The notes under the pieces: generated by a model | Databases searched by the model: none | Seen by the model: the letters and a program-made list of their open reading frames with translations, nothing else | What the model was told of the DNA's origin: nothing | Program-made: the position numbers and the translations under genes | NCBI RefSeq assembly: GCF_016587375.1 | Contig: NZ_BNJG01000001.1 | Location: 1,922,001-1,986,000, forward strand | DNA length: 64,000 nucleotides | Direction: 5' to 3' | DNA from: Ktedonobacter robiniae | GTDB lineage: Bacteria; Chloroflexota; Ktedonobacteria; Ktedonobacterales; Ktedonobacteraceae | Shown here: positions 1-64,000 of the stretch, piece by piece | Numbering within the stretch: the stretch's first letter is position 1 | How the letters are laid out: every line of letters starts with the position of its first letter

Positions 1-437
1 TCACACTGGAAGAGCAGTTAACCAACAATATTCATATCATAGGCGACTCAAATTTGCTAGAGCAGGCAATATTGGCATTATTGGACAATGCAGTAAAATA
101 CAATAAGCCAAATGGAAAAATATGTGTAAGCACATCTATACAACATGAGGCAGTACACCTGAAAGTACACGATACAGGCATCGGAGTCTCAACAGAGCAT
201 TTGCCCCATCTGGGCGAGCGCTTCTATCGTGTAGATAAAGCTCGCTCGCGACAAGCTGGAGGCACGGGCCTGGGGCTATCCATCGCTCGCAGTATCACGG
301 TAGAACATGGTGGACAACTGACACTGGTCAGCATACCCGGGCAAGGAACAACAGCCACACTTGTGCTTCCCATGGCACGAGAAACGCCATTGGCACACAA
401 AGAAGCATTACCTACACGAACAGCCAGCAGAAATTAA
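1..437 (+). CDS. Sensor histidine kinase, C-terminal catalytic part (5' end outside window)
   Basis: The frame is open from base 3, so the gene starts before the window. What remains is the ATP-binding (HATPase_c) domain of a two-component sensor kinase, which phosphorylates a conserved His in the missing dimerisation domain. The boxes appear in order: N box (LLDNAVKYN), G1 (DTGIGV), F box (RFYRVDKARSR) and G2 (GGTGLGLSIA), ending in a GQGTTATLVLP strand. After about residue 125 a short basic tail follows. The last 30 bp overlap, antisense, a frame leading out of a Uma2 remnant. The partner regulator is probably upstream, outside the window. The family call is firm; the stimulus is unknown. 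Confidence 0.93.
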   Translation, partial: TLEEQLTNNIHIIGDSNLLEQAILALLDNAVKYNKPNGKICVSTSIQHEAVHLKVHDTGIGVSTEHLPHLGERFYRVDKARSRQAGGTGLGLSIARSITVEHGGQLTLVSIPGQGTTATLVLPMARETPLAHKEALPTRTASRN

Positions 438-458
438 TGGGGAAAGTCCTAAACAGAA

Positions 459-629
459 TGGGTGTTCCCAACCGGGCGAAGGCGCCATATAGAGTACTCC
501 CTTCACTACCTTGTACCGCTGTCCATCCTCTGGTATTGCCGCGTACTCAGTATATGTCCATTGGCCCTGTGGGGGACCTGGAACCCCATTGGCTGGAGCT
601 ACGACAGGCAAGCTTTCCCTCGTCGCCAT
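459..629 (-). pseudogene. Truncated Uma2-family (DUF820) nuclease fragment
   Basis: Reading the minus strand from an ATG at 629 gives about 57 residues typical of the N-terminus of Uma2-family PD-(D/E)XK-like proteins: a WTYTEYAAIPEDG segment, then RYKVVKGVLYMAPSP and a WEH that matches the usual 'EH(Q)' position. After this the frame runs into the antisense of the histidine-kinase 3' end, so the catalytic half of a normal protein of roughly 190 residues is missing. It is most simply a remnant left by deletion or recombination next to the kinase gene. Uma2 genes are usually multicopy in such genomes. Homology is by motif memory only. Confidence 0.6.
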
Positions 630-956
630 CACAACCTGCCTTTCATGCGAAAACCAAACATACAATGATGCACATAGACTATTGTAAGCATACCATAGAC
701 ATTTAGCGTGTAAACAAGCCGCCAATCGTTGAAGAGCCTTTACCCGGCACAACCATCTGGCAGCCCACAAAAAGTACTGGGTGGTTTTCCAGCACCCACC
801 AGCGGGAGGAGTCCAAGCTAGCCTGGACTCTACAAACTGGTGCTTGCTCCGCGTTTAGAGGGAGCGACCAGGCAGCAAGCACATGATACAATGCAGGGGA
901 TTACAATACGTTGATTTAACCGGTATGGGAGAAAAGTGCAGAGAGGTGATATTACC
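630..956. other. Intergenic stretch, no gene seen
   Basis: No convincing reading frame is present between the Uma2 remnant and the racemase gene. A loose inverted repeat around 838-882 (arms containing GTGCTTGCT and AGCAAGCAC) lies ahead of the racemase start. It could be a terminator or operator but is not clean enough to name. Confidence 0.4.
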
Positions 957-2222
957 ATGAGTATGGGAACAGGCTATACACAACAGGCGCTCGGTGAGGA
1001 AGAGATACATCAGATCCTGGTGCAGGCCTTTGGCGAGCTTTCGCTGGACGGTAAGCGAGTCCTGGTGATTATTCCTGACAGTACACGCACGGCGCCCCTC
1101 CCCTTGCTGTTTCGTGAGCTATACGCCCTGCTGGGTCAGAGGGTACAGCGCCTGGATTATTTGATCGCCCTGGGGACGCACCCGCCGATGTCTGAGGAGG
1201 CGATAGCGCAACTGGTCGGAGTTGATGCGAAAGAGCGCCAGGAGCGCTATCCCAATGTCGAGATCTATAACCATCACTGGGATAAAGCAGGCGTGCTAAA
1301 GACGGTTGGTGTGATCTCACGTGAAGAGGCCCAGGTGCTCACCAACGGTATCCTCTCGGAGGAGGTTCCCGTACGCCTCAATGGCATGATCTTCGACTAT
1401 GACCAGATCGTGATCTGCGGGCCGGTCTTCCCGCACGAGGTCGTCGGATTCTCTGGCGGGGCAAAATATCTCTTCCCCGGCATCGCGGGCGCAGATATCA
1501 TCAACTTCACGCACTGGCTGGGCGCACGCCTGACCAGTATGCTTACCATTGGCACGAAGGATACGCTGGTGCGCCGGGTTATCCATCGCGCCGCAGCCTT
1601 TGTAGAGCGCCCCATCCTCTGCCTGGCCCTGGTGATGCAGGGCGAGACCCTGCATGGACTCTACGCAGGCAACTATATCGATGCCTACAATGATGCTGCC
1701 GACCTTTCGGCGCGCTTGAACGTAATAAAAGTTGAGCGACCCTTTAAACAGGTGCTCTCGCTACCATCGACGCGCTATGACGATTTGTGGACCGCGGCCA
1801 AGGCTATGTATAAGACGGAGCCAGCCATCGCAGACGGGGGCGAGGTCATTATCTACGCACCACATATCAGCGAGATCTCTTATACGCATGGCGCGCTTAT
1901 CGACGAGGTTGGCTATCATGTGCAGGAGTACTTCCTCAAGCAATGGGAGCGCTTCAAGCAGGTGCCTGGCTCAATTCTGGCTCATAGCACCCACGTGAAG
2001 GGAACGGGAACCTACGATAGCGCCACAGGCATCGAGCGACCGCGCATCCAGGTCACGCTGGCGACCGCCATCCCCGAGGAGCGCTGCCGCAAGGTCAACC
2101 TGGGCTATCGCGATTATCGCGAGATCAATCCCGAGGACTGGGCCGGGCGAGAAGACGAGGGGCTACTGCTGGTCCGCCACGCGGGCGAGATGCTCTACCA
2201 CGCCCCCAGCGTCAGAAAATAA
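957..2222 (+). CDS. LarA-like nickel-dependent racemase domain protein (DUF2088)
   Basis: 421 residues from the ATG at 957, chosen over a GTG at 936 because GAGAGGTGAT sits 7-8 nt upstream. The protein matches the lactate racemase (LarA) family, which uses a nickel-pincer nucleotide to racemise or epimerise 2-hydroxy acids. Visible family marks are DSTRT (41-45), GTHPP (73-77), a His pair (106-107), PHE with H160, GGAK with K170 and FTHW with H186. The spacings 160-170-186 equal those of the known LarA ligands H174-K184-H200. No larB, larC or larE cofactor genes are nearby, so the substrate is open; many DUF2088 proteins act on other hydroxy acids. The PhoD-like gene follows 63 bp downstream on the same strand. 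Confidence 0.85.
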   Translation: MSMGTGYTQQALGEEEIHQILVQAFGELSLDGKRVLVIIPDSTRTAPLPLLFRELYALLGQRVQRLDYLIALGTHPPMSEEAIAQLVGVDAKERQERYPNVEIYNHHWDKAGVLKTVGVISREEAQVLTNGILSEEVPVRLNGMIFDYDQIVICGPVFPHEVVGFSGGAKYLFPGIAGADIINFTHWLGARLTSMLTIGTKDTLVRRVIHRAAAFVERPILCLALVMQGETLHGLYAGNYIDAYNDAADLSARLNVIKVERPFKQVLSLPSTRYDDLWTAAKAMYKTEPAIADGGEVIIYAPHISEISYTHGALIDEVGYHVQEYFLKQWERFKQVPGSILAHSTHVKGTGTYDSATGIERPRIQVTLATAIPEERCRKVNLGYRDYREINPEDWAGREDEGLLLVRHAGEMLYHAPSVRK

Positions 2223-2285
2223 TAGCGCACTGTAACGTTTCTCTTTAAAGAACCGAAAATTAGATAGGAGAAGAGAAATTCGCTT

Positions 2286-4889
2286 ATGTCCTGGACACCA
2301 CTGACCGAGCGCATTGACGAGTTACCCTTGATTCTGGCGGGACCCATCTTACGACGGACGGAACCAGGCTCGGTCACTGTCTGGTTGGCGCTTAAAGCCG
2401 AACGCCTGGTCACGCTCCATATCTTAGAGGCTGAGGCCAGTGGAGCATTACGGGAGCGCTTCCAGGGCAAGCGCAAGACTGTTCGTCTGGGGGATAATCT
2501 ACACCTGGTCGCGGTCACGGCGCAGATCTCGGCAAGTGTAGAACCGCTCGACTGGGGCGAACTCTACTACTATAACCTCTCTTTTCAGGCCCACCAGGAG
2601 GCGGAACGCGAGGAGCTCTACACACCAGGTATCTTACGGTCAGCAGAGCAGGCCGATGATCCGCTGGCATCGCTGATCTACCCTGGGCATCCCCTGCCAA
2701 GCTTCCTGCTTCCCGCGAGCAAGCTAGAGCAGGTGCGCTTTTTCCACGGCTCCTGTCGCAAGGCGCATGGCTCAGGGCGAGAGATGCTCTCGGCGCTTGA
2801 TCTGCTCATCGAAAAGTCCACCCTAGCGGGAGATCATGAGCATGTTAATCGCCCCCAACAGCTCTATCTCACGGGCGACCAGGTCTACGCGGACGACGTC
2901 GCGCCGCCGCTACTCTTCGCACTGATGGATGCTGGTGAGGCGCTCTTTAGCGACCAGCGCCTGGAGATACTGCCAGGTGTACGCCAGCCCGCGTCTAATT
3001 TTGCTCCCGGCATGCGGCGCGACATTATCCATCAGCAGGCGCGCTTCACCTCCAAGACGCCAGATAGCCACCTGCTCTCCTTCGCCGAATACGCCTCAAT
3101 GTACCTGATGTCCTGGTCCGATCAGCTCTGGCCCGAGACACTTCCGGGGACTGAGGAGCTCTGGCAACGTTATCCAGCCAGCCGGCCTGCCATCCTGACC
3201 CAGCAAGACCGTGATGCACAACACTTCATGGAATGGAATGCCCAGCTCGAACGCTTTCGCGCGCAACTGCCACATGTGCGGCGCGCCCTGGCCAATATCG
3301 CGACCTACATGATCTGTGACGATCACGATGTGACGGACGACTGGTTTCTTGATGGGGCATGGTGCCAGAATGTCCTGAATAGTCAGGCAGGCAGGCATAT
3401 AGTGCGCAATGGTCTGCTGGCCTATACCCTCTTTCAGGCCTGGGGCAACACACCTGAACAGTTTGCAGACAGCTCTGGGCAGCTCCTGCTCTCAACGCTC
3501 GATAGCTGGCAGGGACAAGAGGGGACAGAGCAACGCTTGATTGATGAGCTCATCGGTATGCCCCTGTCCTACAATGGGCCGGGCGAGCTAGAACGCTCTA
3601 AACGGGCTTTGCACTGGCACTACACCTACGAAGCCCCCAGCCACCAGGTCATCGTCATGGATACGCGCACACAGCGTCACTACGATAGCCCCAAAGCTTT
3701 TCCGGGCCTGCTCTCACCCCAGGCCTTGCAGGAACAAATTGTCACAGCTGTACAGCCCGAGGCGCAGGTCAACATAATCATTTCAGCGGCCCCGGTACTG
3801 GGCATCGACTTCATCGAAAATGTTCAATTCTGGAACCAGTTGCGTGCCCACGACAATTATTCCATGGACTGCGAGGCCTGGGGGCTAGAATGGGGGGCAT
3901 TTCAACAATTTTTGCGGGCCGTAAGCGGCCTTAAACGTGCCGTGATTCTGGCTGGAGATGTACATTATGCCTTTGGGTCCAGCATGGAATACTGGGATAT
4001 GCACACAGGCGAGACGGCCAGGCTGATTAACTTTACCGCTAGCCCACTCTGCAACGAGGGCGCTGGCGAACATATGGCCGCCCTGGCGCTTGGCTATCCA
4101 CGCCTCTTGCGCCTGCAAAGTCGTGGGCGAGATCCCTATGTCAGTTTCCTGGCCTGGGATCTCAAGCCGGACAGCAACCTCATTTTCCAGACTGTGGTGA
4201 GAAACATTAGCCAGCATATCTTCCGCTTCTGGTGGTCCCTGCCAAGGCTTATAGCAACCCACAGGTCCCAGCGGGAGATAGTGTTGCCCTCCAGGGGCTG
4301 GCTGCCAGGCACCTTTAAACAGATCCCGCCGGATCGCGTCTATCGCATTCGTTACCTGCAAAACACGCGGGCGCCTGAGACAAGGCAGCGGAAACGGGGC
4401 GTATTCCTGCACTTTAACCGCCTGCTACAGCGTCCACAGCGCCTGGCCCTGGGCATGACCTGGTTACTAGAAAGCGCGCTCAGGAGAATACGGCAGAGGA
4501 CTGCGCGCCTGCATCAAAAGACAGAGCGCCAGCCCTTGAGTGGGCGCTGGCTGCTCGACCGGCCTACCCATGCCGTTACTCACGAAATTCTGGATAAAAG
4601 TGCAGACCTGGAGCAAGCGTTGAGCAAGCGCCGCAACGCCCTTGTCACGACGCTTCTCAAGGGCCGCAACTGGCTCAATAAGTGGAAGGCGGGCACGCTT
4701 ATCGTTGGCTATAACAATATTGGCGAGATCTACTTCACGCCCGGAGACGACGGGCAACGCGAGGTCTGCCAGCGCCTCTGGTGGTGGCGGCAGGATGACG
4801 AGGGACAGAGCGGCGATATGATGCAAAGCACCGAGTACCGCGAGCGCCTGACGCTGCCCACAAGCGCCGAGCGCCCCCCGCTGCCGTAG
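2286..4889 (+). CDS. PhoD-like metallophosphatase, long form
   Basis: 867 residues. The middle of the protein carries the PhoD/alkaline phosphatase D set: HGSCRKAHG (about 154), LTGDQVYADD (about 195), CDDHDVTDDW (about 344) and LAGDVHYAF (about 555), expected to bind a two-metal centre for phosphoester hydrolysis. The N-terminal 120 residues resemble the Fn3-like domain that precedes the catalytic domain in this group. No signal peptide is evident, unlike classical Tat-exported PhoD, so the protein may be cytoplasmic. The C-terminal 200 residues (basic, helix-rich, then a short W-rich end) are beyond the catalytic core and of unknown role. ATG at 2286 follows TAGGAGAAG. It ends at a 48-bp palindrome shared with convergent gyrB. 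Confidence 0.8.
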   Translation: MSWTPLTERIDELPLILAGPILRRTEPGSVTVWLALKAERLVTLHILEAEASGALRERFQGKRKTVRLGDNLHLVAVTAQISASVEPLDWGELYYYNLSFQAHQEAEREELYTPGILRSAEQADDPLASLIYPGHPLPSFLLPASKLEQVRFFHGSCRKAHGSGREMLSALDLLIEKSTLAGDHEHVNRPQQLYLTGDQVYADDVAPPLLFALMDAGEALFSDQRLEILPGVRQPASNFAPGMRRDIIHQQARFTSKTPDSHLLSFAEYASMYLMSWSDQLWPETLPGTEELWQRYPASRPAILTQQDRDAQHFMEWNAQLERFRAQLPHVRRALANIATYMICDDHDVTDDWFLDGAWCQNVLNSQAGRHIVRNGLLAYTLFQAWGNTPEQFADSSGQLLLSTLDSWQGQEGTEQRLIDELIGMPLSYNGPGELERSKRALHWHYTYEAPSHQVIVMDTRTQRHYDSPKAFPGLLSPQALQEQIVTAVQPEAQVNIIISAAPVLGIDFIENVQFWNQLRAHDNYSMDCEAWGLEWGAFQQFLRAVSGLKRAVILAGDVHYAFGSSMEYWDMHTGETARLINFTASPLCNEGAGEHMAALALGYPRLLRLQSRGRDPYVSFLAWDLKPDSNLIFQTVVRNISQHIFRFWWSLPRLIATHRSQREIVLPSRGWLPGTFKQIPPDRVYRIRYLQNTRAPETRQRKRGVFLHFNRLLQRPQRLALGMTWLLESALRRIRQRTARLHQKTERQPLSGRWLLDRPTHAVTHEILDKSADLEQALSKRRNALVTTLLKGRNWLNKWKAGTLIVGYNNIGEIYFTPGDDGQREVCQRLWWWRQDDEGQSGDMMQSTEYRERLTLPTSAERPPLP

Positions 4890-4901
4890 TTGTAGGTAGA
4901 A

Positions 4902-4949
4902 AAGCGAGAGAGGCCTACAGCAATGCATTGCTGTAGGCCTCTCTCGCTT
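4902..4949. terminator. Perfect 48-bp loopless palindrome, bidirectional terminator
   Basis: Two 24-bp arms meet with no spacer (centre between 4925 and 4926). It lies between the convergent PhoD-like gene (+) and gyrB (-) and can form the same hairpin in both transcripts, followed by short T-rich sequence on each side. Confidence 0.8.
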
Positions 4950-4961
4950 GTTATTTCTCTC

Positions 4962-7151
<2,190 letters not shown>

Positions 7152-7312
7152 CTAGGAACAGGGGGCGAGTTATAGATGTAGAAGCTAGCCCCAATGCCTG
7201 CTGGTTGGACGTCTTCAGGTTTCGCCTGGCGTTCGCCTTATACATGACACGTGCTATGCACGTTCCAGGATGAGCGACAGACAACTGTGGAAGGCTAGTA
7301 TTTCTCTGTGTT

Positions 7313-7374
7313 CTTATTCCGAAACCCAACGTCACTCTCGTGACTAGCGCTTCGCGCTCAGGGTTTCGGAGAAG
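7313..7374. repeat. Three-hairpin REP-like repeat, copy 1
   Basis: Outer arms CCGAAACCC and GGGTTTCGG enclose two inner hairpins, GTCAC-tctc-GTGAC and AGCGC-ttc-GCGCT, with CTTATT and GAAG flanks. The same outer arms and CTAGCGC inner motif recur at 40696-40816, 41949-42047 and, degenerated, 35530-35609. Confidence 0.7.
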
Positions 7375-7517
7375 TAGTATATGTAAGTATTCTGCTTGAG
7401 CATAGAAAAAGTGGCAATGAAAGCCACTGTGTGCCACATCATTATAGCACATTTTGCTTGATAAACAAAGCAGAGAAGTGGGTTGAACGGACAACCGCAG
7501 GGGGAAAGAAAAGGGAA

Positions 7518-7571
7518 GAGATGAAGTGTGTCCCCTGGTGACCTGGGCCATCAGGGGACACACTTCATCTC
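7518..7571 (-). terminator. Hairpin terminator of the zinc-ribbon membrane gene
   Basis: Arms of 23 bp with one mismatch and an 8-nt loop, just downstream (minus strand) of the stop at 7583. Confidence 0.75.
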
Positions 7572-7582
7572 GCATAGTTTGG

Positions 7583-8161
7583 CTAGAAACGATTCCCGGG
7601 AATTGGTCCTCCCATAGGAATGTTTGAGTTGGGAACGCCCGGCATATTAGCCATACCTGGCATACTCGGCATAGGCGCGCCTGCCAGATTGGTTGTGCAG
7701 TACGGGCAGAAGGTCCAGCGCAGTTCCAGCAAGCGCTCGCACTTGGGGCAGGAGCGCTTGAGCTTCTGGCCACAGGAGGGGCAGGCCTGGAAATCCGACT
7801 CGATGCGTGCATGGCAATTGCTGCACGTCTGACGCTCGGTCATTTCAGCCAAGAGCGACTCTTCTTCCAATTGGCGCTCATAGATCTCGGCCAGGGTCTG
7901 GCGGGGACGCAGAATCATATACACAAAAACGCCCGCAATCGGAAAGATGGCGACAGCGACGGTAGAGATAATCTGCAGGAGGAAATCTTGCGTGCGCGCG
8001 CGAATGTCGCGAAACGTCCAAATAACGGTGCTCAGCCAGAATACTACCAGGAAGGCCACCATACAAGCGACCATAGGCCCGACCAGGTTTTGCAGTGTTG
8101 TGAGCCAGCCAGGCTGGGTAGTGGCCAGGGAGGTGCTCAGATTTGCATATACAAAATTCAC
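7583..8161 (-). CDS. Double zinc-ribbon membrane protein
   Basis: 192 residues. Two transmembrane segments (about 27-50 and 63-85) are followed by an RPRQTLAE linker, a short acidic helix, then two CxxC...CxxC zinc ribbons (CSNC/CPSC and CPKC/CPYC) and a Met/Pro/Gly-rich tail. The membrane half resembles the PLDc_N-type two-helix module and the cytoplasmic part a DZR-type ribbon. Such proteins are common in Chloroflexota, but no function is established; a scaffold or sensor role is only a guess. The gene stands alone and ends in a strong hairpin. Confidence 0.8.
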   Translation of the reverse strand: MNFVYANLSTSLATTQPGWLTTLQNLVGPMVACMVAFLVVFWLSTVIWTFRDIRARTQDFLLQIISTVAVAIFPIAGVFVYMILRPRQTLAEIYERQLEEESLLAEMTERQTCSNCHARIESDFQACPSCGQKLKRSCPKCERLLELRWTFCPYCTTNLAGAPMPSMPGMANMPGVPNSNIPMGGPIPGNRF

Positions 8162-8651
8162 AGGACAGACGCCCCTTTCAGAAAATAGAATAAAGTACTA
8201 TTTACTACTCGCAACTTTTGCTTGCGTCGCTCCACTATTTTTTATCTGGATTAACGAGTTACATACACTCTCTTACAACGTTCGTTTCCCCTAGCATGAT
8301 GACGGCATAGGACTATAAGCTGGCAGAGTTTTTGCTATCTTCTTTATATAATACTCTACAAACGCCATATAATCACCTATGAATACCTCCCTGACCCTTC
8401 GCGCCTGCATCCACATACCCTTACCCGCCAGGGGTGTGAAGGCTGCTGAGCTAGTCTCAGCGGTTGAGGCAGAATGGTTCCTGCTGGCTCTCAAGCCTGG
8501 TAAATAGCCTCTCTCTCTAATATATATCGAGAGGGATACGAAAAAGGAACATTTTCGTATCTTACCCCAACCTATAGGCTACGTGCCAACGCTACTTGTG
8601 TACGCGTCTACATATGATGGTTCGACATATCGCCTCTGATATCCTATCCCT

Positions 8652-8715
8652 AAGTACTGGGTATGCTAGAGCGGGCCAGGCGGATGCCTGGCCCGCTCTA
8701 GCATACCCAGTACTT
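8652..8715. terminator. Perfect 30-bp-arm hairpin, no adjacent gene
   Basis: Arms of 30 bp around a GGAT loop; the tip GC-GGAT-GC is the same as at 28123-28178. Nearest genes are transcribed away from it, so it may end an unseen transcript or mark a deleted gene. Confidence 0.65.
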
Positions 8716-8909
8716 TAATATTCTAAGCAAATTCTAATGTAGTTCGAAAAACAGGACTTAACTCTTACTAGTTTAGATGTTTTAAAGGTGATATGATAGT
8801 TTCTAACTAGAGGTTTATCATGAAGGCTGCGGTTATAGCGCCAGTGAGAAAATGGTAGACCTGTATCTAGGCCCGCTTTCGTCGCAAGTGGAACGTATAG
8901 GTAGTAGAC

Positions 8910-8938
8910 TTGTGCGGATTTGAGCACTATGCTACAAT
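8910..8938 (+). promoter_or_regulatory. Sigma-70-type promoter for the glucosaminidase-like gene
   Basis: TTGTGC, 17-bp spacer, TACAAT; about 30 nt before a strong AAGGAGGT ribosome binding site at the gene at 8976. Confidence 0.5.
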
Positions 8939-8975
8939 AGAACACTAGTTCAAAGGCCTTATAAGGAGGTTATTC

Positions 8976-10010
8976 ATGGCGAGTGGTAACTACGCCAGGA
9001 AGCGCTCACCACGCCAGCCAGTCGACACGACTTCACCCATACCCGCTCGAGCTACTCGACAATTGCCAGCCGTACAACAGCATCCCTTTGATGATGAAGA
9101 TATTCTGACGGAATCGCTTCCGCCGCGTACACGCCCTACTCCTACGACTACTACGGCAATCAGGCGAACGACAGCGGAGGCACGGCGTCAGACGAGTGAG
9201 TTCAGGCGGGCAGCCACACCAGCGCTACGTTCGGCGCGCCCATTACAGCCAAATAGGAGTACTACGCATAGGCCCGCATCCAAACGTCGCTACCAGGTCA
9301 TCGACGATTACGCGCCGCATCCATTACACCGGCATCGCCGCTGGCTCAATCCACTCGTCTATAGTTCACTCATTGGCGTTGTCTTCCTGGCTCTCCTGCT
9401 ATGGGCCGCTATCGCGCAGCGACCGGGTGCGCCTGTGCTCCTGCCTAACTGGGGAGGACAGGTCTACAATATCCAGGTTGGCGCCGATAAGGCCGGGACC
9501 TGGGAGTCCCCCAAACCCGCGCCCCCTAAGGTGCCGGTCCCAACAGGGCCCTACTCGATCCTGGGCAAGCCCACGGTTACCGCCGACTTTATTAATAAGG
9601 TGCTGGCTAACGCTGGCTCTCCGGCGGCAGGCAAGGGGCAAGCCATGTATGACCTGGGTGTGCAATATGGCATTGATCCGGTCTTTGGCCTGGCCTTTTT
9701 CCAGCATGAGAGCACCTTTGGAAAAAATGGCGAGGCTCGCACTACGATGTCGCTGGGCAATCTGCGCTGTATCCCGGACCATGAGTGCATTGACCAGGAT
9801 CGTGGCGGCTATGCCAAGTTTAATGGCTGGGAAGATGGCTTTCGCTCATGGTACGCACTTATGCGCAACCTCTACGTCGCCCAGTGGGGACGCAGTACCA
9901 TCGATACTATTATTCCCAAGTATGCCCCCAGCGCGGATAACAACAACGAGGCGGCCTATATCGCTTCAGTGAAGCACGCCGTCGATAACTGGCGCGCTGG
10001 CAACATATAA
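8976..10010 (+). CDS. Membrane-anchored glucosaminidase (GH73-like) protein
   Basis: 344 residues; the start has AAGGAGGT 8 nt upstream. Residues 1-115 are disordered, rich in Thr/Pro/Arg. A transmembrane segment (about 125-148) follows a basic stretch, giving a type II topology with the C-terminal domain outside. That domain (about 190-340) looks like an N-acetylglucosaminidase/endo-beta-GlcNAcase: YGIDPVFGLAFFQHEST with the candidate catalytic Glu, SLGNLRC, GYAKFNGWEDGFRSW and YAPSADNN. It probably cuts or remodels peptidoglycan. It ends tail-to-tail with the LuxR-type gene with only 10 bp between, and no hairpin. Confidence 0.75.
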   Translation: MASGNYARKRSPRQPVDTTSPIPARATRQLPAVQQHPFDDEDILTESLPPRTRPTPTTTTAIRRTTAEARRQTSEFRRAATPALRSARPLQPNRSTTHRPASKRRYQVIDDYAPHPLHRHRRWLNPLVYSSLIGVVFLALLLWAAIAQRPGAPVLLPNWGGQVYNIQVGADKAGTWESPKPAPPKVPVPTGPYSILGKPTVTADFINKVLANAGSPAAGKGQAMYDLGVQYGIDPVFGLAFFQHESTFGKNGEARTTMSLGNLRCIPDHECIDQDRGGYAKFNGWEDGFRSWYALMRNLYVAQWGRSTIDTIIPKYAPSADNNNEAAYIASVKHAVDNWRAGNI

Positions 10011-10020
10011 TATTGAGTAA

Positions 10021-11445
10021 TTATCGCGCCTCTACGAGGCCTTGAGCCAGGGCTTTGCTCAAGGCCTCAGTCCGGCCTGAGACATTCATCTTCTGATAGA
10101 TATTCGCCAGGTGAAAGTTGACGGTACGCTCGCTGACATAGAGGCGGGCCGCGATCTCTTTATTACGCAAACCACGTGCCAGGAGGCGCAACACCTCCAA
10201 CTCACGCGTAGTAAGCGCCTCGCTACGCGCTCCCCGTTCACGCTCACGCCCCACACGCGAGAGGAGGCGGCCAGCAAGCTGTGGCTGCACCAGGACCTCT
10301 CCACGCGCCACTATGCGCAGCGCCTCAGCCAGCTCCTCAGATGAGACATCTTTTAAGAGATAACCATCGGCTCCGGCACGCAAGGTTTCATACAGGTAAT
10401 CTTCCCGCTCTTGCGTTGAAAGCATCAGGACACGCGTGTTGAGGTTCAATTGCTTGATCTGGCGCAGGGCCTCCAGGCTCTGACCTTCAGGGAGTTGAGC
10501 GTCGAGCAAGACGACCTGGGGTCCCAATTCTAATGTCTCGCTCACGGCCTGCACCCCATCTCCAGCCTCACCCACCACCCACAGGTCCGCGTAGCTTTCC
10601 AGCAGGTGATGCAGGCCCGCACGTACGACTGGTTGCGCATCGACTATGAGCAAACTGAGGCGCGCTTCAGGCTGAGATGGTGCCGAGACAGAAATAGGGG
10701 GCGCGAGTTCCGCAGGCACTACTGCTTGCGCTCGTTCATGCTGATAGGGGAGGCGCGCCTGCACGCGCGTTCCTTGCGTAAGCGCCTCACTCGTCAAGGT
10801 ACCTCCCATCGCCTCAAAGCGGGCACGCAGGTCACAATAAATATGTTCGGAAAAGTTTCCTACTCCCTCTTGTGCGTCAGACCAGAAGGGCGGAGGATCA
10901 TCGGGGGTGGGAAGATCCGAGGGCACGGCTAGCGTTGGGAGTGTACCATCGTCCTCAATCGCCAGGAGGATATCCTCCTGGGTATAAGCTAGTGTCAGGC
11001 GCACGCGCCGCGCTCCTTGATGCTGGCGCAGTTGATACAGCGTCTCCTGCGCCAGGAGAAATAGCAGATATTCAGCATGAGTGACGTCTGCGTTCCGGGT
11101 GTGTTCCTCCACACCTGTCAGGGTGACCCGGCTGGAGAGTCCAAGCTGCTCGGCAGTAGCATCAACTAGCTGCTCAAGCGCCTCGCCAAGCGTATGCCCT
11201 TCTAGCTCGGGCAGGACCAGGTAGTCGCTCGAGGTGCGCGCCAGGTGCAGGGCCTGGCGGGTCATCTGCTCGAGTGAGCATAGATGGCTCGCCAGATCCG
11301 GCATGTGTTGCAGGTCTGCACTCGCAGATAGCACCTGGAACTCAATGAGCATAGCGCTCAGTGTCTGGAGAAGTTGCTCATGCTGCTGTTCTTGTGAGTG
11401 CACATTCTCGCTTGCCATATTTTTCTCTCTTAGTTTTAATGCCAT
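10021..11445 (-). CDS. Kinase-remnant / NarL-type response regulator fusion
   Basis: 474 residues from ATG 11445 (AGGA 8 nt upstream); ATG 11418 behind AGAGAG is an alternative. Residues 1-240 resemble the second half of a HisKA_3/HATPase sensor of the NarX group (helical part, LLFLLAQETLYQL in place of the N box, EDDGT for the G1 box, FEAMGGTL, QGTRVQARLP), but no phospho-accepting His with its ELHD context is visible. Then come a receiver domain (from about 262, LLIVDAQ; phospho-Asp in VVLLDAQLP near 311; LLK) and a LuxR HTH (LTTRELEVLRLLARG, about 410). It is probably a DNA-binding regulator with a non-catalytic ATP-site-like domain. Target genes are unknown. Confidence 0.82.
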   Translation of the reverse strand: MALKLREKNMASENVHSQEQQHEQLLQTLSAMLIEFQVLSASADLQHMPDLASHLCSLEQMTRQALHLARTSSDYLVLPELEGHTLGEALEQLVDATAEQLGLSSRVTLTGVEEHTRNADVTHAEYLLFLLAQETLYQLRQHQGARRVRLTLAYTQEDILLAIEDDGTLPTLAVPSDLPTPDDPPPFWSDAQEGVGNFSEHIYCDLRARFEAMGGTLTSEALTQGTRVQARLPYQHERAQAVVPAELAPPISVSAPSQPEARLSLLIVDAQPVVRAGLHHLLESYADLWVVGEAGDGVQAVSETLELGPQVVLLDAQLPEGQSLEALRQIKQLNLNTRVLMLSTQEREDYLYETLRAGADGYLLKDVSSEELAEALRIVARGEVLVQPQLAGRLLSRVGRERERGARSEALTTRELEVLRLLARGLRNKEIAARLYVSERTVNFHLANIYQKMNVSGRTEALSKALAQGLVEAR

Positions 11446-11489
11446 GTGTACGTTCCTGGCTTGACCTCTCGCACCTGCGGCGCTCGCCT

Positions 11490-11547
11490 GGGTAAGTGGT
11501 GTGGTGCCGTAGCCGCGTACGCGGCTACGGCACCACACCACTTACCC
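11490..11547 (-). terminator. Perfect 58-bp palindrome, clpB terminator
   Basis: Arms of 29 bp with no loop; core GTAGCCGCG/CGCGGCTAC at 11509-11528 belongs to a dispersed repeat. It lies 12 bp after the clpB stop (minus strand). Confidence 0.8.
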
Positions 11548-11559
11548 TATTTTTTCCTA

Positions 11560-14154
11560 TTAGATGGCCTGGACGGCAATGGAGCGTAGGGCTAGTTTGC
11601 CGTTCTGGACGTCGATCTGGACGGTGTCGCCGTCGCGCACGGAACCATCGAGGATAGCGCGCGCGATGCGGTTCTCGACCTCCTTCTGGATCGTTCGTTT
11701 GAGTGGGCGGGCGCCGAAGTGGGGATCGTAGCCTTCCTCGGCCAGGTAGTCCTTAGCGGCGTCGGTCAGTTGGAGCGTGATATGGCGCTCGGCCAGGCGC
11801 GGGCGCAAGCGGTTGATCTGAATATCGACGATGTTGCGCACCTGCTCCTTGCTGATGGGGTGAAAGATGATGACCTCGTCAATACGGTTGATAAACTCGG
11901 GCCGAAAGCCCTCCTCGCGCAGGCGCTGGCGCACCGAGCGCTGTACATCTTCCTCGTCCATGCCATCATACTCATGCAACCAGGCTGTGCCGACATTACT
12001 GGTCATGATAACGACAGTATTACGGAAGTCAACCGTACGCCCCTGGCCATCCGTCAAACGCCCATCATCCAATAGCTGCAACAGGACGTTAAAGACTTCG
12101 GGCGCGGCCTTCTCGATCTCGTCGAGCAAGATCACACTATAGGGGTGGCGGCGCACAGCCTCGGTGAGCTGGCCGCCTTCTTCGTAGCCCACATATCCAG
12201 GAGGCGCTCCGATCAGGCGCGAGACTGAGTGCTTCTCCATATACTCTGACATATCGATACGCACCATGGCCTGCTCATCATCAAAGAGGAACTCGGCCAG
12301 GGCACGCGCCAGCTCGGTTTTACCGACGCCGGTCGGACCAAGGAAGAGGAAGCTCGCCAGCGGACGATTGGGGTCTTGCAGGCCCGCACGCGAGCGACGT
12401 ATGGCATCTGATACCGCCTCAAGTGCCTGCTCCTGGCCCACAACACGCTCACGCAAACGCTCCTCCATGTGCAGGAGCTTCTGTACCTCGCCCTCCATCA
12501 TTTTGGAGACGGGGATATGCGTCCATTTCGAGACGATATTCGCGACATCCTCGGCATCCACCTCTTCTTTGAGCATACGCGAGGACCCTCCAGTCGAAAG
12601 CTTTGCCTCCATTGCCTGGATACGTTCCTCAAGCTCTTTGATGGTACCATAGCGCAGGCGCGCCATGCCCTCGTAGTCATAGGAGCGCTCGGCCTGCTCG
12701 TACTGGACCTGGGCCTCTTCAAGCTGCTTCTTGAGTGACCTCAGCTCATCCACGGGAGCGCGCTCGCTCTCCAGGGCCAGTTTCAAGGAGCGCAGTTGCT
12801 CATTCAAATTGGCGATCTCCGCCTCAACACGCTCGCGGCGCTCACGGCTGGCGGGATCGGTCTCTTTCTTCAGCGCCTCCTGCTCCACCTGTAACTGGCG
12901 TATGCGCCGGTCCAGGGCATCGATCTCGGTTGGTGTGCTATCCAGCTCCACACGACGATGACTGGCCGCCTCATCGATCAAGTCAATGGCTTTATCAGGC
13001 AGGAAACGGTCTGTGATATAGCGATTTGAGAGCATGGCCGCGGCCACAATGGCGCTATCCTGAATGCGTACGCCATGATGGACCTCGTAGCGCGGTTTCA
13101 GGCCACGCAGAATACTGATGGTATCCTCAACACTGGGTGGATCGACCAGCACTGGCTGGAAACGACGCTCAAGCGCGGCGTCCTTCTCAATATGTTTGCG
13201 ATACTCGTCGAGCGTGGTCGCACCAATACAATGCAGCTCACCACGCGCCAGCATTGGCTTGAGCATGTTTGAGGCATCCATCGCGCCCTCAGCGGCTCCC
13301 GCTCCGACAAGAGTATGCAACTCGTCGATAAAGAGGATAATGCCACCCTGGGCACTGGTGACCTCCTTCAGGACCGCTTTGAGTCTTTCTTCAAACTCAC
13401 CACGGAACTTGGCACCTGCGACCAGGGCGCTCAGGTCTAGGGTCACGACCTGTTTATTCTCCAGCGTCTTGGGAACATCACCACGCACAATGCGCTGGGC
13501 CAGGCCCTCTACAATGGCTGTTTTTCCAACGCCAGGCTCGCCGATCAAGACGGGATTATTCTTCGTGCGGCGGCTCAGCACCTGGATTACGCGCCGGATC
13601 TCTTCGTCGCGCCCAATGACGGGATCAAGCTTTCCCTCGCGCGCCGCCGAGGTCAGGTTACGCCCATACTTCTCCAACGCCTGGTATTTCCCCTCGGGAT
13701 TCTGATCGGTCACACGCTGCGCACCTCTAATGGATGTCAAAGCCTGTAAGACAGAGTCGCGACTCAAGCCAGCAGATTGCAGGGCTTTGCGCGCCTCGGT
13801 ATCGCTGTCGAAGAGCGCCAGGAGCAGGTGCTCGACGCTCATATATTCATCTTTAAATTTCCCCATCTCGCTCCACGCATCATCCAGGACTTTGTGCAAG
13901 CGAGGTGAGATGCCAGGATCACTGCCGCCATAGACGCGTGAGAGTCGATCCAGGTCGCCCTCGACACGGCGCAGAACGGCCTGCGTGCTTCCACCAGCTT
14001 TTTGAATAACCTGGGGTACAACCCCGCCCTCTTGCAACAGGAGTGCGTTCAGCAAATGTTCTGGCTCTACCTGCGCATGATTGCGGCTACGCGCAATCTC
14101 CGATGCCTCATATATAGCCTCGCGGGCTTTCTCTGTAAAGCGCTCTATTTTCAT
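11560..14154 (-). CDS. clpB: ATP-dependent disaggregase ClpB
   Basis: 864 residues from ATG 14154 (GGAGG 6 nt upstream; the frame extends six codons further but without a site). ClpB is a hexameric Hsp100 that threads aggregated proteins through its pore together with DnaK. Seen: Clp_N double repeat ([14 protein letters not shown]), AAA-1 Walker [13 protein letters not shown] and Walker [16 protein letters not shown], the [11 protein letters not shown] loop, a long coiled-coil middle domain (about 405-525), AAA-2 Walker [15 protein letters not shown], the [13 protein letters not shown] pore loop, [10 protein letters not shown] and a ClpB small domain. The middle domain length separates it from ClpC/ClpA. 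It is monocistronic, between a promoter at 14198-14227 and a palindromic terminator. Confidence 0.97.
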
Positions 14155-14197
14155 ATGCAGCCTCCATCGCACCCTGAAATGATTTTTTTACGCTATC

Positions 14198-14227
14198 ACT
14201 ATACTACAATGAGTAGCGATCTAGCAA
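14198..14227 (-). promoter_or_regulatory. Possible clpB promoter
   Basis: On the minus strand: TTGCTA, 18-bp spacer, TATAGT, about 44 nt before the clpB ATG. A GAGTGCTTA segment just beyond resembles one half of a CIRCE site, but the other half is missing. Confidence 0.4.
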
Positions 14228-14315
14228 TAAGTTTGAGTGCTTATCTATCAAACTTTAACATTTCTCTGTGGGCTATTTATTCCCACATCTGCTAGGAAAT
14301 TGAGAAACGCCCCGC

Positions 14316-14476
14316 TCTGGTAGGGACCTGCTTTAGCGCGTCCAAAGGCGATTAATCGCCTGTAGGTGCAGCCTATACTTTTCCTCTTGATTGTATTGCC
14401 TACCCACGACAAAACCAGGCTTGCGCCGCACTGCCATGAATGGCATTCGGATACGCTAAAGCGGGTCCCCAGCGGT
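14316..14476 (+). repeat. PATE-like double-hairpin element, copy 1
   Basis: About 160 bp. Imperfect outer inverted arms (14319-14338 and 14454-14473, sharing GGGACC and GCTTTAGCG) enclose a perfect AGGCGATTAATCGCCT palindrome (14346-14361) and a TGCCAT-ga-ATGGCA hairpin (14432-14445). An inverted second copy lies at 18448-18609. It has no coding capacity. The paired subterminal hairpins resemble IS200/IS605-derived PATEs, an inference from layout. Confidence 0.6.
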
Positions 14477-14555
14477 TTGGGAAGGCGCCTCGCGTGGCTG
14501 AAATGAATCGCTGAAACGCTGTAGACACAAAGGTTTATAAGAACGTCCTAGAAAT

Positions 14556-14584
14556 TTGCAATAATATAGAAGCTTTGTTACCAT
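14556..14584 (+). promoter_or_regulatory. Possible promoter of the type VII secretion ATPase genes
   Basis: TTGCAA, 17-bp spacer, TACCAT, about 60 nt before the GTG at 14647. The -10 is weak. Confidence 0.35.
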
Positions 14585-14646
14585 AACATAAGAGTAGAAA
14601 GATATGCAAACAAGTAAATCCGGTTTACGTTGAGAGGGAGGGGTCA

Positions 14647-17073
14647 GTGTCTCACCAACAAGCTACGTCTAAGCCTGCCAGTCATGTGATCTCGCGCAAG
14701 GCCCGCATCTGGCCGGAGATTCCCCAGGATAAGGTTCTGTTACCTAGCGCGCCACAGCTCCCACAGGGGCCACAGGTGGGGACACTTTCTTTTGTGCTTT
14801 TTAATCTACTGGGCATGGGACTCTATGTGCTTATCTTTAGTACCTTCAAAATTGGGGGAGGCGCTCAGTTCTTTTTGCTGCCATTTATCGCCATTTCGGG
14901 CATGATGGCGCTGGGGACAGTGACAAATTTCCTGGTACAACACTTCAGCACGAGACGTAAGAGTAAGGCATTGATGGAGCGCTATGAGGCACAGCTACAG
15001 AAGATAGAGCAGAGACTCCAGAGCTTGCACTGGAAAGAACGGCAGGCACGTCTGGACCTTGATCCGCCACTTCTTCCCCCCAGGCCTGAGCAACAACTCT
15101 ATCAGGGCCTGAGCATCGTGCCCTTGATAGAGCGCGGCTTCGATGAACAGGATACTCAGCTCTGGGCGCGCAAGCCAGATGATCCAGATTTCCTCACTGT
15201 GCGCATTGGCATGGGCAGCCAGCCAGCTACGTATGAAATTCAGGCTCCTCCCACTGCAAACACCTTCCCCGACCAGCCGAGCCTGGAGGCCTCTCTGGCG
15301 CGTGTCCAGGCCTCACAGGAGAGGCATAGCACGTTAAAGGTCCCCATCACAGTCAAACTCAACGAACCAGGGCCTATCGCGCTAGTGGGGACACGCGACA
15401 GGCTTGAGGCGGCGCGTGAGTTGCTACAGGCCATGGTCTGCCAGCTTGTCTATCACCATTCACCTGAAGAGGTGCGCATCATCATCCTGACCCCACGCTC
15501 ACAGGAGCAGGCCTGGCGCTGGGCAACGGCACTGCCGCATACGGTACTATATGATCCACGCCAGGCAGAAGAGGTTGTGGACGAGAGTAGTCAGAGACAT
15601 GCCGTCGCCATTGGCGCGGGGGCAATCCTTGAGTATTTGCCCTTAATCTCGCGGGAGTTGGGGCGGCGCGAACTCCTGCTTGGCGATACACGCCGGGAGG
15701 AAGGGCAACACCTCTTACCTCACCTGGTAATCGTCGTTGACCACTTCGATCTCTGGCAGGATCTAGATCAACCCTCGGCTCCGCAGCCCGTGGTCCCGCC
15801 CCATAACTCTATTCAGCGCACTGGCTCGCTTGAGCACCGACCTCAGCTCTCCGTCTCTCCCCTCAAGCGCCCCGAGATGACGCTGGCACTCAGCGGACCT
15901 ACAACTCTGGGGGTCTCAGTGCTCTGTCTCTGCGCACACAAGGCGGATGTCCCTATGAACAGCAACCTGCTGGTGGATATCACACACATTCAGGATGATA
16001 AGCAGGCAGGAAAGGAGAGTTATACACTCCAGGCGCAGGTGCGCCAGCTCTGTCCCAATCCGCCGCCCGCTATTACGTGCGACGAGGTAGACGGTGTGCC
16101 CTTGCAGGCGTTGAGCTACTTCTCACAGCGTATGTTCCCGCTGCATGTCAACCGCACTAAACGCCTGGAGTTGCGCACGCAGGTCGATCTGCGTACGCTC
16201 TTCGAGCCACCACTTGACCTGCTCTACTATGACCCCTTCGCCTACTGGAGCGATCCTATGTTCCGTGGGCGCGACGCGAAGGGCAAAGAGATGCCCATGA
16301 TGCGTATTCCCATTGGAACGAAGATAGGTGATGAGATTCAATACCTGGATCTGCTCAAGGATGGCCCTCATGGCCTGCTCATCGGACAGACTGGTTCAGG
16401 CAAGAGCGAACTGCTCCAGACCATTATCATGGCGCTCTCCATCATCTATCGCCCCAATGAGGTCAATTTTCTGCTGATCGACTACAAAGCGGGGCTGGCG
16501 CTGGAGCCTTTCCGCCATTTGCCGCATACCATCGGCTTTCTCTCCAACGTCTCCTCGCCCGCGCTCATCCAACGCTTTATTACGATGTTACGAGCCGAGG
16601 CCACGCGTCGTGAGATCCGCATGAAAGAAGGCAAGAAATCGCCGCGCATCATCATCATCATTGACGAGTTTGCCGAGATGGCCAAGCAGACCGATTCTGT
16701 TCTAGATGAGCTCTTCACGATCACACGCGTTGGGCGCGAGATTGGCATGCACCTGCTCCTGGCATCACAGCGACCCGAGGGCATTATCGCCACGCGCGTC
16801 CGAGACTATGTCCAGTACAGACTTTGCCTGCGCTGCGCCTCGCCGGAGGATAGTCGGGAGATCCTGCGTCGCGTCGATGCCGCCTACCTGCCCGCTAGCA
16901 TTCCAGGGAGAGGCTATCTCCTGCATGGAGACAACCAGCTTGATCTCTTCCAGGCGGCCCGCGTCTCGATCCCTGTCACCCTCGACCAGCTCTATGTCAA
17001 ACCCAATGGGATCGAGACCCCAGTCGATCCCACCAACGACGTCCTGATCGCCCAGCTAGCAGCAGAAAAGTAA
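14647..17073 (+). CDS. Type VII secretion FtsK/SpoIIIE ATPase (EccCa/EssC-like)
   Basis: 808 residues from GTG 14647 behind GAGGGAGGGG. This is the membrane motor half of an Esx/WXG100 export machine. Two transmembrane helices (about 46-66 and 75-98) are followed by a cytoplasmic coiled part and a degenerate first FtsK-like region. The FtsK domain then has Walker A GQTGSGKSE (about 579), a LLIDYKAG strand, Walker B IIIIDEFAEM (about 669), the LLASQRPEG sensor and RLCLRCAS. It ends with PGRGYLLHG as in EccC. The second ATPase is a separate gene 75 bp downstream, like EccCa1/EccCb1 of mycobacteria rather than one-piece EssC. A strong hairpin separates the two genes. Confidence 0.87.
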   Translation: MSHQQATSKPASHVISRKARIWPEIPQDKVLLPSAPQLPQGPQVGTLSFVLFNLLGMGLYVLIFSTFKIGGGAQFFLLPFIAISGMMALGTVTNFLVQHFSTRRKSKALMERYEAQLQKIEQRLQSLHWKERQARLDLDPPLLPPRPEQQLYQGLSIVPLIERGFDEQDTQLWARKPDDPDFLTVRIGMGSQPATYEIQAPPTANTFPDQPSLEASLARVQASQERHSTLKVPITVKLNEPGPIALVGTRDRLEAARELLQAMVCQLVYHHSPEEVRIIILTPRSQEQAWRWATALPHTVLYDPRQAEEVVDESSQRHAVAIGAGAILEYLPLISRELGRRELLLGDTRREEGQHLLPHLVIVVDHFDLWQDLDQPSAPQPVVPPHNSIQRTGSLEHRPQLSVSPLKRPEMTLALSGPTTLGVSVLCLCAHKADVPMNSNLLVDITHIQDDKQAGKESYTLQAQVRQLCPNPPPAITCDEVDGVPLQALSYFSQRMFPLHVNRTKRLELRTQVDLRTLFEPPLDLLYYDPFAYWSDPMFRGRDAKGKEMPMMRIPIGTKIGDEIQYLDLLKDGPHGLLIGQTGSGKSELLQTIIMALSIIYRPNEVNFLLIDYKAGLALEPFRHLPHTIGFLSNVSSPALIQRFITMLRAEATRREIRMKEGKKSPRIIIIIDEFAEMAKQTDSVLDELFTITRVGREIGMHLLLASQRPEGIIATRVRDYVQYRLCLRCASPEDSREILRRVDAAYLPASIPGRGYLLHGDNQLDLFQAARVSIPVTLDQLYVKPNGIETPVDPTNDVLIAQLAAEK

Positions 17074-17079
17074 TTTTGT

Positions 17080-17128
17080 GTGTAGGGTGCACGCTGACAG
17101 CCGCTGGCTGTCAGCGTGCACCCTACAC
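17080..17128 (+). terminator. Hairpin between the two EccC-like genes
   Basis: Perfect 23-bp arms, 3-nt loop (GCC-gct-GGC tip), immediately after the eccCa-like stop and 20 bp before the next start. As both genes are same-strand, it could attenuate or protect rather than fully terminate. Confidence 0.7.
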
Positions 17129-17148
17129 CACAATAGAAAGAGAGAAAG

Positions 17149-18270
17149 ATGAGCACCCCCCATTTACAAACATTTCAGAATGCACAGACGGTTGCCGAGG
17201 TTCTGGTTGGGCGCATTACCGAAACCTACTCGCGCGAGGATGCGCGCAAGGCTGGCATTTACTACTGGCCGGAGCCGCTGCCAATGCCCAGCCAGCCCCT
17301 TGATCCCGATCCATTGATTCTTTTTCGTCCCGGGGGCGAGCATGAACAGCTAGCAGGCTCCCGTCCTGGGCGCGTATCGCTTGTGCGCGGAAGTATCGCC
17401 GAGTTTCTTGCCAAACATGAGCGAGAACGTCTCAAACCAACAATGCAGCTTCCCCTGGGCCTTGTAGACAAGCCTGAGCAGCAGAAGCAGGAGACGCTTA
17501 TCGTCGATCTGCATGGTTCAGCGGGAGCTTTGAGCGGCGGCCCGCTTTTGATTGCAGGCGCGCAGCATAGTGGCAAGAGTACGGCACTGCAAAGCATCCT
17601 GCTCTGGCTCACCACGTACTATGGCCCCAACCAATTGCGCTGCGCCATCATCGACCCACACTATGAACTGGATGTCTTTCGCGAACTGCCCCATCTCCTT
17701 GATGACGAAGGGCATCAGCTCTGGACTGATGGTAGCAGCGACGAGAAGCTGGAGGAGTTCGCGCGAAACATGCATGGTCTGCTGGCCAAACGGCGCGAGG
17801 CATTCCCTGAGCAGCGTTGGACAGAGAACAGCCTGGGTCAGCTCTGGGCGCAGGGGCATGTTATTCCCCAGGTACTACTCATTATCTGCCACTATCATAG
17901 CTTTGCCGAGCGCTTCAACGCCACCATAACGCTGAAGAAGCTTGCTCTAGCGATGGCCGAGGCCCGCACCATGGGAATGTACCTGGTGGTCAGTAGCGCC
18001 GAGGTAGGGTACCGCTTCCTCTCGTCAGAGCTGATGGGAAAATTTGGCACCAGCATCGGACTGTACCTCAATGAGATCCAGCGCTTAGACCTTTTTGGGC
18101 GTCCCCCCATCCTGCCGGACCCCATTCCTGGCCGTGGCCTGATCCTGGCACCAGATCGCAGCATTCACCAGGTGCAACTGGCCCTGCCCATTGCAGGCCC
18201 CAGCGAGAGCGTGCGCTACGAAATACTCAAGCATGAGATCGCCAAACTTGCTACACGCTATAACGCTTGA
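17149..18270 (+). CDS. Second type VII secretion FtsK/SpoIIIE ATPase (EccCb-like)
   Basis: 373 residues, no membrane helix. One FtsK-like ATPase domain: Walker A AGAQHSGKST (about 134), followed by a CAIIDPHYELD strand equivalent to the DYKxG strand of the larger partner. The Walker B position reads LLIICHYHSF, without the usual Asp-Asp/Glu, so hydrolysis may be weak or absent. It ends in PGRGLILAPD, a typical EccC closing segment. By analogy, the C-terminal ATPase of EccC binds the export signal of Esx substrates; this single-domain protein may do so here. It is paired with the membrane ATPase upstream and lies 730 bp from the convergent WXG100-like gene. Confidence 0.8.
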   Translation: MSTPHLQTFQNAQTVAEVLVGRITETYSREDARKAGIYYWPEPLPMPSQPLDPDPLILFRPGGEHEQLAGSRPGRVSLVRGSIAEFLAKHERERLKPTMQLPLGLVDKPEQQKQETLIVDLHGSAGALSGGPLLIAGAQHSGKSTALQSILLWLTTYYGPNQLRCAIIDPHYELDVFRELPHLLDDEGHQLWTDGSSDEKLEEFARNMHGLLAKRREAFPEQRWTENSLGQLWAQGHVIPQVLLIICHYHSFAERFNATITLKKLALAMAEARTMGMYLVVSSAEVGYRFLSSELMGKFGTSIGLYLNEIQRLDLFGRPPILPDPIPGRGLILAPDRSIHQVQLALPIAGPSESVRYEILKHEIAKLATRYNA

Positions 18271-18447
18271 GAGTTCGCTACTGGCGTACGCGACTACTAT
18301 GGGGCTGTGCCTGACATACAGCCAAATATAAACGCTAAGTTTACGGGTCCGCTGGTAAATTTTGTCTGGGCAAGTTGCCGAGCTTGGAAGGCCATCCATT
18401 GTGCAAGCCAGTTCTCCAAGTTCAGTAGGAACCTCCACGATGAATCG

Positions 18448-18609
18448 GGAGGCTAGCGCGTCCGAACGCCATAAATGGCGTTCGGCGTAAGCCGTTTTTT
18501 TGGACAGGGGAGATGCAACCTGATACGCGATATGACGCAAGGGAGCGCTTCGGGTTACGCCCACAGGCGATCAATCGCCTTTGGACGCGGTAAACCGGGT
18601 CCCTACCGG
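18448..18609 (-). repeat. PATE-like double-hairpin element, copy 2 (inverted)
   Basis: Opposite orientation to 14316-14476. Palindromes at 18462-18485 (CCGAACGCCAT-aa-ATGGCGTTCGG) and 18565-18580 (AGGCGAT-ca-ATCGCCT). The block from about 18565 to 18607, reverse-complemented, matches copy 1 closely, including CGCGTCCAAAGGCGATT and GGTAGGGACC. Confidence 0.6.
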
Positions 18610-18961
18610 CATAGAAGTTGCCTCGGTGGGGATTATCTGGACAACATTACAAAATTTGCCAGCGGAGTCATCAATGTGATGCTCGTGAAGAGGAGCCAAC
18701 CTCTACAGGAGAAGGCTGTGGTGAGAAAACGGGGAGAGAAGGAAGGCGTGTGAGTTCGCAGGCACAAGACCACGAAGAGACAAGTAATAATGGGCAAAGA
18801 AGGCCATCGAACATACACGCCCAATACGTGGGATCGGCAGCCAGGCGCAAACGCCCTCGGTACCGGATGTGGGAGGTTTGTATATGACCCTGACAAGGGA
18901 TTGGGCCTATACAAACCCATCACATTGTGTGACCCTTTATCTTTACATGGTCACCTCTCAA

Positions 18962-18980
18962 ATACACAATAGTTGTGTAT
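18962..18980. terminator. Small hairpin downstream of the WXG100-like gene
   Basis: ATACACAA-tag-TTGTGTAT, 8-bp arms; possible weak terminator on the minus strand 21 bp after the stop at 19002. Confidence 0.4.
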
Positions 18981-19001
18981 GTATCCTGCCGGTTCAGGAA
19001 A

Positions 19002-19286
19002 TTAGTGCATGCCGTTGAGGCGGCTTATGTGGCTGCTGCTGTCATCCAGCATATTCTGCAAAGCACCGTTGTAGCGCCCCATCTGATCGGTGATGTTGGC
19101 GACGTTGGTAGTCCAGCTATTCAGTGAATCCTGAAAGTTCGCAATCTGGTTGCCATTGAAAGAGTTGTTCAAGAGGTTGTTCGCTACATGAAAGTCCTTC
19201 AAGACATTTGTCAGGTTAGCCTGAATGTTGCTCAGATTAGAAATCAGGACACTAAGGCTTTCGAGATCCAGATTTACACCTGCCAT
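19002..19286 (-). CDS. WXG100-like (Esx) secreted protein with FNG in place of WXG
   Basis: 94 residues from ATG 19286, behind AAGGAG 10 nt upstream; the frame runs 22 codons further without a site. Length, lack of a signal peptide and predicted helix-turn-helix hairpin fit the WXG100 family exported by type VII systems. The turn reads NSFNGNQIANF: Phe43-Asn-Gly45 stands where Trp-x-Gly is expected, with F51 and W58 at the usual later aromatic positions. It is Asn-rich for this family. The two EccC-like ATPases are 0.7 kb away, convergent. The call rests on architecture and context; an unrelated helical protein cannot be excluded. Confidence 0.65.
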   Translation of the reverse strand: MAGVNLDLESLSVLISNLSNIQANLTNVLKDFHVANNLLNNSFNGNQIANFQDSLNSWTTNVANITDQMGRYNGALQNMLDDSSSHISRLNGMH

Positions 19287-19349
19287 TTTGAATATTCTCC
19301 TTACTACGTATCTTCTATAGTATTCTGGCCTTGCGACTTTTATATTGGC

Positions 19350-19378
19350 CATTAACGGTTTTATCTTCCCGTTGTCAA
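19350..19378 (-). promoter_or_regulatory. Possible promoter of the WXG100-like gene
   Basis: Minus strand TTGACA, 17-bp spacer, TTAATG, about 65 nt before ATG 19286. The -35 is consensus, the -10 weak. The surrounding 19287-19640 is AT-rich with no gene seen. Confidence 0.4.
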
Positions 19379-19631
19379 TACTTTATCAGAGTATATTTTT
19401 AAAGTCAATATATTTTTACACTAAAATATCGTAGATTAATATATTTTAATTGTAATTATATGCAAACATGTTACTTTATCTATATATTTTGCATAAAATG
19501 CAATCAGAACATGGACGATATGAAACGACCTTCAAACTCAGGTGTTCTTCATGTAATGATTGTTCAGAGGGACAGGCATGGTGGCTAGTTGGCTATTAGA
19601 TAGAGAAAGAAGAAGAATTTTCTGGTGATTG

Positions 19632-19640
19632 TGTTATACT
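19632..19640 (+). promoter_or_regulatory. Extended -10 element directly before scpB
   Basis: TG-t-TATACT with its end 9 nt before the scpB ATG at 19650, predicting transcription starting at or within a few bases of the ATG. No ribosome binding site fits between, which suggests a leaderless mRNA. Confidence 0.45.
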
Positions 19641-19649
19641 TTTCTCACT

Positions 19650-20363
19650 ATGCAAGAGAACAAGCTCGAACCATCGCTTGAGAGGGCCATAAGCGCCCAG
19701 GGGCCAGTTTTGGCGCCCGAGGCACACCAGTTGGGGGCAGCTATCGAAAGCCTGCTCTTCGTCTCTGGACGCCCTTTAGAACGTGCGGAGCTGCGCAAGT
19801 TGCTGGGTGTCGGGAATGAGCAATTGGAGCCCGGCATCAGGGCGCTGGAGTCTACGCTTCAGAATGGACAGCGAGGGATTCGCCTCCAACAGCTGGGTGA
19901 ACAGGTGCAGCTTGTCACCGCGCCAGAGAATGCGCATTATGTTGCGGCCCTGCTGGGGCTTCCCATGAGCGCTAAGCTGACGAATGCAGCCCTGGAAACG
20001 TTAGCGGTCATAGCTTACCGCCAGCCCATGACGCGCAGCCAGATTGAAGCCGTGCGCGGCGTGAACAGCGACCGTGCGCTGGCAAGCCTGCTGCAACACG
20101 GGCTGGTGGCTGAAGTCGGTCGCGCCCAAACAGTGGGACGTCCGGCGCTCTTCGCAACCACCGCCGAGTTTCTACAGCAATTCGGCCTGACCAGCCTGGA
20201 GGAGTTGCCACATATCGACCTGGCAACCCAGCAGATGCGTACCGTGCCAACTGAGACGACGGAACAAAGTATGCCCAACGGCGAGAGTAGCCAACCTGGC
20301 CAGAACTCCGCCGCCAGCCAGCCAAATCTCCCTACGTTTCAGGTGCCCCAGGGCACAGACTAA
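19650..20363 (+). CDS. scpB: Segregation and condensation protein B
   Basis: 237 residues from ATG 19650. ScpB is the dimeric winged-helix kleisin partner of the SMC-ScpA condensin. The core (about 25-175) shows IESLLFVSGRPLE, the GIRLQQLGEQVQLVT wing, AALETLAVIAYRQPMTR, IEAVRGVNSDRALASLL and GRPALFATT, all typical. The C-terminal 55 residues are a low-complexity Gln/Ser/Pro tail. scpA is not adjacent, which is unusual because scpA and scpB are commonly linked. The endonuclease IV gene follows 51 bp later, likely co-transcribed. Confidence 0.92.
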   Translation: MQENKLEPSLERAISAQGPVLAPEAHQLGAAIESLLFVSGRPLERAELRKLLGVGNEQLEPGIRALESTLQNGQRGIRLQQLGEQVQLVTAPENAHYVAALLGLPMSAKLTNAALETLAVIAYRQPMTRSQIEAVRGVNSDRALASLLQHGLVAEVGRAQTVGRPALFATTAEFLQQFGLTSLEELPHIDLATQQMRTVPTETTEQSMPNGESSQPGQNSAASQPNLPTFQVPQGTD

Positions 20364-20414
20364 GCTGGCGCCTGATTTATTTATTTTGCGGCGGATCGCG
20401 AGGAAAAGGATAAC

Positions 20415-21293
20415 ATGCGTATTGGACGACATATGCCCACAGGCTCCAAGCCTCTGAAGGCTATTGAGACCGCCCGGCAGATTGGTTGCCAGGCCATCCA
20501 GGTCTTTGCCAGCAATCCCACTGGTTGGAAGCTGCCAGTTCTCGATGAGAAGAGTGGCCAGGCCTTTGCCATGGCGGCACGCGAGCAGGAACTGAACCCC
20601 ATTGTGCTCCACGCACCCTATTTAATTAACCTGGGCACGCTCGACGCCACCATCTGGGAAAAGTCTATTCTCCTATTGGCTGGCACACTTCAGCGAGGCG
20701 CGCAGCTCGGAGCATCCTATGTCGTTTTCCATACCGGGAGTCACCGGGGTGCGGGCGTGCCCACAGGTCTGGCGCGCATCGCACAGGGCATTGAGCGTGT
20801 CATGGACCAGAGTCCCGCCGAGGTCATGCTACTCCTCGAAAACGATGTTGGAGCTGGCAACGCCCTGGGGCATAGCTTTGAACACCTGGCCACTGTTCTC
20901 GCGCATCTCCCACAGTATAGGCAGCGCCTCGGCGTCTGCCTGGATACGGCCCACCTCTGGGGCGCGGGGCACGACATAAGTACCCCCCAGGCCGCGCAGC
21001 AGGTGCTCCAGCATTTTGATGACACTGTTGGGCTAGCACGCCTCAAGGTGCTACACCTTAATGATACCGCGATGGCCCTGGGCAGCCATAGAGATGTGCA
21101 TACACGCCTGGGTGAAGGCATTATTCATCCCACTGGCCTGCGCGCCCTGCTCACTGATCCTCGCCTCTCACATGTAGACGTACTTATGGAGACGCCCATT
21201 GAGACAGACGAGGATGGCAAAGAGGACTGGGTCCATGACGCGGGACAGATCGCCTACGCCAAAAGCCTGTGTCTCCCCGAAAAGTGCTGCTAA
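20415..21293 (+). CDS. nfo: Endonuclease IV (apurinic/apyrimidinic DNA repair nuclease)
   Basis: 292 residues; a full-length TIM-barrel AP endonuclease using three zinc ions to cut 5' of abasic sites. The metal-binding set is visible: VLHAPYLINLG, VVFHTGSHRG, LLENDVGAG, CLDTAHLWGAGHD, VLHLNDTAMALGSHRDVH, GEGIIH and METP. AGGAAAAGG lies about 10 nt before the ATG. The last codons and stop lie inside the left arm of a palindrome (21286-21361). Probably transcribed with scpB. Confidence 0.95.
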   Translation: MRIGRHMPTGSKPLKAIETARQIGCQAIQVFASNPTGWKLPVLDEKSGQAFAMAAREQELNPIVLHAPYLINLGTLDATIWEKSILLLAGTLQRGAQLGASYVVFHTGSHRGAGVPTGLARIAQGIERVMDQSPAEVMLLLENDVGAGNALGHSFEHLATVLAHLPQYRQRLGVCLDTAHLWGAGHDISTPQAAQQVLQHFDDTVGLARLKVLHLNDTAMALGSHRDVHTRLGEGIIHPTGLRALLTDPRLSHVDVLMETPIETDEDGKEDWVHDAGQIAYAKSLCLPEKCC

Positions 21294-21361
21294 AGCACGC
21301 GTCTACATATAACGTTGCGGGGCATGTCGTCACGTTATATGTAGACGCGTGCTTTAGCAGC
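21286..21361. terminator. 29-bp-arm inverted repeat overlapping the nfo stop codon
   Basis: Perfect 29-bp arms and an 18-nt loop, between convergent nfo (+) and the BACON gene (-). The left arm includes the final two codons and TAA of nfo. Confidence 0.75.
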
Positions 21362-21372
21362 GTCGGGCCACT

Positions 21373-24195
21373 TCAGGGGGTAGGTGTACCTCCAGGCGTA
21401 GAGATGGCAGGCACCTCCACTGTCACGGTGACTGGCTGAGGGCCTCCTACGATAGCGGTCCCGCCTTGCGTGGCAGTCACTTGAATTGTCGCGTTATAGG
21501 TGCCCGTGCTCAGTGTGGGATCCACCAGGGTCACGGTAAAGGTTGCGCTCGCGCCTGGTGCTACAGTGACCGTTTGCGGCGTGACACTCAACCAGCCCGA
21601 ACCATTACTATAAGAAATTCCTGGTATGAGGGTGATACTCTCCTGGCAGGTGTTCGCGACTGTGAGCGAAAATTGTGCAGTGGTTATGGATGGAGATAGA
21701 TCCAGGCTTGCTGGCGCCGCGGACTGAATACTGCAAGGCGCTACGATGTTCAACCGCACAGTGATGCTATGGGGGGCGCCTGTCGTGGTTCCAGTATCCG
21801 CGTCAAAGCTGGAGAGGGAGACTGCACCCTGGTAGACTCCGGGTGAGAGGCTAATGCTGCTTGCGCTCACGGTAAGAATCGTTGAGGTACCGGGATCCAG
21901 CCCACCACTTTTTTTACTCACGCTTAACCAGTTCCCGCCGCTGGTCGCGCTGGCCTGCCAAGCGAGAGGCTGCGCGCAGGAGGCGGGTTCTTGTAGTGTG
22001 ATGGAACGCTCAACCGGCGTAGACTGATTGGCGGGCAGGGAGAGAGAGAGCGTTCCAGGCGTCACACTGATATCGCACGTAGCTGGTGGTTGAATCACCA
22101 GGTTCACTGGAAGCACGCGCTCACTTCCAGCAACCGGATGGCCAACCGCGTCCAGGCTCTTGATGCTCAGAGAGCCATTATACGTCCCCGGCCCCAGAGT
22201 TCCAGCGGGCTGGGCAGAGATGTGCAAGGCCAGCGACTTGCCTGGATTGAGGGAACCCGCAGCGGGAGAGACACTCAACCAGGAGCCGCCAGAGGAGGTA
22301 GAGGTTGTGGCTTTCCACACCAGCCTGCCTGTGCCGTTATTCGCGAGAGCCACATCTTGTCCGACCGCTGTCGCCTGCCCCTGAATTGTGGTTAGTGAGA
22401 CCCGAGTTCTGGAGAGCGTGATCGAAGGCACAGGCACGGCTGCTTGTAATGACAGGGTGACTGGTAGTGGCTGCACTCCCGAGGGAGATGAAAAGAAAAG
22501 GGTAGCATGATAGTCACCTGGCACAAGCGCGGAGGGGTCAACACTCACCTGGAATGTGCTGGGGAGTGTTCCCTGATCTGCATCGAGGTGCAACCAGTTG
22601 GCATCGCTCTTGACACTCCAATTCACGGGACCACTACAACCCTTTGTGCCTCCAAGCTTAAGAGATTGCGCCTGGGGCAGTGCTCCTTGATAGGTCCCTG
22701 TAAATGTAAGACTGGTGGGAGCGGCCTGCAAGAGACAGCCCTGAGTGACGGTCACACTCACAAAAAGCTTTTGCGGGCTACCAGGCACATCCTGCCCATC
22801 CCAGTCCTGCCCCCGTAGAGTCACCGCTGCTTGATAGATCCCCGGCAACAAAGCGTGTGTATCGACTGAGAGGCGCAGGTTCCCATGTTCACCTGGGACC
22901 AGGGTGTGGGTCGCTGGATCAGCTTTTAGCCAGGAGGCATCACTGGCCGCGCTCCAGTTCAGTGAGCGGATTCCAGCATTCAAGAGAGTAACATCCTGTG
23001 GGGAAGGTGAGCTATCCCCATCGGCTGCCAGGAAGGAAAGCACAGGAGGACTGACGCTCAGTGCACCAGACGAGAAAAACGGCGAGGAGACGACGCGCAT
23101 CCGGGTCGTCAATCCATTGTTGCCCGCATCCGAGGTAAAGGCGACATGCCCGTTGTAGGCTCCAGGCTGCATATGTGAGCGATCAATTGCGATAAAGAGG
23201 CGTATACTCTGTCCACTGATGAACGTCCCGCGCGCCGGACTAATCTTGAGCCAGTCCTGGTCGGATTTTGCCTGCCAGTTAATCGCTCCACTGCCCGTGT
23301 TTGAGAGAGTCAGCGTTTTCACCCCGTTGGTAATGGTGTCGCCAGTACCAAAATCAAAGGCCTCACTGGAGAGGTGCAGGTGTGCCGGGCGTAGCACACC
23401 ACCTTTCCCCTTTACCAAAAGAGAGAAGGTGGCAAATGTATGCGTCTGCGCATCCTCGGCACGTAACGTATGCCAGCCCTGAGACCACTCGCTCAAGGCA
23501 ACCACCGTATCCGTAAAATTTCCCTGCTGATCAGCCCGAATGATAGCATTACCCACGGTATCCACAACAGGGAAGCCATGGTCACGAGAGAGGCCAACCT
23601 GGCTCCCGGGCGAGAAATGCGACCCATGTAGCGTCAGCGTCGCGCCAGCAGTAACCGTGCCAGGTGAGATCTGGAGCGTCATCCGCATGGGACCTGCGCC
23701 AAAGGCGGAGAAGACACCAAAACTGCCTCCCGCGACCAGTACAACCATGACCAGGCAGGAGAACCAGAAGAAGAGCGTCGGTGAGATAGACCGTCGTGTC
23801 GCGGTTCGTAGCTTAGGAGGCACGGAGGATTCAACGTGTGCAATCGCATTACGCACCTCTTTATACCAGGTGCTAGCATAGCTCTCAGGCACCAGGATAG
23901 AGGTCTCTGAAAGTCCTGGCTGCTCTTCATCTTCCGACTGAACCTGGATACGAGGCACATGGTGGTACGCATCCTGAAGTGAGCCCTGAAGAGTAACCGC
24001 CTCATCGCTTTCAAGAGACGCAAAAGGGCTGCTCACAGCCCTCAAAGCGGGATGGAGATGTTCGTACAGTGGGATGGTTTGCGCCTGGTCTTCCGGGCAT
24101 ATATGCTCACAAGGAACCACGGAGCCGCCACATGAGGGGCAAAAGATAGCATCCTCCTGCAATTGCGCGGCGCAATGAGGGCAAGATATCAACAT
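21373..24195 (-). CDS. Zinc-ribbon, single-pass protein with six BACON-type repeats
   Basis: 940 residues. N-terminal zinc ribbon (C5, C8, C19, C22), a linker of about 115 residues, one transmembrane helix (about 145-165), then an IPT/Ig-like domain (SPGTVTAGATLTLHG) and six BACON-type beta-sandwich repeats, each with a W-L core (DQDWLKISP, DASWLKADP, DANWLHLDA, GGSWLSVSP, GGNWLSVSK, GSGWLSVTP) separated by about 85-130 residues. It ends in a Gly/Thr/Pro tail. Topology suggests the ribbon is cytoplasmic and the repeats outside. BACON domains are linked to glycan or surface binding; the ligand here is unknown. Monocistronic. Confidence 0.85.
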   Translation of the reverse strand: MLISCPHCAAQLQEDAIFCPSCGGSVVPCEHICPEDQAQTIPLYEHLHPALRAVSSPFASLESDEAVTLQGSLQDAYHHVPRIQVQSEDEEQPGLSETSILVPESYASTWYKEVRNAIAHVESSVPPKLRTATRRSISPTLFFWFSCLVMVVLVAGGSFGVFSAFGAGPMRMTLQISPGTVTAGATLTLHGSHFSPGSQVGLSRDHGFPVVDTVGNAIIRADQQGNFTDTVVALSEWSQGWHTLRAEDAQTHTFATFSLLVKGKGGVLRPAHLHLSSEAFDFGTGDTITNGVKTLTLSNTGSGAINWQAKSDQDWLKISPARGTFISGQSIRLFIAIDRSHMQPGAYNGHVAFTSDAGNNGLTTRMRVVSSPFFSSGALSVSPPVLSFLAADGDSSPSPQDVTLLNAGIRSLNWSAASDASWLKADPATHTLVPGEHGNLRLSVDTHALLPGIYQAAVTLRGQDWDGQDVPGSPQKLFVSVTVTQGCLLQAAPTSLTFTGTYQGALPQAQSLKLGGTKGCSGPVNWSVKSDANWLHLDADQGTLPSTFQVSVDPSALVPGDYHATLFFSSPSGVQPLPVTLSLQAAVPVPSITLSRTRVSLTTIQGQATAVGQDVALANNGTGRLVWKATTSTSSGGSWLSVSPAAGSLNPGKSLALHISAQPAGTLGPGTYNGSLSIKSLDAVGHPVAGSERVLPVNLVIQPPATCDISVTPGTLSLSLPANQSTPVERSITLQEPASCAQPLAWQASATSGGNWLSVSKKSGGLDPGTSTILTVSASSISLSPGVYQGAVSLSSFDADTGTTTGAPHSITVRLNIVAPCSIQSAAPASLDLSPSITTAQFSLTVANTCQESITLIPGISYSNGSGWLSVTPQTVTVAPGASATFTVTLVDPTLSTGTYNATIQVTATQGGTAIVGGPQPVTVTVEVPAISTPGGTPTP

Positions 24196-24284
24196 GAGTC
24201 GTGGTCCCTCTTTTTTCTCTTATTACGCACACCCGGTGTGCACCTTTTTGGCGTAACGTCTCACTCCCTGGTGAGTGGTAAGAT

Positions 24285-24345
24285 GCAGTAGCCCGCTACT
24301 TACGTACGTGGCTACTGGGGCTACGCCCTTGCGTACGCGGCTACT
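24285..24345. repeat. Two units of the TACGCGGCTAC core repeat
   Basis: GTAGCCCGCTACTTACGTACGTGG-type sequence is followed by a second CTTGCGTACGCGGCTACTTG unit. Related units are at 11509-11528, 18273-18298, 28069-28100 and 62554-62584. Confidence 0.6.
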
Positions 24346-24640
24346 TGCACCCATTACACTCCCTACCCGAAAGGACTTGCATATGGCGCTATCAATGCAT
24401 CTATATAGTAAGACGCGCTTTCATGGCATTTTGTGACGCCCACTTTGGGATTTTAGAATTTTTTCCTATTGATGTGCGTTACTCTCCTCACCTCGTCCCA
24501 AATTGTCGCAATTTCGCAGGGCATAGAGCGACTTTGTCGCGTGGGCGCATTGTCATTCTTCAGTACCAGAGATTACAATGAATAGAGACGCATTGTGCTC
24601 GGTCGCAATTTCGCAGATTGGTGGGGCTTGCGATCTAGTG

Positions 24641-24751
24641 TGTAGGGTCCATGCTGGCATGGACTTAAAACCTCGCCCAGTGAAAATGTAGCCGATAGAG
24701 GACACAGCCCACGTGGGTCGCGTAAGAGTCCATGCCAGCATGGACCCTACA
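24641..24751. mobile_element. 111-bp MITE-like element with 25-bp perfect terminal inverted repeats
   Basis: Ends 24641-24665 and 24727-24751 are exact inverted copies, starting TGTAGGGTCC and each containing a CCATGCTGGCATGG palindrome. The interior does not code. The same ends bound a different interior at 31373-31474. Confidence 0.6.
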
Positions 24752-24804
24752 TATTACATATCACTAAGCGCGCCACTTCATACATTGAAAGGAAACGCAG
24801 ATTT

Positions 24805-25821
24805 ATGATTCGAGTTGCCATGGTCAGCTTCTGGCATGTGCATGCAAATGACTATAAGCGCCAAGCCCAGCAGCATCCATCAACACAAATAGTCGCGGTC
24901 TGGGACGAAGATGTCCAACGAGGGCGTCGTTGGGCAACAGAGTTAAGCGTCCCTTTCTATGAGAATCTCAATGAGCTACTGAGCCAGCCCGATATCGATG
25001 CCATCATCGTCGATACCCCGACCAGCATGCATCATGAGGTGTTCCTGGCCGCGGCACGCGCGGGCAAGCATATTTTTACCGAAAAGGTCATTGCGCCCAC
25101 GCTTCACGAGTGTAACGCTATCATTAAGGCAGTTGAAGAGGCCTCTGTCAAGCTCACGGTCTCCCTCCCACGCCTTAGCGCAGGATATACCCAGGCCATC
25201 CAGAGCCTCATCCAGCGCAACGCTTTTGGGCAGTTGACCCTGGCACGTGTACGCCTCTCACACAACGGAGCACTCCCCAACGAGCGTTCACCTCTCGGCT
25301 GGTTGCCTGAACACTTCTTCAATAAAGAGCTATGTGGTGGCGGAGCCATGATCGACCTGGGATGCCACCCTATGTATCTGACGCGTCTCTTCCTGGGCAT
25401 GCCCGAGAGCGTCAGCGCCAACTACGGCTATGTGACCGGGAAAGAGGTCGAGGATAACGCGCTGGTCTCGCTCCACTACGCGAACGGAGCGATTGGTGTT
25501 GTCGAGGCGGGCTTTGTCAATCCGCACTCGCCCTTCACCATCGAGTTGCATGGGACGGAGGGCAGCCTGCTCTTTGGCACGCCTGAGGAGCAGCTCCAGA
25601 TTCGTAGCCGCCTCTTTGCAGAGGGTCAGCAGTGGAATACGATCACAGACCTGCCCGAGGACACCCCACTGCCCTTCCAGCAATGGGTCAAACATATCGA
25701 GGAAGACACGCTCGCCTCCGAGAACATTCAAGCAGCCATTGACCTGACAACGCTGATGGAGGCGGCCAATCGCTCCGCGCAAGAGGGGCACGCCATCAAA
25801 ATTTCCGAGCTGACACACTAG
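24805..25821 (+). CDS. Gfo/Idh/MocA-family oxidoreductase (divergent)
   Basis: 338 residues: N-terminal Rossmann half and C-terminal alpha/beta half of the NAD(P)-dependent sugar or inositol dehydrogenase family. The nucleotide loop is unusual (MVSFWHVHANDY instead of GxGxxG), and the catalytic EKP motif reads EKV (HIFTEKVIAPT). DLGCHPMYLTR supplies the conserved His. These changes suggest a special cofactor mode or a non-redox role. An AraC regulator starts 22 bp after the stop and another Gfo/Idh/MocA gene follows it, so the three likely handle one carbohydrate. Substrate unknown. Confidence 0.82.
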   Translation: MIRVAMVSFWHVHANDYKRQAQQHPSTQIVAVWDEDVQRGRRWATELSVPFYENLNELLSQPDIDAIIVDTPTSMHHEVFLAAARAGKHIFTEKVIAPTLHECNAIIKAVEEASVKLTVSLPRLSAGYTQAIQSLIQRNAFGQLTLARVRLSHNGALPNERSPLGWLPEHFFNKELCGGGAMIDLGCHPMYLTRLFLGMPESVSANYGYVTGKEVEDNALVSLHYANGAIGVVEAGFVNPHSPFTIELHGTEGSLLFGTPEEQLQIRSRLFAEGQQWNTITDLPEDTPLPFQQWVKHIEEDTLASENIQAAIDLTTLMEAANRSAQEGHAIKISELTH

Positions 25822-25843
25822 ACGCAAAGCGCGCTGGTGGTGA

Positions 25844-26932
25844 GTGGTCAGCAAAACCATGACCGATCCGGCGCGCCTTTTGAGGGCTGACAGATTCGCA
25901 GAGCAGGAGGAGGCTTTCGTGGCAAAAGCGGCTCGAGAACTGGACCGAGGTACCATCCAGGCCTTGCGCAAGCAGGGCGGTCCTTTTCTCTTTGCGCCCA
26001 TGCAGGCGGAACCTGATGCGCTTGACCGGCTTGATATCAGCTTCCGCTGGGGTCATTATGGCATTCGTATACTCCGTTGTCACCTTATCGCCTTTCAGGC
26101 GGGGCATGTTATTCCCTATCACAAGCACCATAACTACGAGTTTCACTTCATTCCGCGCGGACAGGGGCGCTTAATCCTGGAGGATGGAAGCTATCCCCTG
26201 CACGCAGGGATGTTCTACCTTACCGGGCCACAGGTACTTCACCAGCAGGAGGCGGGACCTCGTGAGGCCATGTATGAACTCTGCCTGCACCTGGACATCG
26301 TGCCCCTGGAGGAGCCAGACACCAGCATGGAATGGGGTGAGCAATGGGAGATTGTGGAAGCCGATGCCTGTATCCAGCAGCTAAGCACTATGGAGGCCAG
26401 GCCAGTGCTTGACCAGTATAGTGCCATGAACTGGTTTCTTACGGCCTACCAGGCATGGCAGGAAGGCGAATTTGGTGCCTTTACCACGATTCGTCAATCC
26501 ATCATTCAAATCTTGCTACGCACAGCACGCGTCCAGCATACGTCGCAACATCAACCGTCGCTCCCTTCACGCGATATGAACACGTATCGCTATCAGCTCG
26601 CGACACAGTATATACGCGACAACTATGCGCGCCCCCTGACGCTCAGCGAGGTCGCGGAGAGCCTGCATATCTGTGGACGCCAGCTGCAGCGCATTCTAGA
26701 CCAGTATGCTAACGAGACCTTCAGCGGCTACCTGGAGCGCTATCGCCTGGCGCAATTGTGCCAGGCCCTGACACACTCTGAGCAGACGATTGAGCAGCTA
26801 GCATACAACCACGGCTTCTCAAGCGGTAGCTACCTGCACTACGTTTTTAAGAAGCGCCTGGGTATGACACCGGCCCAGTACCGCCAGCGCCAACAGCAAA
26901 CGTTGGCTAATGGGTACCACGACCCCTGTTAA
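25844..26932 (+). CDS. AraC-family transcriptional regulator with cupin sensor
   Basis: 362 residues from GTG 25844; ATG 25859 is equally possible, as neither has a clear ribosome site. Residues about 70-150 form a cupin ligand-binding domain (HVIPYHKHHNYEFHF, RGQGRLIL, YPLHAGMFYLTGPQ). The C-terminal 100 residues are two AraC helix-turn-helix units (YIRDNYARPLTLSEVAESL, then YNHGFSSGSYLHYVFKKR, MTPAQYR). The last HTH matches the family closely. Position between two sugar-type oxidoreductases suggests it senses their substrate. A palindrome follows 32 bp after the stop. Confidence 0.88.
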   Translation: MVSKTMTDPARLLRADRFAEQEEAFVAKAARELDRGTIQALRKQGGPFLFAPMQAEPDALDRLDISFRWGHYGIRILRCHLIAFQAGHVIPYHKHHNYEFHFIPRGQGRLILEDGSYPLHAGMFYLTGPQVLHQQEAGPREAMYELCLHLDIVPLEEPDTSMEWGEQWEIVEADACIQQLSTMEARPVLDQYSAMNWFLTAYQAWQEGEFGAFTTIRQSIIQILLRTARVQHTSQHQPSLPSRDMNTYRYQLATQYIRDNYARPLTLSEVAESLHICGRQLQRILDQYANETFSGYLERYRLAQLCQALTHSEQTIEQLAYNHGFSSGSYLHYVFKKRLGMTPAQYRQRQQQTLANGYHDPC

Positions 26933-26964
26933 TTTTGCGCGCTCATCCGTTGTAAGGAGTTTAG

Positions 26965-27015
26965 TGTATGTGATGTGAATTGGCGGCCTTGGGCCGCCAA
27001 TTCACATCACATACA
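26965..27015 (+). terminator. Hairpin terminator after the AraC gene
   Basis: Perfect 24-bp arms, TTG loop in a GCC-N3-GGC tip. Confidence 0.75.
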
Positions 27016-27075
27016 TGACCCCAAAAAAATTGTGCATGGCATTCATAAGGTTCATTCTTCTAAGGAGAGGAAAAA

Positions 27076-28071
27076 ATGACGATTAAAGTTGGACTAATCG
27101 GCTGTGGTGGTATCGCCGCCGTTCACGTCGGTGGCTATAATAAATTGACTGACGCGAAAATAACGGCAGTCTGTGATGTCGTAGAGGAAAGCGCACGTAT
27201 TCGCGCTGAGGAGGCTGGCGGAGCCGATGTCTATACCGATATGGGCAAAATGCTCCAGGAGGCAGACATCGATGCTGTAGACATCTGCCTGCCCCACCAC
27301 CTGCATAAAGGCGCGATCATTGCTGCCGCGCAGGCAGGCAAGCACATTCTCTGCGAGAAGCCGCTCTGTCTCTCGCTACAAGAGGCCGACGAGATCCGCC
27401 AGGCCGTAGAGGCCAATGGGGTCACGCTGATGTGCGCGCACAACCAGCTCTACATCCCTGCGGTCCAGTACGCCAAGCGCCTGATCGCTGGTGGTACGAT
27501 TGGCGATATCTATGAAATCCGCACCACAGATTCGTTCTATCACACCTTTGATCCCAAGACCATTGGCTGGCGTGGTCAGCGCCAGTTCATTGGTGGTGGT
27601 GAATTGATCGATACGGGCTATCATCCCTCCTATCTCTTACTCTACCTGGCGGATAGCAAGCCCGTCGAGGTCACCGCTATGACGAGCAACCATCGCCTAA
27701 GTTTTATGGATGGTGAGGACTCGGCCCAAGTCCTGGTCCGCTTTGAGAATGGTGTGGTCGGCAACATCGTCACCAGCTGGGCCTATGAGCCAGGCGACAA
27801 TACGGAGAAATTTGGCATCGTCGGTCAGCGCGGCTATGCCTATAGCAAGGGTAGCGACATCACCTACAAGATGCGTATGAGCGAACCACCTGTGGTGAAC
27901 ACGGTGAAACTCTCGGGCATCAATACCTTCGACGCGGAGATCGCCGACTTCGTCAAATGCCTGCAAGAGCAGCGCCGCCCCATCAACAACCACGAGGATG
28001 GCATCAACGTCCTCAAGATCATTCTCGGCGCCTACCAATCAGTCGAGCAGAAGCGCACCATCGAGCTATAG
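27076..28071 (+). CDS. Gfo/Idh/MocA-family oxidoreductase
   Basis: 331 residues with TAAGGAGAGG before the ATG. Canonical marks: KVGLIGCGGIAAVHVGG nucleotide loop, HILCEKPLCLS with the catalytic EKP, and DTGYHPSYL. It is a normal NAD(P)-dependent dehydrogenase of the myo-inositol/glucose-fructose oxidoreductase family, in contrast to the divergent paralogue at 24805. Separated from the AraC gene by a strong hairpin, so probably a unit of its own. The exact sugar cannot be told from sequence. Confidence 0.9.
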   Translation: MTIKVGLIGCGGIAAVHVGGYNKLTDAKITAVCDVVEESARIRAEEAGGADVYTDMGKMLQEADIDAVDICLPHHLHKGAIIAAAQAGKHILCEKPLCLSLQEADEIRQAVEANGVTLMCAHNQLYIPAVQYAKRLIAGGTIGDIYEIRTTDSFYHTFDPKTIGWRGQRQFIGGGELIDTGYHPSYLLLYLADSKPVEVTAMTSNHRLSFMDGEDSAQVLVRFENGVVGNIVTSWAYEPGDNTEKFGIVGQRGYAYSKGSDITYKMRMSEPPVVNTVKLSGINTFDAEIADFVKCLQEQRRPINNHEDGINVLKIILGAYQSVEQKRTIEL

Positions 28072-28100
28072 CCCGCTACTAGCGTACACGGCTACTGGCG
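28069..28100. repeat. Core repeat unit at the gene 3' end
   Basis: GCCCGCTACTAGCGTACACGG-like unit; its first bases are the TAG stop of the preceding gene. Confidence 0.5.
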
Positions 28101-28122
28101 GTGGCATACCCTTTATAGAATC

Positions 28123-28178
28123 AAGGTGTGTCGGTGTGGGTTTCGGGCGGATGCCCGAAACCCACACCGACACACCTT
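28123..28178 (+). terminator. Hairpin terminator after the second Gfo/Idh/MocA gene
   Basis: Perfect 26-bp arms and a GGAT loop (same GC-GGAT-GC tip as 8652-8715), followed by a T-rich run. Confidence 0.8.
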
Positions 28179-28262
28179 TACTTTTTGCCGGGTCAGCGGG
28201 TTATAATTAAATGAGAATAAACACAAAAAGCTGATTTAAACTAATTTGAGAAATGGAGAATA

Positions 28263-29075
28263 GTGCAGAAACGTCCTCTCTCGCCTCAAGCGCGCTTCTG
28301 GCTCCAACAAACGCTTGCGATCCTCTCACTGATCGTTAGCACCCTGGTGCTGGGCTTGATCTTTCGCTCATGGCCTCTGGCGATTGCCTTTATGCTGCTG
28401 CTCCTGGTCCATGAACTGGGGCATCTGCTGGCGCTACGCATCAAGAAATTACCTGCAAGGGGGCCATATTTCATTCCGCTTATTGGCGCGTTCGTGGCCA
28501 TGCCCAGGCTACGCAAGCCCGCAGATATTACCTTTGTCGCACTGGCAGGCCCCTTTCTGGGAGGGCTGGGAGCTATTTTCTGCTATGGAATATCATGGTA
28601 TGTGAGCGCGCGTAGTTGCTACGGTCCTGTCTTTACGAGTATCAATACGCTGATCCCCCGGCTCTGTTTTCTGCTCGATGGGGGACACTTCTGGCTGGTA
28701 CTGGCAAATGTTGGCTTCTATCTGAATCTACTCAACCTCTTGCCTCTGCACCCGCTGGACGGAGGGCGGGTCGCGCCGCTGATCTCGAAGTGGCTCTTCT
28801 TGCTGGGCATTCCCCTGGGTATATTCTTACTCTTTGATTCATTTTCGACCAGGTCGCCCCTGGAGAGCGTCTTTAGCCTGATTACCCTGGTACTAGTTAT
28901 TGTCAGCGTGACCTTAACCGTCGTTAATATGCGCAAGCCACCCTACCGGGTGCTCCCTGCTCGTGGCCGCACGAAAATCATAATAGCCGTAGCCTATGTG
29001 GCCATGGTGGCCATGCTAGGCTACGGCTGGTGGCTGACCTATCACTTATTGAACATTGTCAACGGGTTCTCGTAG
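28263..29075 (+). CDS. Site-2-protease-type (M50) membrane metallopeptidase
   Basis: 270 residues from GTG 28263 (GGAGA upstream). Five to six transmembrane segments. The zinc site is VHELGHLLA (HExxH, about 49-53) in the second helix, and the third ligand motif is LLPLHPLDGGRV (about 163). This is the minimal SREBP-S2P-like fold without PDZ or CBS domains. Such proteases cut membrane-spanning substrates, often to release regulators. No obvious anti-sigma or sigma partner is next to it. An extended -10-like TATAAT lies at 28202-28207. Confidence 0.88.
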   Translation: MQKRPLSPQARFWLQQTLAILSLIVSTLVLGLIFRSWPLAIAFMLLLLVHELGHLLALRIKKLPARGPYFIPLIGAFVAMPRLRKPADITFVALAGPFLGGLGAIFCYGISWYVSARSCYGPVFTSINTLIPRLCFLLDGGHFWLVLANVGFYLNLLNLLPLHPLDGGRVAPLISKWLFLLGIPLGIFLLFDSFSTRSPLESVFSLITLVLVIVSVTLTVVNMRKPPYRVLPARGRTKIIIAVAYVAMVAMLGYGWWLTYHLLNIVNGFS

Positions 29076-29114
29076 TATGCGTAGTATATCCCGGCGTAGG
29101 ATATCCGGTGCCGC

Positions 29115-29678
29115 TTATACGGAAAGAGAGTCATTTGCTTGCTGAGCACGCCATTCGCTGGCGAGAATGCCATAGACGAGGGTGTCCCACCAGCGTTCTT
29201 GCATCCAGCCATTTTCGCGCAAGTGCCCCTCCAGGCGCATGCCTATCTTTTCCAGGACATGCGCTGAAGCAGTGTTTTCGACGACGCATTGCGCGTAGAT
29301 ACGATGCAGGCGTAACTCGTTGAAACCGAAGTCGAGCAACGCGCGCGCAACCTCGGTAGCATAGCCATGGCCCCAGTGTGTGGAGGCCAATTCATAGCCG
29401 ATATGGGCCTCCCAGGGTTGCGCATGCGTTGAGCGAATACCGCCATTACCGATCAGTGTACTGCTCTCTGGCAAGACCACAGCGAACTGGTAGCGGTAGC
29501 GAGGGCGCTCTTCACGCCAGTTAATAAACATCTGCACAAAATCGCGCGCATCCCCTTCTGTGCGGTACGTCCAGGGAGTATAGCGCAGATAGAGTAGATC
29601 GTTCTGATAGGCCTGTACGGCCTGCCAATCGTCCTCCTCGAATTCACGCAGTTGGAGACGAGCGGTAGAGAGAAGCAT
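29115..29678 (-). CDS. GNAT N-acetyltransferase (RimJ/RimL type)
   Basis: 187 residues from ATG 29678, with AAGGGAT about 8 nt upstream; the frame is open 23 codons further but without a site. Begins LLSTARLQLREFEEDDW and carries the acetyl-CoA motif GYELASTHWGHGYATEVA and NTASAHVLEKIGM, typical of the RimJ/RimL (Acetyltransf_3) group that acetylates protein N-termini or small amines. Starts 17 bp after the Lrp-like sensor gene, so the two form an operon. Confidence 0.9.
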   Translation of the reverse strand: MLLSTARLQLREFEEDDWQAVQAYQNDLLYLRYTPWTYRTEGDARDFVQMFINWREERPRYRYQFAVVLPESSTLIGNGGIRSTHAQPWEAHIGYELASTHWGHGYATEVARALLDFGFNELRLHRIYAQCVVENTASAHVLEKIGMRLEGHLRENGWMQERWWDTLVYGILASEWRAQQANDSLSV

Positions 29679-29695
29679 GCAACGATCCCTTATCC

Positions 29696-29974
29696 TTACT
29701 CGATACCAATATCCCAGGCCTGTTGCAGGTCTGCGCGCGAAAAGCACTTAAAGGCCATCAGCGTATGGGTCTTTTCGATAGAGGAGATCTTTTGCATATG
29801 CGTCGTCACCACCGTTGACAGATCATCGTACTGCGTCACACGCACCAACGCGACCAGGTCATATTCGCCAGTAACAGAGTACACATCAGAGACGCCGTTG
29901 ATCTCTAACAGTCGTTGCGCGGTCTCATTGACCTGCCCACGCGCTACATTGATTAACACTATCGCGGATAGCAT
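29696..29974 (-). CDS. Stand-alone Lrp/AsnC ligand-binding (RAM) domain protein
   Basis: 92 residues from ATG 29974 (AAGG upstream; a TTG nine codons earlier is possible). The whole protein is the RAM/ACT-like effector domain of Lrp/AsnC regulators (AIVLINVARGQVNETAQ, GVSDVYSVTGEYDLVALV, IEKTHTLMAFKCF) without the DNA-binding HTH. Such short forms bind amino acids and can pair with full-length Lrp proteins or act as metabolic sensors. Co-transcribed with the GNAT gene, which may acetylate or be controlled by the same ligand (inference). Confidence 0.87.
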   Translation of the reverse strand: MLSAIVLINVARGQVNETAQRLLEINGVSDVYSVTGEYDLVALVRVTQYDDLSTVVTTHMQKISSIEKTHTLMAFKCFSRADLQQAWDIGIE

Positions 29975-30061
29975 AGAGTCTCGACCTTGCCCTTTCTTCA
30001 AAGTTTGTATGTAGTATTTCTACTCTATCATGCAACACCAGAAACCGACAAGAGAAAGGTG

Positions 30062-30113
30062 GTGTTGTATTGAATGGGGACGGGCGAAGCGCAACCCCCA
30101 CTCAATACAACAC
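30062..30113. terminator. Inverted repeat in a divergent promoter region
   Basis: Arms of 18 bp with one mismatch. It sits between divergent starts (29974 and 30164), so it cannot be a simple terminator for either; operator or transcript-insulating roles are possible. Confidence 0.5.
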
Positions 30114-30163
30114 TATCCCCCAAAATGAAACGTACTTCATCCTTCACATAAGGAGACAAACCC

Positions 30164-31351
30164 ATGTCCACTACCGAAGTATTCTCGCTGGGGGTTGAGG
30201 AGGAGTATCAAATTGTCGACCCGACCAGTCGAGAACTGGATTCGATAGCGGAAGAAGTTGTGCAGGAAGCGCAAAAAACACTGGGCAAGGATGTACAACT
30301 CGAAATTCAGCTGTCACAGGTCGAGGTCGCAACTCCCGTATGCGCGAGCCTGGCCGAAGTCAGAAATCAGCTTACGCGTTTGCGTAGCGCGGTCATAGAC
30401 GCAGCCCACGTCTTTCATAAACGCATTGCCTCTTCGGGGACGCACCCGTTCTCCCTCTGGCAAGAGCAACCCTTCACGCCTCGTGCTCGCTACCTGGCTC
30501 TTGAACGCGATTACCAACAGCTGGCACGCGAACAGGCCATCTTTGGCTGCCATGTGCATGTCGGCATCAGTCAACGCGAGCTTGGACTCCAAATCATGAA
30601 CCAGGCTCGGACCTGGCTTTCACCGCTGATCGCGCTTACCGCGAACTCGCCCTTCTGGTGCGGCCTGGATACAGGCTATGCCAGCTATCGCATCCCCCAC
30701 TGGGGGCGCTGGCCACAGTCGGGCCTGCCACAGCATTTCTCCTCGCTGCGAGATTATGATAATCTGCTCCAACTCCTGGTCAAGACGCGCAGTATCGATG
30801 ATCCAACCAAGATTTATTGGGATATTCGCCTCTCTGAACGCTATCCTACCATTGAGGTACGCATCGCGGACGTCTGCCTGACTATTGATGAAGCGGTCAT
30901 GGCCACTGCCCTCATACGCGCCCTGATTCGCGCCTGTCACGAGCAGGTGATCCAGGGCCAGCAAGCAGAGCCAATCCGTATGGAACTCTTACGCATGGCC
31001 CACTGGCGCGCCGCGCGCTACGGCCTGGAGGGCGACCTGCTGGATGTGCACGCGCAAGAGACCGTGCCCGCGCCAGTCATGATTGAGCGCTTCCTGACCT
31101 TCCTGCGCCCATCGCTGGAGGCATCTAACGACTGGCAAGAGGTTTCGACGTTAGTCCAGAAGACTCTGTGTGAGGGCAATGGCGCGATGAGGCAGAGACG
31201 GATCTATCGTCAGCATCAGGAACTGTGTGATGTCGTGGATTATATCGTGCAGGAGACGGCAGAAGGCACCTTGAGGTCACACATAGACCCATCTATATAT
31301 CAATATATCAATCCAGGACTGAGTGGCGGAGCCGAATCCAATCCAACGTAG
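30164..31351 (+). CDS. YbdK-type carboxylate-amine ligase (GCS2 family)
   Basis: 395 residues with AAGGAGAC before the ATG. N-terminal LGVEEEYQIVDP is the family signature, followed by EIQLSQVEVATPV, ASSGTHPFSLW, CHVHVGI and WDIRLSERYPTIEVRIAD. These are the ATP/Mg and substrate-binding parts of glutamate-cysteine ligase 2-type enzymes, which make gamma-glutamyl amides. Most members have only weak glutamate-cysteine ligase activity and an unknown true substrate. Single gene, with a MITE-like element after the stop. Confidence 0.9.
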   Translation: MSTTEVFSLGVEEEYQIVDPTSRELDSIAEEVVQEAQKTLGKDVQLEIQLSQVEVATPVCASLAEVRNQLTRLRSAVIDAAHVFHKRIASSGTHPFSLWQEQPFTPRARYLALERDYQQLAREQAIFGCHVHVGISQRELGLQIMNQARTWLSPLIALTANSPFWCGLDTGYASYRIPHWGRWPQSGLPQHFSSLRDYDNLLQLLVKTRSIDDPTKIYWDIRLSERYPTIEVRIADVCLTIDEAVMATALIRALIRACHEQVIQGQQAEPIRMELLRMAHWRAARYGLEGDLLDVHAQETVPAPVMIERFLTFLRPSLEASNDWQEVSTLVQKTLCEGNGAMRQRRIYRQHQELCDVVDYIVQETAEGTLRSHIDPSIYQYINPGLSGGAESNPT

Positions 31352-31372
31352 CTGGTTTGCTTGCTCTATCTA

Positions 31373-31474
31373 TGTAGGGTCCATGCTGGCATGGACTCCG
31401 AGCGAAGCGACTTATCCCAGCATTTGGGTATCGGCCTGCGGGCCGGGCGAGTCCATGCCAGCATGGACCCTACT
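31373..31474. mobile_element. Second MITE-like element with the same 24-25-bp inverted ends
   Basis: Ends at 31373-31397 and 31450-31473 repeat the TGTAGGGTCC...ATGGACT ends of 24641-24751, but the interior differs. Here it lies between convergent genes and may work as the shared terminator; the minus-strand gene's stop codon (31473-31475) touches its end. Confidence 0.6.
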
Positions 31475-31964
31475 ATGAGAAGGCAGAAGGCATCATCGTA
31501 CGCCAGGGAGTAGGTGGTGAGGCAATGACGGCTGGTTCCCAGCCTATTTCACCATAAAGGATCGAACCATCCCAGGTAGGATTTTTATGGAAATAGTGAT
31601 AGCGCACCTGCCAATGCCGCCCCACTTGCTTCTTCTCATAGCAAGCGGTTACGACGTTGAGATGAAATGCCAGCAACTGCGCATAGTATGGTTGCAAGTT
31701 ATACTCCATTTCATCTGTATCCAGTGTATGTTCGTTGAACGAGAACTGAATATTAAAGCAATAAGGATACTCTATAACTTCAGGATCCCGCTCCTCCTCT
31801 TCAGTACATTGCACAAGCACAAACATACCCAGCGTCTCAAACTGACAATAGGGTGAGCCCGCGAAAGATTTATCGGTAAAGGGGGGTAAATTAAGAAGCG
31901 CACGTATCTCCGTTGCAAGCTGCTGCAATGATTGGTGCGTTTTAATAGAGATCTGCAATGCCAT
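31473..31964 (-). CDS. Unknown protein, 163 residues
   Basis: Start ATG 31964 with AAGGAG 8 nt upstream. I do not recognise a family. The protein is soluble, acidic in the middle (TEEEERDPEV), rich in aromatic residues (Tyr/Phe/Trp), with no signal peptide, membrane helix or Cys pair. The alternating pattern QVRYHYFHKNPTW and YGEIGWEPAV suggests beta-strands. Its stop codon lies at the edge of a MITE-like repeat, so the natural C-terminus could have been altered by insertion. A single gene with its own ribosome site; coding is likely. Confidence 0.65.
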   Translation of the reverse strand: MALQISIKTHQSLQQLATEIRALLNLPPFTDKSFAGSPYCQFETLGMFVLVQCTEEEERDPEVIEYPYCFNIQFSFNEHTLDTDEMEYNLQPYYAQLLAFHLNVVTACYEKKQVGRHWQVRYHYFHKNPTWDGSILYGEIGWEPAVIASPPTPWRTMMPSAFS

Positions 31965-31974
31965 AGAACGGCTC

Positions 31975-32285
31975 CTTAGCAATACGGAGATTTACGTATA
32001 CGTTCCATGAAATATGTAATCAATATCTTACGACTGATAAGGAGCGGTGTCAAGCAGGGGAAAATAGAGAAAATAGTTGCGATGGCAGATTATGACTGGT
32101 ATACTCAAAAGGACTGAACAGTACTTCCGCAAAAATAGGCGAAAAGAAGAATTCTTCTCTATCACTACTCTCATCTCTCCACCGACGAAAAACTCAACGC
32201 CTGGTATGGATGAGAGACTCTGGTGTAACCCGAAATGACCTTGAGCAGGCAGTAAGTAATGCGGCTCTAGACCACCTGAGGATAC
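31975..32285. other. Intergenic, about 310 bp, nothing identified
   Basis: AT-rich divergent region upstream of the unknown gene and the SprT-like gene. No repeat or promoter stands out. Confidence 0.4.
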
Positions 32286-32954
32286 ATGGCCACGACAAAG
32301 AAGAGCAAAAACACGAGGACGCGACGAGGCATGGCTCCCGTTCCCCCCACATTGATGGGTGCTCCCTGCATTTATGGAGATCGAACGACCTTACAGCACT
32401 GGCTCAAGCACTACTGGCAGAAGCTCCAACTTCCCGAACATGAGTTGACTCACCTGGCTATTACCCAGGATCGGCAGGAGTTTATGCGCTGGACCGGGAA
32501 ACGCCTCAACCTCATGACACTGGGCTGCTATTGCTATGTCACTATGGCACAGGCTTTGCGCAAGGAGTATTGGCACCTGATCTTTATTGAGCCAGATCTG
32601 CAACCAAAATCAATCGAGGTCACGGTCGCCCATGAACTCATCCACCTGGCGGATCGCGTCAATGGCACGCCCCGCAAACACCGGCACCACGGCTATGATT
32701 CAATCGCCGCCGACGAGGCGGCTGTGACTGGTTATGGGTTGGAAGAGTTACGCGCGCTCCTCTTTGAAGAGAGCAAACGCCGCGAAGAGATGCGCCGCGC
32801 ACGCCGCCCCATCCGCTACATCTATGAATGCCCCAGTTGTGGCAAGCAGTATCCGCGGACCCGCCGCTACAGCCGCCCAGTCTCCTGTAGCAGCTGTGAT
32901 AAACACTATAACCCGCAGTTTCGCCTCCAGGAGAGCAACGCCGCCCCGGCATAA
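32286..32954 (+). CDS. SprT-like zinc metalloprotease-fold protein
   Basis: 222 residues. A basic N-terminal tail (about 1-20), then the SprT core with the zinc motif VAHELIHLADR (HExxH) near 117, and a C-terminal zinc ribbon (CPSC...CSSC, about 180-205) as in SprT/Spartan-like proteins. Spartan relatives degrade DNA-crosslinked proteins; bacterial SprT-like roles are mostly unproven. The start at 32286 follows GAGG closely (4 nt); ATG 32331 is a possible later start. Followed by a 65-bp hairpin. Confidence 0.85.
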   Translation: MATTKKSKNTRTRRGMAPVPPTLMGAPCIYGDRTTLQHWLKHYWQKLQLPEHELTHLAITQDRQEFMRWTGKRLNLMTLGCYCYVTMAQALRKEYWHLIFIEPDLQPKSIEVTVAHELIHLADRVNGTPRKHRHHGYDSIAADEAAVTGYGLEELRALLFEESKRREEMRRARRPIRYIYECPSCGKQYPRTRRYSRPVSCSSCDKHYNPQFRLQESNAAPA

Positions 32955-32959
32955 ATGCC

Positions 32960-33024
32960 TGGGTAATGGGTGTGGTGCATGCTGGTGGCCTGCGGCCACC
33001 AGCATGCACCACACCCATTACCCA
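32960..33024 (+). terminator. 31-bp-arm hairpin after the SprT-like gene
   Basis: Perfect 31-bp arms and a 3-nt loop with a GCC-tgc-GGC tip. Confidence 0.8.
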
Positions 33025-33158
33025 TAAGGGATGGGGAGGTGCAGGAGGGCTCCCCTCCTGCCGGGGCGTGGGGTGTCCCCACAACGATTTACCATTCTTT
33101 AGGAAACACACCACTCAGGCTGAGGTATACTGAGAGCAGAGAAAAAGGAGAGAGAATC

Positions 33159-34343
33159 ATGGGCTTGCCTCTACAATCGATACGCGTCCTAGACCTGTCT
33201 CGCCTCCTCCCGGGCGCCTATGCCTCCCAGATCCTAGCGGACTTTGGTGCCGATGTGATCAAGGTCGAAGATCCTGAGAGCGGCGACTACTCACGCAGCC
33301 TGCCGCCTTATGGACCTGGAAACATGGGCCTCTATTTCATGGCGGTCAATCGCAACAAGCGGAGCATCGCCCTTAACCTGAAAAGTGAGCAGGGAAAAAA
33401 CCTCTTCCTGCACCTGATCAAAGAGGCGGATGTGCTGCTAGAAAGCTTTCGGCCTGGTGTCATGGAGCGCCTGGGTCTGGGCTATGAGCGGCTGAAACGG
33501 GAGCAACCGGGCCTGATCTACTGCGCGGTCAGTGGATATGGGCAGAATGGCCCCTATCAGCAGCGCGCGGGCCATGACCTCAACTATGTAGGCTATGCCG
33601 GGCTGCTCCATTACCAGCGCGATGAGTCGGGGCGCCCGCTTATGCCTCCCACGCAAATGGGTGATCTGGCAGGCGGGAGCTTTATGGCGGCCACGGGTAT
33701 TCTTACCGCCCTGGTGGGGCGCGCCAGCAGCGGCGAGGGCCGCTTTGTCGACGTGGCTATGACCGAGGGCGTGATGTCACTCATGCCCCTGGCGATGACG
33801 GCGTATTTAAATACGGGCAAGATGCCGATACCTGGTCACTCCTCACTCGATGGTGGACTTCCCTGCTACAATATCTACGAGACGCAGGATGGCAAGCATA
33901 TTACCCTGGCGGCCCTGGAACCCAAATTCTGGCATACCTTCTGCACCAGAATAGGGCACCTCGAACTCCTGCCGTTTCACTCGCCCGTTGGACGCGGGGA
34001 GCGCGACCAGGCCGTTGAAATACTCGCAAACATCTTTAAGACGAAGGCGCGTGACGAGTGGCTGGCGGAATTCGCCGACATCGATGCCTGTGTCGGGCCA
34101 GTCTACACGCCAGAGGAGGCCATACAGGATCCCCACATACAGGCCAGGGGCGTCGCCTTACAACACGGCGAGGGCGGGGCGCGCTTTCAATCCCTGCTCA
34201 GTTTTCCACGCCTCTCGGGCGTTCAGATTGAGCAGCGCTACGCGCCGCCCACACTGGGCGAACATACCGGCGTGATTTTGCGCGAGGCCGGATATAGTAA
34301 CGAAGAGATAGAACGTTTACGCGAAGAAGGAGTCATCGCATGA
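33159..34343 (+). CDS. CaiB/BaiF family (class III) CoA-transferase
   Basis: 394 residues from ATG 33159, preceded by AAAAAGGAGAGAG; the frame is open upstream through the palindrome but not coding. Family marks: VLDLSRLLPGAYASQILADFGADVIKVE is split here only by its N-terminal strand, then MAVNRNKRSIALNLKSEQG, LLESFRPGVMERLGLGY, CAVSGYGQNGPY and QMGDLAGG with the Asp that forms the aspartyl-CoA intermediate. It transfers CoA between carboxylic acids; the acid is unknown. The stop overlaps the next start by 4 bp (ATGA), so translation is coupled to the M20 peptidase. Confidence 0.92.
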   Translation: MGLPLQSIRVLDLSRLLPGAYASQILADFGADVIKVEDPESGDYSRSLPPYGPGNMGLYFMAVNRNKRSIALNLKSEQGKNLFLHLIKEADVLLESFRPGVMERLGLGYERLKREQPGLIYCAVSGYGQNGPYQQRAGHDLNYVGYAGLLHYQRDESGRPLMPPTQMGDLAGGSFMAATGILTALVGRASSGEGRFVDVAMTEGVMSLMPLAMTAYLNTGKMPIPGHSSLDGGLPCYNIYETQDGKHITLAALEPKFWHTFCTRIGHLELLPFHSPVGRGERDQAVEILANIFKTKARDEWLAEFADIDACVGPVYTPEEAIQDPHIQARGVALQHGEGGARFQSLLSFPRLSGVQIEQRYAPPTLGEHTGVILREAGYSNEEIERLREEGVIA

Positions 34344-35509
34344 GGGAGCACCACCCACGCATTGACCAGGCCCGGCAGCTACTTCCCGAGCTGCTCAAAG
34401 ACCTGGAAGCCATCGTCAATATCGATTCAGGAACATATAACAAAGCAGGCGTAGATCTGGTTGGCGCATACCTACAAAAGCGCTTCACAGACCTGGGCTT
34501 CTCCACCTCATTTGATTCCCAGCAGGAGTATGGAGACCACCTGATCGCGACCCGCAAGGGAGGCAATCCCCAGGGGGCGCGCGTGCTCTTGATCGGGCAT
34601 ATGGATACGGTTTTTCCCGATGGCGAGGCCGAGAAGCGGCCCTATACCCAGACCATGCTAGATGGCCGAGAGATCGCCAAGGGGCCTGGTGTACTGGACA
34701 TGAAAGTTGGCCTGCTTATGGGCATATATAGCGTGGACATGCTGCTCCAGGAGGGCTGGAATTCATATCAGAGCATCACCTTTGTCTTTAATAGCGACGA
34801 GGAGATTGGCTCGCCCGCCAGCAAGGAGCTGATTACAGAGTGGGCAAGAAAGTCGGACGCAGCCCTGGTGCTGGAACCTGGTCGTACCCTGGAGACAGTG
34901 GTTTCGGCACGCAAAAGCTCCGGACTGTATCGTGTCGAGGTCTGGGGACGTTCAGCCCACGCGGGTGTTGAGCCAGAAAAGGGCCGCAACGCCATCATCG
35001 AGCTCTCGCACCAGGTCCAGGCCATGCAGGCGCTCCATGAGAGTTTCCCTGGCGTCTCAGTCAACGTGACCAGCATCCAGGGTGGCGACCGCAAGAACGT
35101 CATTCCAGACTATGCCTATTGTGAAATGGACGTACGCGCCAGCAACATGCGGGGCGTTCACGAAATCGAAGAAGCCATGCAGCGCGCCGTACGGCAGCAG
35201 TATATTCCCGAGACGCAAACTCAGGTAAGCGGTTCGATGCGCAGCCTCCCCTTTGAGCATTCAGAGGTCAACGCACCCCTGATCCGTATGACCCAGGAGG
35301 CCGGGGCAGAACTGGGCATAGCGATCCATGACGTCGCCAGCGGCGGGGCTTCAGACGCCAACAACACCTCGCCTGTAGGCGTTCCCACGCTCGATGGCCT
35401 GGGAGCAGGTGGCGGCCTGGCACATAACCCGGACGAGTATGTCGAACTTGAGTATCTACCAGAGCGTATCGCCCTGCTCAGCGGGCTGATAGAGCGCATT
35501 TGTAGATAG
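34340..35509 (+). CDS. M20-family metallopeptidase (carboxypeptidase G2-like)
   Basis: 389 residues. Two-domain M20 fold: zinc ligands in LIGHMDTVFPDG, KGPGVLDMKVG and NSDEEIGSPAS, and a dimerisation insert beginning SGLYRVEVWGRSAHAGVEPEKGRNA. GGASDANN near the C-terminus is also typical. Relatives hydrolyse C-terminal amino acids from acyl amides (carboxypeptidase G2, deacylases). The start overlaps the CoA-transferase stop. With the aminotransferase downstream it suggests a pathway that opens an amide, moves an amino group and handles the acid as a CoA thioester (inference). Confidence 0.92.
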   Translation: MREHHPRIDQARQLLPELLKDLEAIVNIDSGTYNKAGVDLVGAYLQKRFTDLGFSTSFDSQQEYGDHLIATRKGGNPQGARVLLIGHMDTVFPDGEAEKRPYTQTMLDGREIAKGPGVLDMKVGLLMGIYSVDMLLQEGWNSYQSITFVFNSDEEIGSPASKELITEWARKSDAALVLEPGRTLETVVSARKSSGLYRVEVWGRSAHAGVEPEKGRNAIIELSHQVQAMQALHESFPGVSVNVTSIQGGDRKNVIPDYAYCEMDVRASNMRGVHEIEEAMQRAVRQQYIPETQTQVSGSMRSLPFEHSEVNAPLIRMTQEAGAELGIAIHDVASGGASDANNTSPVGVPTLDGLGAGGGLAHNPDEYVELEYLPERIALLSGLIERICR

Positions 35510-35529
35510 GAAGCATTCAGGAACATATC

Positions 35530-35609
35530 CTTAGACAAAAACCAACCCCCATTCGGGGGCGCAGCGCCCGCTCTCGCGGCTAGCGCTTGCGCGCTCAGGT
35601 TTTCGAGAG
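35530..35609. repeat. Three-hairpin REP-like repeat, degenerate copy
   Basis: AAAACC and GGTTTT outer arms with CCCCCATTCGGGGG and CTAGCGC inner motifs; between the M20 and aminotransferase genes. Confidence 0.5.
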
Positions 35610-35618
35610 GCACCATGC

Positions 35619-36824
35619 ATGAAAATTGGTAAAGAGAGTATTTATAACCAGCCAGCAGGCGGCTTCGGCGCGGTAAGCGCCTATGCGCGCCAGCTACAAC
35701 GCGAGGCCCATGAGCACGGAGAGGCCCTTCCTCCCCCGCGCCCTCTCCAGATGGGGGAGCCAAATTTCCTCACGCCCACGCACATCCGCAAGGCCGCCAT
35801 TGAAGCTCTGGAACGCGAGGTCATTCCCTACGGTCCGCCTCCAGGTTGGCCCTGGTTCCGTGAGCTGCTGGCGGAGAAGATCAGGCGTGTCAATGGCTAT
35901 CATGTCGGCATCGAGAACGTGGTCGCCACGATGGGCGGCACCAACGCTCTGCAATCTATCTTCCACGCCACCGTGGGACCTGGCGATGAGGTGCTCATTC
36001 CTGATCCCTGCTGGCCAGTCTACTACACACAGCTACTGGTCTGTGGCGCGACCGCCGTTCCCTACCGGCTTGATCCCGCCAACGAATGGCTGCCCTCAGT
36101 CGCCGAGCTGGAGCAACTGGTCACACCACGCACGCGCATGCTGCTCATCAATACGCCGGGCAACCCTACAGGCGCGGTCTTCCCCCGCGAACTGATCGCT
36201 GATCTGCTGGCCTTCGCCTTGCGCCATGACCTCTATCTCCTCTCGGACGAATGCTATGACCAGATCGTCTTTGAGGGCGAGCACGTCAGTCCCGCTACAC
36301 TACTGAGTGCAGAAGAGCTAGAGCAGGGGCACTTTATCGGGGTCTATACCTTCTCCAAGACCTATGCCATGACGGGCTGGCGCGTGGGCTATGCTGTGGC
36401 CAGCAAGGCCTTAATCAAGTCCATCACAGAGGTCCTGGCCGGTAGCCACACCAACGTGAGCTTGATTGGGCAGCGGGCCGCCGCCGCCGCGCTCACGGGA
36501 CCACAGGACTGCGTCACCACCATGCGCGAGGCTTATCGCCGCAGGCGCGACCTGGCGACGCGGCTACTCAAAGAATATGATCGCTATATCTACACGCCCC
36601 ATGGCGCCTTCTACGCCCTGATCGACGTCCGCGACCGGGCGGGTCGTGTCTCGCGCCGGGACAACCATTTCGCCCTTGACCTCCTGCGCGAATATAACGT
36701 CATGATCGCGCCCGGCAACAGCTTTGGCGCCACCTCAGCCGAGTTTGTACGCATCTCGCTTGCCGCCTCCGACGAGGACGTGGAGTACGGCGTGCGCGCC
36801 ATCTGCGAATTCGCCGACAAATAA
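35619..36824 (+). CDS. Class I/II PLP-dependent aminotransferase
   Basis: 401 residues. PLP fold type I: YGPPPGWPWFRELLAEK, MGGTNALQSIF phosphate-binding segment, NTPGNPTGAVF, SDECYDQIVFEG and YTFSKTYAMTGWRVGY with the Schiff-base Lys, then EFVRISLAAS with the carboxylate-binding Arg. Resembles aspartate/aromatic aminotransferases. No strong ribosome site before the ATG (AGAGGCACC about 12 nt away). It follows the M20 gene by 109 bp carrying a REP-like repeat, so it may be in the same operon. Confidence 0.92.
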   Translation: MKIGKESIYNQPAGGFGAVSAYARQLQREAHEHGEALPPPRPLQMGEPNFLTPTHIRKAAIEALEREVIPYGPPPGWPWFRELLAEKIRRVNGYHVGIENVVATMGGTNALQSIFHATVGPGDEVLIPDPCWPVYYTQLLVCGATAVPYRLDPANEWLPSVAELEQLVTPRTRMLLINTPGNPTGAVFPRELIADLLAFALRHDLYLLSDECYDQIVFEGEHVSPATLLSAEELEQGHFIGVYTFSKTYAMTGWRVGYAVASKALIKSITEVLAGSHTNVSLIGQRAAAAALTGPQDCVTTMREAYRRRRDLATRLLKEYDRYIYTPHGAFYALIDVRDRAGRVSRRDNHFALDLLREYNVMIAPGNSFGATSAEFVRISLAASDEDVEYGVRAICEFADK

Positions 36825-36826
36825 AT

Positions 36827-36890
36827 ATAAGTAAGAAGAGACAATCCGGAGATGGCGTCCGCCATCTCCGGATTGTCTCTTCTTACTTAT
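36827..36890. terminator. 30-bp-arm hairpin between convergent genes
   Basis: Perfect 30-bp arms, GTCC loop. The first bases follow the aminotransferase stop by 2 bp, and the right arm overlaps the stop of the minus-strand methyltransferase (36883). Confidence 0.8.
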
Positions 36891-37734
36891 ACGCCAGGAT
36901 GCCGAAGGCTTCAGGGCGCTTGATGACGCGCTTAAAACCAGCCTCTTGCAGGCGCTTAAACGCGCCCTTGGCCACAGTCCCGCTCGACTTGCTCTCTAGA
37001 TTCCCAATGTAATGGAAGAGCCGCCCGCCTTTTCTCAGCACGCGGTAAAGCTCGCGGTAGAAGACTGCTGAGTAGAGCTGGCCCGCGAGGCTAAAGACGG
37101 GGGGATCATGGACGATGCGGTCAAAGCTGTTATCGTCAAAGGTCGGAACGACCTCGTAGGCATCCCCCATCACCTGGCGAATCTTCGGATTATCAAAGAG
37201 TTCGTGGGACCAGGGATTCTGGCGCGCGATATGCTGCGCGCCGGGATCGAACTCAATTGTCGTCACCTGCTCGGCGCTTTTGGCGGCGGCAATCGCCGTA
37301 TAACCCAGGCCGGTCGCCGTATCCAGCACGCGCCCCACCACAGGCGTCAACGTGGCCATCTTCTTGCGCGTATCCTCCATGGGATCAATATCCACAATGC
37401 GGTGCATGGTAAAGCCAGCAATTAGCATGGTAGGCGCGCCACGCGTGGGCATCAGGCTACACATGCGGTTGGTATCCTCGGAGAAATACTGGATGGAGCG
37501 GATCTCATTCTCTTCCACCACAAAGCAGTTCACCTCGGAGGCGGCAATCTTTTCAATCTGAGTCCAACGTAGATGGACTCCGCCAGGAAAGACTACTCCA
37601 CTATCTGACAGTTCAACTGTCACATGCGAGAGGCCCAGGTCAGGCGAAATGCTTGTCTGCTCCTGGCCGCTTTTATAGGCCGCGCGCAGCTCCCTGGCCT
37701 GCATAAAGGCCAGCACAATCGGTGGCTGAGACAT
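36883..37734 (-). CDS. Class I SAM-dependent methyltransferase (COG2521-like)
   Basis: 283 residues. Motif [13 protein letters not shown] (about 135), acidic IEFDP after strand 2, GDAYEV, the HDPPVFS motif IV (about 208) and [13 protein letters not shown]. The DPP(F/Y) tetrad resembles N-methyltransferases acting on bases or amines, and overall it recalls the archaeal COG2521 group with an N-terminal beta-rich domain. Substrate unknown. The last codons lie inside the palindrome arm at 36861-36890. Single gene. Confidence 0.82.
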
Positions 37735-37892
37735 AATACAAAGATGCTCCCCAAAATATAATTAAATGGCATATTGCCGCTCATAGAGCACTGGAAATGT
37801 AGCATATTTGCTACCTTGGCGCAACAATCATCCCTAACGTCTCAGCTCACAAGCTCACCGCAGGCGCGAAGGAAGGATAATGTGCATGATAA

Positions 37893-37901
37893 TGTTATAA
37901 T
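37893..37901 (+). promoter_or_regulatory. Extended -10 promoter of the PadR gene
   Basis: TG-t-TATAAT, consensus, about 45 nt before the start. Same extended form as before scpB. Confidence 0.5.
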
Positions 37902-37946
37902 GGGCAGCAAGCTTAGCTATTTCTTGTTGGAGGGAGGATGAGACGC

Positions 37947-38510
37947 ATGCAGATCAGTGAGCCGGCGGAATACGCGCTGCTGGGGCTTTTGCAAGCGCGA
38001 CCAATGCACGGCTATGAAATGTTCCAGGAGTTTGAGCGAGGCACGCTGGGCGAAATTATCCACCTTGAGATGAGCCAGTTATACGCCTTTCTCAAGAAAC
38101 TGGAGCGCCTGGGATATATCGAGGCCACCGTAAAGGAGCAGGGAAGCCGTCCGCCGCGCAAGGTCTATCACTTGCGCGAGGAGGGGAAGGCGCTCTTTCA
38201 TACCTGGCTGCTAGAGCCAGTGGAGAAGCCGCGCGATATTCGCATCCACTTTTTGATCAAACTCTATTTTCTGCGGCCATACGCATCCGAGCAGACCATC
38301 GCGCTCGTACAACGCCAGGCCGAGGCTTGTGAGCACTTCCTTCAGCACCTGGAGCTGCGCCAGCAGGCCAGCATCGATGATAGGCAGGCCCCAGAACACT
38401 TCTTAGCCCATGTAGTACTACGCAGCCGTATCTATCAGACGCGCTCGCTTCTGGCCTGGCTCACGGAATTGACCGCAGAGTTGCAGGATGAGGGCCACCC
38501 AAACTCTTGA
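37947..38510 (+). CDS. PadR-family transcriptional regulator
   Basis: 187 residues from ATG 37947, 9 nt behind GGAGGGAGG; the ATG at 37938 abuts that site and is less likely. N-terminal PadR winged helix: EYALLGLLQARPMHGYEMFQEF, LEMSQLYAFLKKLERLGYIEA, then RKVYHLREEGKALF. The C-terminal helical (VirR-like) dimerisation part spans about 95-175. PadR repressors sense small molecules and often control efflux; here the next gene is an isoaspartyl peptidase and no transporter is adjacent. Confidence 0.92.
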   Translation: MQISEPAEYALLGLLQARPMHGYEMFQEFERGTLGEIIHLEMSQLYAFLKKLERLGYIEATVKEQGSRPPRKVYHLREEGKALFHTWLLEPVEKPRDIRIHFLIKLYFLRPYASEQTIALVQRQAEACEHFLQHLELRQQASIDDRQAPEHFLAHVVLRSRIYQTRSLLAWLTELTAELQDEGHPNS

Positions 38511-38572
38511 TGGCTTCGTGATAAAATGGATGAGCGTCTAATTATCTTATTTACATATTGGAGATAGCAAGC

Positions 38573-39445
38573 ATGTCAGTAGCAATTGTTGTTCATGGTG
38601 GGGCGGGAACCATTAGCCCGGAGCGGATCGGTACCGGTATGGCGGGCTGCAACGAGGCGGCGCAGATCGGAATGCGCATTCTTGAGCAAGGGGGCACGGC
38701 CCTGGATGCCGTTGAGGCCGCTGTGCGCGCAATGGAAGATAACCCCAACTTCAACGCAGGCACAGGCTCCTGCCTGACCTCTGAGGGCAATATCGAGATG
38801 GATGCCGGCATCATGGAGGGACATACCCTTCAGGTTGGCGCGCTTGCGGGCATTGAACTGGTGAAGAACCCGATTGCCCTGGCACGCCTGGTCCTCCAGA
38901 GTCCTCATGCCATGCTGATTGGCCGGGGGGCCAGCCTCTTCGCCGAAGAGCAGGGTATCGCATTCTGCCAGCTTGAAGACCTGCTCACCGAGCGCCAGTA
39001 TAACAACTGGAAGCGAGCCCAGGCCCAGCATACGACCGAGGCCGAAGATCTTTTCGAGGAGAAAAAGCATGGAACCGTGGGCGCCGTCGCCGTCGACAGC
39101 CATGGGCATCTCGCGGCCGCGACCTCCACAGGTGGCATCATCAACAAGCATCCCGGGCGTGTGGGAGACTCGCCCCTGGTCGGATGCGGCTTCTACGCGG
39201 ACGCAAACGCGGCCATATCCTGCACAGGCTATGGAGAAGACTTCACGCGCCTAACGATCGCCAGGCGTATCGCAGATGCCGTAGGCACAGGCAAGACGGC
39301 CCAGGAAGCGGCCGACGAGGTCATCGCCTTCCTGGGAACTCAAACAAAAGAGACTGGGGGCGTCATCGTCGTCGATAAACACGGCAACACTGGTCAAGCC
39401 TGGAACAGCGAAAACATGATGTACGGCTCCGCGCAAAACAAATAG
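38573..39445 (+). CDS. Isoaspartyl peptidase / plant-type L-asparaginase
   Basis: 290 residues from ATG 38573 (GGAGATAG upstream; an in-frame TTG at 38558 is weaker). N-terminal-nucleophile hydrolase of family T2: VHGGAG near the start, NFNAGTGSCLT, MDAGIM, and KKHGTVGAVAVD where autocleavage before Thr exposes the nucleophile. It releases L-Asp from isoaspartyl dipeptides or hydrolyses asparagine. Two bp in the last 30 codons run into the following hairpin. May be under control of PadR upstream (62 bp gap). Confidence 0.94.
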   Translation: MSVAIVVHGGAGTISPERIGTGMAGCNEAAQIGMRILEQGGTALDAVEAAVRAMEDNPNFNAGTGSCLTSEGNIEMDAGIMEGHTLQVGALAGIELVKNPIALARLVLQSPHAMLIGRGASLFAEEQGIAFCQLEDLLTERQYNNWKRAQAQHTTEAEDLFEEKKHGTVGAVAVDSHGHLAAATSTGGIINKHPGRVGDSPLVGCGFYADANAAISCTGYGEDFTRLTIARRIADAVGTGKTAQEAADEVIAFLGTQTKETGGVIVVDKHGNTGQAWNSENMMYGSAQNK

Positions 39446-39454
39446 GTAGGTACA

Positions 39455-39509
39455 TAAAGAAAAAGCGAGGGGCGCCATCCTGCAGATAGCGCCCCTCGCT
39501 TTTTCTTTA
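39455..39509. terminator. Hairpin between convergent genes
   Basis: Arms of about 21 perfect bp, extended with one mismatch, and A-run/T-run flanks on both sides, giving a bidirectional intrinsic terminator. Confidence 0.8.
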
Positions 39510-40682
39510 CTTTAATACCATTTGGGCCAGGAAGTAGCCGATGACAAAAAATAGGGCGAATAGTAGCAGACCCGCGACGATCAAGACTGGCATATTCACG
39601 CGGCTGGGAGCCTGTTGGGCTTCGGGATAGGGAAGCGCCTGGTCCGTCATGGGAGACTGGGCGAACTGGGGATCTGCCAGGGCGGCAGCAGCCGGGGGAG
39701 CATCCGAAACAGCCAGGGAGCCTGGCTCAGAGCGATAGTTGGAGAGCAGGCCTGGCTGTGAGCGTTCCTGGCGGACCCCAGCAGAGGCTGAGCTTAGCTT
39801 GCCAGTGCCAGTAGGCAAGACCTGGTGTGGCTTTAAGACATCCTCTGACTTGAAGGTGGACACGGGTTCATAGGGTTCCAGGGCGTCGGCAATCGCTTTA
39901 AGTTCGCTATAGAGGGCATCTGGGGTCACGATATTTTGAGGATGCTGGCGAATGAGCGTCCGGGCAATCACATCGCAGACCTCAGGCGGCACATTGCGGT
40001 GGAAACGCAGGCGGCCATCAGTGGGCGGCTCAACGGAGGTCGCGCCCTGAGGTCGGCCTGAGAGCAACTGGTAGAGCAGGATACCAACCGCGCGTGTGTC
40101 ATCTGCAAGCCGATTCTCGCTCATCTGTCCCCAGGGGGTCTCGGCATCGAGCAGGGCAACTCCATCGGCCCCTACAATGCTCCAGGCATTAAAGTAAGCC
40201 ATGTCAGGAGGAGAGGCAAAATTGCTTAAGCGCACACTGCCACGACGATCACGTAAAATAGTGGCGGGCGTCAGATCTCCATGACAGACTTTGCGTGAAG
40301 AGGTATTGGCGTACATGAGTGCCTGGCAGATCTGGCGACCGAGGTCAGCAATTTGGTAGATAGATGGCTGAGCCTGGAGCAGCGTAGCAAAATCATCGCC
40401 GTCCACATATTCCTGCACAATATAGAGGCCATCAGCTTCAGGAATCACATCATACACACCAATGATATTAGGATGTGAGAACTGAGATGTCAGTCGGAGC
40501 GAGGCCCGATATGTGGGAATCTGTTCAGCGGGAGCAACCTTGACTGCAACCACACGCTGCAATACCTGGTCGAATCCTTGATAAACAGCACAGACCTGGC
40601 CCTGCTTCACCAGACGTTGCAGCAGGTAGCGCCTTTGTATGACTCGACCTGTTTCTACCATAAGCCCCTCGAGATTCTGCAT
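39507..40682 (-). CDS. Membrane-anchored Ser/Thr kinase-fold protein, likely pseudokinase
   Basis: 391 residues. Kinase fold at 18-265: VAVK Lys48 is present, but the Gly-rich loop is degenerate (LVKQGQVCAVYQG), no helix-C Glu is evident, the catalytic loop reads CHGDLTPATIL (Asp136 kept, the usual Asn replaced by Thr) and DFG is NFA (154-156). So Mg binding is probably lost. A Pro/Ser/Ala-rich linker leads to one C-terminal transmembrane helix (about 365-387), a tail anchor with the kinase domain inside. It may act as a scaffold or sensor. The ROK gene lies upstream on the same strand, with a REP-like repeat between. Confidence 0.8.
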   Translation of the reverse strand: MQNLEGLMVETGRVIQRRYLLQRLVKQGQVCAVYQGFDQVLQRVVAVKVAPAEQIPTYRASLRLTSQFSHPNIIGVYDVIPEADGLYIVQEYVDGDDFATLLQAQPSIYQIADLGRQICQALMYANTSSRKVCHGDLTPATILRDRRGSVRLSNFASPPDMAYFNAWSIVGADGVALLDAETPWGQMSENRLADDTRAVGILLYQLLSGRPQGATSVEPPTDGRLRFHRNVPPEVCDVIARTLIRQHPQNIVTPDALYSELKAIADALEPYEPVSTFKSEDVLKPHQVLPTGTGKLSSASAGVRQERSQPGLLSNYRSEPGSLAVSDAPPAAAALADPQFAQSPMTDQALPYPEAQQAPSRVNMPVLIVAGLLLFALFFVIGYFLAQMVLK

Positions 40683-40695
40683 TATTCCTTACGAT

Positions 40696-40816
40696 CTTAT
40701 TCCGAAACCCAACATCACTGGCGTGCCTAGCGCTTCCCCCATTCGGGGACCACCTAACCCCCATTCGGGGGCAAGCGGTGGCATGGCAAGCGCGCTCATG
40801 GTTTTCGGATCAGAAG
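40696..40816. repeat. Three-hairpin REP-like repeat, enlarged copy
   Basis: CTTATTCCGAAACCC start and GGTTTTCGG-type end, with inner CCCCATTCGGGG-type hairpins duplicated, making it about twice as long as copy 1. Confidence 0.6.
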
Positions 40817-40822
40817 TACATG

Positions 40823-41887
40823 TCATAAATCCTGGAGAGCCAGTGTGACAGCTCCAACCAGGCTGGCATCCACTCCTAGATGCCCTTGCACGACCTTTAG
40901 ATCCTGGCACACCTCGGGCAGACACAACTGGTGTATCTGCTGCTCCACGGGTTTCACGAGGAGATCGCCAGCCTGGGCGACCGATCCTCCCAGGATAATC
41001 ATACTCGGATTGACTAAATGCACGATATTAGCAAGTGCGATGCCAAGTGAGGTATGCACATCTGATACGACGCGCTGTGCAACCTGGTCGCCCTCATCGG
41101 CCAGTTGAAAGACCTGGGCAACCGTCAGGCGCTCCGCCCAGTCATGTGAGAGGCGCATAATCGCGGCATGCGTCTCTGTCACCTCAACCGAGAGGCCAAG
41201 CGTGGTACTGATAATCGCTCGCGCCGACGCGATGGCTTCAAGATGCCCATAACCACCACAGGAGCAACGGGGACCCTGCTCTTTCACCAGCATATGGCCA
41301 ATCTCTCCGGCCATTGAGTTCACCCCGTGATAAATTTTCCCGTTAATGATCAGTCCCCCGCCGATACCTCGCCCCAGGCCAACATAGAGTATCACACGCT
41401 CGCCAATACCAGCCCCACGATGATACTCAGCCAGGGCCGCGGCATTTGCGTTATTATCAATAATACAAGGAGCATCAAAGCGCTCAGTGAAATAATCCTG
41501 AAGCGGAAAATCGTTCCACCCATGAGCGTGATACAGCCTTCGCACCATGCCACGCGAAGCATCTACCAACCCTCCGACCGCAATCCCTACACGTAAGATG
41601 CGTCCGTCCACAAGGCGCTCAGGCGAGGTGACCTCGGCTAGCATCGCCTCCAGTTGCTGCAAGACAGTCGCACTATCAGGAACGACCTCCAGTGGGCGGC
41701 TGATACGGAAGAGAATGTCTCCATCCAAATTGGCTAATGCTACCGATTGGCGCAGACCACTACTGCTAATCTCGATGCCTACGACATAGCCATGAGTGGC
41801 AAGCAGTTTGTCTGTAACGCGCTGTGGATGTACCAGCCCTGTGGAAAAAGATCCGGTTGGCATATCGGAAGAGTGCTGTATAGACAC
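40823..41887 (-). CDS. ROK-family protein (sugar kinase / repressor type)
   Basis: 354 residues from GTG 41887, with AAAGGGAGA 6 nt upstream. Shows the ASKHA fold: VVGIEISSSGLRQSVALANLDG phosphate loop is atypical in lacking DxGgT, while the ROK signature region GRGIGGGLIINGKIYHG and AGEIGHM is intact. The zinc loop reads CSCGGYGHLEA, with His in place of the third Cys of CxCGxxGCxE. There is no N-terminal winged helix of the NagC/XylR type, only about 30 extra residues. It is probably a glucokinase-like or regulatory ROK protein. No sugar genes adjoin. Confidence 0.85.
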   Translation of the reverse strand: MSIQHSSDMPTGSFSTGLVHPQRVTDKLLATHGYVVGIEISSSGLRQSVALANLDGDILFRISRPLEVVPDSATVLQQLEAMLAEVTSPERLVDGRILRVGIAVGGLVDASRGMVRRLYHAHGWNDFPLQDYFTERFDAPCIIDNNANAAALAEYHRGAGIGERVILYVGLGRGIGGGLIINGKIYHGVNSMAGEIGHMLVKEQGPRCSCGGYGHLEAIASARAIISTTLGLSVEVTETHAAIMRLSHDWAERLTVAQVFQLADEGDQVAQRVVSDVHTSLGIALANIVHLVNPSMIILGGSVAQAGDLLVKPVEQQIHQLCLPEVCQDLKVVQGHLGVDASLVGAVTLALQDL

Positions 41888-41948
41888 GGCGGTTCTCCCT
41901 TTCACGCGACCCTTCGCCCACGCGCCTAACGATTTTCCCGAGAAAGAT

Positions 41949-42047
41949 CTTATTCCGAAACCTCCCCATTCGGGAACACGGCAACGTCGCTCTCGCGACT
42001 AGCGCTCCCCCCTTCGGGGGCACGCGCGCTCAGGGTTTTCGGATAAG
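41949..42047. repeat. Three-hairpin REP-like repeat, third clear copy
   Basis: CTTATTCCGAAACC to GGTTTTCGGATAAG with CGTCGCTCTCGCGACT and CCCCCCTTCGGGGG inner hairpins. Near the start of the ROK gene, so it may lie in its leader. Confidence 0.65.
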
Positions 42048-42210
42048 CAGTAAGCGACGCAGGGCGGTCTTCTTTAAGGCCCCTTGTGACTGATTAATAC
42101 AGGTGCTACCGGGCAACAAGGCATACTACCCTACCGGGACAACGTGTTCAGTATATCATACTGGTCGGGCAACGCAAAGGTGCTAGGATGCCTGTCCCAG
42201 TTTTGGCATG

Positions 42211-42239
42211 TTGCATTGTTTTCGCCCTATTGTTACAAT
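42211..42239 (+). promoter_or_regulatory. Promoter of the PH-like membrane gene
   Basis: TTGCAT, 17-bp spacer, TACAAT. It lies inside an upstream extension of the frame, which argues that translation starts at 42308 and not at 42188. Confidence 0.55.
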
Positions 42240-42307
42240 ACCTGTTACTACTATACTGCGTTAACATACGTCCGCCTATATTTATAAATTTATGGGAGCA
42301 GTTTTCC

Positions 42308-42805
42308 ATGGCATCATCTCCTGCCTCCTCCAAGCAGGTCTTCATAGGACCCGGCCTGAGCCGCTTTAAGCTCGTTGTGACTGTCATAGGCATTATTGCT
42401 ATTACAGCTTTAGTGCTCTGGATCGCTATTCATCAGGGCGCATCGGTACTAGCCAGCACCATCATCGCCATCCTGTTTATCCTGGGCTTCGCAATCTACC
42501 TGCGCATCGTCGCCCCCATTCCCTTTACCATCGCGCTCGAGCCAGATGCCCTGGTCAGACGCAATAAAAGTGGCGAGGACGTTATCATTCCCTGGGAGAA
42601 CCTGACCAAAATCAAAGAGGAGTTTTTTCCCAATGGCAAGCGCATCAGCGTCATCGCCTACCGCAAGGTGACCGAGCCTGGCATGAAGGCCAAGGCCTGG
42701 GCGGTCTACCGCGACGATGTTACCGACCTCGATGGCCTGGCTGAGGCCCTCAAGCAGAATCATCCCGATACCTGCCAGTGGGAAAGCGAAACCGTTCACG
42801 AGTAG
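42308..42805 (+). CDS. Small two-helix membrane protein with PH-like domain
   Basis: 165 residues from ATG 42308 (GGGAG 9 nt upstream). Two transmembrane helices (about 20-42 and 47-69) are followed by a soluble beta-rich part (PFTIALEPDALVRRNKSGEDVIIPWENLTKI) that resembles the bacterial PH or YcxB-like domains. Function unknown. The frame extends 40 codons upstream with a hydrophobic sequence, but a good promoter sits there. Ends at a 67-bp palindrome shared with the ABC gene. Confidence 0.72.
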   Translation: MASSPASSKQVFIGPGLSRFKLVVTVIGIIAITALVLWIAIHQGASVLASTIIAILFILGFAIYLRIVAPIPFTIALEPDALVRRNKSGEDVIIPWENLTKIKEEFFPNGKRISVIAYRKVTEPGMKAKAWAVYRDDVTDLDGLAEALKQNHPDTCQWESETVHE

Positions 42806-42810
42806 TTAAT

Positions 42811-42877
42811 GTTTTGGCTATGTATGATGAGTGCTGGCAGCCGCAGGCTGCCAGCACTCATCATACATAGCCAAAAC
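42811..42877. terminator. 32-bp-arm palindrome between convergent genes
   Basis: Perfect 32-bp arms and a GCA loop; the tip TGCTGGCAGCC/GGCTGCCAGCA is shared with 48554-48605. Confidence 0.85.
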
Positions 42878-44002
42878 TTACATATACGCGTGGGCGGCGG
42901 AGGCTTTGAAGGAGGCGTAGATCTCCTGGCCCTCGTGCAGGTTCAGGCGCGCGGCGGAGGAGGCCGTGATCTCAGCCGTTAGGGGGATGGGCGCGGACGC
43001 CACACCGTCGACGGCCATACTGACACGGACGCGCCCCTCAGAGGGTGAGGGCAGATGGAGCAGTTGCACGATGCGCCCCTTGCAACTATTGCGCGCCGAA
43101 CTCTCGGGGGGACCAGGGTGCAACGTGATGTCACGCGGCTCCACCACGACATAAATCTCGCTCTCGCTCGGAGGCACTCCCTGGCGCTCCTCAAACATGA
43201 CTGTCAAATCCAATGCTGGCTGAGATTGCGCGATACGCACCACACAAGAGTCGTCGTCCTCGGTACGCAGCAGGCGACCATGTAGAAAGTTCATGCCAAC
43301 CAGCTCGGCCACATAGGCTGAGCGCGGCTGCTGCGCCAGGTCAAGCTGCGACCCCTGCTGCAAAACCTGCCCCTGGTCCAGCACCAGGATATGCTGACCA
43401 AAAACCAGCGCATCCACATACTGGTGCGTCACAAAGACCGTCGTAATACCCGTCTCAGTCAAGATACGGCGTAGTTCCTGGCGTACCTCGCGCCTCGTCT
43501 GTACGTCCAGGGCAGAGAGCGGCTCATCCAGTAGCAGTAGCTGAGGCTGTAGAACCAGGGCGCGTGCCAGCGCCACGCGCTGCTGCTGTCCCCCCGAGAG
43601 TTGGGCAGGATAACGCTGGGCATAGCCCTCCAGATGTACCTGTGCCAGTGCCTCAGTAACCCGCAAGCGTATGCGCGAGCGCGCCTCTGCCTGCGCTCGT
43701 AAACCAAAGGCAATGTTCTCAAAGACCGTCAGGTGCGGAAAGAGCATATACTCCTGGAAGACATAGCCAAAGGGGCGCGCCTGGGGCGGTAACGCCAAGC
43801 CACGCTTGCTATCGTAGTAAACCTGCTTATCGAGGATGATATGGCCTGCCTGAGGCTGCAAGAGGCCCGCCAGTAAACGCAGAACGGTGCTTTTCCCCGC
43901 GCCACTCTCTCCAAGCAGCACCGTCGTTGTTCCCTGCGGCACGGCGAAGCTTACATCCAGCGTAAAGGTATCCAGTTGTGTTGAAAGGGAGACATCCAGC
44001 AT
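42878..44002 (-). CDS. ModC-type ABC transporter ATP-binding protein
   Basis: 374 residues from ATG 44002. Complete nucleotide-binding domain: Walker A GESGAGKST, Q-loop YVFQEYMLF, signature LSGGQQQR, Walker B LLLLDEPLSALD, switch His in FVTHQYVD. The C-terminal part (about 235-374) has a TOBE/Mop-like end (LTAEITASSAARLNLHEGQ, IYASFKASAAHAY), which in ModC binds molybdate. The permease ModB and binding protein ModA are absent next to it, so the importer partners must be elsewhere, or the call could be another oxyanion/CUT1-like importer. A MoaB/MogA gene at the window end is compatible with molybdenum use. Confidence 0.82.
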   Translation of the reverse strand: MLDVSLSTQLDTFTLDVSFAVPQGTTTVLLGESGAGKSTVLRLLAGLLQPQAGHIILDKQVYYDSKRGLALPPQARPFGYVFQEYMLFPHLTVFENIAFGLRAQAEARSRIRLRVTEALAQVHLEGYAQRYPAQLSGGQQQRVALARALVLQPQLLLLDEPLSALDVQTRREVRQELRRILTETGITTVFVTHQYVDALVFGQHILVLDQGQVLQQGSQLDLAQQPRSAYVAELVGMNFLHGRLLRTEDDDSCVVRIAQSQPALDLTVMFEERQGVPPSESEIYVVVEPRDITLHPGPPESSARNSCKGRIVQLLHLPSPSEGRVRVSMAVDGVASAPIPLTAEITASSAARLNLHEGQEIYASFKASAAHAYM

Positions 44003-44263
44003 ACCGCTAGTGTAGCACAAATCCCCCTACCAGGCTCACGAGCTGGCCTTATAGGAGAACCTTCGCGCCTGCGACACTCAGGGAAGTGACCACTATATAA
44101 CAAAAGTATGAGGGCAGAAAAAAGCTTTTCACTTACTTTTTAGCTGTATCCATCCTTGCCTTAGAGAATAAAACATGGTATACTTACAAGTAATTCTAAA
44201 CAGGCGCTTTTTATCCCTATTGGTACAATCAAGGTACCTGTGAAATGGCAGGTAGGTGAATCC

Positions 44264-44677
44264 ATGGCTACAAAGCCTACAACCTCAACAACATCAGCGC
44301 AAGACTCACCAGCGCGCATGTGTCCTCGCTATGAGCACGCGGTTCAGATACTTGGCAAACGCTGGACAGGTCTCTTATTGAACACGCTCCTTGATGGCCC
44401 GTGTCGCTTTGGTGAGCTGACCACAGTCGTCGAAGGTCTCTCTGACCGCGTATTGAGTGACCGCTTACGCGAATTGGAGAGCGAGGGCATCGTTAAACGC
44501 GTTGTTTACCCCCAAATTCCTGTGCGCGTCGAGTATCAGCTCACGGAGAAAGGGCATGCCCTTAAACCGGTCGTTGATGCGATCCATCTATGGGCCGAAG
44601 ACTGGATTCCACTGCGTACAGAAGCAGAAGGCTGTCCCGCCCTGGAAGAACAACCGGAAGAGTCCACACAAATGTAG
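44264..44677 (+). CDS. HxlR-family (MarR-like) transcriptional regulator
   Basis: 137 residues from ATG 44264, TAGGTGA 5 nt upstream; an earlier ATG at 44240 lacks a site. HxlR winged helix: CPRYEHAVQILGKRWTGLLL, FGELTTVVEGLSDRVLSDRL, ELESEGIVKRVVYPQIPVRVEY, LTEKGHALKPV. The Cys near residue 20 is the family's conserved redox- or electrophile-sensing Cys. Often regulates stress or aldehyde-detoxification genes; its targets are not adjacent. Ends in a compact terminator. Confidence 0.93.
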   Translation: MATKPTTSTTSAQDSPARMCPRYEHAVQILGKRWTGLLLNTLLDGPCRFGELTTVVEGLSDRVLSDRLRELESEGIVKRVVYPQIPVRVEYQLTEKGHALKPVVDAIHLWAEDWIPLRTEAEGCPALEEQPEESTQM

Positions 44678-44700
44678 CCGCGAAAACGTGTTTTCGCGGC
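44677..44700 (+). terminator. Terminator after the HxlR gene
   Basis: GCCGCGAAAAC-gt-GTTTTCGCGGC, 11-bp arms, beginning at the last base of the stop codon and followed by a T-rich stretch. Confidence 0.7.
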
Positions 44701-44866
44701 ACGTTTCTTTCCCCTCTCCAACACCTACAGCATCCACTCCCAGACATAGCAGGCTTCGCTGTGATGTGATACTCTCTAATAGCAACTCGGCGTCTGCGAC
44801 GCCTCCCACGTCGTGGCGCATCCACACTAAAGCGTCATCACTTATGCACTGTAGAGGATGTTGTTT

Positions 44867-45370
44867 ATGGAAAATTTATGGGCGCCATGGCGCATGGCCT
44901 TTATTCAACCCCAAACTCCACCCAAGCCCGGCTGCATCTTCTGTACTCAGCCAGCCGAAGGGCGCGACGAGGAATATCATATCCTTCAGCGCGGCGAGCA
45001 CTGCTTTGTAATGCTCAATCTCTATCCCTATAGCAATGGACACCTGATGGTCGCGCCCTACCAGCATATCGGCGCACTAGAGGAGCTTGACGCCGCGACG
45101 CTGGCCGAGATGATGGCCCTGGCTCAACTCGCCATCAAGGCCCTGCGCCTGGCTATGAACCCCGATGGCTTTAATATGGGTTTTAACCAGGGGAAGGTCG
45201 CGGGCGCGGGCTTCGCGGAACATATTCACTTCCATGTCGTTCCGCGCTGGAACGGCGACACCAACTTTATGCCTGTCCTGGCCGACATCAAGGTCATGCC
45301 TGAACACATCGATACCGTCTACCAGCAACTCAAAGAGGCCCTGGCCAAAGTCCAGAACAACCAGGAATAG
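44867..45370 (+). CDS. HIT-family nucleotide hydrolase/phosphorylase
   Basis: 167 residues from ATG 44867 (GAGG 9 nt upstream; ATG 44858 abuts the site). Fits the AP4A phosphorylase-like HIT subgroup: MENLWAPWRM opening, GCIFC zinc or structural Cys pair, HLMVAPYQHIG, FNMGFNQGKVAGAGFAEH and the HIT triad HIHFHVVPR. It hydrolyses nucleotide-phosphate bonds such as Ap4A. Single gene; a new promoter follows 9 bp after the stop. Confidence 0.93.
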   Translation: MENLWAPWRMAFIQPQTPPKPGCIFCTQPAEGRDEEYHILQRGEHCFVMLNLYPYSNGHLMVAPYQHIGALEELDAATLAEMMALAQLAIKALRLAMNPDGFNMGFNQGKVAGAGFAEHIHFHVVPRWNGDTNFMPVLADIKVMPEHIDTVYQQLKEALAKVQNNQE

Positions 45371-45379
45371 AAAGCCTAT

Positions 45380-45409
45380 TTGACAAGACGCGTATTTTAC
45401 CTGTACAAT
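45380..45409 (+). promoter_or_regulatory. Strong promoter with no known gene downstream
   Basis: TTGACA (consensus), 18-bp spacer, TACAAT. Predicted start near 45416. Confidence 0.6.
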
Positions 45410-45415
45410 TCCTCT

Positions 45416-45719
45416 ATGTTATACGCGCGTTTATAGAAGCAACTTCTTTATCGTGAAGTTGCTTCCTGTAATTATCATTTGAGACTGAAAGGGCTACGAT
45501 AACCACCATGCAGGCGAAGAACATATGGTTTACCACTACCATACTTGCCTCCACTACCCAATGTTATTCCCACGTGGAATATCCTCGGGTAAGGTGTCGT
45601 TGTCCTCTAGCTCATTCTCCATCAGTAAGCTTACCGTTACAACGTAGCTGTCAATAGACAGAGTAAAAAAAGAGAGAGGCGCAGGCGACACACCTGCGCC
45701 TCTCTCTTTTTTTACTCTG
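45416..45719 (+). ncRNA. Candidate small RNA (or 49-residue ORF mRNA)
   Basis: A transcript of about 300 nt is predicted from the promoter at 45380-45409 to the terminator at 45659-45719. It would carry a 5' hairpin (45436-45465: GAAGCAACTTC/GAAGTTGCTTC, 8-nt loop) about 20 nt from its start. An ATG at 45508 opens a 49-codon frame ending at 45657, 2 nt before the terminator, but its peptide is not recognisable and the nearest AAAGGG is 17 nt away. So a non-coding RNA, a small peptide, or a long leader for the ABC operon are all possible. Confidence 0.4.
45659..45719 (+). terminator. 27-bp-arm hairpin with A-run and T-run flanks
   Basis: Perfect 27-bp arms and a 7-nt loop; a seven-T run lies within the right arm. 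Separates the candidate small RNA from the ABC operon. Confidence 0.8.
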
Positions 45720-45752
45720 GATCTACTTTTCTCAGGCAAAGGAGGGGTATGT

Positions 45753-46883
45753 ATGCCAATCATCGAAGTGGAACAATTAGCCAAGACCTTCAGGAGTCGG
45801 GAGCGGGCCTCGGGTCTCGCTCAGAGCCTCCAATCGTTTGTGGCGCCGCGTTATCGGACACGTGAGGCCGTGAAGCATATTAGCTTTGCCCTTGAAGCGG
45901 GTGAAGTGCTGGCCTTTATTGGTCCCAATGGAGCTGGTAAAAGCACGACCATTAAGATGCTGACCGGTATTCTCCACCCTACGGCAGGCAGGACACAGGT
46001 GCTTGGGTTCACCCCCTGGCAACAGCGGAGACAATTGGCTTACCACATTTCCAGTGTATTTGGGCAGAAATCACAGTTGTGGTATCACCTTCCACCACAA
46101 GACACCTTCAATCTTCTGGCACGCATCTATGAGTTGGATATGGCTGAGTACCGCAAGCGACGAGACTTTCTGATCGAGGTCTTTGACATTGCTGACTATA
46201 TTCACACGCCAGCACGGAAATTGAGTCTAGGTGAGCGCATGCGTTGTGAATTGGCGGCAGCCTTTCTGCATAAGCCACGTATCGTCTTTCTGGATGAGCC
46301 AACGATTGGCCTGGATGTCATTGCCAAGCAGCGCATTCGAGACCTCATAGGTCTGCTGAATGTGGAGGAAGGTGTGACCGTGTTTCTCACCTCACATGAC
46401 GCTGGCGATGTCGAACAGGTCTGCCGCCGGGCAGTGGTCATCAATCATGGAGAGATCATCCTGGATGAATCGGTGGCGATTCTGAAGCGCGATTACCTGA
46501 AAGCGAAGACCATTGAGCTGCAACTGGCTGAGAATGTTGAGAGTCTGATCGCTAGCGATCATGATCCTCAATCCCGGTTGCAAATGAAGTTAGCTACGCC
46601 CGCATTCGCCCAGGAAGGCATCCAGGTTTTAAAGGCGCAAGGGCATAGTCTCACGCTCGAAGTCGATACTGCCCGCTGCCTACTAGAGCCGGTCATTGCA
46701 AGCATTATGCAGCAACAACATATTCTGGATATGACCATTTCGGACCCGCCGATGGAGAAAATTATCGCCTCGATCTATGGGGAACAGAGGGAGGAAACAA
46801 GCAGTACCACTCACACCCAGGTTGAAGAGGTCGTACAGCAGCAAGCAGGAGCGGAAAGGGAACTACTCCATGAAGATGTATAG
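45753..46883 (+). CDS. ABC-2 exporter ATP-binding protein
   Basis: 376 residues, AAAGGAGGGG before the ATG. Walker A GPNGAGKSTT, Q-loop SVFGQKSQLWY, signature LSLGERMR, Walker B IVFLDEPTIGLD and H-loop TSHDAGD. The C-terminal 80 residues extend beyond the NBD, ending in a Gln/Glu/Thr-rich tail. It matches the group of NBDs paired with DUF990-type permeases. First gene of a three-gene operon; its 3' end overlaps the first permease by 14 bp. Likely exports a drug, lipid or peptide; the cargo is unknown. Confidence 0.92.
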   Translation: MPIIEVEQLAKTFRSRERASGLAQSLQSFVAPRYRTREAVKHISFALEAGEVLAFIGPNGAGKSTTIKMLTGILHPTAGRTQVLGFTPWQQRRQLAYHISSVFGQKSQLWYHLPPQDTFNLLARIYELDMAEYRKRRDFLIEVFDIADYIHTPARKLSLGERMRCELAAAFLHKPRIVFLDEPTIGLDVIAKQRIRDLIGLLNVEEGVTVFLTSHDAGDVEQVCRRAVVINHGEIILDESVAILKRDYLKAKTIELQLAENVESLIASDHDPQSRLQMKLATPAFAQEGIQVLKAQGHSLTLEVDTARCLLEPVIASIMQQQHILDMTISDPPMEKIIASIYGEQREETSSTTHTQVEEVVQQQAGAERELLHEDV

Positions 46884-47730
46884 CGAGAGGGAGCCAGCAG
46901 GGGGAATCGTTGAGCGCATCCAGAGGCGAGGCCGCCTCTCTACCCTCAAATACCTGGCTGTCTTACGGGTGAGTATCTTAAATAACCTGGCATACATCAT
47001 GGAGGTCTTCTTTCGCGCATTATTGCTGGTCGTGCTGGTCTTCGTTCTCACCCAACTCTGGAAAACGACCTTTGCCCTGCGTGGAACCAGCGTCCTGAGC
47101 GGTTTTAGTATCGCGGATATGATCTGGTATCTCGTCGCGGGTGAGGCCATTGCCCTGAGTTTACCCGCCTTAACCAGGCGCATTGATCAAGAGGTCCGTT
47201 CTGGACAACTGGCCTACCTGCTGGGGCGTCCCAGCAGTTACGTGCTTTACAATTATGCTCACTACCTGGGGGAGCGCCTGGTTCGTCTGCTGATGAATGC
47301 GTTGATAGGAGCGGTGCTGGCTTTTATTATGGCCGGTCCTCCCCATTTCACCTGGCAAGGAGCGCTGGCCTGGCCGCTTGTCGCCTTCCTCGCGCTCAGC
47401 ATTGACTTCGTCATGCACTTTAGCATCGGTTTAATGGCGTTCTGGAGCGAGGAAACACAATCGTTTTCACTCATATTGAGTCGGCTCACTCTAGTACTGG
47501 GAGGCGTACTGGCGCCGCTTGAGATCTTTCCCCAGCCATTACGCAGTATCGCTCAGGTCTTACCATTTAGCACCATTCTCTATGGGCCATCGCGCACCCT
47601 GGTACATTTTGAAACCGCTCGCTTTACAGGCTTGCTCGTGCAACAATTCGCGACATTGGGAGTGGGAATAATTATTATGCTGAGCATTTATCATGCTGCG
47701 GTGCGTCGCGTCAACATCAATGGAGGGTAG
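46870..47730 (+). CDS. ABC-2 type permease 1
   Basis: 286 residues from ATG 46870, with AAAGGG 9 nt upstream; it overlaps the ATPase stop. Six transmembrane helices are predictable (MEVFFRALLLVVLVFVLTQLW as first, then about 95-115, 150-180, 195-215, 235-250 and 262-282). An amphipathic N-terminal part of about 30 residues precedes them. The layout and gene order match ABC-2 exporters of the DUF990/YcxB-like class, where two unlike permeases form the channel. The second permease starts 4 bp after the stop. Confidence 0.87.
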   Translation: MKMYSEREPAGGIVERIQRRGRLSTLKYLAVLRVSILNNLAYIMEVFFRALLLVVLVFVLTQLWKTTFALRGTSVLSGFSIADMIWYLVAGEAIALSLPALTRRIDQEVRSGQLAYLLGRPSSYVLYNYAHYLGERLVRLLMNALIGAVLAFIMAGPPHFTWQGALAWPLVAFLALSIDFVMHFSIGLMAFWSEETQSFSLILSRLTLVLGGVLAPLEIFPQPLRSIAQVLPFSTILYGPSRTLVHFETARFTGLLVQQFATLGVGIIIMLSIYHAAVRRVNINGG

Positions 47731-47734
47731 AAAC

Positions 47735-48544
47735 ATGGCTATGAGCTGGCTTAAACGTTGCATTTCTGAGGTCCGCTTGATCCATGCCTATACCATCGCG
47801 AATACGCAAGCGGCGCTCGAATATCGTTCCGCCTTTATTGTACAGGTCGTTGCTATGCTCGCAAACGACTCGCTCTGGCTCTTCTTCTGGTGGAACTACT
47901 TTCAACAATTTCCTCTCGTAAATGGGTGGCAAGGGAGCGATATTGTCATTTTATGGGCCGTCTCGGCCTGTGGATTTGGCATCAGTGTCGCCATATTTGG
48001 CAATGCCCGCCAGATTTCGGCTCTGGTGATGAATGGAGGTCTGGATGCGTACCTGGGGATGCCTCGCTATGCACTGATCCATGTATGTATTGCCGCGACT
48101 GATCCGACTGCATGGGGAGATATCATCTTTGCCATTGGCGCCTACCTGCTCTTAGTGCGACCAGACATAGGTCATATCGGACTCTTTATCCTCCTTGTAT
48201 TGCTGGTCTCACTCATTTATACCGCTTTTCTGGTGTTGCTTAACTCACTTGCATTTTTCCTCGGCAACACCGAAGGGATGGCTCAGCAACTGTTTGGCGC
48301 CCTGATCTCATTTAGCACATACCCGATGGATATCTTCAACGGATTTGTGCGCGTGCTGCTCTTCACCATTCTGCCTGCTGGTTTTGTCTCGTTTGTGCCA
48401 TTACAGCTCCTTCGCCATTTTTCATGGTCACTATTGGGCATCCTTATCAGTGCAGTAGCCATATTCATCCTGGCTGCCGCTGGACTGTTCGAAGCTGGCT
48501 TACGCCGCTATGAAAGTGGAAATTTGATGGGCTCACAAATGTAG
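47735..48544 (+). CDS. ABC-2 type permease 2 (DUF990-like)
   Basis: 269 residues from ATG 47735, GGAGGG 8 nt upstream; the frame is open 14 codons earlier within the first permease. Begins with a short cytoplasmic helix (WLKRCISEVRLIHAYTIANT) and six transmembrane helices; segments ALEYRSAFIVQVV and FSTYPMDIFNGFVR are characteristic of the DUF990 group. With the two preceding genes it completes an ABC-2 transporter. The operon ends at a palindrome 10 bp after the stop. Confidence 0.87.
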   Translation: MAMSWLKRCISEVRLIHAYTIANTQAALEYRSAFIVQVVAMLANDSLWLFFWWNYFQQFPLVNGWQGSDIVILWAVSACGFGISVAIFGNARQISALVMNGGLDAYLGMPRYALIHVCIAATDPTAWGDIIFAIGAYLLLVRPDIGHIGLFILLVLLVSLIYTAFLVLLNSLAFFLGNTEGMAQQLFGALISFSTYPMDIFNGFVRVLLFTILPAGFVSFVPLQLLRHFSWSLLGILISAVAIFILAAAGLFEAGLRRYESGNLMGSQM

Positions 48545-48553
48545 TTAAGCGAG

Positions 48554-48605
48554 AGAGAGTGGAGCGTGCTGGCAGCCCTCGGGCTGCCAGCACGCTCCAC
48601 TCTCT
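48554..48605 (+). terminator. Terminator of the ABC-2 operon
   Basis: Perfect 25-bp arms and a 2-nt loop; tip shared with 42811-42877. Confidence 0.8.
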
Positions 48606-48610
48606 TTACC

Positions 48611-48659
48611 CTGGAAGAGATGTGCCAGGATTGCTTTTCTGCGCTATCATTGCTAGAGG
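48611..48659 (+). repeat. 49-bp direct repeat, left copy
   Basis: Identical to 59578-59626 over all 49 bp and in the same orientation. It lies 5 bp after the ABC terminator. In one frame it reads LEEMCQDCFSALSLLE. Confidence 0.75.
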
Positions 48660-49109
48660 TAATCTGCTACTCCAATGCGTTAAGCATAGCAGCCAACACT
48701 TTGATTGTTTCGATTGTGTTCCACTCCAAAGCCCTCCATCGGCTGGAGGGTGTTTGAGAGCCTCCGCGCTTATGATGCTATAATGCCCTATTGCATTAGA
48801 GTACTGCCAATAAAGATCGACCAATGGACCGGCGTCGGTCCTAGTCCCTTCGCGCTACTCTACCACCGTTTTGTTGCTCTGATAGCTATGACCGCTTTTT
48901 GAGCTCTCACACCAATCCAAAATGATTTTTTGGTGAAGTAGACATTCATCCTACCTTAGTAATCACTACAGAAGATAGTTCGTTCTGTATTTAATGACTA
49001 GAGAAGCGAGCTTCCTCTTTTTTCAAATCGGCTAAACACCACTACTACCCTGAAGAGATTGGCGACAAGAGTGGAATGTAAATAACAGAGAGAAGGTAAT
49101 TTTGGAATC
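48660..49109. other. 450-bp intergenic region, nothing identified
   Basis: Mixed-composition stretch ahead of the first glycosyltransferase gene. Open frames are short and unconvincing, and no clear promoter or repeat is visible beyond the left direct repeat. Confidence 0.4.
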
Positions 49110-51350
49110 ATGGATGCAATTGATACAACTGACCTTACGAAGAGAGAGCAGGTACAAAGGCCAGAACCATCATTCTGGTCACTCGCCAGGCATACTATTT
49201 CTTCCTGGTTATTGACGTGGGAAATTTATCCCATCATCCTGGTTGCTGCATTTCTGCGCTTTTATCGACTTCCACTCACAGAGCTTGATGCAGACCAGGC
49301 GATACTCTTTAGTATGCCTCGCGAGGCCTTTTTGCATGGCCTTATTCCGGCAACCGGTACCGTTTCCTCCATTAAAATGGTGAATCCGCCAGGCTATATC
49401 TATTTCTTAATGCCTATTGCTGCCTTCATATCCAACCCACTTGCCGGTGCTTTTTTTACAGCCTTGCTGAATGTTCTCGCTGTTTTTCTCGTCTATATTT
49501 TTACGCGTCGTTATTATGGGCGCCTGGCAGGTACCGTTGCAGCACTCCTTTATGCAACTACAGTTCAGGATATTATATTTAGCCGTTTTATCTGGCAGCC
49601 TAACTTATTCCCGTTTTTTACCATAATATTTATGCTGGCTCTTTTCTGGGGAGCAGTTGAGCGCCGTCCCGGCTGGCTTCTGCCAGCGCTTCTCTTACTG
49701 GGATGTATGCTTCAGTTGCATACCACAGCTATCTATATGGCCATCCCTCTCGCCATAGCTCTGCTCCTGGCCTATAAAAATGTGCGTTGGCGCGATCTGA
49801 TCCTCGGTAGCCTGCTCATTTTATTGATGTTTTCAACGTATTTTATCTGGTTAGCTGCCACGCACTTTGCCGATCTTAAATTTTTACTAGCAGTTTCCGG
49901 TGGACAGGCACACGTTGATACACAGGGGTTAGTTCAGTACCTTAGTTTTCTCATTCCCTATATATCAACACCGGACACCCCACAAAGTCTCCTGCCTCAT
50001 CTTGTTCCTTTCCTGCGTTGGGGAAAATTGGCAGTGTACATCGTAATATCTGGAGGATTTTTCGTAGCGGTTTTAGGACTATTGGGCTGGAAGCATATTC
50101 AGCTTATGCCTTATTCACACTTTCCCACAGAGGAAACTCATGATGTTGCCAGAACCTCTCTGTGGCAGAAAGCCCTGTATTGGTGGAATACACTAGCGGC
50201 CTCTCCTCAACGTCGTAGCCTACTTCTACTTCTGGCCTGGCAGATTCCTCCTCTGGTGCTGTTCTCGCGCCATTCCATTGATCTTCAACCGCAATACGTT
50301 ATGGTTTTGCTGCCAGGGTCGTTCATCCTTATCGGCTTATTCTTCAGCCAGATAGTTTCCTGGTGTGGAATGCTTAAAGAGCTGAGCAAACTTCTGCGTT
50401 TTGCGACTCTCGTGCTCTCCATTGTACTGATACTTACACAACTTATAGGTTCTTGTACATGGCTTTTTGACGAGGCGCATGGGTATCATTATCATGGTAA
50501 CGCATACAATACGTTGCAAGATGTAGAAGGAGCTGTCAATACCGCTGATCAGCTTGCTCAAGCTCGCCATTTGCATCATGTTTATATTATTGCTGGAAGT
50601 GACCTTACCTATTTTCCACTGCACTATCTGGCCAGCGAGATGAAAACGCCGACGACTCTTCTCAGCGATCCCTACAGTACCTGGAAATATCTGCAAGGGC
50701 AGGTGTACGCCCCCCCGTCCAGTACTGCTCATTGCCTGATTTTACCCTCGCCCTCTCAGGGACCCGCGGTCATGCTCCTAGAGCCAAATGATCTGCTTGA
50801 TATTGCGTTGCTTACTCATTTCACAGCGGCAACCCTGGTAAGTGAGCCAACTCGTCTGGGAGGTCAACCTTTTCGTATCTATGTAGTGCAACCACTCCCT
50901 GCCACGTCTGGCAGCCAGGTCTCGTTCACGCATGCCCTAGCTTTATCTACTAAAAGTCCGGGCACCATTGTGGAAAACCAGCTCAATCTGTTAGAGACAC
51001 GCTGGACGAACCTAAAAAATTTACCGGCAAAATATGGTACTACATACAATTATCATTTCGTGGAGCATGCTTCTGGCAATGGTACAGATGGCGCAACCAG
51101 CACAGTGGATTGTAACTTTACCAGCCTGACTCCCGGTGAGGAACTGCTGGTACCTTTCAATCTCCCGGCAGGCAACTCTGCTCAGCCTGTATCGCTTTCT
51201 ATTAGTGGCTCGACCCGTGTTACCAGTCATATAACTCTGCAATACGGACCATTAGACTTCCAATCGATTCTCGATCAACGTTCCGTATTAGCTCCATTTC
51301 AATCCTCTTCCGGTGGAGGAGACATCGTTGTTCAGAGCCAGGTCCCTTAG
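49110..51350 (+). CDS. GT39/ArnT-like multi-pass glycosyltransferase
   Basis: 746 residues. About 11-12 transmembrane helices in the first 470 residues, then a periplasmic part of about 270 residues. The first outer loop holds LTELDADQAILF, in the position of the catalytic acidic motif of GT-C enzymes, which transfer sugars from polyprenyl-phosphate donors to proteins or glycans. GRLAGTVAALLYATTV and RFIWQPNLFPFF resemble PMT/ArnT-type loops. The C-terminal beta-rich region (about 640-740) may be a carbohydrate-binding or accessory domain. First gene of a surface-glycan module. The acceptor is unknown. Confidence 0.8.
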   Translation: MDAIDTTDLTKREQVQRPEPSFWSLARHTISSWLLTWEIYPIILVAAFLRFYRLPLTELDADQAILFSMPREAFLHGLIPATGTVSSIKMVNPPGYIYFLMPIAAFISNPLAGAFFTALLNVLAVFLVYIFTRRYYGRLAGTVAALLYATTVQDIIFSRFIWQPNLFPFFTIIFMLALFWGAVERRPGWLLPALLLLGCMLQLHTTAIYMAIPLAIALLLAYKNVRWRDLILGSLLILLMFSTYFIWLAATHFADLKFLLAVSGGQAHVDTQGLVQYLSFLIPYISTPDTPQSLLPHLVPFLRWGKLAVYIVISGGFFVAVLGLLGWKHIQLMPYSHFPTEETHDVARTSLWQKALYWWNTLAASPQRRSLLLLLAWQIPPLVLFSRHSIDLQPQYVMVLLPGSFILIGLFFSQIVSWCGMLKELSKLLRFATLVLSIVLILTQLIGSCTWLFDEAHGYHYHGNAYNTLQDVEGAVNTADQLAQARHLHHVYIIAGSDLTYFPLHYLASEMKTPTTLLSDPYSTWKYLQGQVYAPPSSTAHCLILPSPSQGPAVMLLEPNDLLDIALLTHFTAATLVSEPTRLGGQPFRIYVVQPLPATSGSQVSFTHALALSTKSPGTIVENQLNLLETRWTNLKNLPAKYGTTYNYHFVEHASGNGTDGATSTVDCNFTSLTPGEELLVPFNLPAGNSAQPVSLSISGSTRVTSHITLQYGPLDFQSILDQRSVLAPFQSSSGGGDIVVQSQVP

Positions 51351-51488
51351 TAGCCTCTCATGTTTCTCAAGCTGTATTTGATGAGGCTCCGGATCATTTA
51401 ACACAAGCGATAGCATGAGGTGAGAGCCCGTCGAGTTTTTTCGATCTCACTGAAGGGTTAATATAACAAAAGGTGGAAGAATAGACCA

Positions 51489-51550
51489 CTGAGGTGCAGA
51501 GAATACGCCCAAATCTAGCTTACCCTTGTTTTCCGTTTCTTGCACCTCAG
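51489..51550. terminator. Weak inverted repeat between convergent genes
   Basis: CTGAGGTGCA and TGCACCTCAG arms separated by 42 nt; far less perfect than the other 3'-end palindromes in the window. Confidence 0.35.
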
Positions 51551-51589
51551 ATCCTGGAGTTAGCGGCGTAGGGACAGTGGCAGGAATGG

Positions 51590-53056
51590 TTAAGGGATTT
51601 CTACCTCTACTGGTGAGGATATTCTTTTCTGAGCTGATGTTTCACCTTGAGCAGGTACATGTCCAGAAGAAACGGCCAGCCTTTTCTTTTTCACATTTCC
51701 AATCCACTGGATTAGCAACTCTCCTACACGCATGCCTGGCATTTCAATCCAGCGATAAAGGGTCAATGAGATGGGGATAATTACGAAGAGAATCCAGGCT
51801 ACTGTACCCATATAGGCAATGCTTTTTCCCCATCCCCGTAATTGAGGAAGGATAGCATCCATATACAAGAGGAGCAGCGGAAGGTGCCACATATATAAAC
51901 TGAAAGAGATCAGGCCTATCCATCGTAAAACCGGTAACTCAAGCGGTCGTTTGAGACGATCTGTTCCATACAACATGGCATAAAGGCAGAAGCCGTAGGC
52001 GATAGAATAGCTGATTGGTTGCCACATCTGCCAGGCTAATTCGAAGGCCTGAGGCTCCCCGTAGTTGAACATCTGGCTGCCAGAAGGATCGAGCCTGAGA
52101 TTGATGTAATAAAGATGCAAGAAGGAGAGGATACCTAAGAAGCCTAAACCTGTTAGTAATATCCAGGGACTCCAGCGCTGAAATTGTACTCGCCAAACAT
52201 CTCCTTGAGAAGCATTTTGCGTATAAATATAGAGCATTGCCAAGAGCATGCCTACTGCAAAGGATTCAAAATACTTACCCGTGTCGTCTCCATACACAAA
52301 TGGTTTTATCTGAAGAAAGAGATTCTGAGCAAAGTTTACTGTTCCTGTACTGGGAATTGACAATCCCCAATAGCGTGTGAGCAATCCCCAAGTTAACATA
52401 AGAAGCAGGCAGCAAGTTAACTTAATCATGCGCCAGGAGAGAGTACCCCTACGAACAAAGAGGCAAAATACTCCCGCAATCAGCGGCAAAAGCATATAAA
52501 ACTGAAATTCAATTGCTAATGTCCAAAATGGTCCATTTACTTGTTGTGAAAGTGCGTCGTCCATACGAAATGTGAGTAAAGCCCACAAGTCGGCCCAGTG
52601 TCCAGAATGGAAGTAATTGGAATGAAAAAAGAGGAGGATTAAAAATAATGCAACAAAGTATCCTGGAACAATACGGAAAATGCGGCGAAGGTAAAAACGC
52701 AAGATAGATGGCCATGATTCATCAAATAAAAGCGCTCTGGCAAAGGGGAGAAATAAAAGGAACCCGGAAAGGAGGAAAAAAAGGATTACCCCCGATTCGC
52801 CAAAATAGTATAGGGAAGCAAACAAGTTTTGAAGGGTGCCTCCTGTTGGGTTCCAGACACCACTTATGCGAAGGCGCAAATGCATATGATAAGAAAGCAC
52901 TGCAAGGCAGGCAATTGCTCGTATCCCATCTAACACCAGCAAGTGGTGTTTTGGTTTGCTCACCTCTAAGGAAGCGGTTACCTTCTGGTTATAACTCTCC
53001 GCTTTTCTTCGTAGATAAGAGTACATTCGTCCAGAAGACGCAGATGTTGCGTCCAT
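51590..53056 (-). CDS. OafA/YrhL-type membrane acyltransferase (Acyl_transf_3)
   Basis: 488 residues, AAGGA 7 nt before the ATG. Ten to eleven transmembrane helices. N-terminal LLVLDGIRAIACLAVLSYHMH carries the R and H of the family's active region, and FYLRRIFRIVPGYFVALFL follows. Such enzymes move acetyl or other acyl groups onto extracellular sugars. A basic C-terminal tail of about 60 residues is cytoplasmic. It is transcribed against its neighbours inside the glycosyltransferase module and probably modifies the same glycan. Confidence 0.9.
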   Translation of the reverse strand: MDATSASSGRMYSYLRRKAESYNQKVTASLEVSKPKHHLLVLDGIRAIACLAVLSYHMHLRLRISGVWNPTGGTLQNLFASLYYFGESGVILFFLLSGFLLFLPFARALLFDESWPSILRFYLRRIFRIVPGYFVALFLILLFFHSNYFHSGHWADLWALLTFRMDDALSQQVNGPFWTLAIEFQFYMLLPLIAGVFCLFVRRGTLSWRMIKLTCCLLLMLTWGLLTRYWGLSIPSTGTVNFAQNLFLQIKPFVYGDDTGKYFESFAVGMLLAMLYIYTQNASQGDVWRVQFQRWSPWILLTGLGFLGILSFLHLYYINLRLDPSGSQMFNYGEPQAFELAWQMWQPISYSIAYGFCLYAMLYGTDRLKRPLELPVLRWIGLISFSLYMWHLPLLLLYMDAILPQLRGWGKSIAYMGTVAWILFVIIPISLTLYRWIEMPGMRVGELLIQWIGNVKKKRLAVSSGHVPAQGETSAQKRISSPVEVEIP

Positions 53057-53686
53057 TTTTTATCCTTCCAGAATAAAGTCGGCTAACGCAGCCAATGAAC
53101 TAATGTATGCAAATAAATCATTACAGCGATGATTATCCCCGCGAGCCTCTCAAGAAGAAAATATCTCGCTTACTAAACAGCATTTTGAGGGTATAAAAAC
53201 ACTGTATAAAAAACAACGGATCAGTAAATGGAAAAATGAGCGTCTAGCCTATATGGGTAAAGGTTCTGCTAGGACTCAGAAGAGGGCTTGGCTGAGAAGC
53301 CATTCATAGAGATACAGTTGTAAGAAGCCAACCTCTTGACGAGGAGCGATCCATGAGGCGCTAAAAAACGCGGTGTGTTGGGGGATGGTTTAGTACTCTG
53401 AGAATATTTCATGAGCCTTTTCTCTGGCAAGAAAACTTGTACGTCAGGTTAGTACTACTTTGGTGGTTTCTAAAAGATGGTCTTTGTAGCGAGCACCAAA
53501 TATTGCCGTAATACTCAGCTTGGCAACTTGGTTCCAAGCTCCCATCTACAAAACTAACAGTGTAGTATTAGCTATACTAGTGATAGTTATAAAAATTTTG
53601 TAACTACTCAGCTCTTTCCTGAGTAGTAGTTATAAAATTGAAAAATATATTGCATGGACATATTACCGAATAGGAGTGAAATTTAT
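53057..53686. other. 630-bp AT-rich intergenic region
   Basis: No gene seen. A hairpin at 53604-53626 (CTACTCAG/CTGAGTAG), extended by AATTTTGTAA and TTATAAAATT flanks, lies about 60 nt before the next start and could be a leader structure or operator. Confidence 0.4.
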
Positions 53687-55171
53687 ATGCTAGGTAATTT
53701 TCAGAGGATGAACAAAAATTTTCAATCTTCTTCCGAGAACGATGTTGGAGCAGAAGATACAGAGGTAAGGATTCCAGTGCTACAGCCCATAAAGGATATG
53801 GATGGGTTGACTGACAAAAAAAACTCTACTTTTGTAAAAGCAGTTATAGAGACAAGTCTGATTGTTGTATGTCTGATAGCTCTTTTTCTGCTTCTTCCAC
53901 GGGATGCTGGAGCTGATGGTTTGGTTCGCTATCAAGGTCTTTTGCAGATTGTTATGCAACATAAGATACCTGATATAAGGTATTCTCTTATTGGTCCATC
54001 TTTTGCGCTGCCTCTTGTATGGATTGGTAGAAAGCTTGGCAATCCGTATGGCTGGACGATTTCTTATAATCAGATCTTATTTTCCTTTACCTTGCTGGTC
54101 AGCTTTTTTCTACTACGTAAGCGCATAGACCGCGCGCTTTTGCGTAAATTCTATCTTCTTCTGATCATTGGGTCGATGTTTACAGCGCACCTGGCGTTTT
54201 TCTATGGCGAAGTATTTACCGCACTCCTGGTTGGGTTTGGGGTTTTGATAGCTAGCTTGCGTTCTGATCTACCTGTAGCGTGGCTGGCTGTCGCTCTAGG
54301 TGTTGCTAATACTCCTGCAACGCTGGGGGGATTGGTGCTACTTGTGCTCAAAAAGGTATTTGACAACAAGCGTTTGCGTTACGCGCTGGTGTTCCTTGGA
54401 GGCCTGGCGTTGATTGGTTTGGTTAACTGGCTTCAGCATGGCAATCCTCTAAATGGGGGATATACTGACGATCACGGAATTAAAACCATCATGCCTTACT
54501 CTAGTCTGCCCGGCTTCAGCTATCCTTTCGTCTTTGGCGTGCTTTCCCTCACACTCTCTTTTGGCAAAGGACTGCTTTTTTTTGCACCTGGCCTCCTTTT
54601 ACCTGTACGCAAAACGCTGTTGCGCTGGCAGCAGCAAAAACAGGTGCTGCTCTACCAGGTGTACACGCTCTGGATTGCTTTTATTATTGGATTAGTACTG
54701 GTTTACGCACGCTGGTGGGCCTGGTCTGGTGCCATATTCTGGGGACCACGTTTTCTGCTTTTTGCATCTATTCCAGCTTCGTTCGCTCTGGCTATACGCA
54801 TACATGATCGTAAAGAGGCATCACTGGCGGTAAACTTCTTAACGCTCGTGATATTTGTGTTTTCGGTTTGGGTCTGTATAGATGGCGCGGTTTATCAGTG
54901 GGCAGCGGCCTGGCATATGCCTTCAGTGTGTACACAAAATAACTACAATCTGGAGATGATGTGCTACTATATTCCTGAGTTTAGTGCCCTCTGGCTGCCA
55001 TTTACTCAGCACTATGTGCTGAATATTCAGCAGAAACTTTTTCTGGGAATTATTCTTGTTACCGCCACATATATTGCTTTCCCTCTATTCTTGCAAACTG
55101 TATGGCAATCGTGGAACTTCCTCAAGAAATATGGTAAGGAGCATTTCACACCCACAATCTGGCGTATTTGA
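53687..55171 (+). CDS. Multi-pass membrane protein, GT-C glycosyltransferase-like
   Basis: 494 residues from ATG 53687 (AGGAGTG 8 nt upstream); the ATG at 53654 has no site. A hydrophilic N-terminus of about 55 residues is followed by about 11 transmembrane helices. The first outer loop (PRDAGADGLVRYQGL) carries acidic residues in the GT-C position. FGKGLLFFAPGLLLP and ARWWAWSGAIFWGPRFLL are segments common in bacterial DUF2029/PMT-like proteins. It is AT-richer than the window average. No domain is certain; a sugar transferase role is inferred from topology and neighbours. Confidence 0.68.
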   Translation: MLGNFQRMNKNFQSSSENDVGAEDTEVRIPVLQPIKDMDGLTDKKNSTFVKAVIETSLIVVCLIALFLLLPRDAGADGLVRYQGLLQIVMQHKIPDIRYSLIGPSFALPLVWIGRKLGNPYGWTISYNQILFSFTLLVSFFLLRKRIDRALLRKFYLLLIIGSMFTAHLAFFYGEVFTALLVGFGVLIASLRSDLPVAWLAVALGVANTPATLGGLVLLVLKKVFDNKRLRYALVFLGGLALIGLVNWLQHGNPLNGGYTDDHGIKTIMPYSSLPGFSYPFVFGVLSLTLSFGKGLLFFAPGLLLPVRKTLLRWQQQKQVLLYQVYTLWIAFIIGLVLVYARWWAWSGAIFWGPRFLLFASIPASFALAIRIHDRKEASLAVNFLTLVIFVFSVWVCIDGAVYQWAAAWHMPSVCTQNNYNLEMMCYYIPEFSALWLPFTQHYVLNIQQKLFLGIILVTATYIAFPLFLQTVWQSWNFLKKYGKEHFTPTIWRI

Positions 55172-55476
55172 CACTGGCGCGTTTTTAGAAAACTGGCAGT
55201 GGAGTTTCGCTGTTGGGGATGTCGGCTGTCGCAGAGGCTGGAGTGGTACGCACTACATAGAGAGAATGCCAGCCAGCTTCTAGAGGAGGTTGGCGTTCTG
55301 CAAAGAGTATGTCACTTTTTGCAAGGATACATAAAAGGCAAGCTTTTCAAAGAAATTACCAAATTTGCTATAGGCAGAGTTTTTATGAGATTTTCCTCTC
55401 CTCTATACGTCATAAATCAGTGAAAGTTAATGAAGTTTAGACCATTATTATTGAAATAGTGAATGGTTTTTTGCGT
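55172..55476. other. Intergenic, about 300 bp, nothing identified
   Basis: Short frames only. The start of the next gene is uncertain within 55459-55477. Confidence 0.35.
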
Positions 55477-57384
55477 ATGAGTATTAAAACAGGAAATGTT
55501 GCCAAACCTGCAATCCCTAACCAGCGAGAGCAGCCCGCAACATCTGAACAATCTCGTTGGCAGCGTATGCTCTTTTCACCACTCTGGCTCTGTCTACTTT
55601 TAGCATTGGTTGTGCGCATCTGGCTGATTATGCGTTCGCAGGGCATGATTGACGGTGATGAAGTGTTGGTTGGCATCCAGGCAGAGCATATTTTACATGG
55701 TGATTTTTCGATCTATTTCTATGGGCAGCCCTACATGGGCAGCCTGGAAGCCTATCTGTCAGCTATTTTCGTCGCCATCATGGGTCCTTCCGTATGGTCA
55801 TTGCGAGCTGAAGCCATTGTCCTTTCGCTAGTTCTGGTCAGTCTCACCTGGTGGTTTGCCTCACTTCTCGCTGAAGCTGCGCGATTACCTCTCTCTATCA
55901 AGAGATACTTTACAACTGTCGCTACACTGGTGGCCGCAATACCCCCTCTCTATGATGGGGTTATAGAGCTACGCTCCTGGGGCGGCTGGATTGAAATATA
56001 TATACTTATACTGCTGCTCCTCATTTCGGCATTTCGCTTGACAAGTCGTTGGAGCGAAGGAGCCTCTAACCGCGAACTGGCCTTACGTTGGGTCGGGATC
56101 GGTTTTATTGTAGGACTGGGTTTCTGGGTCTATCCGTTAATTGTCTCTGCTGTCGTGGCAGCTGCCCTCTGGATACTGGGCTATGCTGTCATGCTCATGT
56201 ATCGCAATTATCAGCAACCCCACCAGGAAGCTCGACAAGTGTTGGGTATACTGCTGAGTACACTGAAGAAGCTTCTGCTGGCGCTTTTTGCCATCCCTGC
56301 TGCTCTCTTTGGCTTTACCCCTGCTCTGATCTGGGGCGCTCAGCATAACTGGGAAAATATCACTTATATTTTGAATCTGGGTGGCGGTATCCTGCAACGC
56401 CGGGGAACTATTATTCGTGTGGCAAAAGCCTATGTCACCTGTATCTCACCACGTGTTGTCAGTGGCGCGTTTCCCGCTGAATCGAGTAGTCTCGCAGCCT
56501 TGCACCTTCCGCTCTTGATCCTGGGAATGATCTGTATTTTTGGCTCATTCGCTCTGTTGCTGGCCTCATTCCTCTGGAAAGAGCCTCTGCTGGCGCAGGC
56601 GCGGAGTCTGGCCGCACTACCCCTACTTTTTGGCACATGGACGGCTATTAGCTTCGCTACAGGCAAGAATTCGGTCTACGCCCTGATCTCATGCAACTAT
56701 GACCCGGTTGGGCGCTATGCCACGCCTCTGGCACTGGTCCTTCCTTTCCTTTATGCCACTGTTTTCGTATTCATTCTCCAATTCTTCTTCCAGCTACGAA
56801 CTCGCCGTGCTGCTCAGAATGGCGCTCCCGTTGACCTCCAGCCACCTTCACACTCACGCGCCTGGCTTTTTCCGGGCCTGCTATTTGGTCTGTTCTTCTG
56901 TAGCCTAGTGCTACAGGTATTCACTTATCAGCAAACCAATATGGTTAGTGCCTTTGAATCACCCTATTGCCACGAGGCACCCGTCAGTGATGAGCCGATT
57001 GTGCATTATCTAGAAAACCAGCATATCCATTACGCCTGGTCGACCAATTGGATCGCCTATCGCATTGTTTATGAGACAAATAGCCAGGTCATTGTAGCAG
57101 ATGCTATGCCATTTATACCACCAGTAGTTAATTATGATCGTATTCCAGCTAACGATCAAGCCGTGCGTCATGCTGATCGGCCCAGCCTGATCGTTTTTGT
57201 CTGGAAAAAGGATTCCCATCCACCGCTGCTGAGTGCGCTGGATGCAGCGGGCGTCACCTATAAAGCGGCCCGGTTCTCGGCGGTTTCTGACACAGATATT
57301 CTGGTGGTAACGCCGCTCAACCGCACAGTCTCACCTTTTGAATCAAAAGCTATCTCAAGCAATTTCGCAAGCTGTAGCTACTAA
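55477..57384 (+). CDS. GT-C membrane glycosyltransferase, tandem paralogue A
   Basis: 635 residues from ATG 55477, chosen because this matches the length and opening of the paralogue downstream; GTG 55459 is possible. About 11-12 transmembrane helices. The first outer loop has MIDGDEVLVGIQAEHILHG with the acidic pair DGDE, then YFYGQPYMGSLEAYL, both repeated in the paralogue. The C-terminal outer domain has VHYLENQHIHYAWSTNW and YDRIPANDQAVRHADRPS. It presumably transfers a sugar from a lipid-linked donor outside the membrane. Only 19 bp separate it from its paralogue. Confidence 0.8.
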   Translation: MSIKTGNVAKPAIPNQREQPATSEQSRWQRMLFSPLWLCLLLALVVRIWLIMRSQGMIDGDEVLVGIQAEHILHGDFSIYFYGQPYMGSLEAYLSAIFVAIMGPSVWSLRAEAIVLSLVLVSLTWWFASLLAEAARLPLSIKRYFTTVATLVAAIPPLYDGVIELRSWGGWIEIYILILLLLISAFRLTSRWSEGASNRELALRWVGIGFIVGLGFWVYPLIVSAVVAAALWILGYAVMLMYRNYQQPHQEARQVLGILLSTLKKLLLALFAIPAALFGFTPALIWGAQHNWENITYILNLGGGILQRRGTIIRVAKAYVTCISPRVVSGAFPAESSSLAALHLPLLILGMICIFGSFALLLASFLWKEPLLAQARSLAALPLLFGTWTAISFATGKNSVYALISCNYDPVGRYATPLALVLPFLYATVFVFILQFFFQLRTRRAAQNGAPVDLQPPSHSRAWLFPGLLFGLFFCSLVLQVFTYQQTNMVSAFESPYCHEAPVSDEPIVHYLENQHIHYAWSTNWIAYRIVYETNSQVIVADAMPFIPPVVNYDRIPANDQAVRHADRPSLIVFVWKKDSHPPLLSALDAAGVTYKAARFSAVSDTDILVVTPLNRTVSPFESKAISSNFASCSY

Positions 57385-57403
57385 AAGCTGGAAGGAAAGA
57401 TGG

Positions 57404-59314
57404 ATGTCTGCAACGGATACAAACTTTGCGGTGGATGTGTCAGCAAGGAAAACAAAAACTCCGCCGCTATTCACTCATACCACTAATTCCTCTGGAGTCT
57501 GGCGAGAACGCATCTTTTCTCTGCTCTGGCCCTGTCTGTTAGTCGCGCTGGGACTGCGCATTTTCCTGGTAGTGCATACCCATGGTGTAATTGATGGGGA
57601 TGAGGCACTGGTAGGTATCCAGGCCCAACGTATTCTGCATGGTGATTTTCCGGTTTATTTCTATGGGCAGGCCTACATGGGTAGCCTGGAAGCTTACCTG
57701 ATTGCTATCCTTTTCGCGCTCTTCGGCCCCTCTGTCTGGGCTATGCGTGCCGAACCAATCCTGCTTTCCATGGGGGTGGTCTGGCTGACCTGGAGGTTGG
57801 CCGGAATATTGACTGAGGCCAGCGCTCTCTCCCAGACGGTGCGCCGTGTCTTTATGACTGTTGCGGCTCTATGCGCCGCGGTTCCGCCACTTTATGATGG
57901 GATTATTGAGGGGCGAACCTATGGCGGATTTATCGAGATGCTGGTTGTAATTCTACTGCTTTTGATCTCTACAATACGTCTTACTCGCCGCTGGTTTGGA
58001 GGCGCCCCACGTAGAGAATTGGCGTGGCGCTGGGCAGGACTTGGTTTTCTTATTGGCCTGGGTTTCTGGATTTATCCTTTGATCATCTCATCTGTGCTCG
58101 CCATTGCACTCTGGATTCTGGGTGCCTGTGCGCTGGCGATGTGGCGGCGCAGACAAAGCGGAACAGACACGGCACGCACATGGTGGCAGCCAGCCCGTGA
58201 GTTGCTTCTGGCGCTTTGGGGTATTCCAACCGGTCTGATAGGTATGGCGCCGGCTCTTGGCTGGGGTGCCACGCACCAATGGATGAATATTTCCTATGTG
58301 TTTAGCCTTGGAGGGCATGAAACACTGCACCAGAAGCTCTCCGACGTTGAAAGGCTCACTGAATCCTATGAAACCTGTGTAGGACCACGAGTGATAGGCG
58401 GCGGTATTCCTTATGAGTCTTCTCTGGCAGCTAATATTCATACATATATACTTTTAGTTGAAGTTGTCTGTATTATAATAACGCTCCTTATGTTTGGATT
58501 CTCTTTTATTCGACCAACCTTGCGCGCCGTTGTGGTACGCCAGCTTGCAGGTCTGCCTATGCTTTTCGCTGCCTGCACAGTTTTTCTTTTCTGTATCAGT
58601 TCAGCCTCGAAATCTATTTTTATAGGAGGGTGCGCGGCCGACAATGCTGGACGCTATGCCGCGCCTGTGATGCTGGCTCTGCCATTCTTCTTAGCCACCG
58701 CTTTTACGCTGGTCTGGACCTTCCTGGCTTCCAGGAAGACACCTGCTGATTTTACAGAGAAACAGATAACCCGGGTTCCTCATCGAGCTTTGGCGCTTGC
58801 GGCACAGTCCCTGCTCGTGCTATTTCTGCTTGGTTTGTTAGGTGCACAGGTAGCCACCTATCAACTGGCGGATCCAGCTGAGACGTACCAATCTAACTAC
58901 TGTCTCGCGGATCCGACTGATAACGGCCCTGTTCTCGCGTATCTACAAGAGCAGCATATTCGGTACTTCTGGGCAAGTAATATGTTGGCTTACCCGCTGG
59001 TTTTCAAGAGTGGTCTCACCATTATGGGTGCTGATCCATTACCGCTGATCCAACCTACAATCGCAATTGATCGCATTCCATCCTACACAGATGCGGTCTT
59101 GCATGCAGATCGTCCCAGTATGCTTTTCATAGTTCCACACGACCAGATTCAGCCAAGGATTCTTCAGGTGCTTGACAGTCTGAATGTGACCTATCGTGTG
59201 GCCCGGTTTCCTTCTCAACCTGGCTATGATGTATTGGTTGTTATTCCACTAAACCGCTCGGTTTCGCCGCTGGAGTCGCCAGAACTCGATCTGTTCTACT
59301 GCGTCTCACACTAA
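57404..59314 (+). CDS. GT-C membrane glycosyltransferase, tandem paralogue B
   Basis: 636 residues from ATG 57404, AAGGAAAG 6-7 nt upstream; the frame is open further back inside gene A. Same architecture as gene A: VIDGDEALVGIQAQRILHGD, YFYGQAYMGSLEAYL, then about 11 transmembrane helices, and a C-terminal outer part with VLAYLQEQHIRYFWASN and IDRIPSYTDAVLHADRPS. Clearly a tandem duplication with about half of the visible motif positions kept. The pair may add two related sugars. Its stop overlaps the 3' end of a small minus-strand gene by 9 bp. Confidence 0.8.
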   Translation: MSATDTNFAVDVSARKTKTPPLFTHTTNSSGVWRERIFSLLWPCLLVALGLRIFLVVHTHGVIDGDEALVGIQAQRILHGDFPVYFYGQAYMGSLEAYLIAILFALFGPSVWAMRAEPILLSMGVVWLTWRLAGILTEASALSQTVRRVFMTVAALCAAVPPLYDGIIEGRTYGGFIEMLVVILLLLISTIRLTRRWFGGAPRRELAWRWAGLGFLIGLGFWIYPLIISSVLAIALWILGACALAMWRRRQSGTDTARTWWQPARELLLALWGIPTGLIGMAPALGWGATHQWMNISYVFSLGGHETLHQKLSDVERLTESYETCVGPRVIGGGIPYESSLAANIHTYILLVEVVCIIITLLMFGFSFIRPTLRAVVVRQLAGLPMLFAACTVFLFCISSASKSIFIGGCAADNAGRYAAPVMLALPFFLATAFTLVWTFLASRKTPADFTEKQITRVPHRALALAAQSLLVLFLLGLLGAQVATYQLADPAETYQSNYCLADPTDNGPVLAYLQEQHIRYFWASNMLAYPLVFKSGLTIMGADPLPLIQPTIAIDRIPSYTDAVLHADRPSMLFIVPHDQIQPRILQVLDSLNVTYRVARFPSQPGYDVLVVIPLNRSVSPLESPELDLFYCVSH

Positions 59315-59473
59315 TTTCCTGGCAATATTGTCCGGTACCATCCCCCGCGCTCGCATCTCATCGGCGAGCAAGCACCGGCGCGTCCCTTGCGGAAAGCTGC
59401 CGGTGCGGCGAAGATCGAAGGTGGAAACGCTGGGGAATGTTGCGCTGCAAGAAGCACAAATGGATTTGGACAT
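59306..59473 (-). CDS. Small 55-residue Cys-containing protein
   Basis: ATG 59473 has AGGAGG exactly 7 nt upstream, the best ribosome site in this region, which supports translation. The peptide begins MSKSICASCSATFP and has FDLRRTGSFPQGTRRC and LADEMRARGM. With one CxxC and a third Cys about 28 residues on, it could be a small zinc-binding protein, but I know no family. The 3' end overlaps the paralogue B stop. On the opposite strand the same DNA plus the 49-bp repeat can be read as a frameshifted CxxC...CxxC protein, so one of the two readings may be relict. Confidence 0.5.
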   Translation of the reverse strand: MSKSICASCSATFPSVSTFDLRRTGSFPQGTRRCLLADEMRARGMVPDNIARKLV

Positions 59474-59690
59474 AGAAGAACCTCCTGGCACAGGTTGCCT
59501 ACACTGTAGAAATTCTGACCGGTTTTTCGTAGGTAGGCCCTCGCAATACAGGGAGAAAACCTTGGGCTTTCTACAGTCTGGAAGAGATGTGCCAGGATTG
59601 CTTTTCTGCGCTATCATTGCTAGAGGCACACTACTTTCAACACAAGACACGAGGAAGCCAGGCGTATGTACCAGTTACCCGAACACGAAT
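59460..59690 (+). pseudogene. Possible frameshifted small zinc-ribbon ORF
   Basis: From ATG 59460 one frame gives MDLDIEEPPGTGCLHCRNSD and REKTLGF; moving to another frame near 59570 continues YSLEEMCQDCFSALSLLEA before a stop. Together they would form a CxxC...CxxC ribbon broken by one frameshift. The LEEMCQDC part is inside the 49-bp repeat and is also present at 48611. Low support; antisense to the small gene above. Confidence 0.25.
59578..59626 (+). repeat. 49-bp direct repeat, right copy
   Basis: Exact copy of 48611-48659; bounds the glycosyltransferase module on its right side. Confidence 0.75.
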
Positions 59691-61012
59691 TTGATGATAA
59701 GACAATAGAAGTCAGCGATCTGCCAGGCGCGGAGAAGCAAGGCGGAGTGCATAGGCTCTGGCTTGGATCACGCCTGACATGCAAGCAGAAGCGGCAGCGT
59801 CTTTTCTGGACAAGCGCACTTATCGTCCTGGCGCTGCTTGGTCTTCTGGCAAGCCTGGCTCCAGTACGCGTGCTTATTGGCGAGAGTTTCTCGGGGAGCA
59901 ACACTCCTGGCCCCAATGCGCGCAATCTGTATTTTGTGCAACTCTTGCCCGGCTGGGGACGGCTCAGCGTTGATGGTAAGCAATATAGCCCCTTGCCGAC
60001 AGTCCTCAATGAGCAACCCATACACCTGGCCAGTGGAATCCATACACTCACCTGGGAGGGCGAGCCCTTTGCACCTCTCACCTGCCAGCTTACCGTGCCG
60101 GGCGCCAGCAGCGTGCCTCCAGCCAGGGGGCAGGCCTGCCTCACCAGCAGTGCCAACACGGCTCAGTACAAAGCCAGTGTCATTAGTTTTCCGCGCGCCG
60201 TCAATCTGACAAGCCTTCCAGGCGATGAGCAGACGAACCTCAAGCAAGCGGTCCAGGACTTTCTGGACAAACAAGGTAGCAGCGAGTATGTGCAGCCCGA
60301 CGAACAATATAAGCTGGACTATGATGCTCAAGAGACCTTCACCGCGCGCCAGCGTATCCAGGCAACGCAGAGCTTTCTCCTGGATACCGATACGCAACGG
60401 CCAGGCGCCTGTGATGGACCAACCGTCGGCCCAGGCTGTACACTGCAACAACAAGACTGCCGCCTCTTCTGCACGGTCCCGGTAGGCAATAATCATCAAG
60501 CGAATAGTCAGCATTACTGGGACACCTTCGTTGTGGTACGTGAGCATTGGAGCTTTCAGGGAGACAATACCAACCAGCAATCGCGCGCCAATCACCAGAC
60601 CCTGGTCCTGCTCCGTATTAGCAGGGTCAAAGATAGCTGGCAGATCGCGTTTCTCCCCCAGGGGTATAGTGGCTTTAATAATCCCGCCTGTACCCTCACA
60701 ATGGGAACGATCTTTGGCAATGCCCGCTATCGACAGATTACCCAGAAGCAGCAGGACGCTGACTGGCAGTTTGCTACAGGCGAGAGGGCGGCTCGTGGTT
60801 GCCTGGCCGCGGCGCAGTTTTATATCAACTATTCCCGGACCTCGACCCAGAGCGAGCTGAGCAACGCCGACGCCTATCTCTTAACACGCTTCAACATCCT
60901 GCTTGCTGGAAACGCCAAAGCGCACGAGATCTGGCCTGACCTGCCCCTCGTCAGCTTGGAGGCGCGCCAGGCCACCGACGAGATTGCCCAACACCCTAAG
61001 ATCATTTCATAG
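59666..61012 (+). CDS. Unknown single-pass anchored extracellular protein
   Basis: 448 residues. A cytoplasmic N-terminus of about 45 residues (basic before the helix), one transmembrane helix (about 48-70), then an outer region of about 375 residues. I do not recognise a family. Seen: a first part with VDGKQYSPLP and GIHTLTWEGEPF that resembles a PEGA-like beta repeat, then six Cys in CDGPTVGPGCTLQQQDC and neighbours that could form disulfides, and a C-terminal helical part. Starts 40 bp after the 49-bp repeat. The stop lies in the arm of a palindrome. Confidence 0.7.
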   Translation: MYQLPEHEFDDKTIEVSDLPGAEKQGGVHRLWLGSRLTCKQKRQRLFWTSALIVLALLGLLASLAPVRVLIGESFSGSNTPGPNARNLYFVQLLPGWGRLSVDGKQYSPLPTVLNEQPIHLASGIHTLTWEGEPFAPLTCQLTVPGASSVPPARGQACLTSSANTAQYKASVISFPRAVNLTSLPGDEQTNLKQAVQDFLDKQGSSEYVQPDEQYKLDYDAQETFTARQRIQATQSFLLDTDTQRPGACDGPTVGPGCTLQQQDCRLFCTVPVGNNHQANSQHYWDTFVVVREHWSFQGDNTNQQSRANHQTLVLLRISRVKDSWQIAFLPQGYSGFNNPACTLTMGTIFGNARYRQITQKQQDADWQFATGERAARGCLAAAQFYINYSRTSTQSELSNADAYLLTRFNILLAGNAKAHEIWPDLPLVSLEARQATDEIAQHPKIIS

Positions 61013-61078
61013 GGTAGAGAGTATTGACGAGGTGTGCAGGCACATGCCTGCACACCTCGTCAATACTCTCTACCCTAT
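61009..61078 (+). terminator. 34-bp-arm palindrome, includes the stop codon
   Basis: Longest arms in the window (34 bp, perfect) with a 2-nt loop; the TAG at 61010-61012 is part of the left arm. Confidence 0.85.
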
Positions 61079-61251
61079 AAGCACCGCAGGCGCGAAAGCT
61101 CATTTGACAATTAATCCACAGCAGGTCTATCATGCTAGTAATATGTCCTTTTGCCTGTTGAAGAGAGAAGGCACAAACAGTACATCTTTCGGAGGCGAGG
61201 CGCTTCACATGTAGTGGGGGTGGCGCAGCCGAATTGTGAAAGGAGCATTCA

Positions 61252-62529
61252 ATGTCAGAGAGCCAGAATAATGGCGCTGTGTTTCATACGCACCGGCTGA
61301 GCAATGGTCTACAGATCGTGGGCCAGCCCATGCCAGACTTTGAATCGGTGGCAATCGCCTATTATGTCCGCACCGGCTCACGCGATGAGTACGATCCAAA
61401 GGTCGCGGGTGTCTCGCACTTCCTGGAGCACATGGTCTTTAAGGGGACCCAACACCTGGACTGGCAGGAGATCACGCTGGAATTCAATAAAATCGGAGCA
61501 GAGATCAACGCCTTTACCTCCCACGAAGCGACTGTGTACTACGCTCGTGTGCTCGGCGAGTACCTGGATCGCGCCATGGAGCTACTGAGCGACATGATGT
61601 ATCCACGCCTGGACGAGAACGATTTCAATATGGAGAAAGAGGTCATCGTCAACGAGATCGCTCGCTCAGAGGATCAGCCCTATAACCTGACCTATCGTCG
61701 CATGATGCAGACGTATTTCGGGGAGCATCCCCTTGGCCACGATGTCCTGGGCACACGCGAGAGCATTCGCGGGATGCACATTGAGCAGATGCGCGAGTAC
61801 TGGCAGCGGCGCTACGCGGCCAATAACCTGGTCCTCACCGTCGCCGGGAATTTTGATTGGGATCACCTGGTCGAAATGGCCGAGAAGCACTGCTCAGGCT
61901 GGCGCACAGGCGATGCCAGCCGTGACGCGACCCACTATGAACCAGCGCAACCCATCAATAATATCGTGGTCGATCCCAAGCTGAAGCAGCAGATCATGAT
62001 CCTGGCCATGCCCACCGTTGACGTCAAACACCCCGACTACTACGCAGCCATGCTGGGTGGTAGCATCCTGGGCGATAGCGATGGCTCGCGCCTCTTCTGG
62101 AACATCTACCAGCGCGGCCTGGCCGAGTCGGCCAGCGCGGGCATCTGGTCCATGGAGGGCACCGGAATTATGATCATGGAGTCCAACACGACTCCTGATA
62201 GCGCCCCCCGCGTGCTCAAGATGCTCCGCGATGAGCTAAACAGCCTGCTGGCAGACGGCGTCCACGAGGACGAGCTACGGCGCGCCAAGGATAAGCTGAT
62301 CAGCAGCATCGTCATCAGCAATGAGTCCACCTTCGTCCGTATGCGGGCCCTGGCCAGCGATTGGGTCATCGAGGGCCGCCTGCTAAGCGTCGAAGAGGAG
62401 ATTGAGCGCATCGAGAAGGTCACGCCAGAGGACGTCATGCGCGCCCTGCGCAGCTTCCCCCTGCGGGAGAAACAGGTGCTCACCGCGCTTGGTCCCCTGA
62501 ACGAAGAGGAACTGCTGGCCGAAGTTTAG
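61252..62529 (+). CDS. M16-family zinc peptidase
   Basis: 425 residues, AAAGGAG 7 nt before the ATG. The inverted zinc motif is VSHFLEHMVFKGT (HxxEH, about 59-63), with the downstream Glu in EKEVIVNEI. The N-terminal active half continues with PYNLTYRRMMQTYFGEHPLG, and the C-terminal inactive half includes GSILGDSDGSRLFWNIYQRGLA. Length and motifs fit the mitochondrial-processing-peptidase-like class B group (PqqF/YmxG type) that acts as a cytoplasmic dimer on short peptides. Single gene, ends at a hairpin. Confidence 0.93.
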   Translation: MSESQNNGAVFHTHRLSNGLQIVGQPMPDFESVAIAYYVRTGSRDEYDPKVAGVSHFLEHMVFKGTQHLDWQEITLEFNKIGAEINAFTSHEATVYYARVLGEYLDRAMELLSDMMYPRLDENDFNMEKEVIVNEIARSEDQPYNLTYRRMMQTYFGEHPLGHDVLGTRESIRGMHIEQMREYWQRRYAANNLVLTVAGNFDWDHLVEMAEKHCSGWRTGDASRDATHYEPAQPINNIVVDPKLKQQIMILAMPTVDVKHPDYYAAMLGGSILGDSDGSRLFWNIYQRGLAESASAGIWSMEGTGIMIMESNTTPDSAPRVLKMLRDELNSLLADGVHEDELRRAKDKLISSIVISNESTFVRMRALASDWVIEGRLLSVEEEIERIEKVTPEDVMRALRSFPLREKQVLTALGPLNEEELLAEV

Positions 62530-62531
62530 TA

Positions 62532-62606
62532 GGTACTGACTGTGAGTATGGTGCAGTAGCCGCTACTTGCGTACGCGGCTACTGCACCATACTCACAGTC
62601 AGTACC
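62532..62606. terminator. 32-bp-arm hairpin with the core repeat at its tip
   Basis: Perfect 32-bp arms and an 11-nt loop. The tip (62554-62584) is the GTAGCCGCTACTTGCGTACG-type core repeat. Between the convergent M16 and WD40 genes; the WD40 stop lies at its right end. Confidence 0.8.
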
Positions 62607-63516
62607 AGAGATAAATATCAGAGGCGCTGGCCGAGGCCAGGCATGTGCCGTCGGGCGACCAGGCCAGGGCTCTTATCCAGGCGCGATGCTCGGTAAAGGT
62701 ATGCAGCGTCGCGCCTGGTTGGGTCGCGAACGGCTCATAGACATTCACCAACTTGTCCTCGCCCGCGCTAGCAAGTCGCTCGCCGCCTGGCGACCAGGCC
62801 AGCGTTTTAATGGGACGCGTATGCATGGGCAGGACACACGGCTCAATGATTGCCGGGGCCGGAGCAGGCTGATGGCCGATTCCTGGCACGCTCCAGATAT
62901 GCACCTCCGCATCCTCCCCAGCCGAGGCCAGGTAGCCATGAGCAGGCGACCAGTCAAGCGCATAGACTGGGCCACTATGGCCGCGATAGATGAACACGGG
63001 CACTCCATCCGGCGCCGACCAGACATGCACGCTGCCATCAAAGCTGGCCGAGGCCAGATAGCCTCCATCTGGCGACCAGCCAAGCGAGAAGATGCGATAT
63101 TGAGCGGTATATGTTGTGAGTAGCTTCCCCGACGTGGCTGACCAGACCTGCACCGTATTATCCCCAAAGTCACCACCAGAGGCCAGGTAACGCCCATCTG
63201 GCGACCAGACCAGGCAGCGCGTAAAGCGCCGATGTCCACGATAGATTAGCTGGGGTTTGTCGGATCCTGTCGCCACATCCCAGAGAAAAACCGGGCCAGC
63301 GGTCGAGCCAGCCGCGAAGTAGCGCCCATCCGGCGACCAGGCCAGGGAGAGGAAACAGGTGGCCGAGGGTTCATGATAGGTATATTGAAGCCGCCCCGAG
63401 GTGAAATGCCAGAGATGCACCTTGCTGTCACGGCCAGCGGAGGCCAGGAATTCACCTGTAGGAGACCAGGCCACAGCAAAGATATTATCGCTGTGAGCAT
63501 CGAGCAATGTATGCAT
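62599..63516 (-). CDS. WD40-repeat beta-propeller protein
   Basis: 305 residues from ATG 63516 (GGAGG 4 nt upstream; ATG 63534 has no site). Seven WD40 blades fill the whole protein, each with a WSPDG-like turn and a closing W-[DSH]-type end: AVAWSPTGEFLASAGRD, SLAWSPDGRYFAAGS, CLVWSPDGRYLASGGD, SLGWSPDGGYLASASFD, ALDWSPAHGYLASAGED, TLAWSPGGERLASAGED and ALAWSPDGTCLASASA. It is a complete single propeller without another domain, so a scaffold for protein-protein contact. Partner unknown; MoaB/MogA lies upstream on the same strand behind a terminator. Confidence 0.92.
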   Translation of the reverse strand: MHTLLDAHSDNIFAVAWSPTGEFLASAGRDSKVHLWHFTSGRLQYTYHEPSATCFLSLAWSPDGRYFAAGSTAGPVFLWDVATGSDKPQLIYRGHRRFTRCLVWSPDGRYLASGGDFGDNTVQVWSATSGKLLTTYTAQYRIFSLGWSPDGGYLASASFDGSVHVWSAPDGVPVFIYRGHSGPVYALDWSPAHGYLASAGEDAEVHIWSVPGIGHQPAPAPAIIEPCVLPMHTRPIKTLAWSPGGERLASAGEDKLVNVYEPFATQPGATLHTFTEHRAWIRALAWSPDGTCLASASASDIYLWY

Positions 63517-63535
63517 ATGGCCTCCATTTATCATT

Positions 63536-63588
63536 GTAGGTGAGCTATGGATTGGCGGCCGAAGGCTGCCAATCCATAGCTCACCTAC
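63536..63588 (-). terminator. Terminator of the MoaB/MogA-like gene
   Basis: 25-bp arms with one mismatch and a GAA loop, directly after the stop at 63590 on the minus strand. Confidence 0.75.
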
Positions 63589-63589
63589 T

Positions 63590-64000
63590 TTAATGTTCCT
63601 TTGGGCCTTCGATGAGCAGGTTGATGGCATGGGGCAGGACGGGCAGGATATATTCCAGGCATTCTTTGACGGCCTTGGGGCTTCCTGGAAGGTTGATGAT
63701 GAGCGAGTTGCCACGCACGCCTGCCACGCCTCGGGAGAGCATCGCCATAGGCGTATATTGCAGGCTGTTGAAGCGCATGGCTTCGGCGATGCCGGGAGCC
63801 TCGCGCTCGATAACGTCAAGTGTGGCCTCGGGGGTGACGTCTCGTGGCGCCAGGCCAGTCCCGCCGGTCGTCAAGATAAGGTTCAGGCGTTTCTCATCGG
63901 ACCACTCGCGCAACAGGGCTGAAATCTGGTCACGCTCATCTGGCACGATTGCGCCCGCTTGAATAAGCGCCTCTGGGAGCTGCGTCACCAGGGAACGGAT
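63590..64000 (-). CDS. MoaB/MogA-family molybdenum cofactor protein (5' end outside window)
   Basis: The C-terminal 136 residues are present; the frame is open to the window end. MoaB/MogA adenylylates molybdopterin ahead of molybdenum insertion. Visible: [19 protein letters not shown] (the MPT-binding TTGGTG), [37 protein letters not shown] and the short MoaB-type end. No MoeA-like extra domains follow, so this is the stand-alone type. Together with the ModC-type ATPase at 42.9 kb it fits a molybdenum-using organism. Confidence 0.93.

What the first reader, a model, noticed from the sequence alone, without database searches (positions are those of the whole stretch)
14647..19286. Minimal type VII secretion locus with an FNG-type Esx protein
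Only three recognisable parts are seen: a membrane EccC-like ATPase, a separate single-domain ATPase with a degenerate Walker B (LLIICHYHSF), and a 94-residue WXG100-like protein in which Trp of WxG is Phe. No EccB, EccD, EccE, EsaA, EssA or EssB homologue is in the window, and no second Esx partner. Either the channel parts are distant or this phylum uses a much reduced machine. The split EccC and the altered turn motif make it worth study.
Basis: partly seen in the sequence, partly recalled or inferred. Interest (0 to 1): 0.58.

Follow-up and report, generated by a model that had tools for sequence, protein, structure and literature searches.

The report
Stripped-down type VII secretion cassette
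A soil bacterium related to Ktedonobacter carries a three-gene, stripped-down version of a known protein-export machine that seems to have lost both the usual cargo-reading domain and the usual cargo address tags, so it could reveal how little such a machine needs.

Summary
The window (Ktedonobacter-like, Chloroflexota) encodes an EccC-type membrane ATPase (14647-17073 +), a separate single-domain ATPase (17149-18270 +) and a 94-residue helical hairpin (19002-19286 -) with FNG at the turn. The ATPase pair occurs at 12 loci of Ktedonobacterales as one clade; a hairpin relative lies beside it at 8 of 12. In one relative the flanking genes clpB and scpB nearly touch, so the cassette is exactly these three genes.

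The missing EccB/EccD/EssB is not the unusual part: published types T7SSc-j lack such parts too, and no EssB was found in 41 genomes. Unusual is what is lost together: (1) the third ATPase domain (D3), which reads cargo in known systems; (2) the acidic Walker B residue of D2; (3) a separate ubiquitin-like partner; (4) both halves of the Esx export signal, Trp of WxG (0 of 10 here, 9 of 9 beside full-length EssC) and the in-register YxxxD/E-type motif (0 of 10 versus 9 of 9). A fused, D3-less sister suggests D3 was lost before the split.

Best reading: a reduced T7SS variant that exports its own Esx and recognises it differently. Secretion itself is inferred.

The parts
14647..17073 (+). eccCa-like gene, 808 aa: two TM segments (about residues 44-89), degenerate D0/DUF region, active-looking D1
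   Evidence: TIGR03924 1.8e-88; conserved at 12 loci
16384..16407 (+). Walker A of D1, GQTGSGKS (residues 580-587)
   Evidence: invariant in alignment A5; GQTGSGKS in 12 of 12
16663..16668 (+). Walker B acidic pair DE of D1 (residues 673-674)
17149..18270 (+). eccCb-like gene, 373 aa: a single ATPase domain related to D2 of EssC; no D3
   Evidence: 84.4 bits to D2, 33.3 to D3, 22.0 to D1; D2 best in 12 of 12 loci
17557..17580 (+). Walker A of the D2-like domain, GAQHSGKS (residues 137-144)
17875..17904 (+). degenerate Walker B, LLIICHYHSF (residues 243-252); no acidic residue
   Evidence: acidic residue absent in 12 of 12 relatives in the alignment
19002..19286 (-). esx-like gene, 94 aa helical hairpin, convergent to the ATPase genes
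19152..19160 (-). FNG turn (residues 43-45) in the place of WxG
19297..19302 (-). AAGGAG ribosome-binding site of the esx-like gene
   Evidence: read in the sequence
11560..14172 (-). clpB-type gene, left border of the cassette (not a part of it)
   Evidence: lies about 160 bases from scpB in G007 (L136), which has no cassette
19629..20363 (+). scpB, right border of the cassette (not a part of it)
   Evidence: PF04079 2.3e-51

Best explanation
It is a reduced variant of the type VII secretion system made of three genes. Shown by sequence: EccCa is a two-TM EccC with an intact D1 ATPase; EccCb is D2 alone with Walker A but no Walker B acid; there is no D3, no separate ubiquitin-like protein and one Esx-like hairpin that lacks both halves of the usual bipartite export signal. 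Inferred: EccCa forms the membrane ring and D1 supplies the ATP hydrolysis; EccCb docks below it as a separate, ATP-binding but non-hydrolysing ring that gates D1 and takes over substrate docking; Esx, probably a homodimer since only one gene was found, is the exported substrate. With D3 gone, Esx is recognised by another surface, and selection for Trp of WxG and for the YxxxD/E arm was therefore lost.
For: EccC homology over the full length. D2 identity and absence of D3 at 12 of 12 loci. Split clade monophyletic, 99/97, next to a fused 1109-aa EssC with only two ATPase domains and an IQG hairpin nearby. Esx relatives beside the pair at 8 of 12 loci; convergent at the 3' side in 7 of these. 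Empty site in G007: clpB and scpB about 160 bases apart, so the unit is exactly these three genes. Esx homology to WXG100; 11 of the 25 PDB sequences matched at E <= 1 are Esx/WXG100 proteins; one hairpin of the G032 cassette passes the Pfam cut-off without Trp. Trp 0 of 10 versus 9 of 9, in-register motif 0 of 10 versus 9 of 9, Fisher 1.1e-5. Published: D3 binds the EsxB tail (PMC6954902, passages); WxG plus YxxxD/E form one signal (PMC10765036, passages); only D1 Walker motifs are needed in S. intermedius (PMC13355648, passages).
Against: In S. aureus and S. intermedius deletion of D3 abolishes secretion (PMC9436818, PMC13355648, passages), so a D3-less machine might be inactive or do something else. 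No secretion data exist. Four of 12 loci (L039, L040, L043, L044) have no recognisable Esx gene beside the pair; L044 shares genome G019 with L038, which has one. Two of the 10 hairpins have a YxxxE- or VxxxD-like stretch out of register (L052, L038). The 10 hairpins are related, so the Fisher value overstates independence. dN/dS of esx is 0.63-0.70, from very few changes: weak purifying selection.
Confidence: 0.6

Rival explanations
1. A complete T7SS of which the remaining membrane parts are encoded elsewhere and too diverged to be recognised; the cassette is only its core.
For: T7SSc-j have type-specific membrane parts unrelated to EccB/D/E (PMC11217815). The EccB profile rang in no control genome, so one search does not show its absence. 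The assembly is 96.6% complete.
Against: The empty site delimits three genes only. EssB 0 of 41; EccD only as a ubiquitin-like part; no conserved extra neighbour over all pair loci. The nearest candidate, a peptidoglycan-hydrolase-like protein, is a multicopy family also present without the cassette.
Confidence: 0.2
2. The pair no longer exports protein: it works inside the cell as an FtsK/HerA-like pump or as a regulator, for example in spore or filament development, with Esx as its cytoplasmic regulator.
For: Loss of D3 and of the export signal; EccC belongs to the FtsK/SpoIIIE family.
Against: EccCa keeps the two TM segments, the D0 region and closer similarity to EccC/EssC (287 bits to T. 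curvata EccC) than to FtsK (68 bits). Esx is related to secreted WXG100 proteins.
Confidence: 0.15
3. A decaying remnant of a full T7SS.
For: Missing domains; sister species keep a full-length EssC; G002 of the same genus has lost or never had the pair.
Against: Intact frames at 12 loci down to about 43% identity (EccCa); dN/dS about 0.1-0.2; the same reduced form is one clade.
Confidence: 0.05

Closest known systems
ESX-1 EccCa1/EccCb1 with EsxA/EsxB (T7SSa)
   Same: EccC split into a membrane D0-D1 protein and a soluble ATPase protein; small Esx hairpin
   Different: EccCb1 has D2 and D3, here D2 only; ESX-1 has EccB, EccD, EccE and an Esx pair with WxG and YxxxD/E (PMC6954902, PMC10765036, passages)
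T7SSb EssC/EsxA (Bacillota)
   Same: single Esx gene; EccC/EssC-type ATPase; D1 is the intact ATPase
   Different: no FHA domains, no EssB/EsaA/EsaB found (EssA not searched); no D3; D2 without Walker B acid; Esx without WxG and YxxxD/E
T7SSc-T7SSj (Garrett et al. 2024, PMC11217815)
   Same: EccC-type ATPase plus Esx as the core, other membrane parts absent or type-specific; T7SSd also lacks the ubiquitin-like protein
   Different: all of them have four NTPase domains in TsxC; described in Bacillota and Actinomycetota only
Full-length EssC loci of Ktedonobacterales (L045, L047, L059, L061-L068)
   Same: same order; EccC/EssC relative
   Different: about 1340-1400 aa with D1, D2, D3; YukD-type gene just upstream at many; WXG100 proteins with WxG and YxxxD/E; WXG100-EndoU protein at L045
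G030 C6 fused EssC (L048, 1109 aa)
   Same: D1 plus one more ATPase domain and no D3; hairpin with IQG nearby; sister of the split clade
   Different: one gene; second domain keeps Walker B (VVVVDEY); long branch, so its place is unsure

Membership tests
T7SS (generic core) | membrane FtsK/SpoIIIE-type EccC/EssC ATPase | tested here: met
   TIGR03924 1.8e-88 and TIGR03928 2.6e-97, both below their equivalog cut-offs; 4nh0 EccC 2.8e-84
T7SS (generic core) | linked WXG100/Esx gene | tested here: met
   Esx homologue beside the pair at 8 of 12 loci; it lacks WxG itself
T7SS (generic core) | four NTPase domains D0-D3 in EccC/EssC | tested here: not met
   no D3 in the pair or in other ORFs of 12 loci; no further EccC-like domain in G000
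T7SS (generic core) | ubiquitin-like TsxB/EsaB/YukD, or that domain of EccD | tested here: not met
   none at the cassette; G014 and G032 have the pair and no YukD hit; the only G000 hit is part of a WD40 protein also found without T7SS
T7SS (generic core) | secretion of the Esx protein | not testable with these tools
   needs culture supernatant and mutants
T7SSa | EccD | tested here: not met
   TIGR03920: 0 of 41 over the cut-off; matches are mostly the ubiquitin-like part; no control genome rang
T7SSa | EccB | tested here: inconclusive
   0 of 41, but no control genome rang
T7SSa | EccE | not tested
   no search spent on it
T7SSb | EssB/YukC | tested here: not met
   0 of 41, B. subtilis control rang
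T7SSb | EsaA | tested here: not met
   0 of 41 over the cut-off; none in G000; weak partial hits in 4 genomes and in 3 control genomes besides B. subtilis
T7SSb | EssA | not tested
   no search spent on it
WXG100 (PF06013) | score over the curated cut-off | tested here: not met
   16.1 against 27.3 bits; a G032 homologue passes at 29.1
WXG100 (PF06013) | homology of the hairpin to WXG100 proteins | tested here: met
   hhalign 84.3%, E 7.2e-6; 100 shuffles at most 1.0%
WXG100 (PF06013) | about 100 aa helix-turn-helix | tested here: met
   AlphaFold2 model, pLDDT 81.8, helices 8-44 and 48-92, FNG at the turn
WXG100 (PF06013) | match of the model to a solved WXG100 chain | tested here: inconclusive
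   generic hairpins fill both lists of 50 rows
WXG100 (PF06013) | WxG | tested here: not met
   FNG here; 0 of 10 cassette hairpins have Trp
WXG100 (PF06013) | C-terminal YxxxD/E | tested here: not met
   0 of 10 in register

The most novel reading that the evidence does not exclude
A natural T7SS that works without D3, without a ubiquitin-like partner and without the WxG plus YxxxD/E signal: a further T7SS type, confined to Ktedonobacterales, in which an ATP-binding but non-hydrolysing stand-alone D2 ring has replaced D3 as the receptor and the substrate carries a different, as yet unread address.
Probability: 0.45. Interest if true: 0.7.

Novelty: new variant of a known kind. Interest (0 to 1): 0.55.

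Why it matters
In the studied systems D3 and the bipartite signal are essential, and deletion of D3 stops secretion. A clade that lost the receptor domain and the signal together is what co-evolution of receptor and signal predicts. If it still exports, it is close to a minimal T7SS (two ATPase proteins and one substrate) and makes two open questions testable: whether EccC alone forms the membrane channel, and what D2 does.

Tried and rejected
A neighbouring membrane protein with a glucosaminidase-like domain (8976-10010) as a cell-wall partner: rejected, because the family is multicopy and its orthologues occur without the cassette. The YukD-domain protein of G000 as an EccD: rejected, it is a YukD-like domain, one TM and a WD40-like part, present also in genomes without T7SS (the WD40 label is my reading of the printed sequence, not a library hit). 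Remnant of a decayed system: disfavoured by dN/dS and conservation. Structural search with the Esx model: only generic helical hairpins and no WXG100 chain among the 50 rows shown in either list; it neither supports nor refutes. The ORF 18475-18753 between eccCb and esx has no Pfam match and was not counted as a gene. A plain Pfam search of the genome for WXG100 at E <= 10 gave only noise-level matches, the cassette hairpin among them. Literature: 'ktedonobacter' with 'type vii secretion' gave 0 papers, 'ktedonobacteria' with 'secretion system' and 'eccc' 0, 'wxg100' with 'chloroflexi' and 'ftsk spoiiie' 0, 'type vii secretion' with 'chloroflexota' 2; searches listed no paper on this cassette by title. 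That is absence from these searches of this library only.
Full report
1. Observation. The 808-aa protein has two TM segments starting near residues 44 and 71 and matches EccC/EssC over nearly its whole length (PDB: T. curvata EccC 4nh0 2.8e-84, YukB 9qks 2.2e-80). The 373-aa protein matches EssC/EccC in the D2 region (best PDB match 5fv0 6.2e-26). The hairpin is below the Pfam cut-off for WXG100.

2. Conservation. In 41 genomes (own plus 40 relatives) the pair is present in 10 (G000, G001, G003, G009, G011, G014, G019 twice, G022, G024, G032), and a further locus is Dictyobacter kobayashii (L052); 12 loci were compared, and EccCb follows EccCa in 12 of 12. Named members are Ktedonobacter sp. 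SOSP1-85, K. racemifer, Dictyobacter kobayashii, D. vulcani and a Ktedonobacteria MAG. In 301 Chloroflexota genomes the stand-alone D2 protein scored 525 bits or more at 7 places in 6 genomes, all in two families of the window's own order; the next hit scored 109 bits and lies in a fused EssC (at most six candidates a genome were scored there). G000, G001, G014 and G032 have the pair but no full-length EssC (G001 also has a weakly matching 1780-aa ORF, not studied). G000, G001 and G014 have no WXG100 hit at E <= 0.001; the G032 hits include its two cassette hairpins.

3. Domains. Profiles of D1, D2 and D3 were built from 12 full-length EssC of the same order. EccCb is D2: 84.4 bits against 33.3 for D3 and 22.0 for D1 in the window, and D2 scores best in all 12 loci. 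No other ORF in the 12 loci matches D3. The same EccCa query finds D3 regions of full-length EssC in relatives but nothing further in G000 except an FtsK-type ORF. EccCb keeps Walker A but has no acidic residue at the Walker B place in any of the 12, whereas D2 of full-length EssC mostly reads IDN or IDD. D1 keeps GQTGSGKS in 12 of 12; my pattern for its Walker B found DE in 11 of 12 (L044 was missed).

4. Esx. Relatives lie beside the pair at 8 of 12 loci: window, L035, L036, L037, L038, L041, L042 (two) and L052 (two), 10 hairpins. At 7 of the 8 they are at the 3' side of eccCb on the other strand, within about 60 bases to 2.2 kb; in L042 one is upstream of eccCa. L039, L040, L043 and L044 have none that I could recognise. 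Profile against profile with nine WXG100 proteins next to full-length EssC: probability 84.3, E 7.2e-6; 100 column shuffles gave at most 1.0, the reversed profile 1.9. Against the PDB the best hit is an ESAT-6-like protein at only E 0.014; 11 of 25 rows at E <= 1 are Esx/WXG100 proteins. The model is a hairpin with FNG at the turn, pLDDT 81.8.

5. Correlated losses. Turn residues of the 10 cassette hairpins: FNG three times, LSG, LTG, FGG, VSG, VHG, IAG, IQG; of the nine WXG100 proteins: W in 9. In-register [hydrophobic]xxx[D/E]: 0 of 10 against 9 of 9 (8 YxxxD/E, one FQDLD). Out of register, L052 has YNTVE and ISKID, and L038 has VSAVD. I picked the nine WXG100 proteins from the hits next to full-length EssC; others in that list (for example L068, L055) were not put in the alignment, and all rows are related, so the Fisher value of 1.1e-5 is descriptive. 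The D1 tree has the 12 split proteins as one group (99/97) with L048 as sister (100/98); L048 is a long branch. L048 is a 1109-aa fused EssC with two ATPase domains and no D3, its second domain with Walker B VVVVDEY. The simplest order is: D3 lost first, then split, then Walker B of D2 lost.

6. Unit. In G007 (L136), which has no EccC pair, clpB and scpB lie about 160 bases apart; in the window they are about 5.5 kb apart with eccCa, eccCb and esx between them. G002, the Ktedonobacter without the pair, lacks clpB at that place too. Whether G007 lost or never had the cassette is open. A second location of the pair is shared by L039, L043, L044 and L052, whose neighbours are unrelated genes (Pfam names for ten neighbours of L044 only).

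7. Missing parts. EssB 0 of 41 with a ringing control. EccD: 0 of 41 over the cut-off, matches mostly the ubiquitin-like part, control silent. EccB 0 of 41, control silent. EsaA: only weak partial hits in 4 genomes, none in G000. YukD: a separate gene sits just before full-length EssC in relatives, none at the cassette; the G000 hit is a YukD-like membrane protein with a WD40-like remainder.

8. Literature. T7SS core is an EccC/EssC with four NTPase domains, a WXG100 protein and, except in T7SSd, a ubiquitin-like protein (PMC11217815: Results parts 1-2 of 3 and Discussion read). D3 binds the C-terminus of EsxB, and ESX-1 EccC is split between ATPase1 and ATPase2 (PMC6954902, passages). WxG and YxxxD/E form one spatially continuous signal, and hairpins without WxG exist as export partners (PMC10765036, passages). 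Loss of D3 abolishes secretion in S. aureus (PMC9436818, passages) and truncation of any ATPase domain does so in S. intermedius, where only the D1 Walker motifs are needed (PMC13355648, passages). WXG100 proteins are nearly all from Actinobacteria and Firmicutes with a few from Chloroflexi (PMC3935865, passages).

9. Verdict. A new variant of a known kind. What is shown: the gene set, its conservation, its domain content and the joint losses. What is inferred: that it exports Esx, that EccCa forms the channel, and that D2 took over recognition.

Noticed in passing
L056:5677-7194 (G000 C1 near 825 kb): A 505-aa protein with a YukD-like ubiquitin-fold domain, one TM segment and a WD40-like remainder (my reading), with related ORFs in many relatives including genomes without T7SS.
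   Followed up: partly
L048:8185-11514: A fused EssC of 1109 aa with only two ATPase domains in another family of the order, with an IQG hairpin at L048:5405-5842; possible ancestor type.
   Followed up: partly
L045:4906-6766 and 11817-13118: Full-length EssC locus of Ktedonobacter sp. SOSP1-85 with a WXG100 protein, a WXG100-EndoU fusion and a TIR protein next to EssC.
   Followed up: no
L046:14572-18338: Two kinase-WD40 proteins close to a full-length EssC; related genes beside EssC at L047.
   Followed up: no
window:8976-10010: TM protein with a weak glucosaminidase match; a multicopy family, seven matches in this genome.
   Followed up: yes
window:21373-24195: Large protein with an N-terminal zinc ribbon and repeated BACON/choice-of-anchor-type domains, conserved next to scpB.
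   Followed up: no
L041:10546-12288: EccCb of G022 has a 200-residue N-terminal extension with a VDT-rich repeat.
   Followed up: no
L040:10888-14808: Four similar adjacent ORFs of 324-362 aa upstream of the EccC pair in G009, not identified.
   Followed up: no
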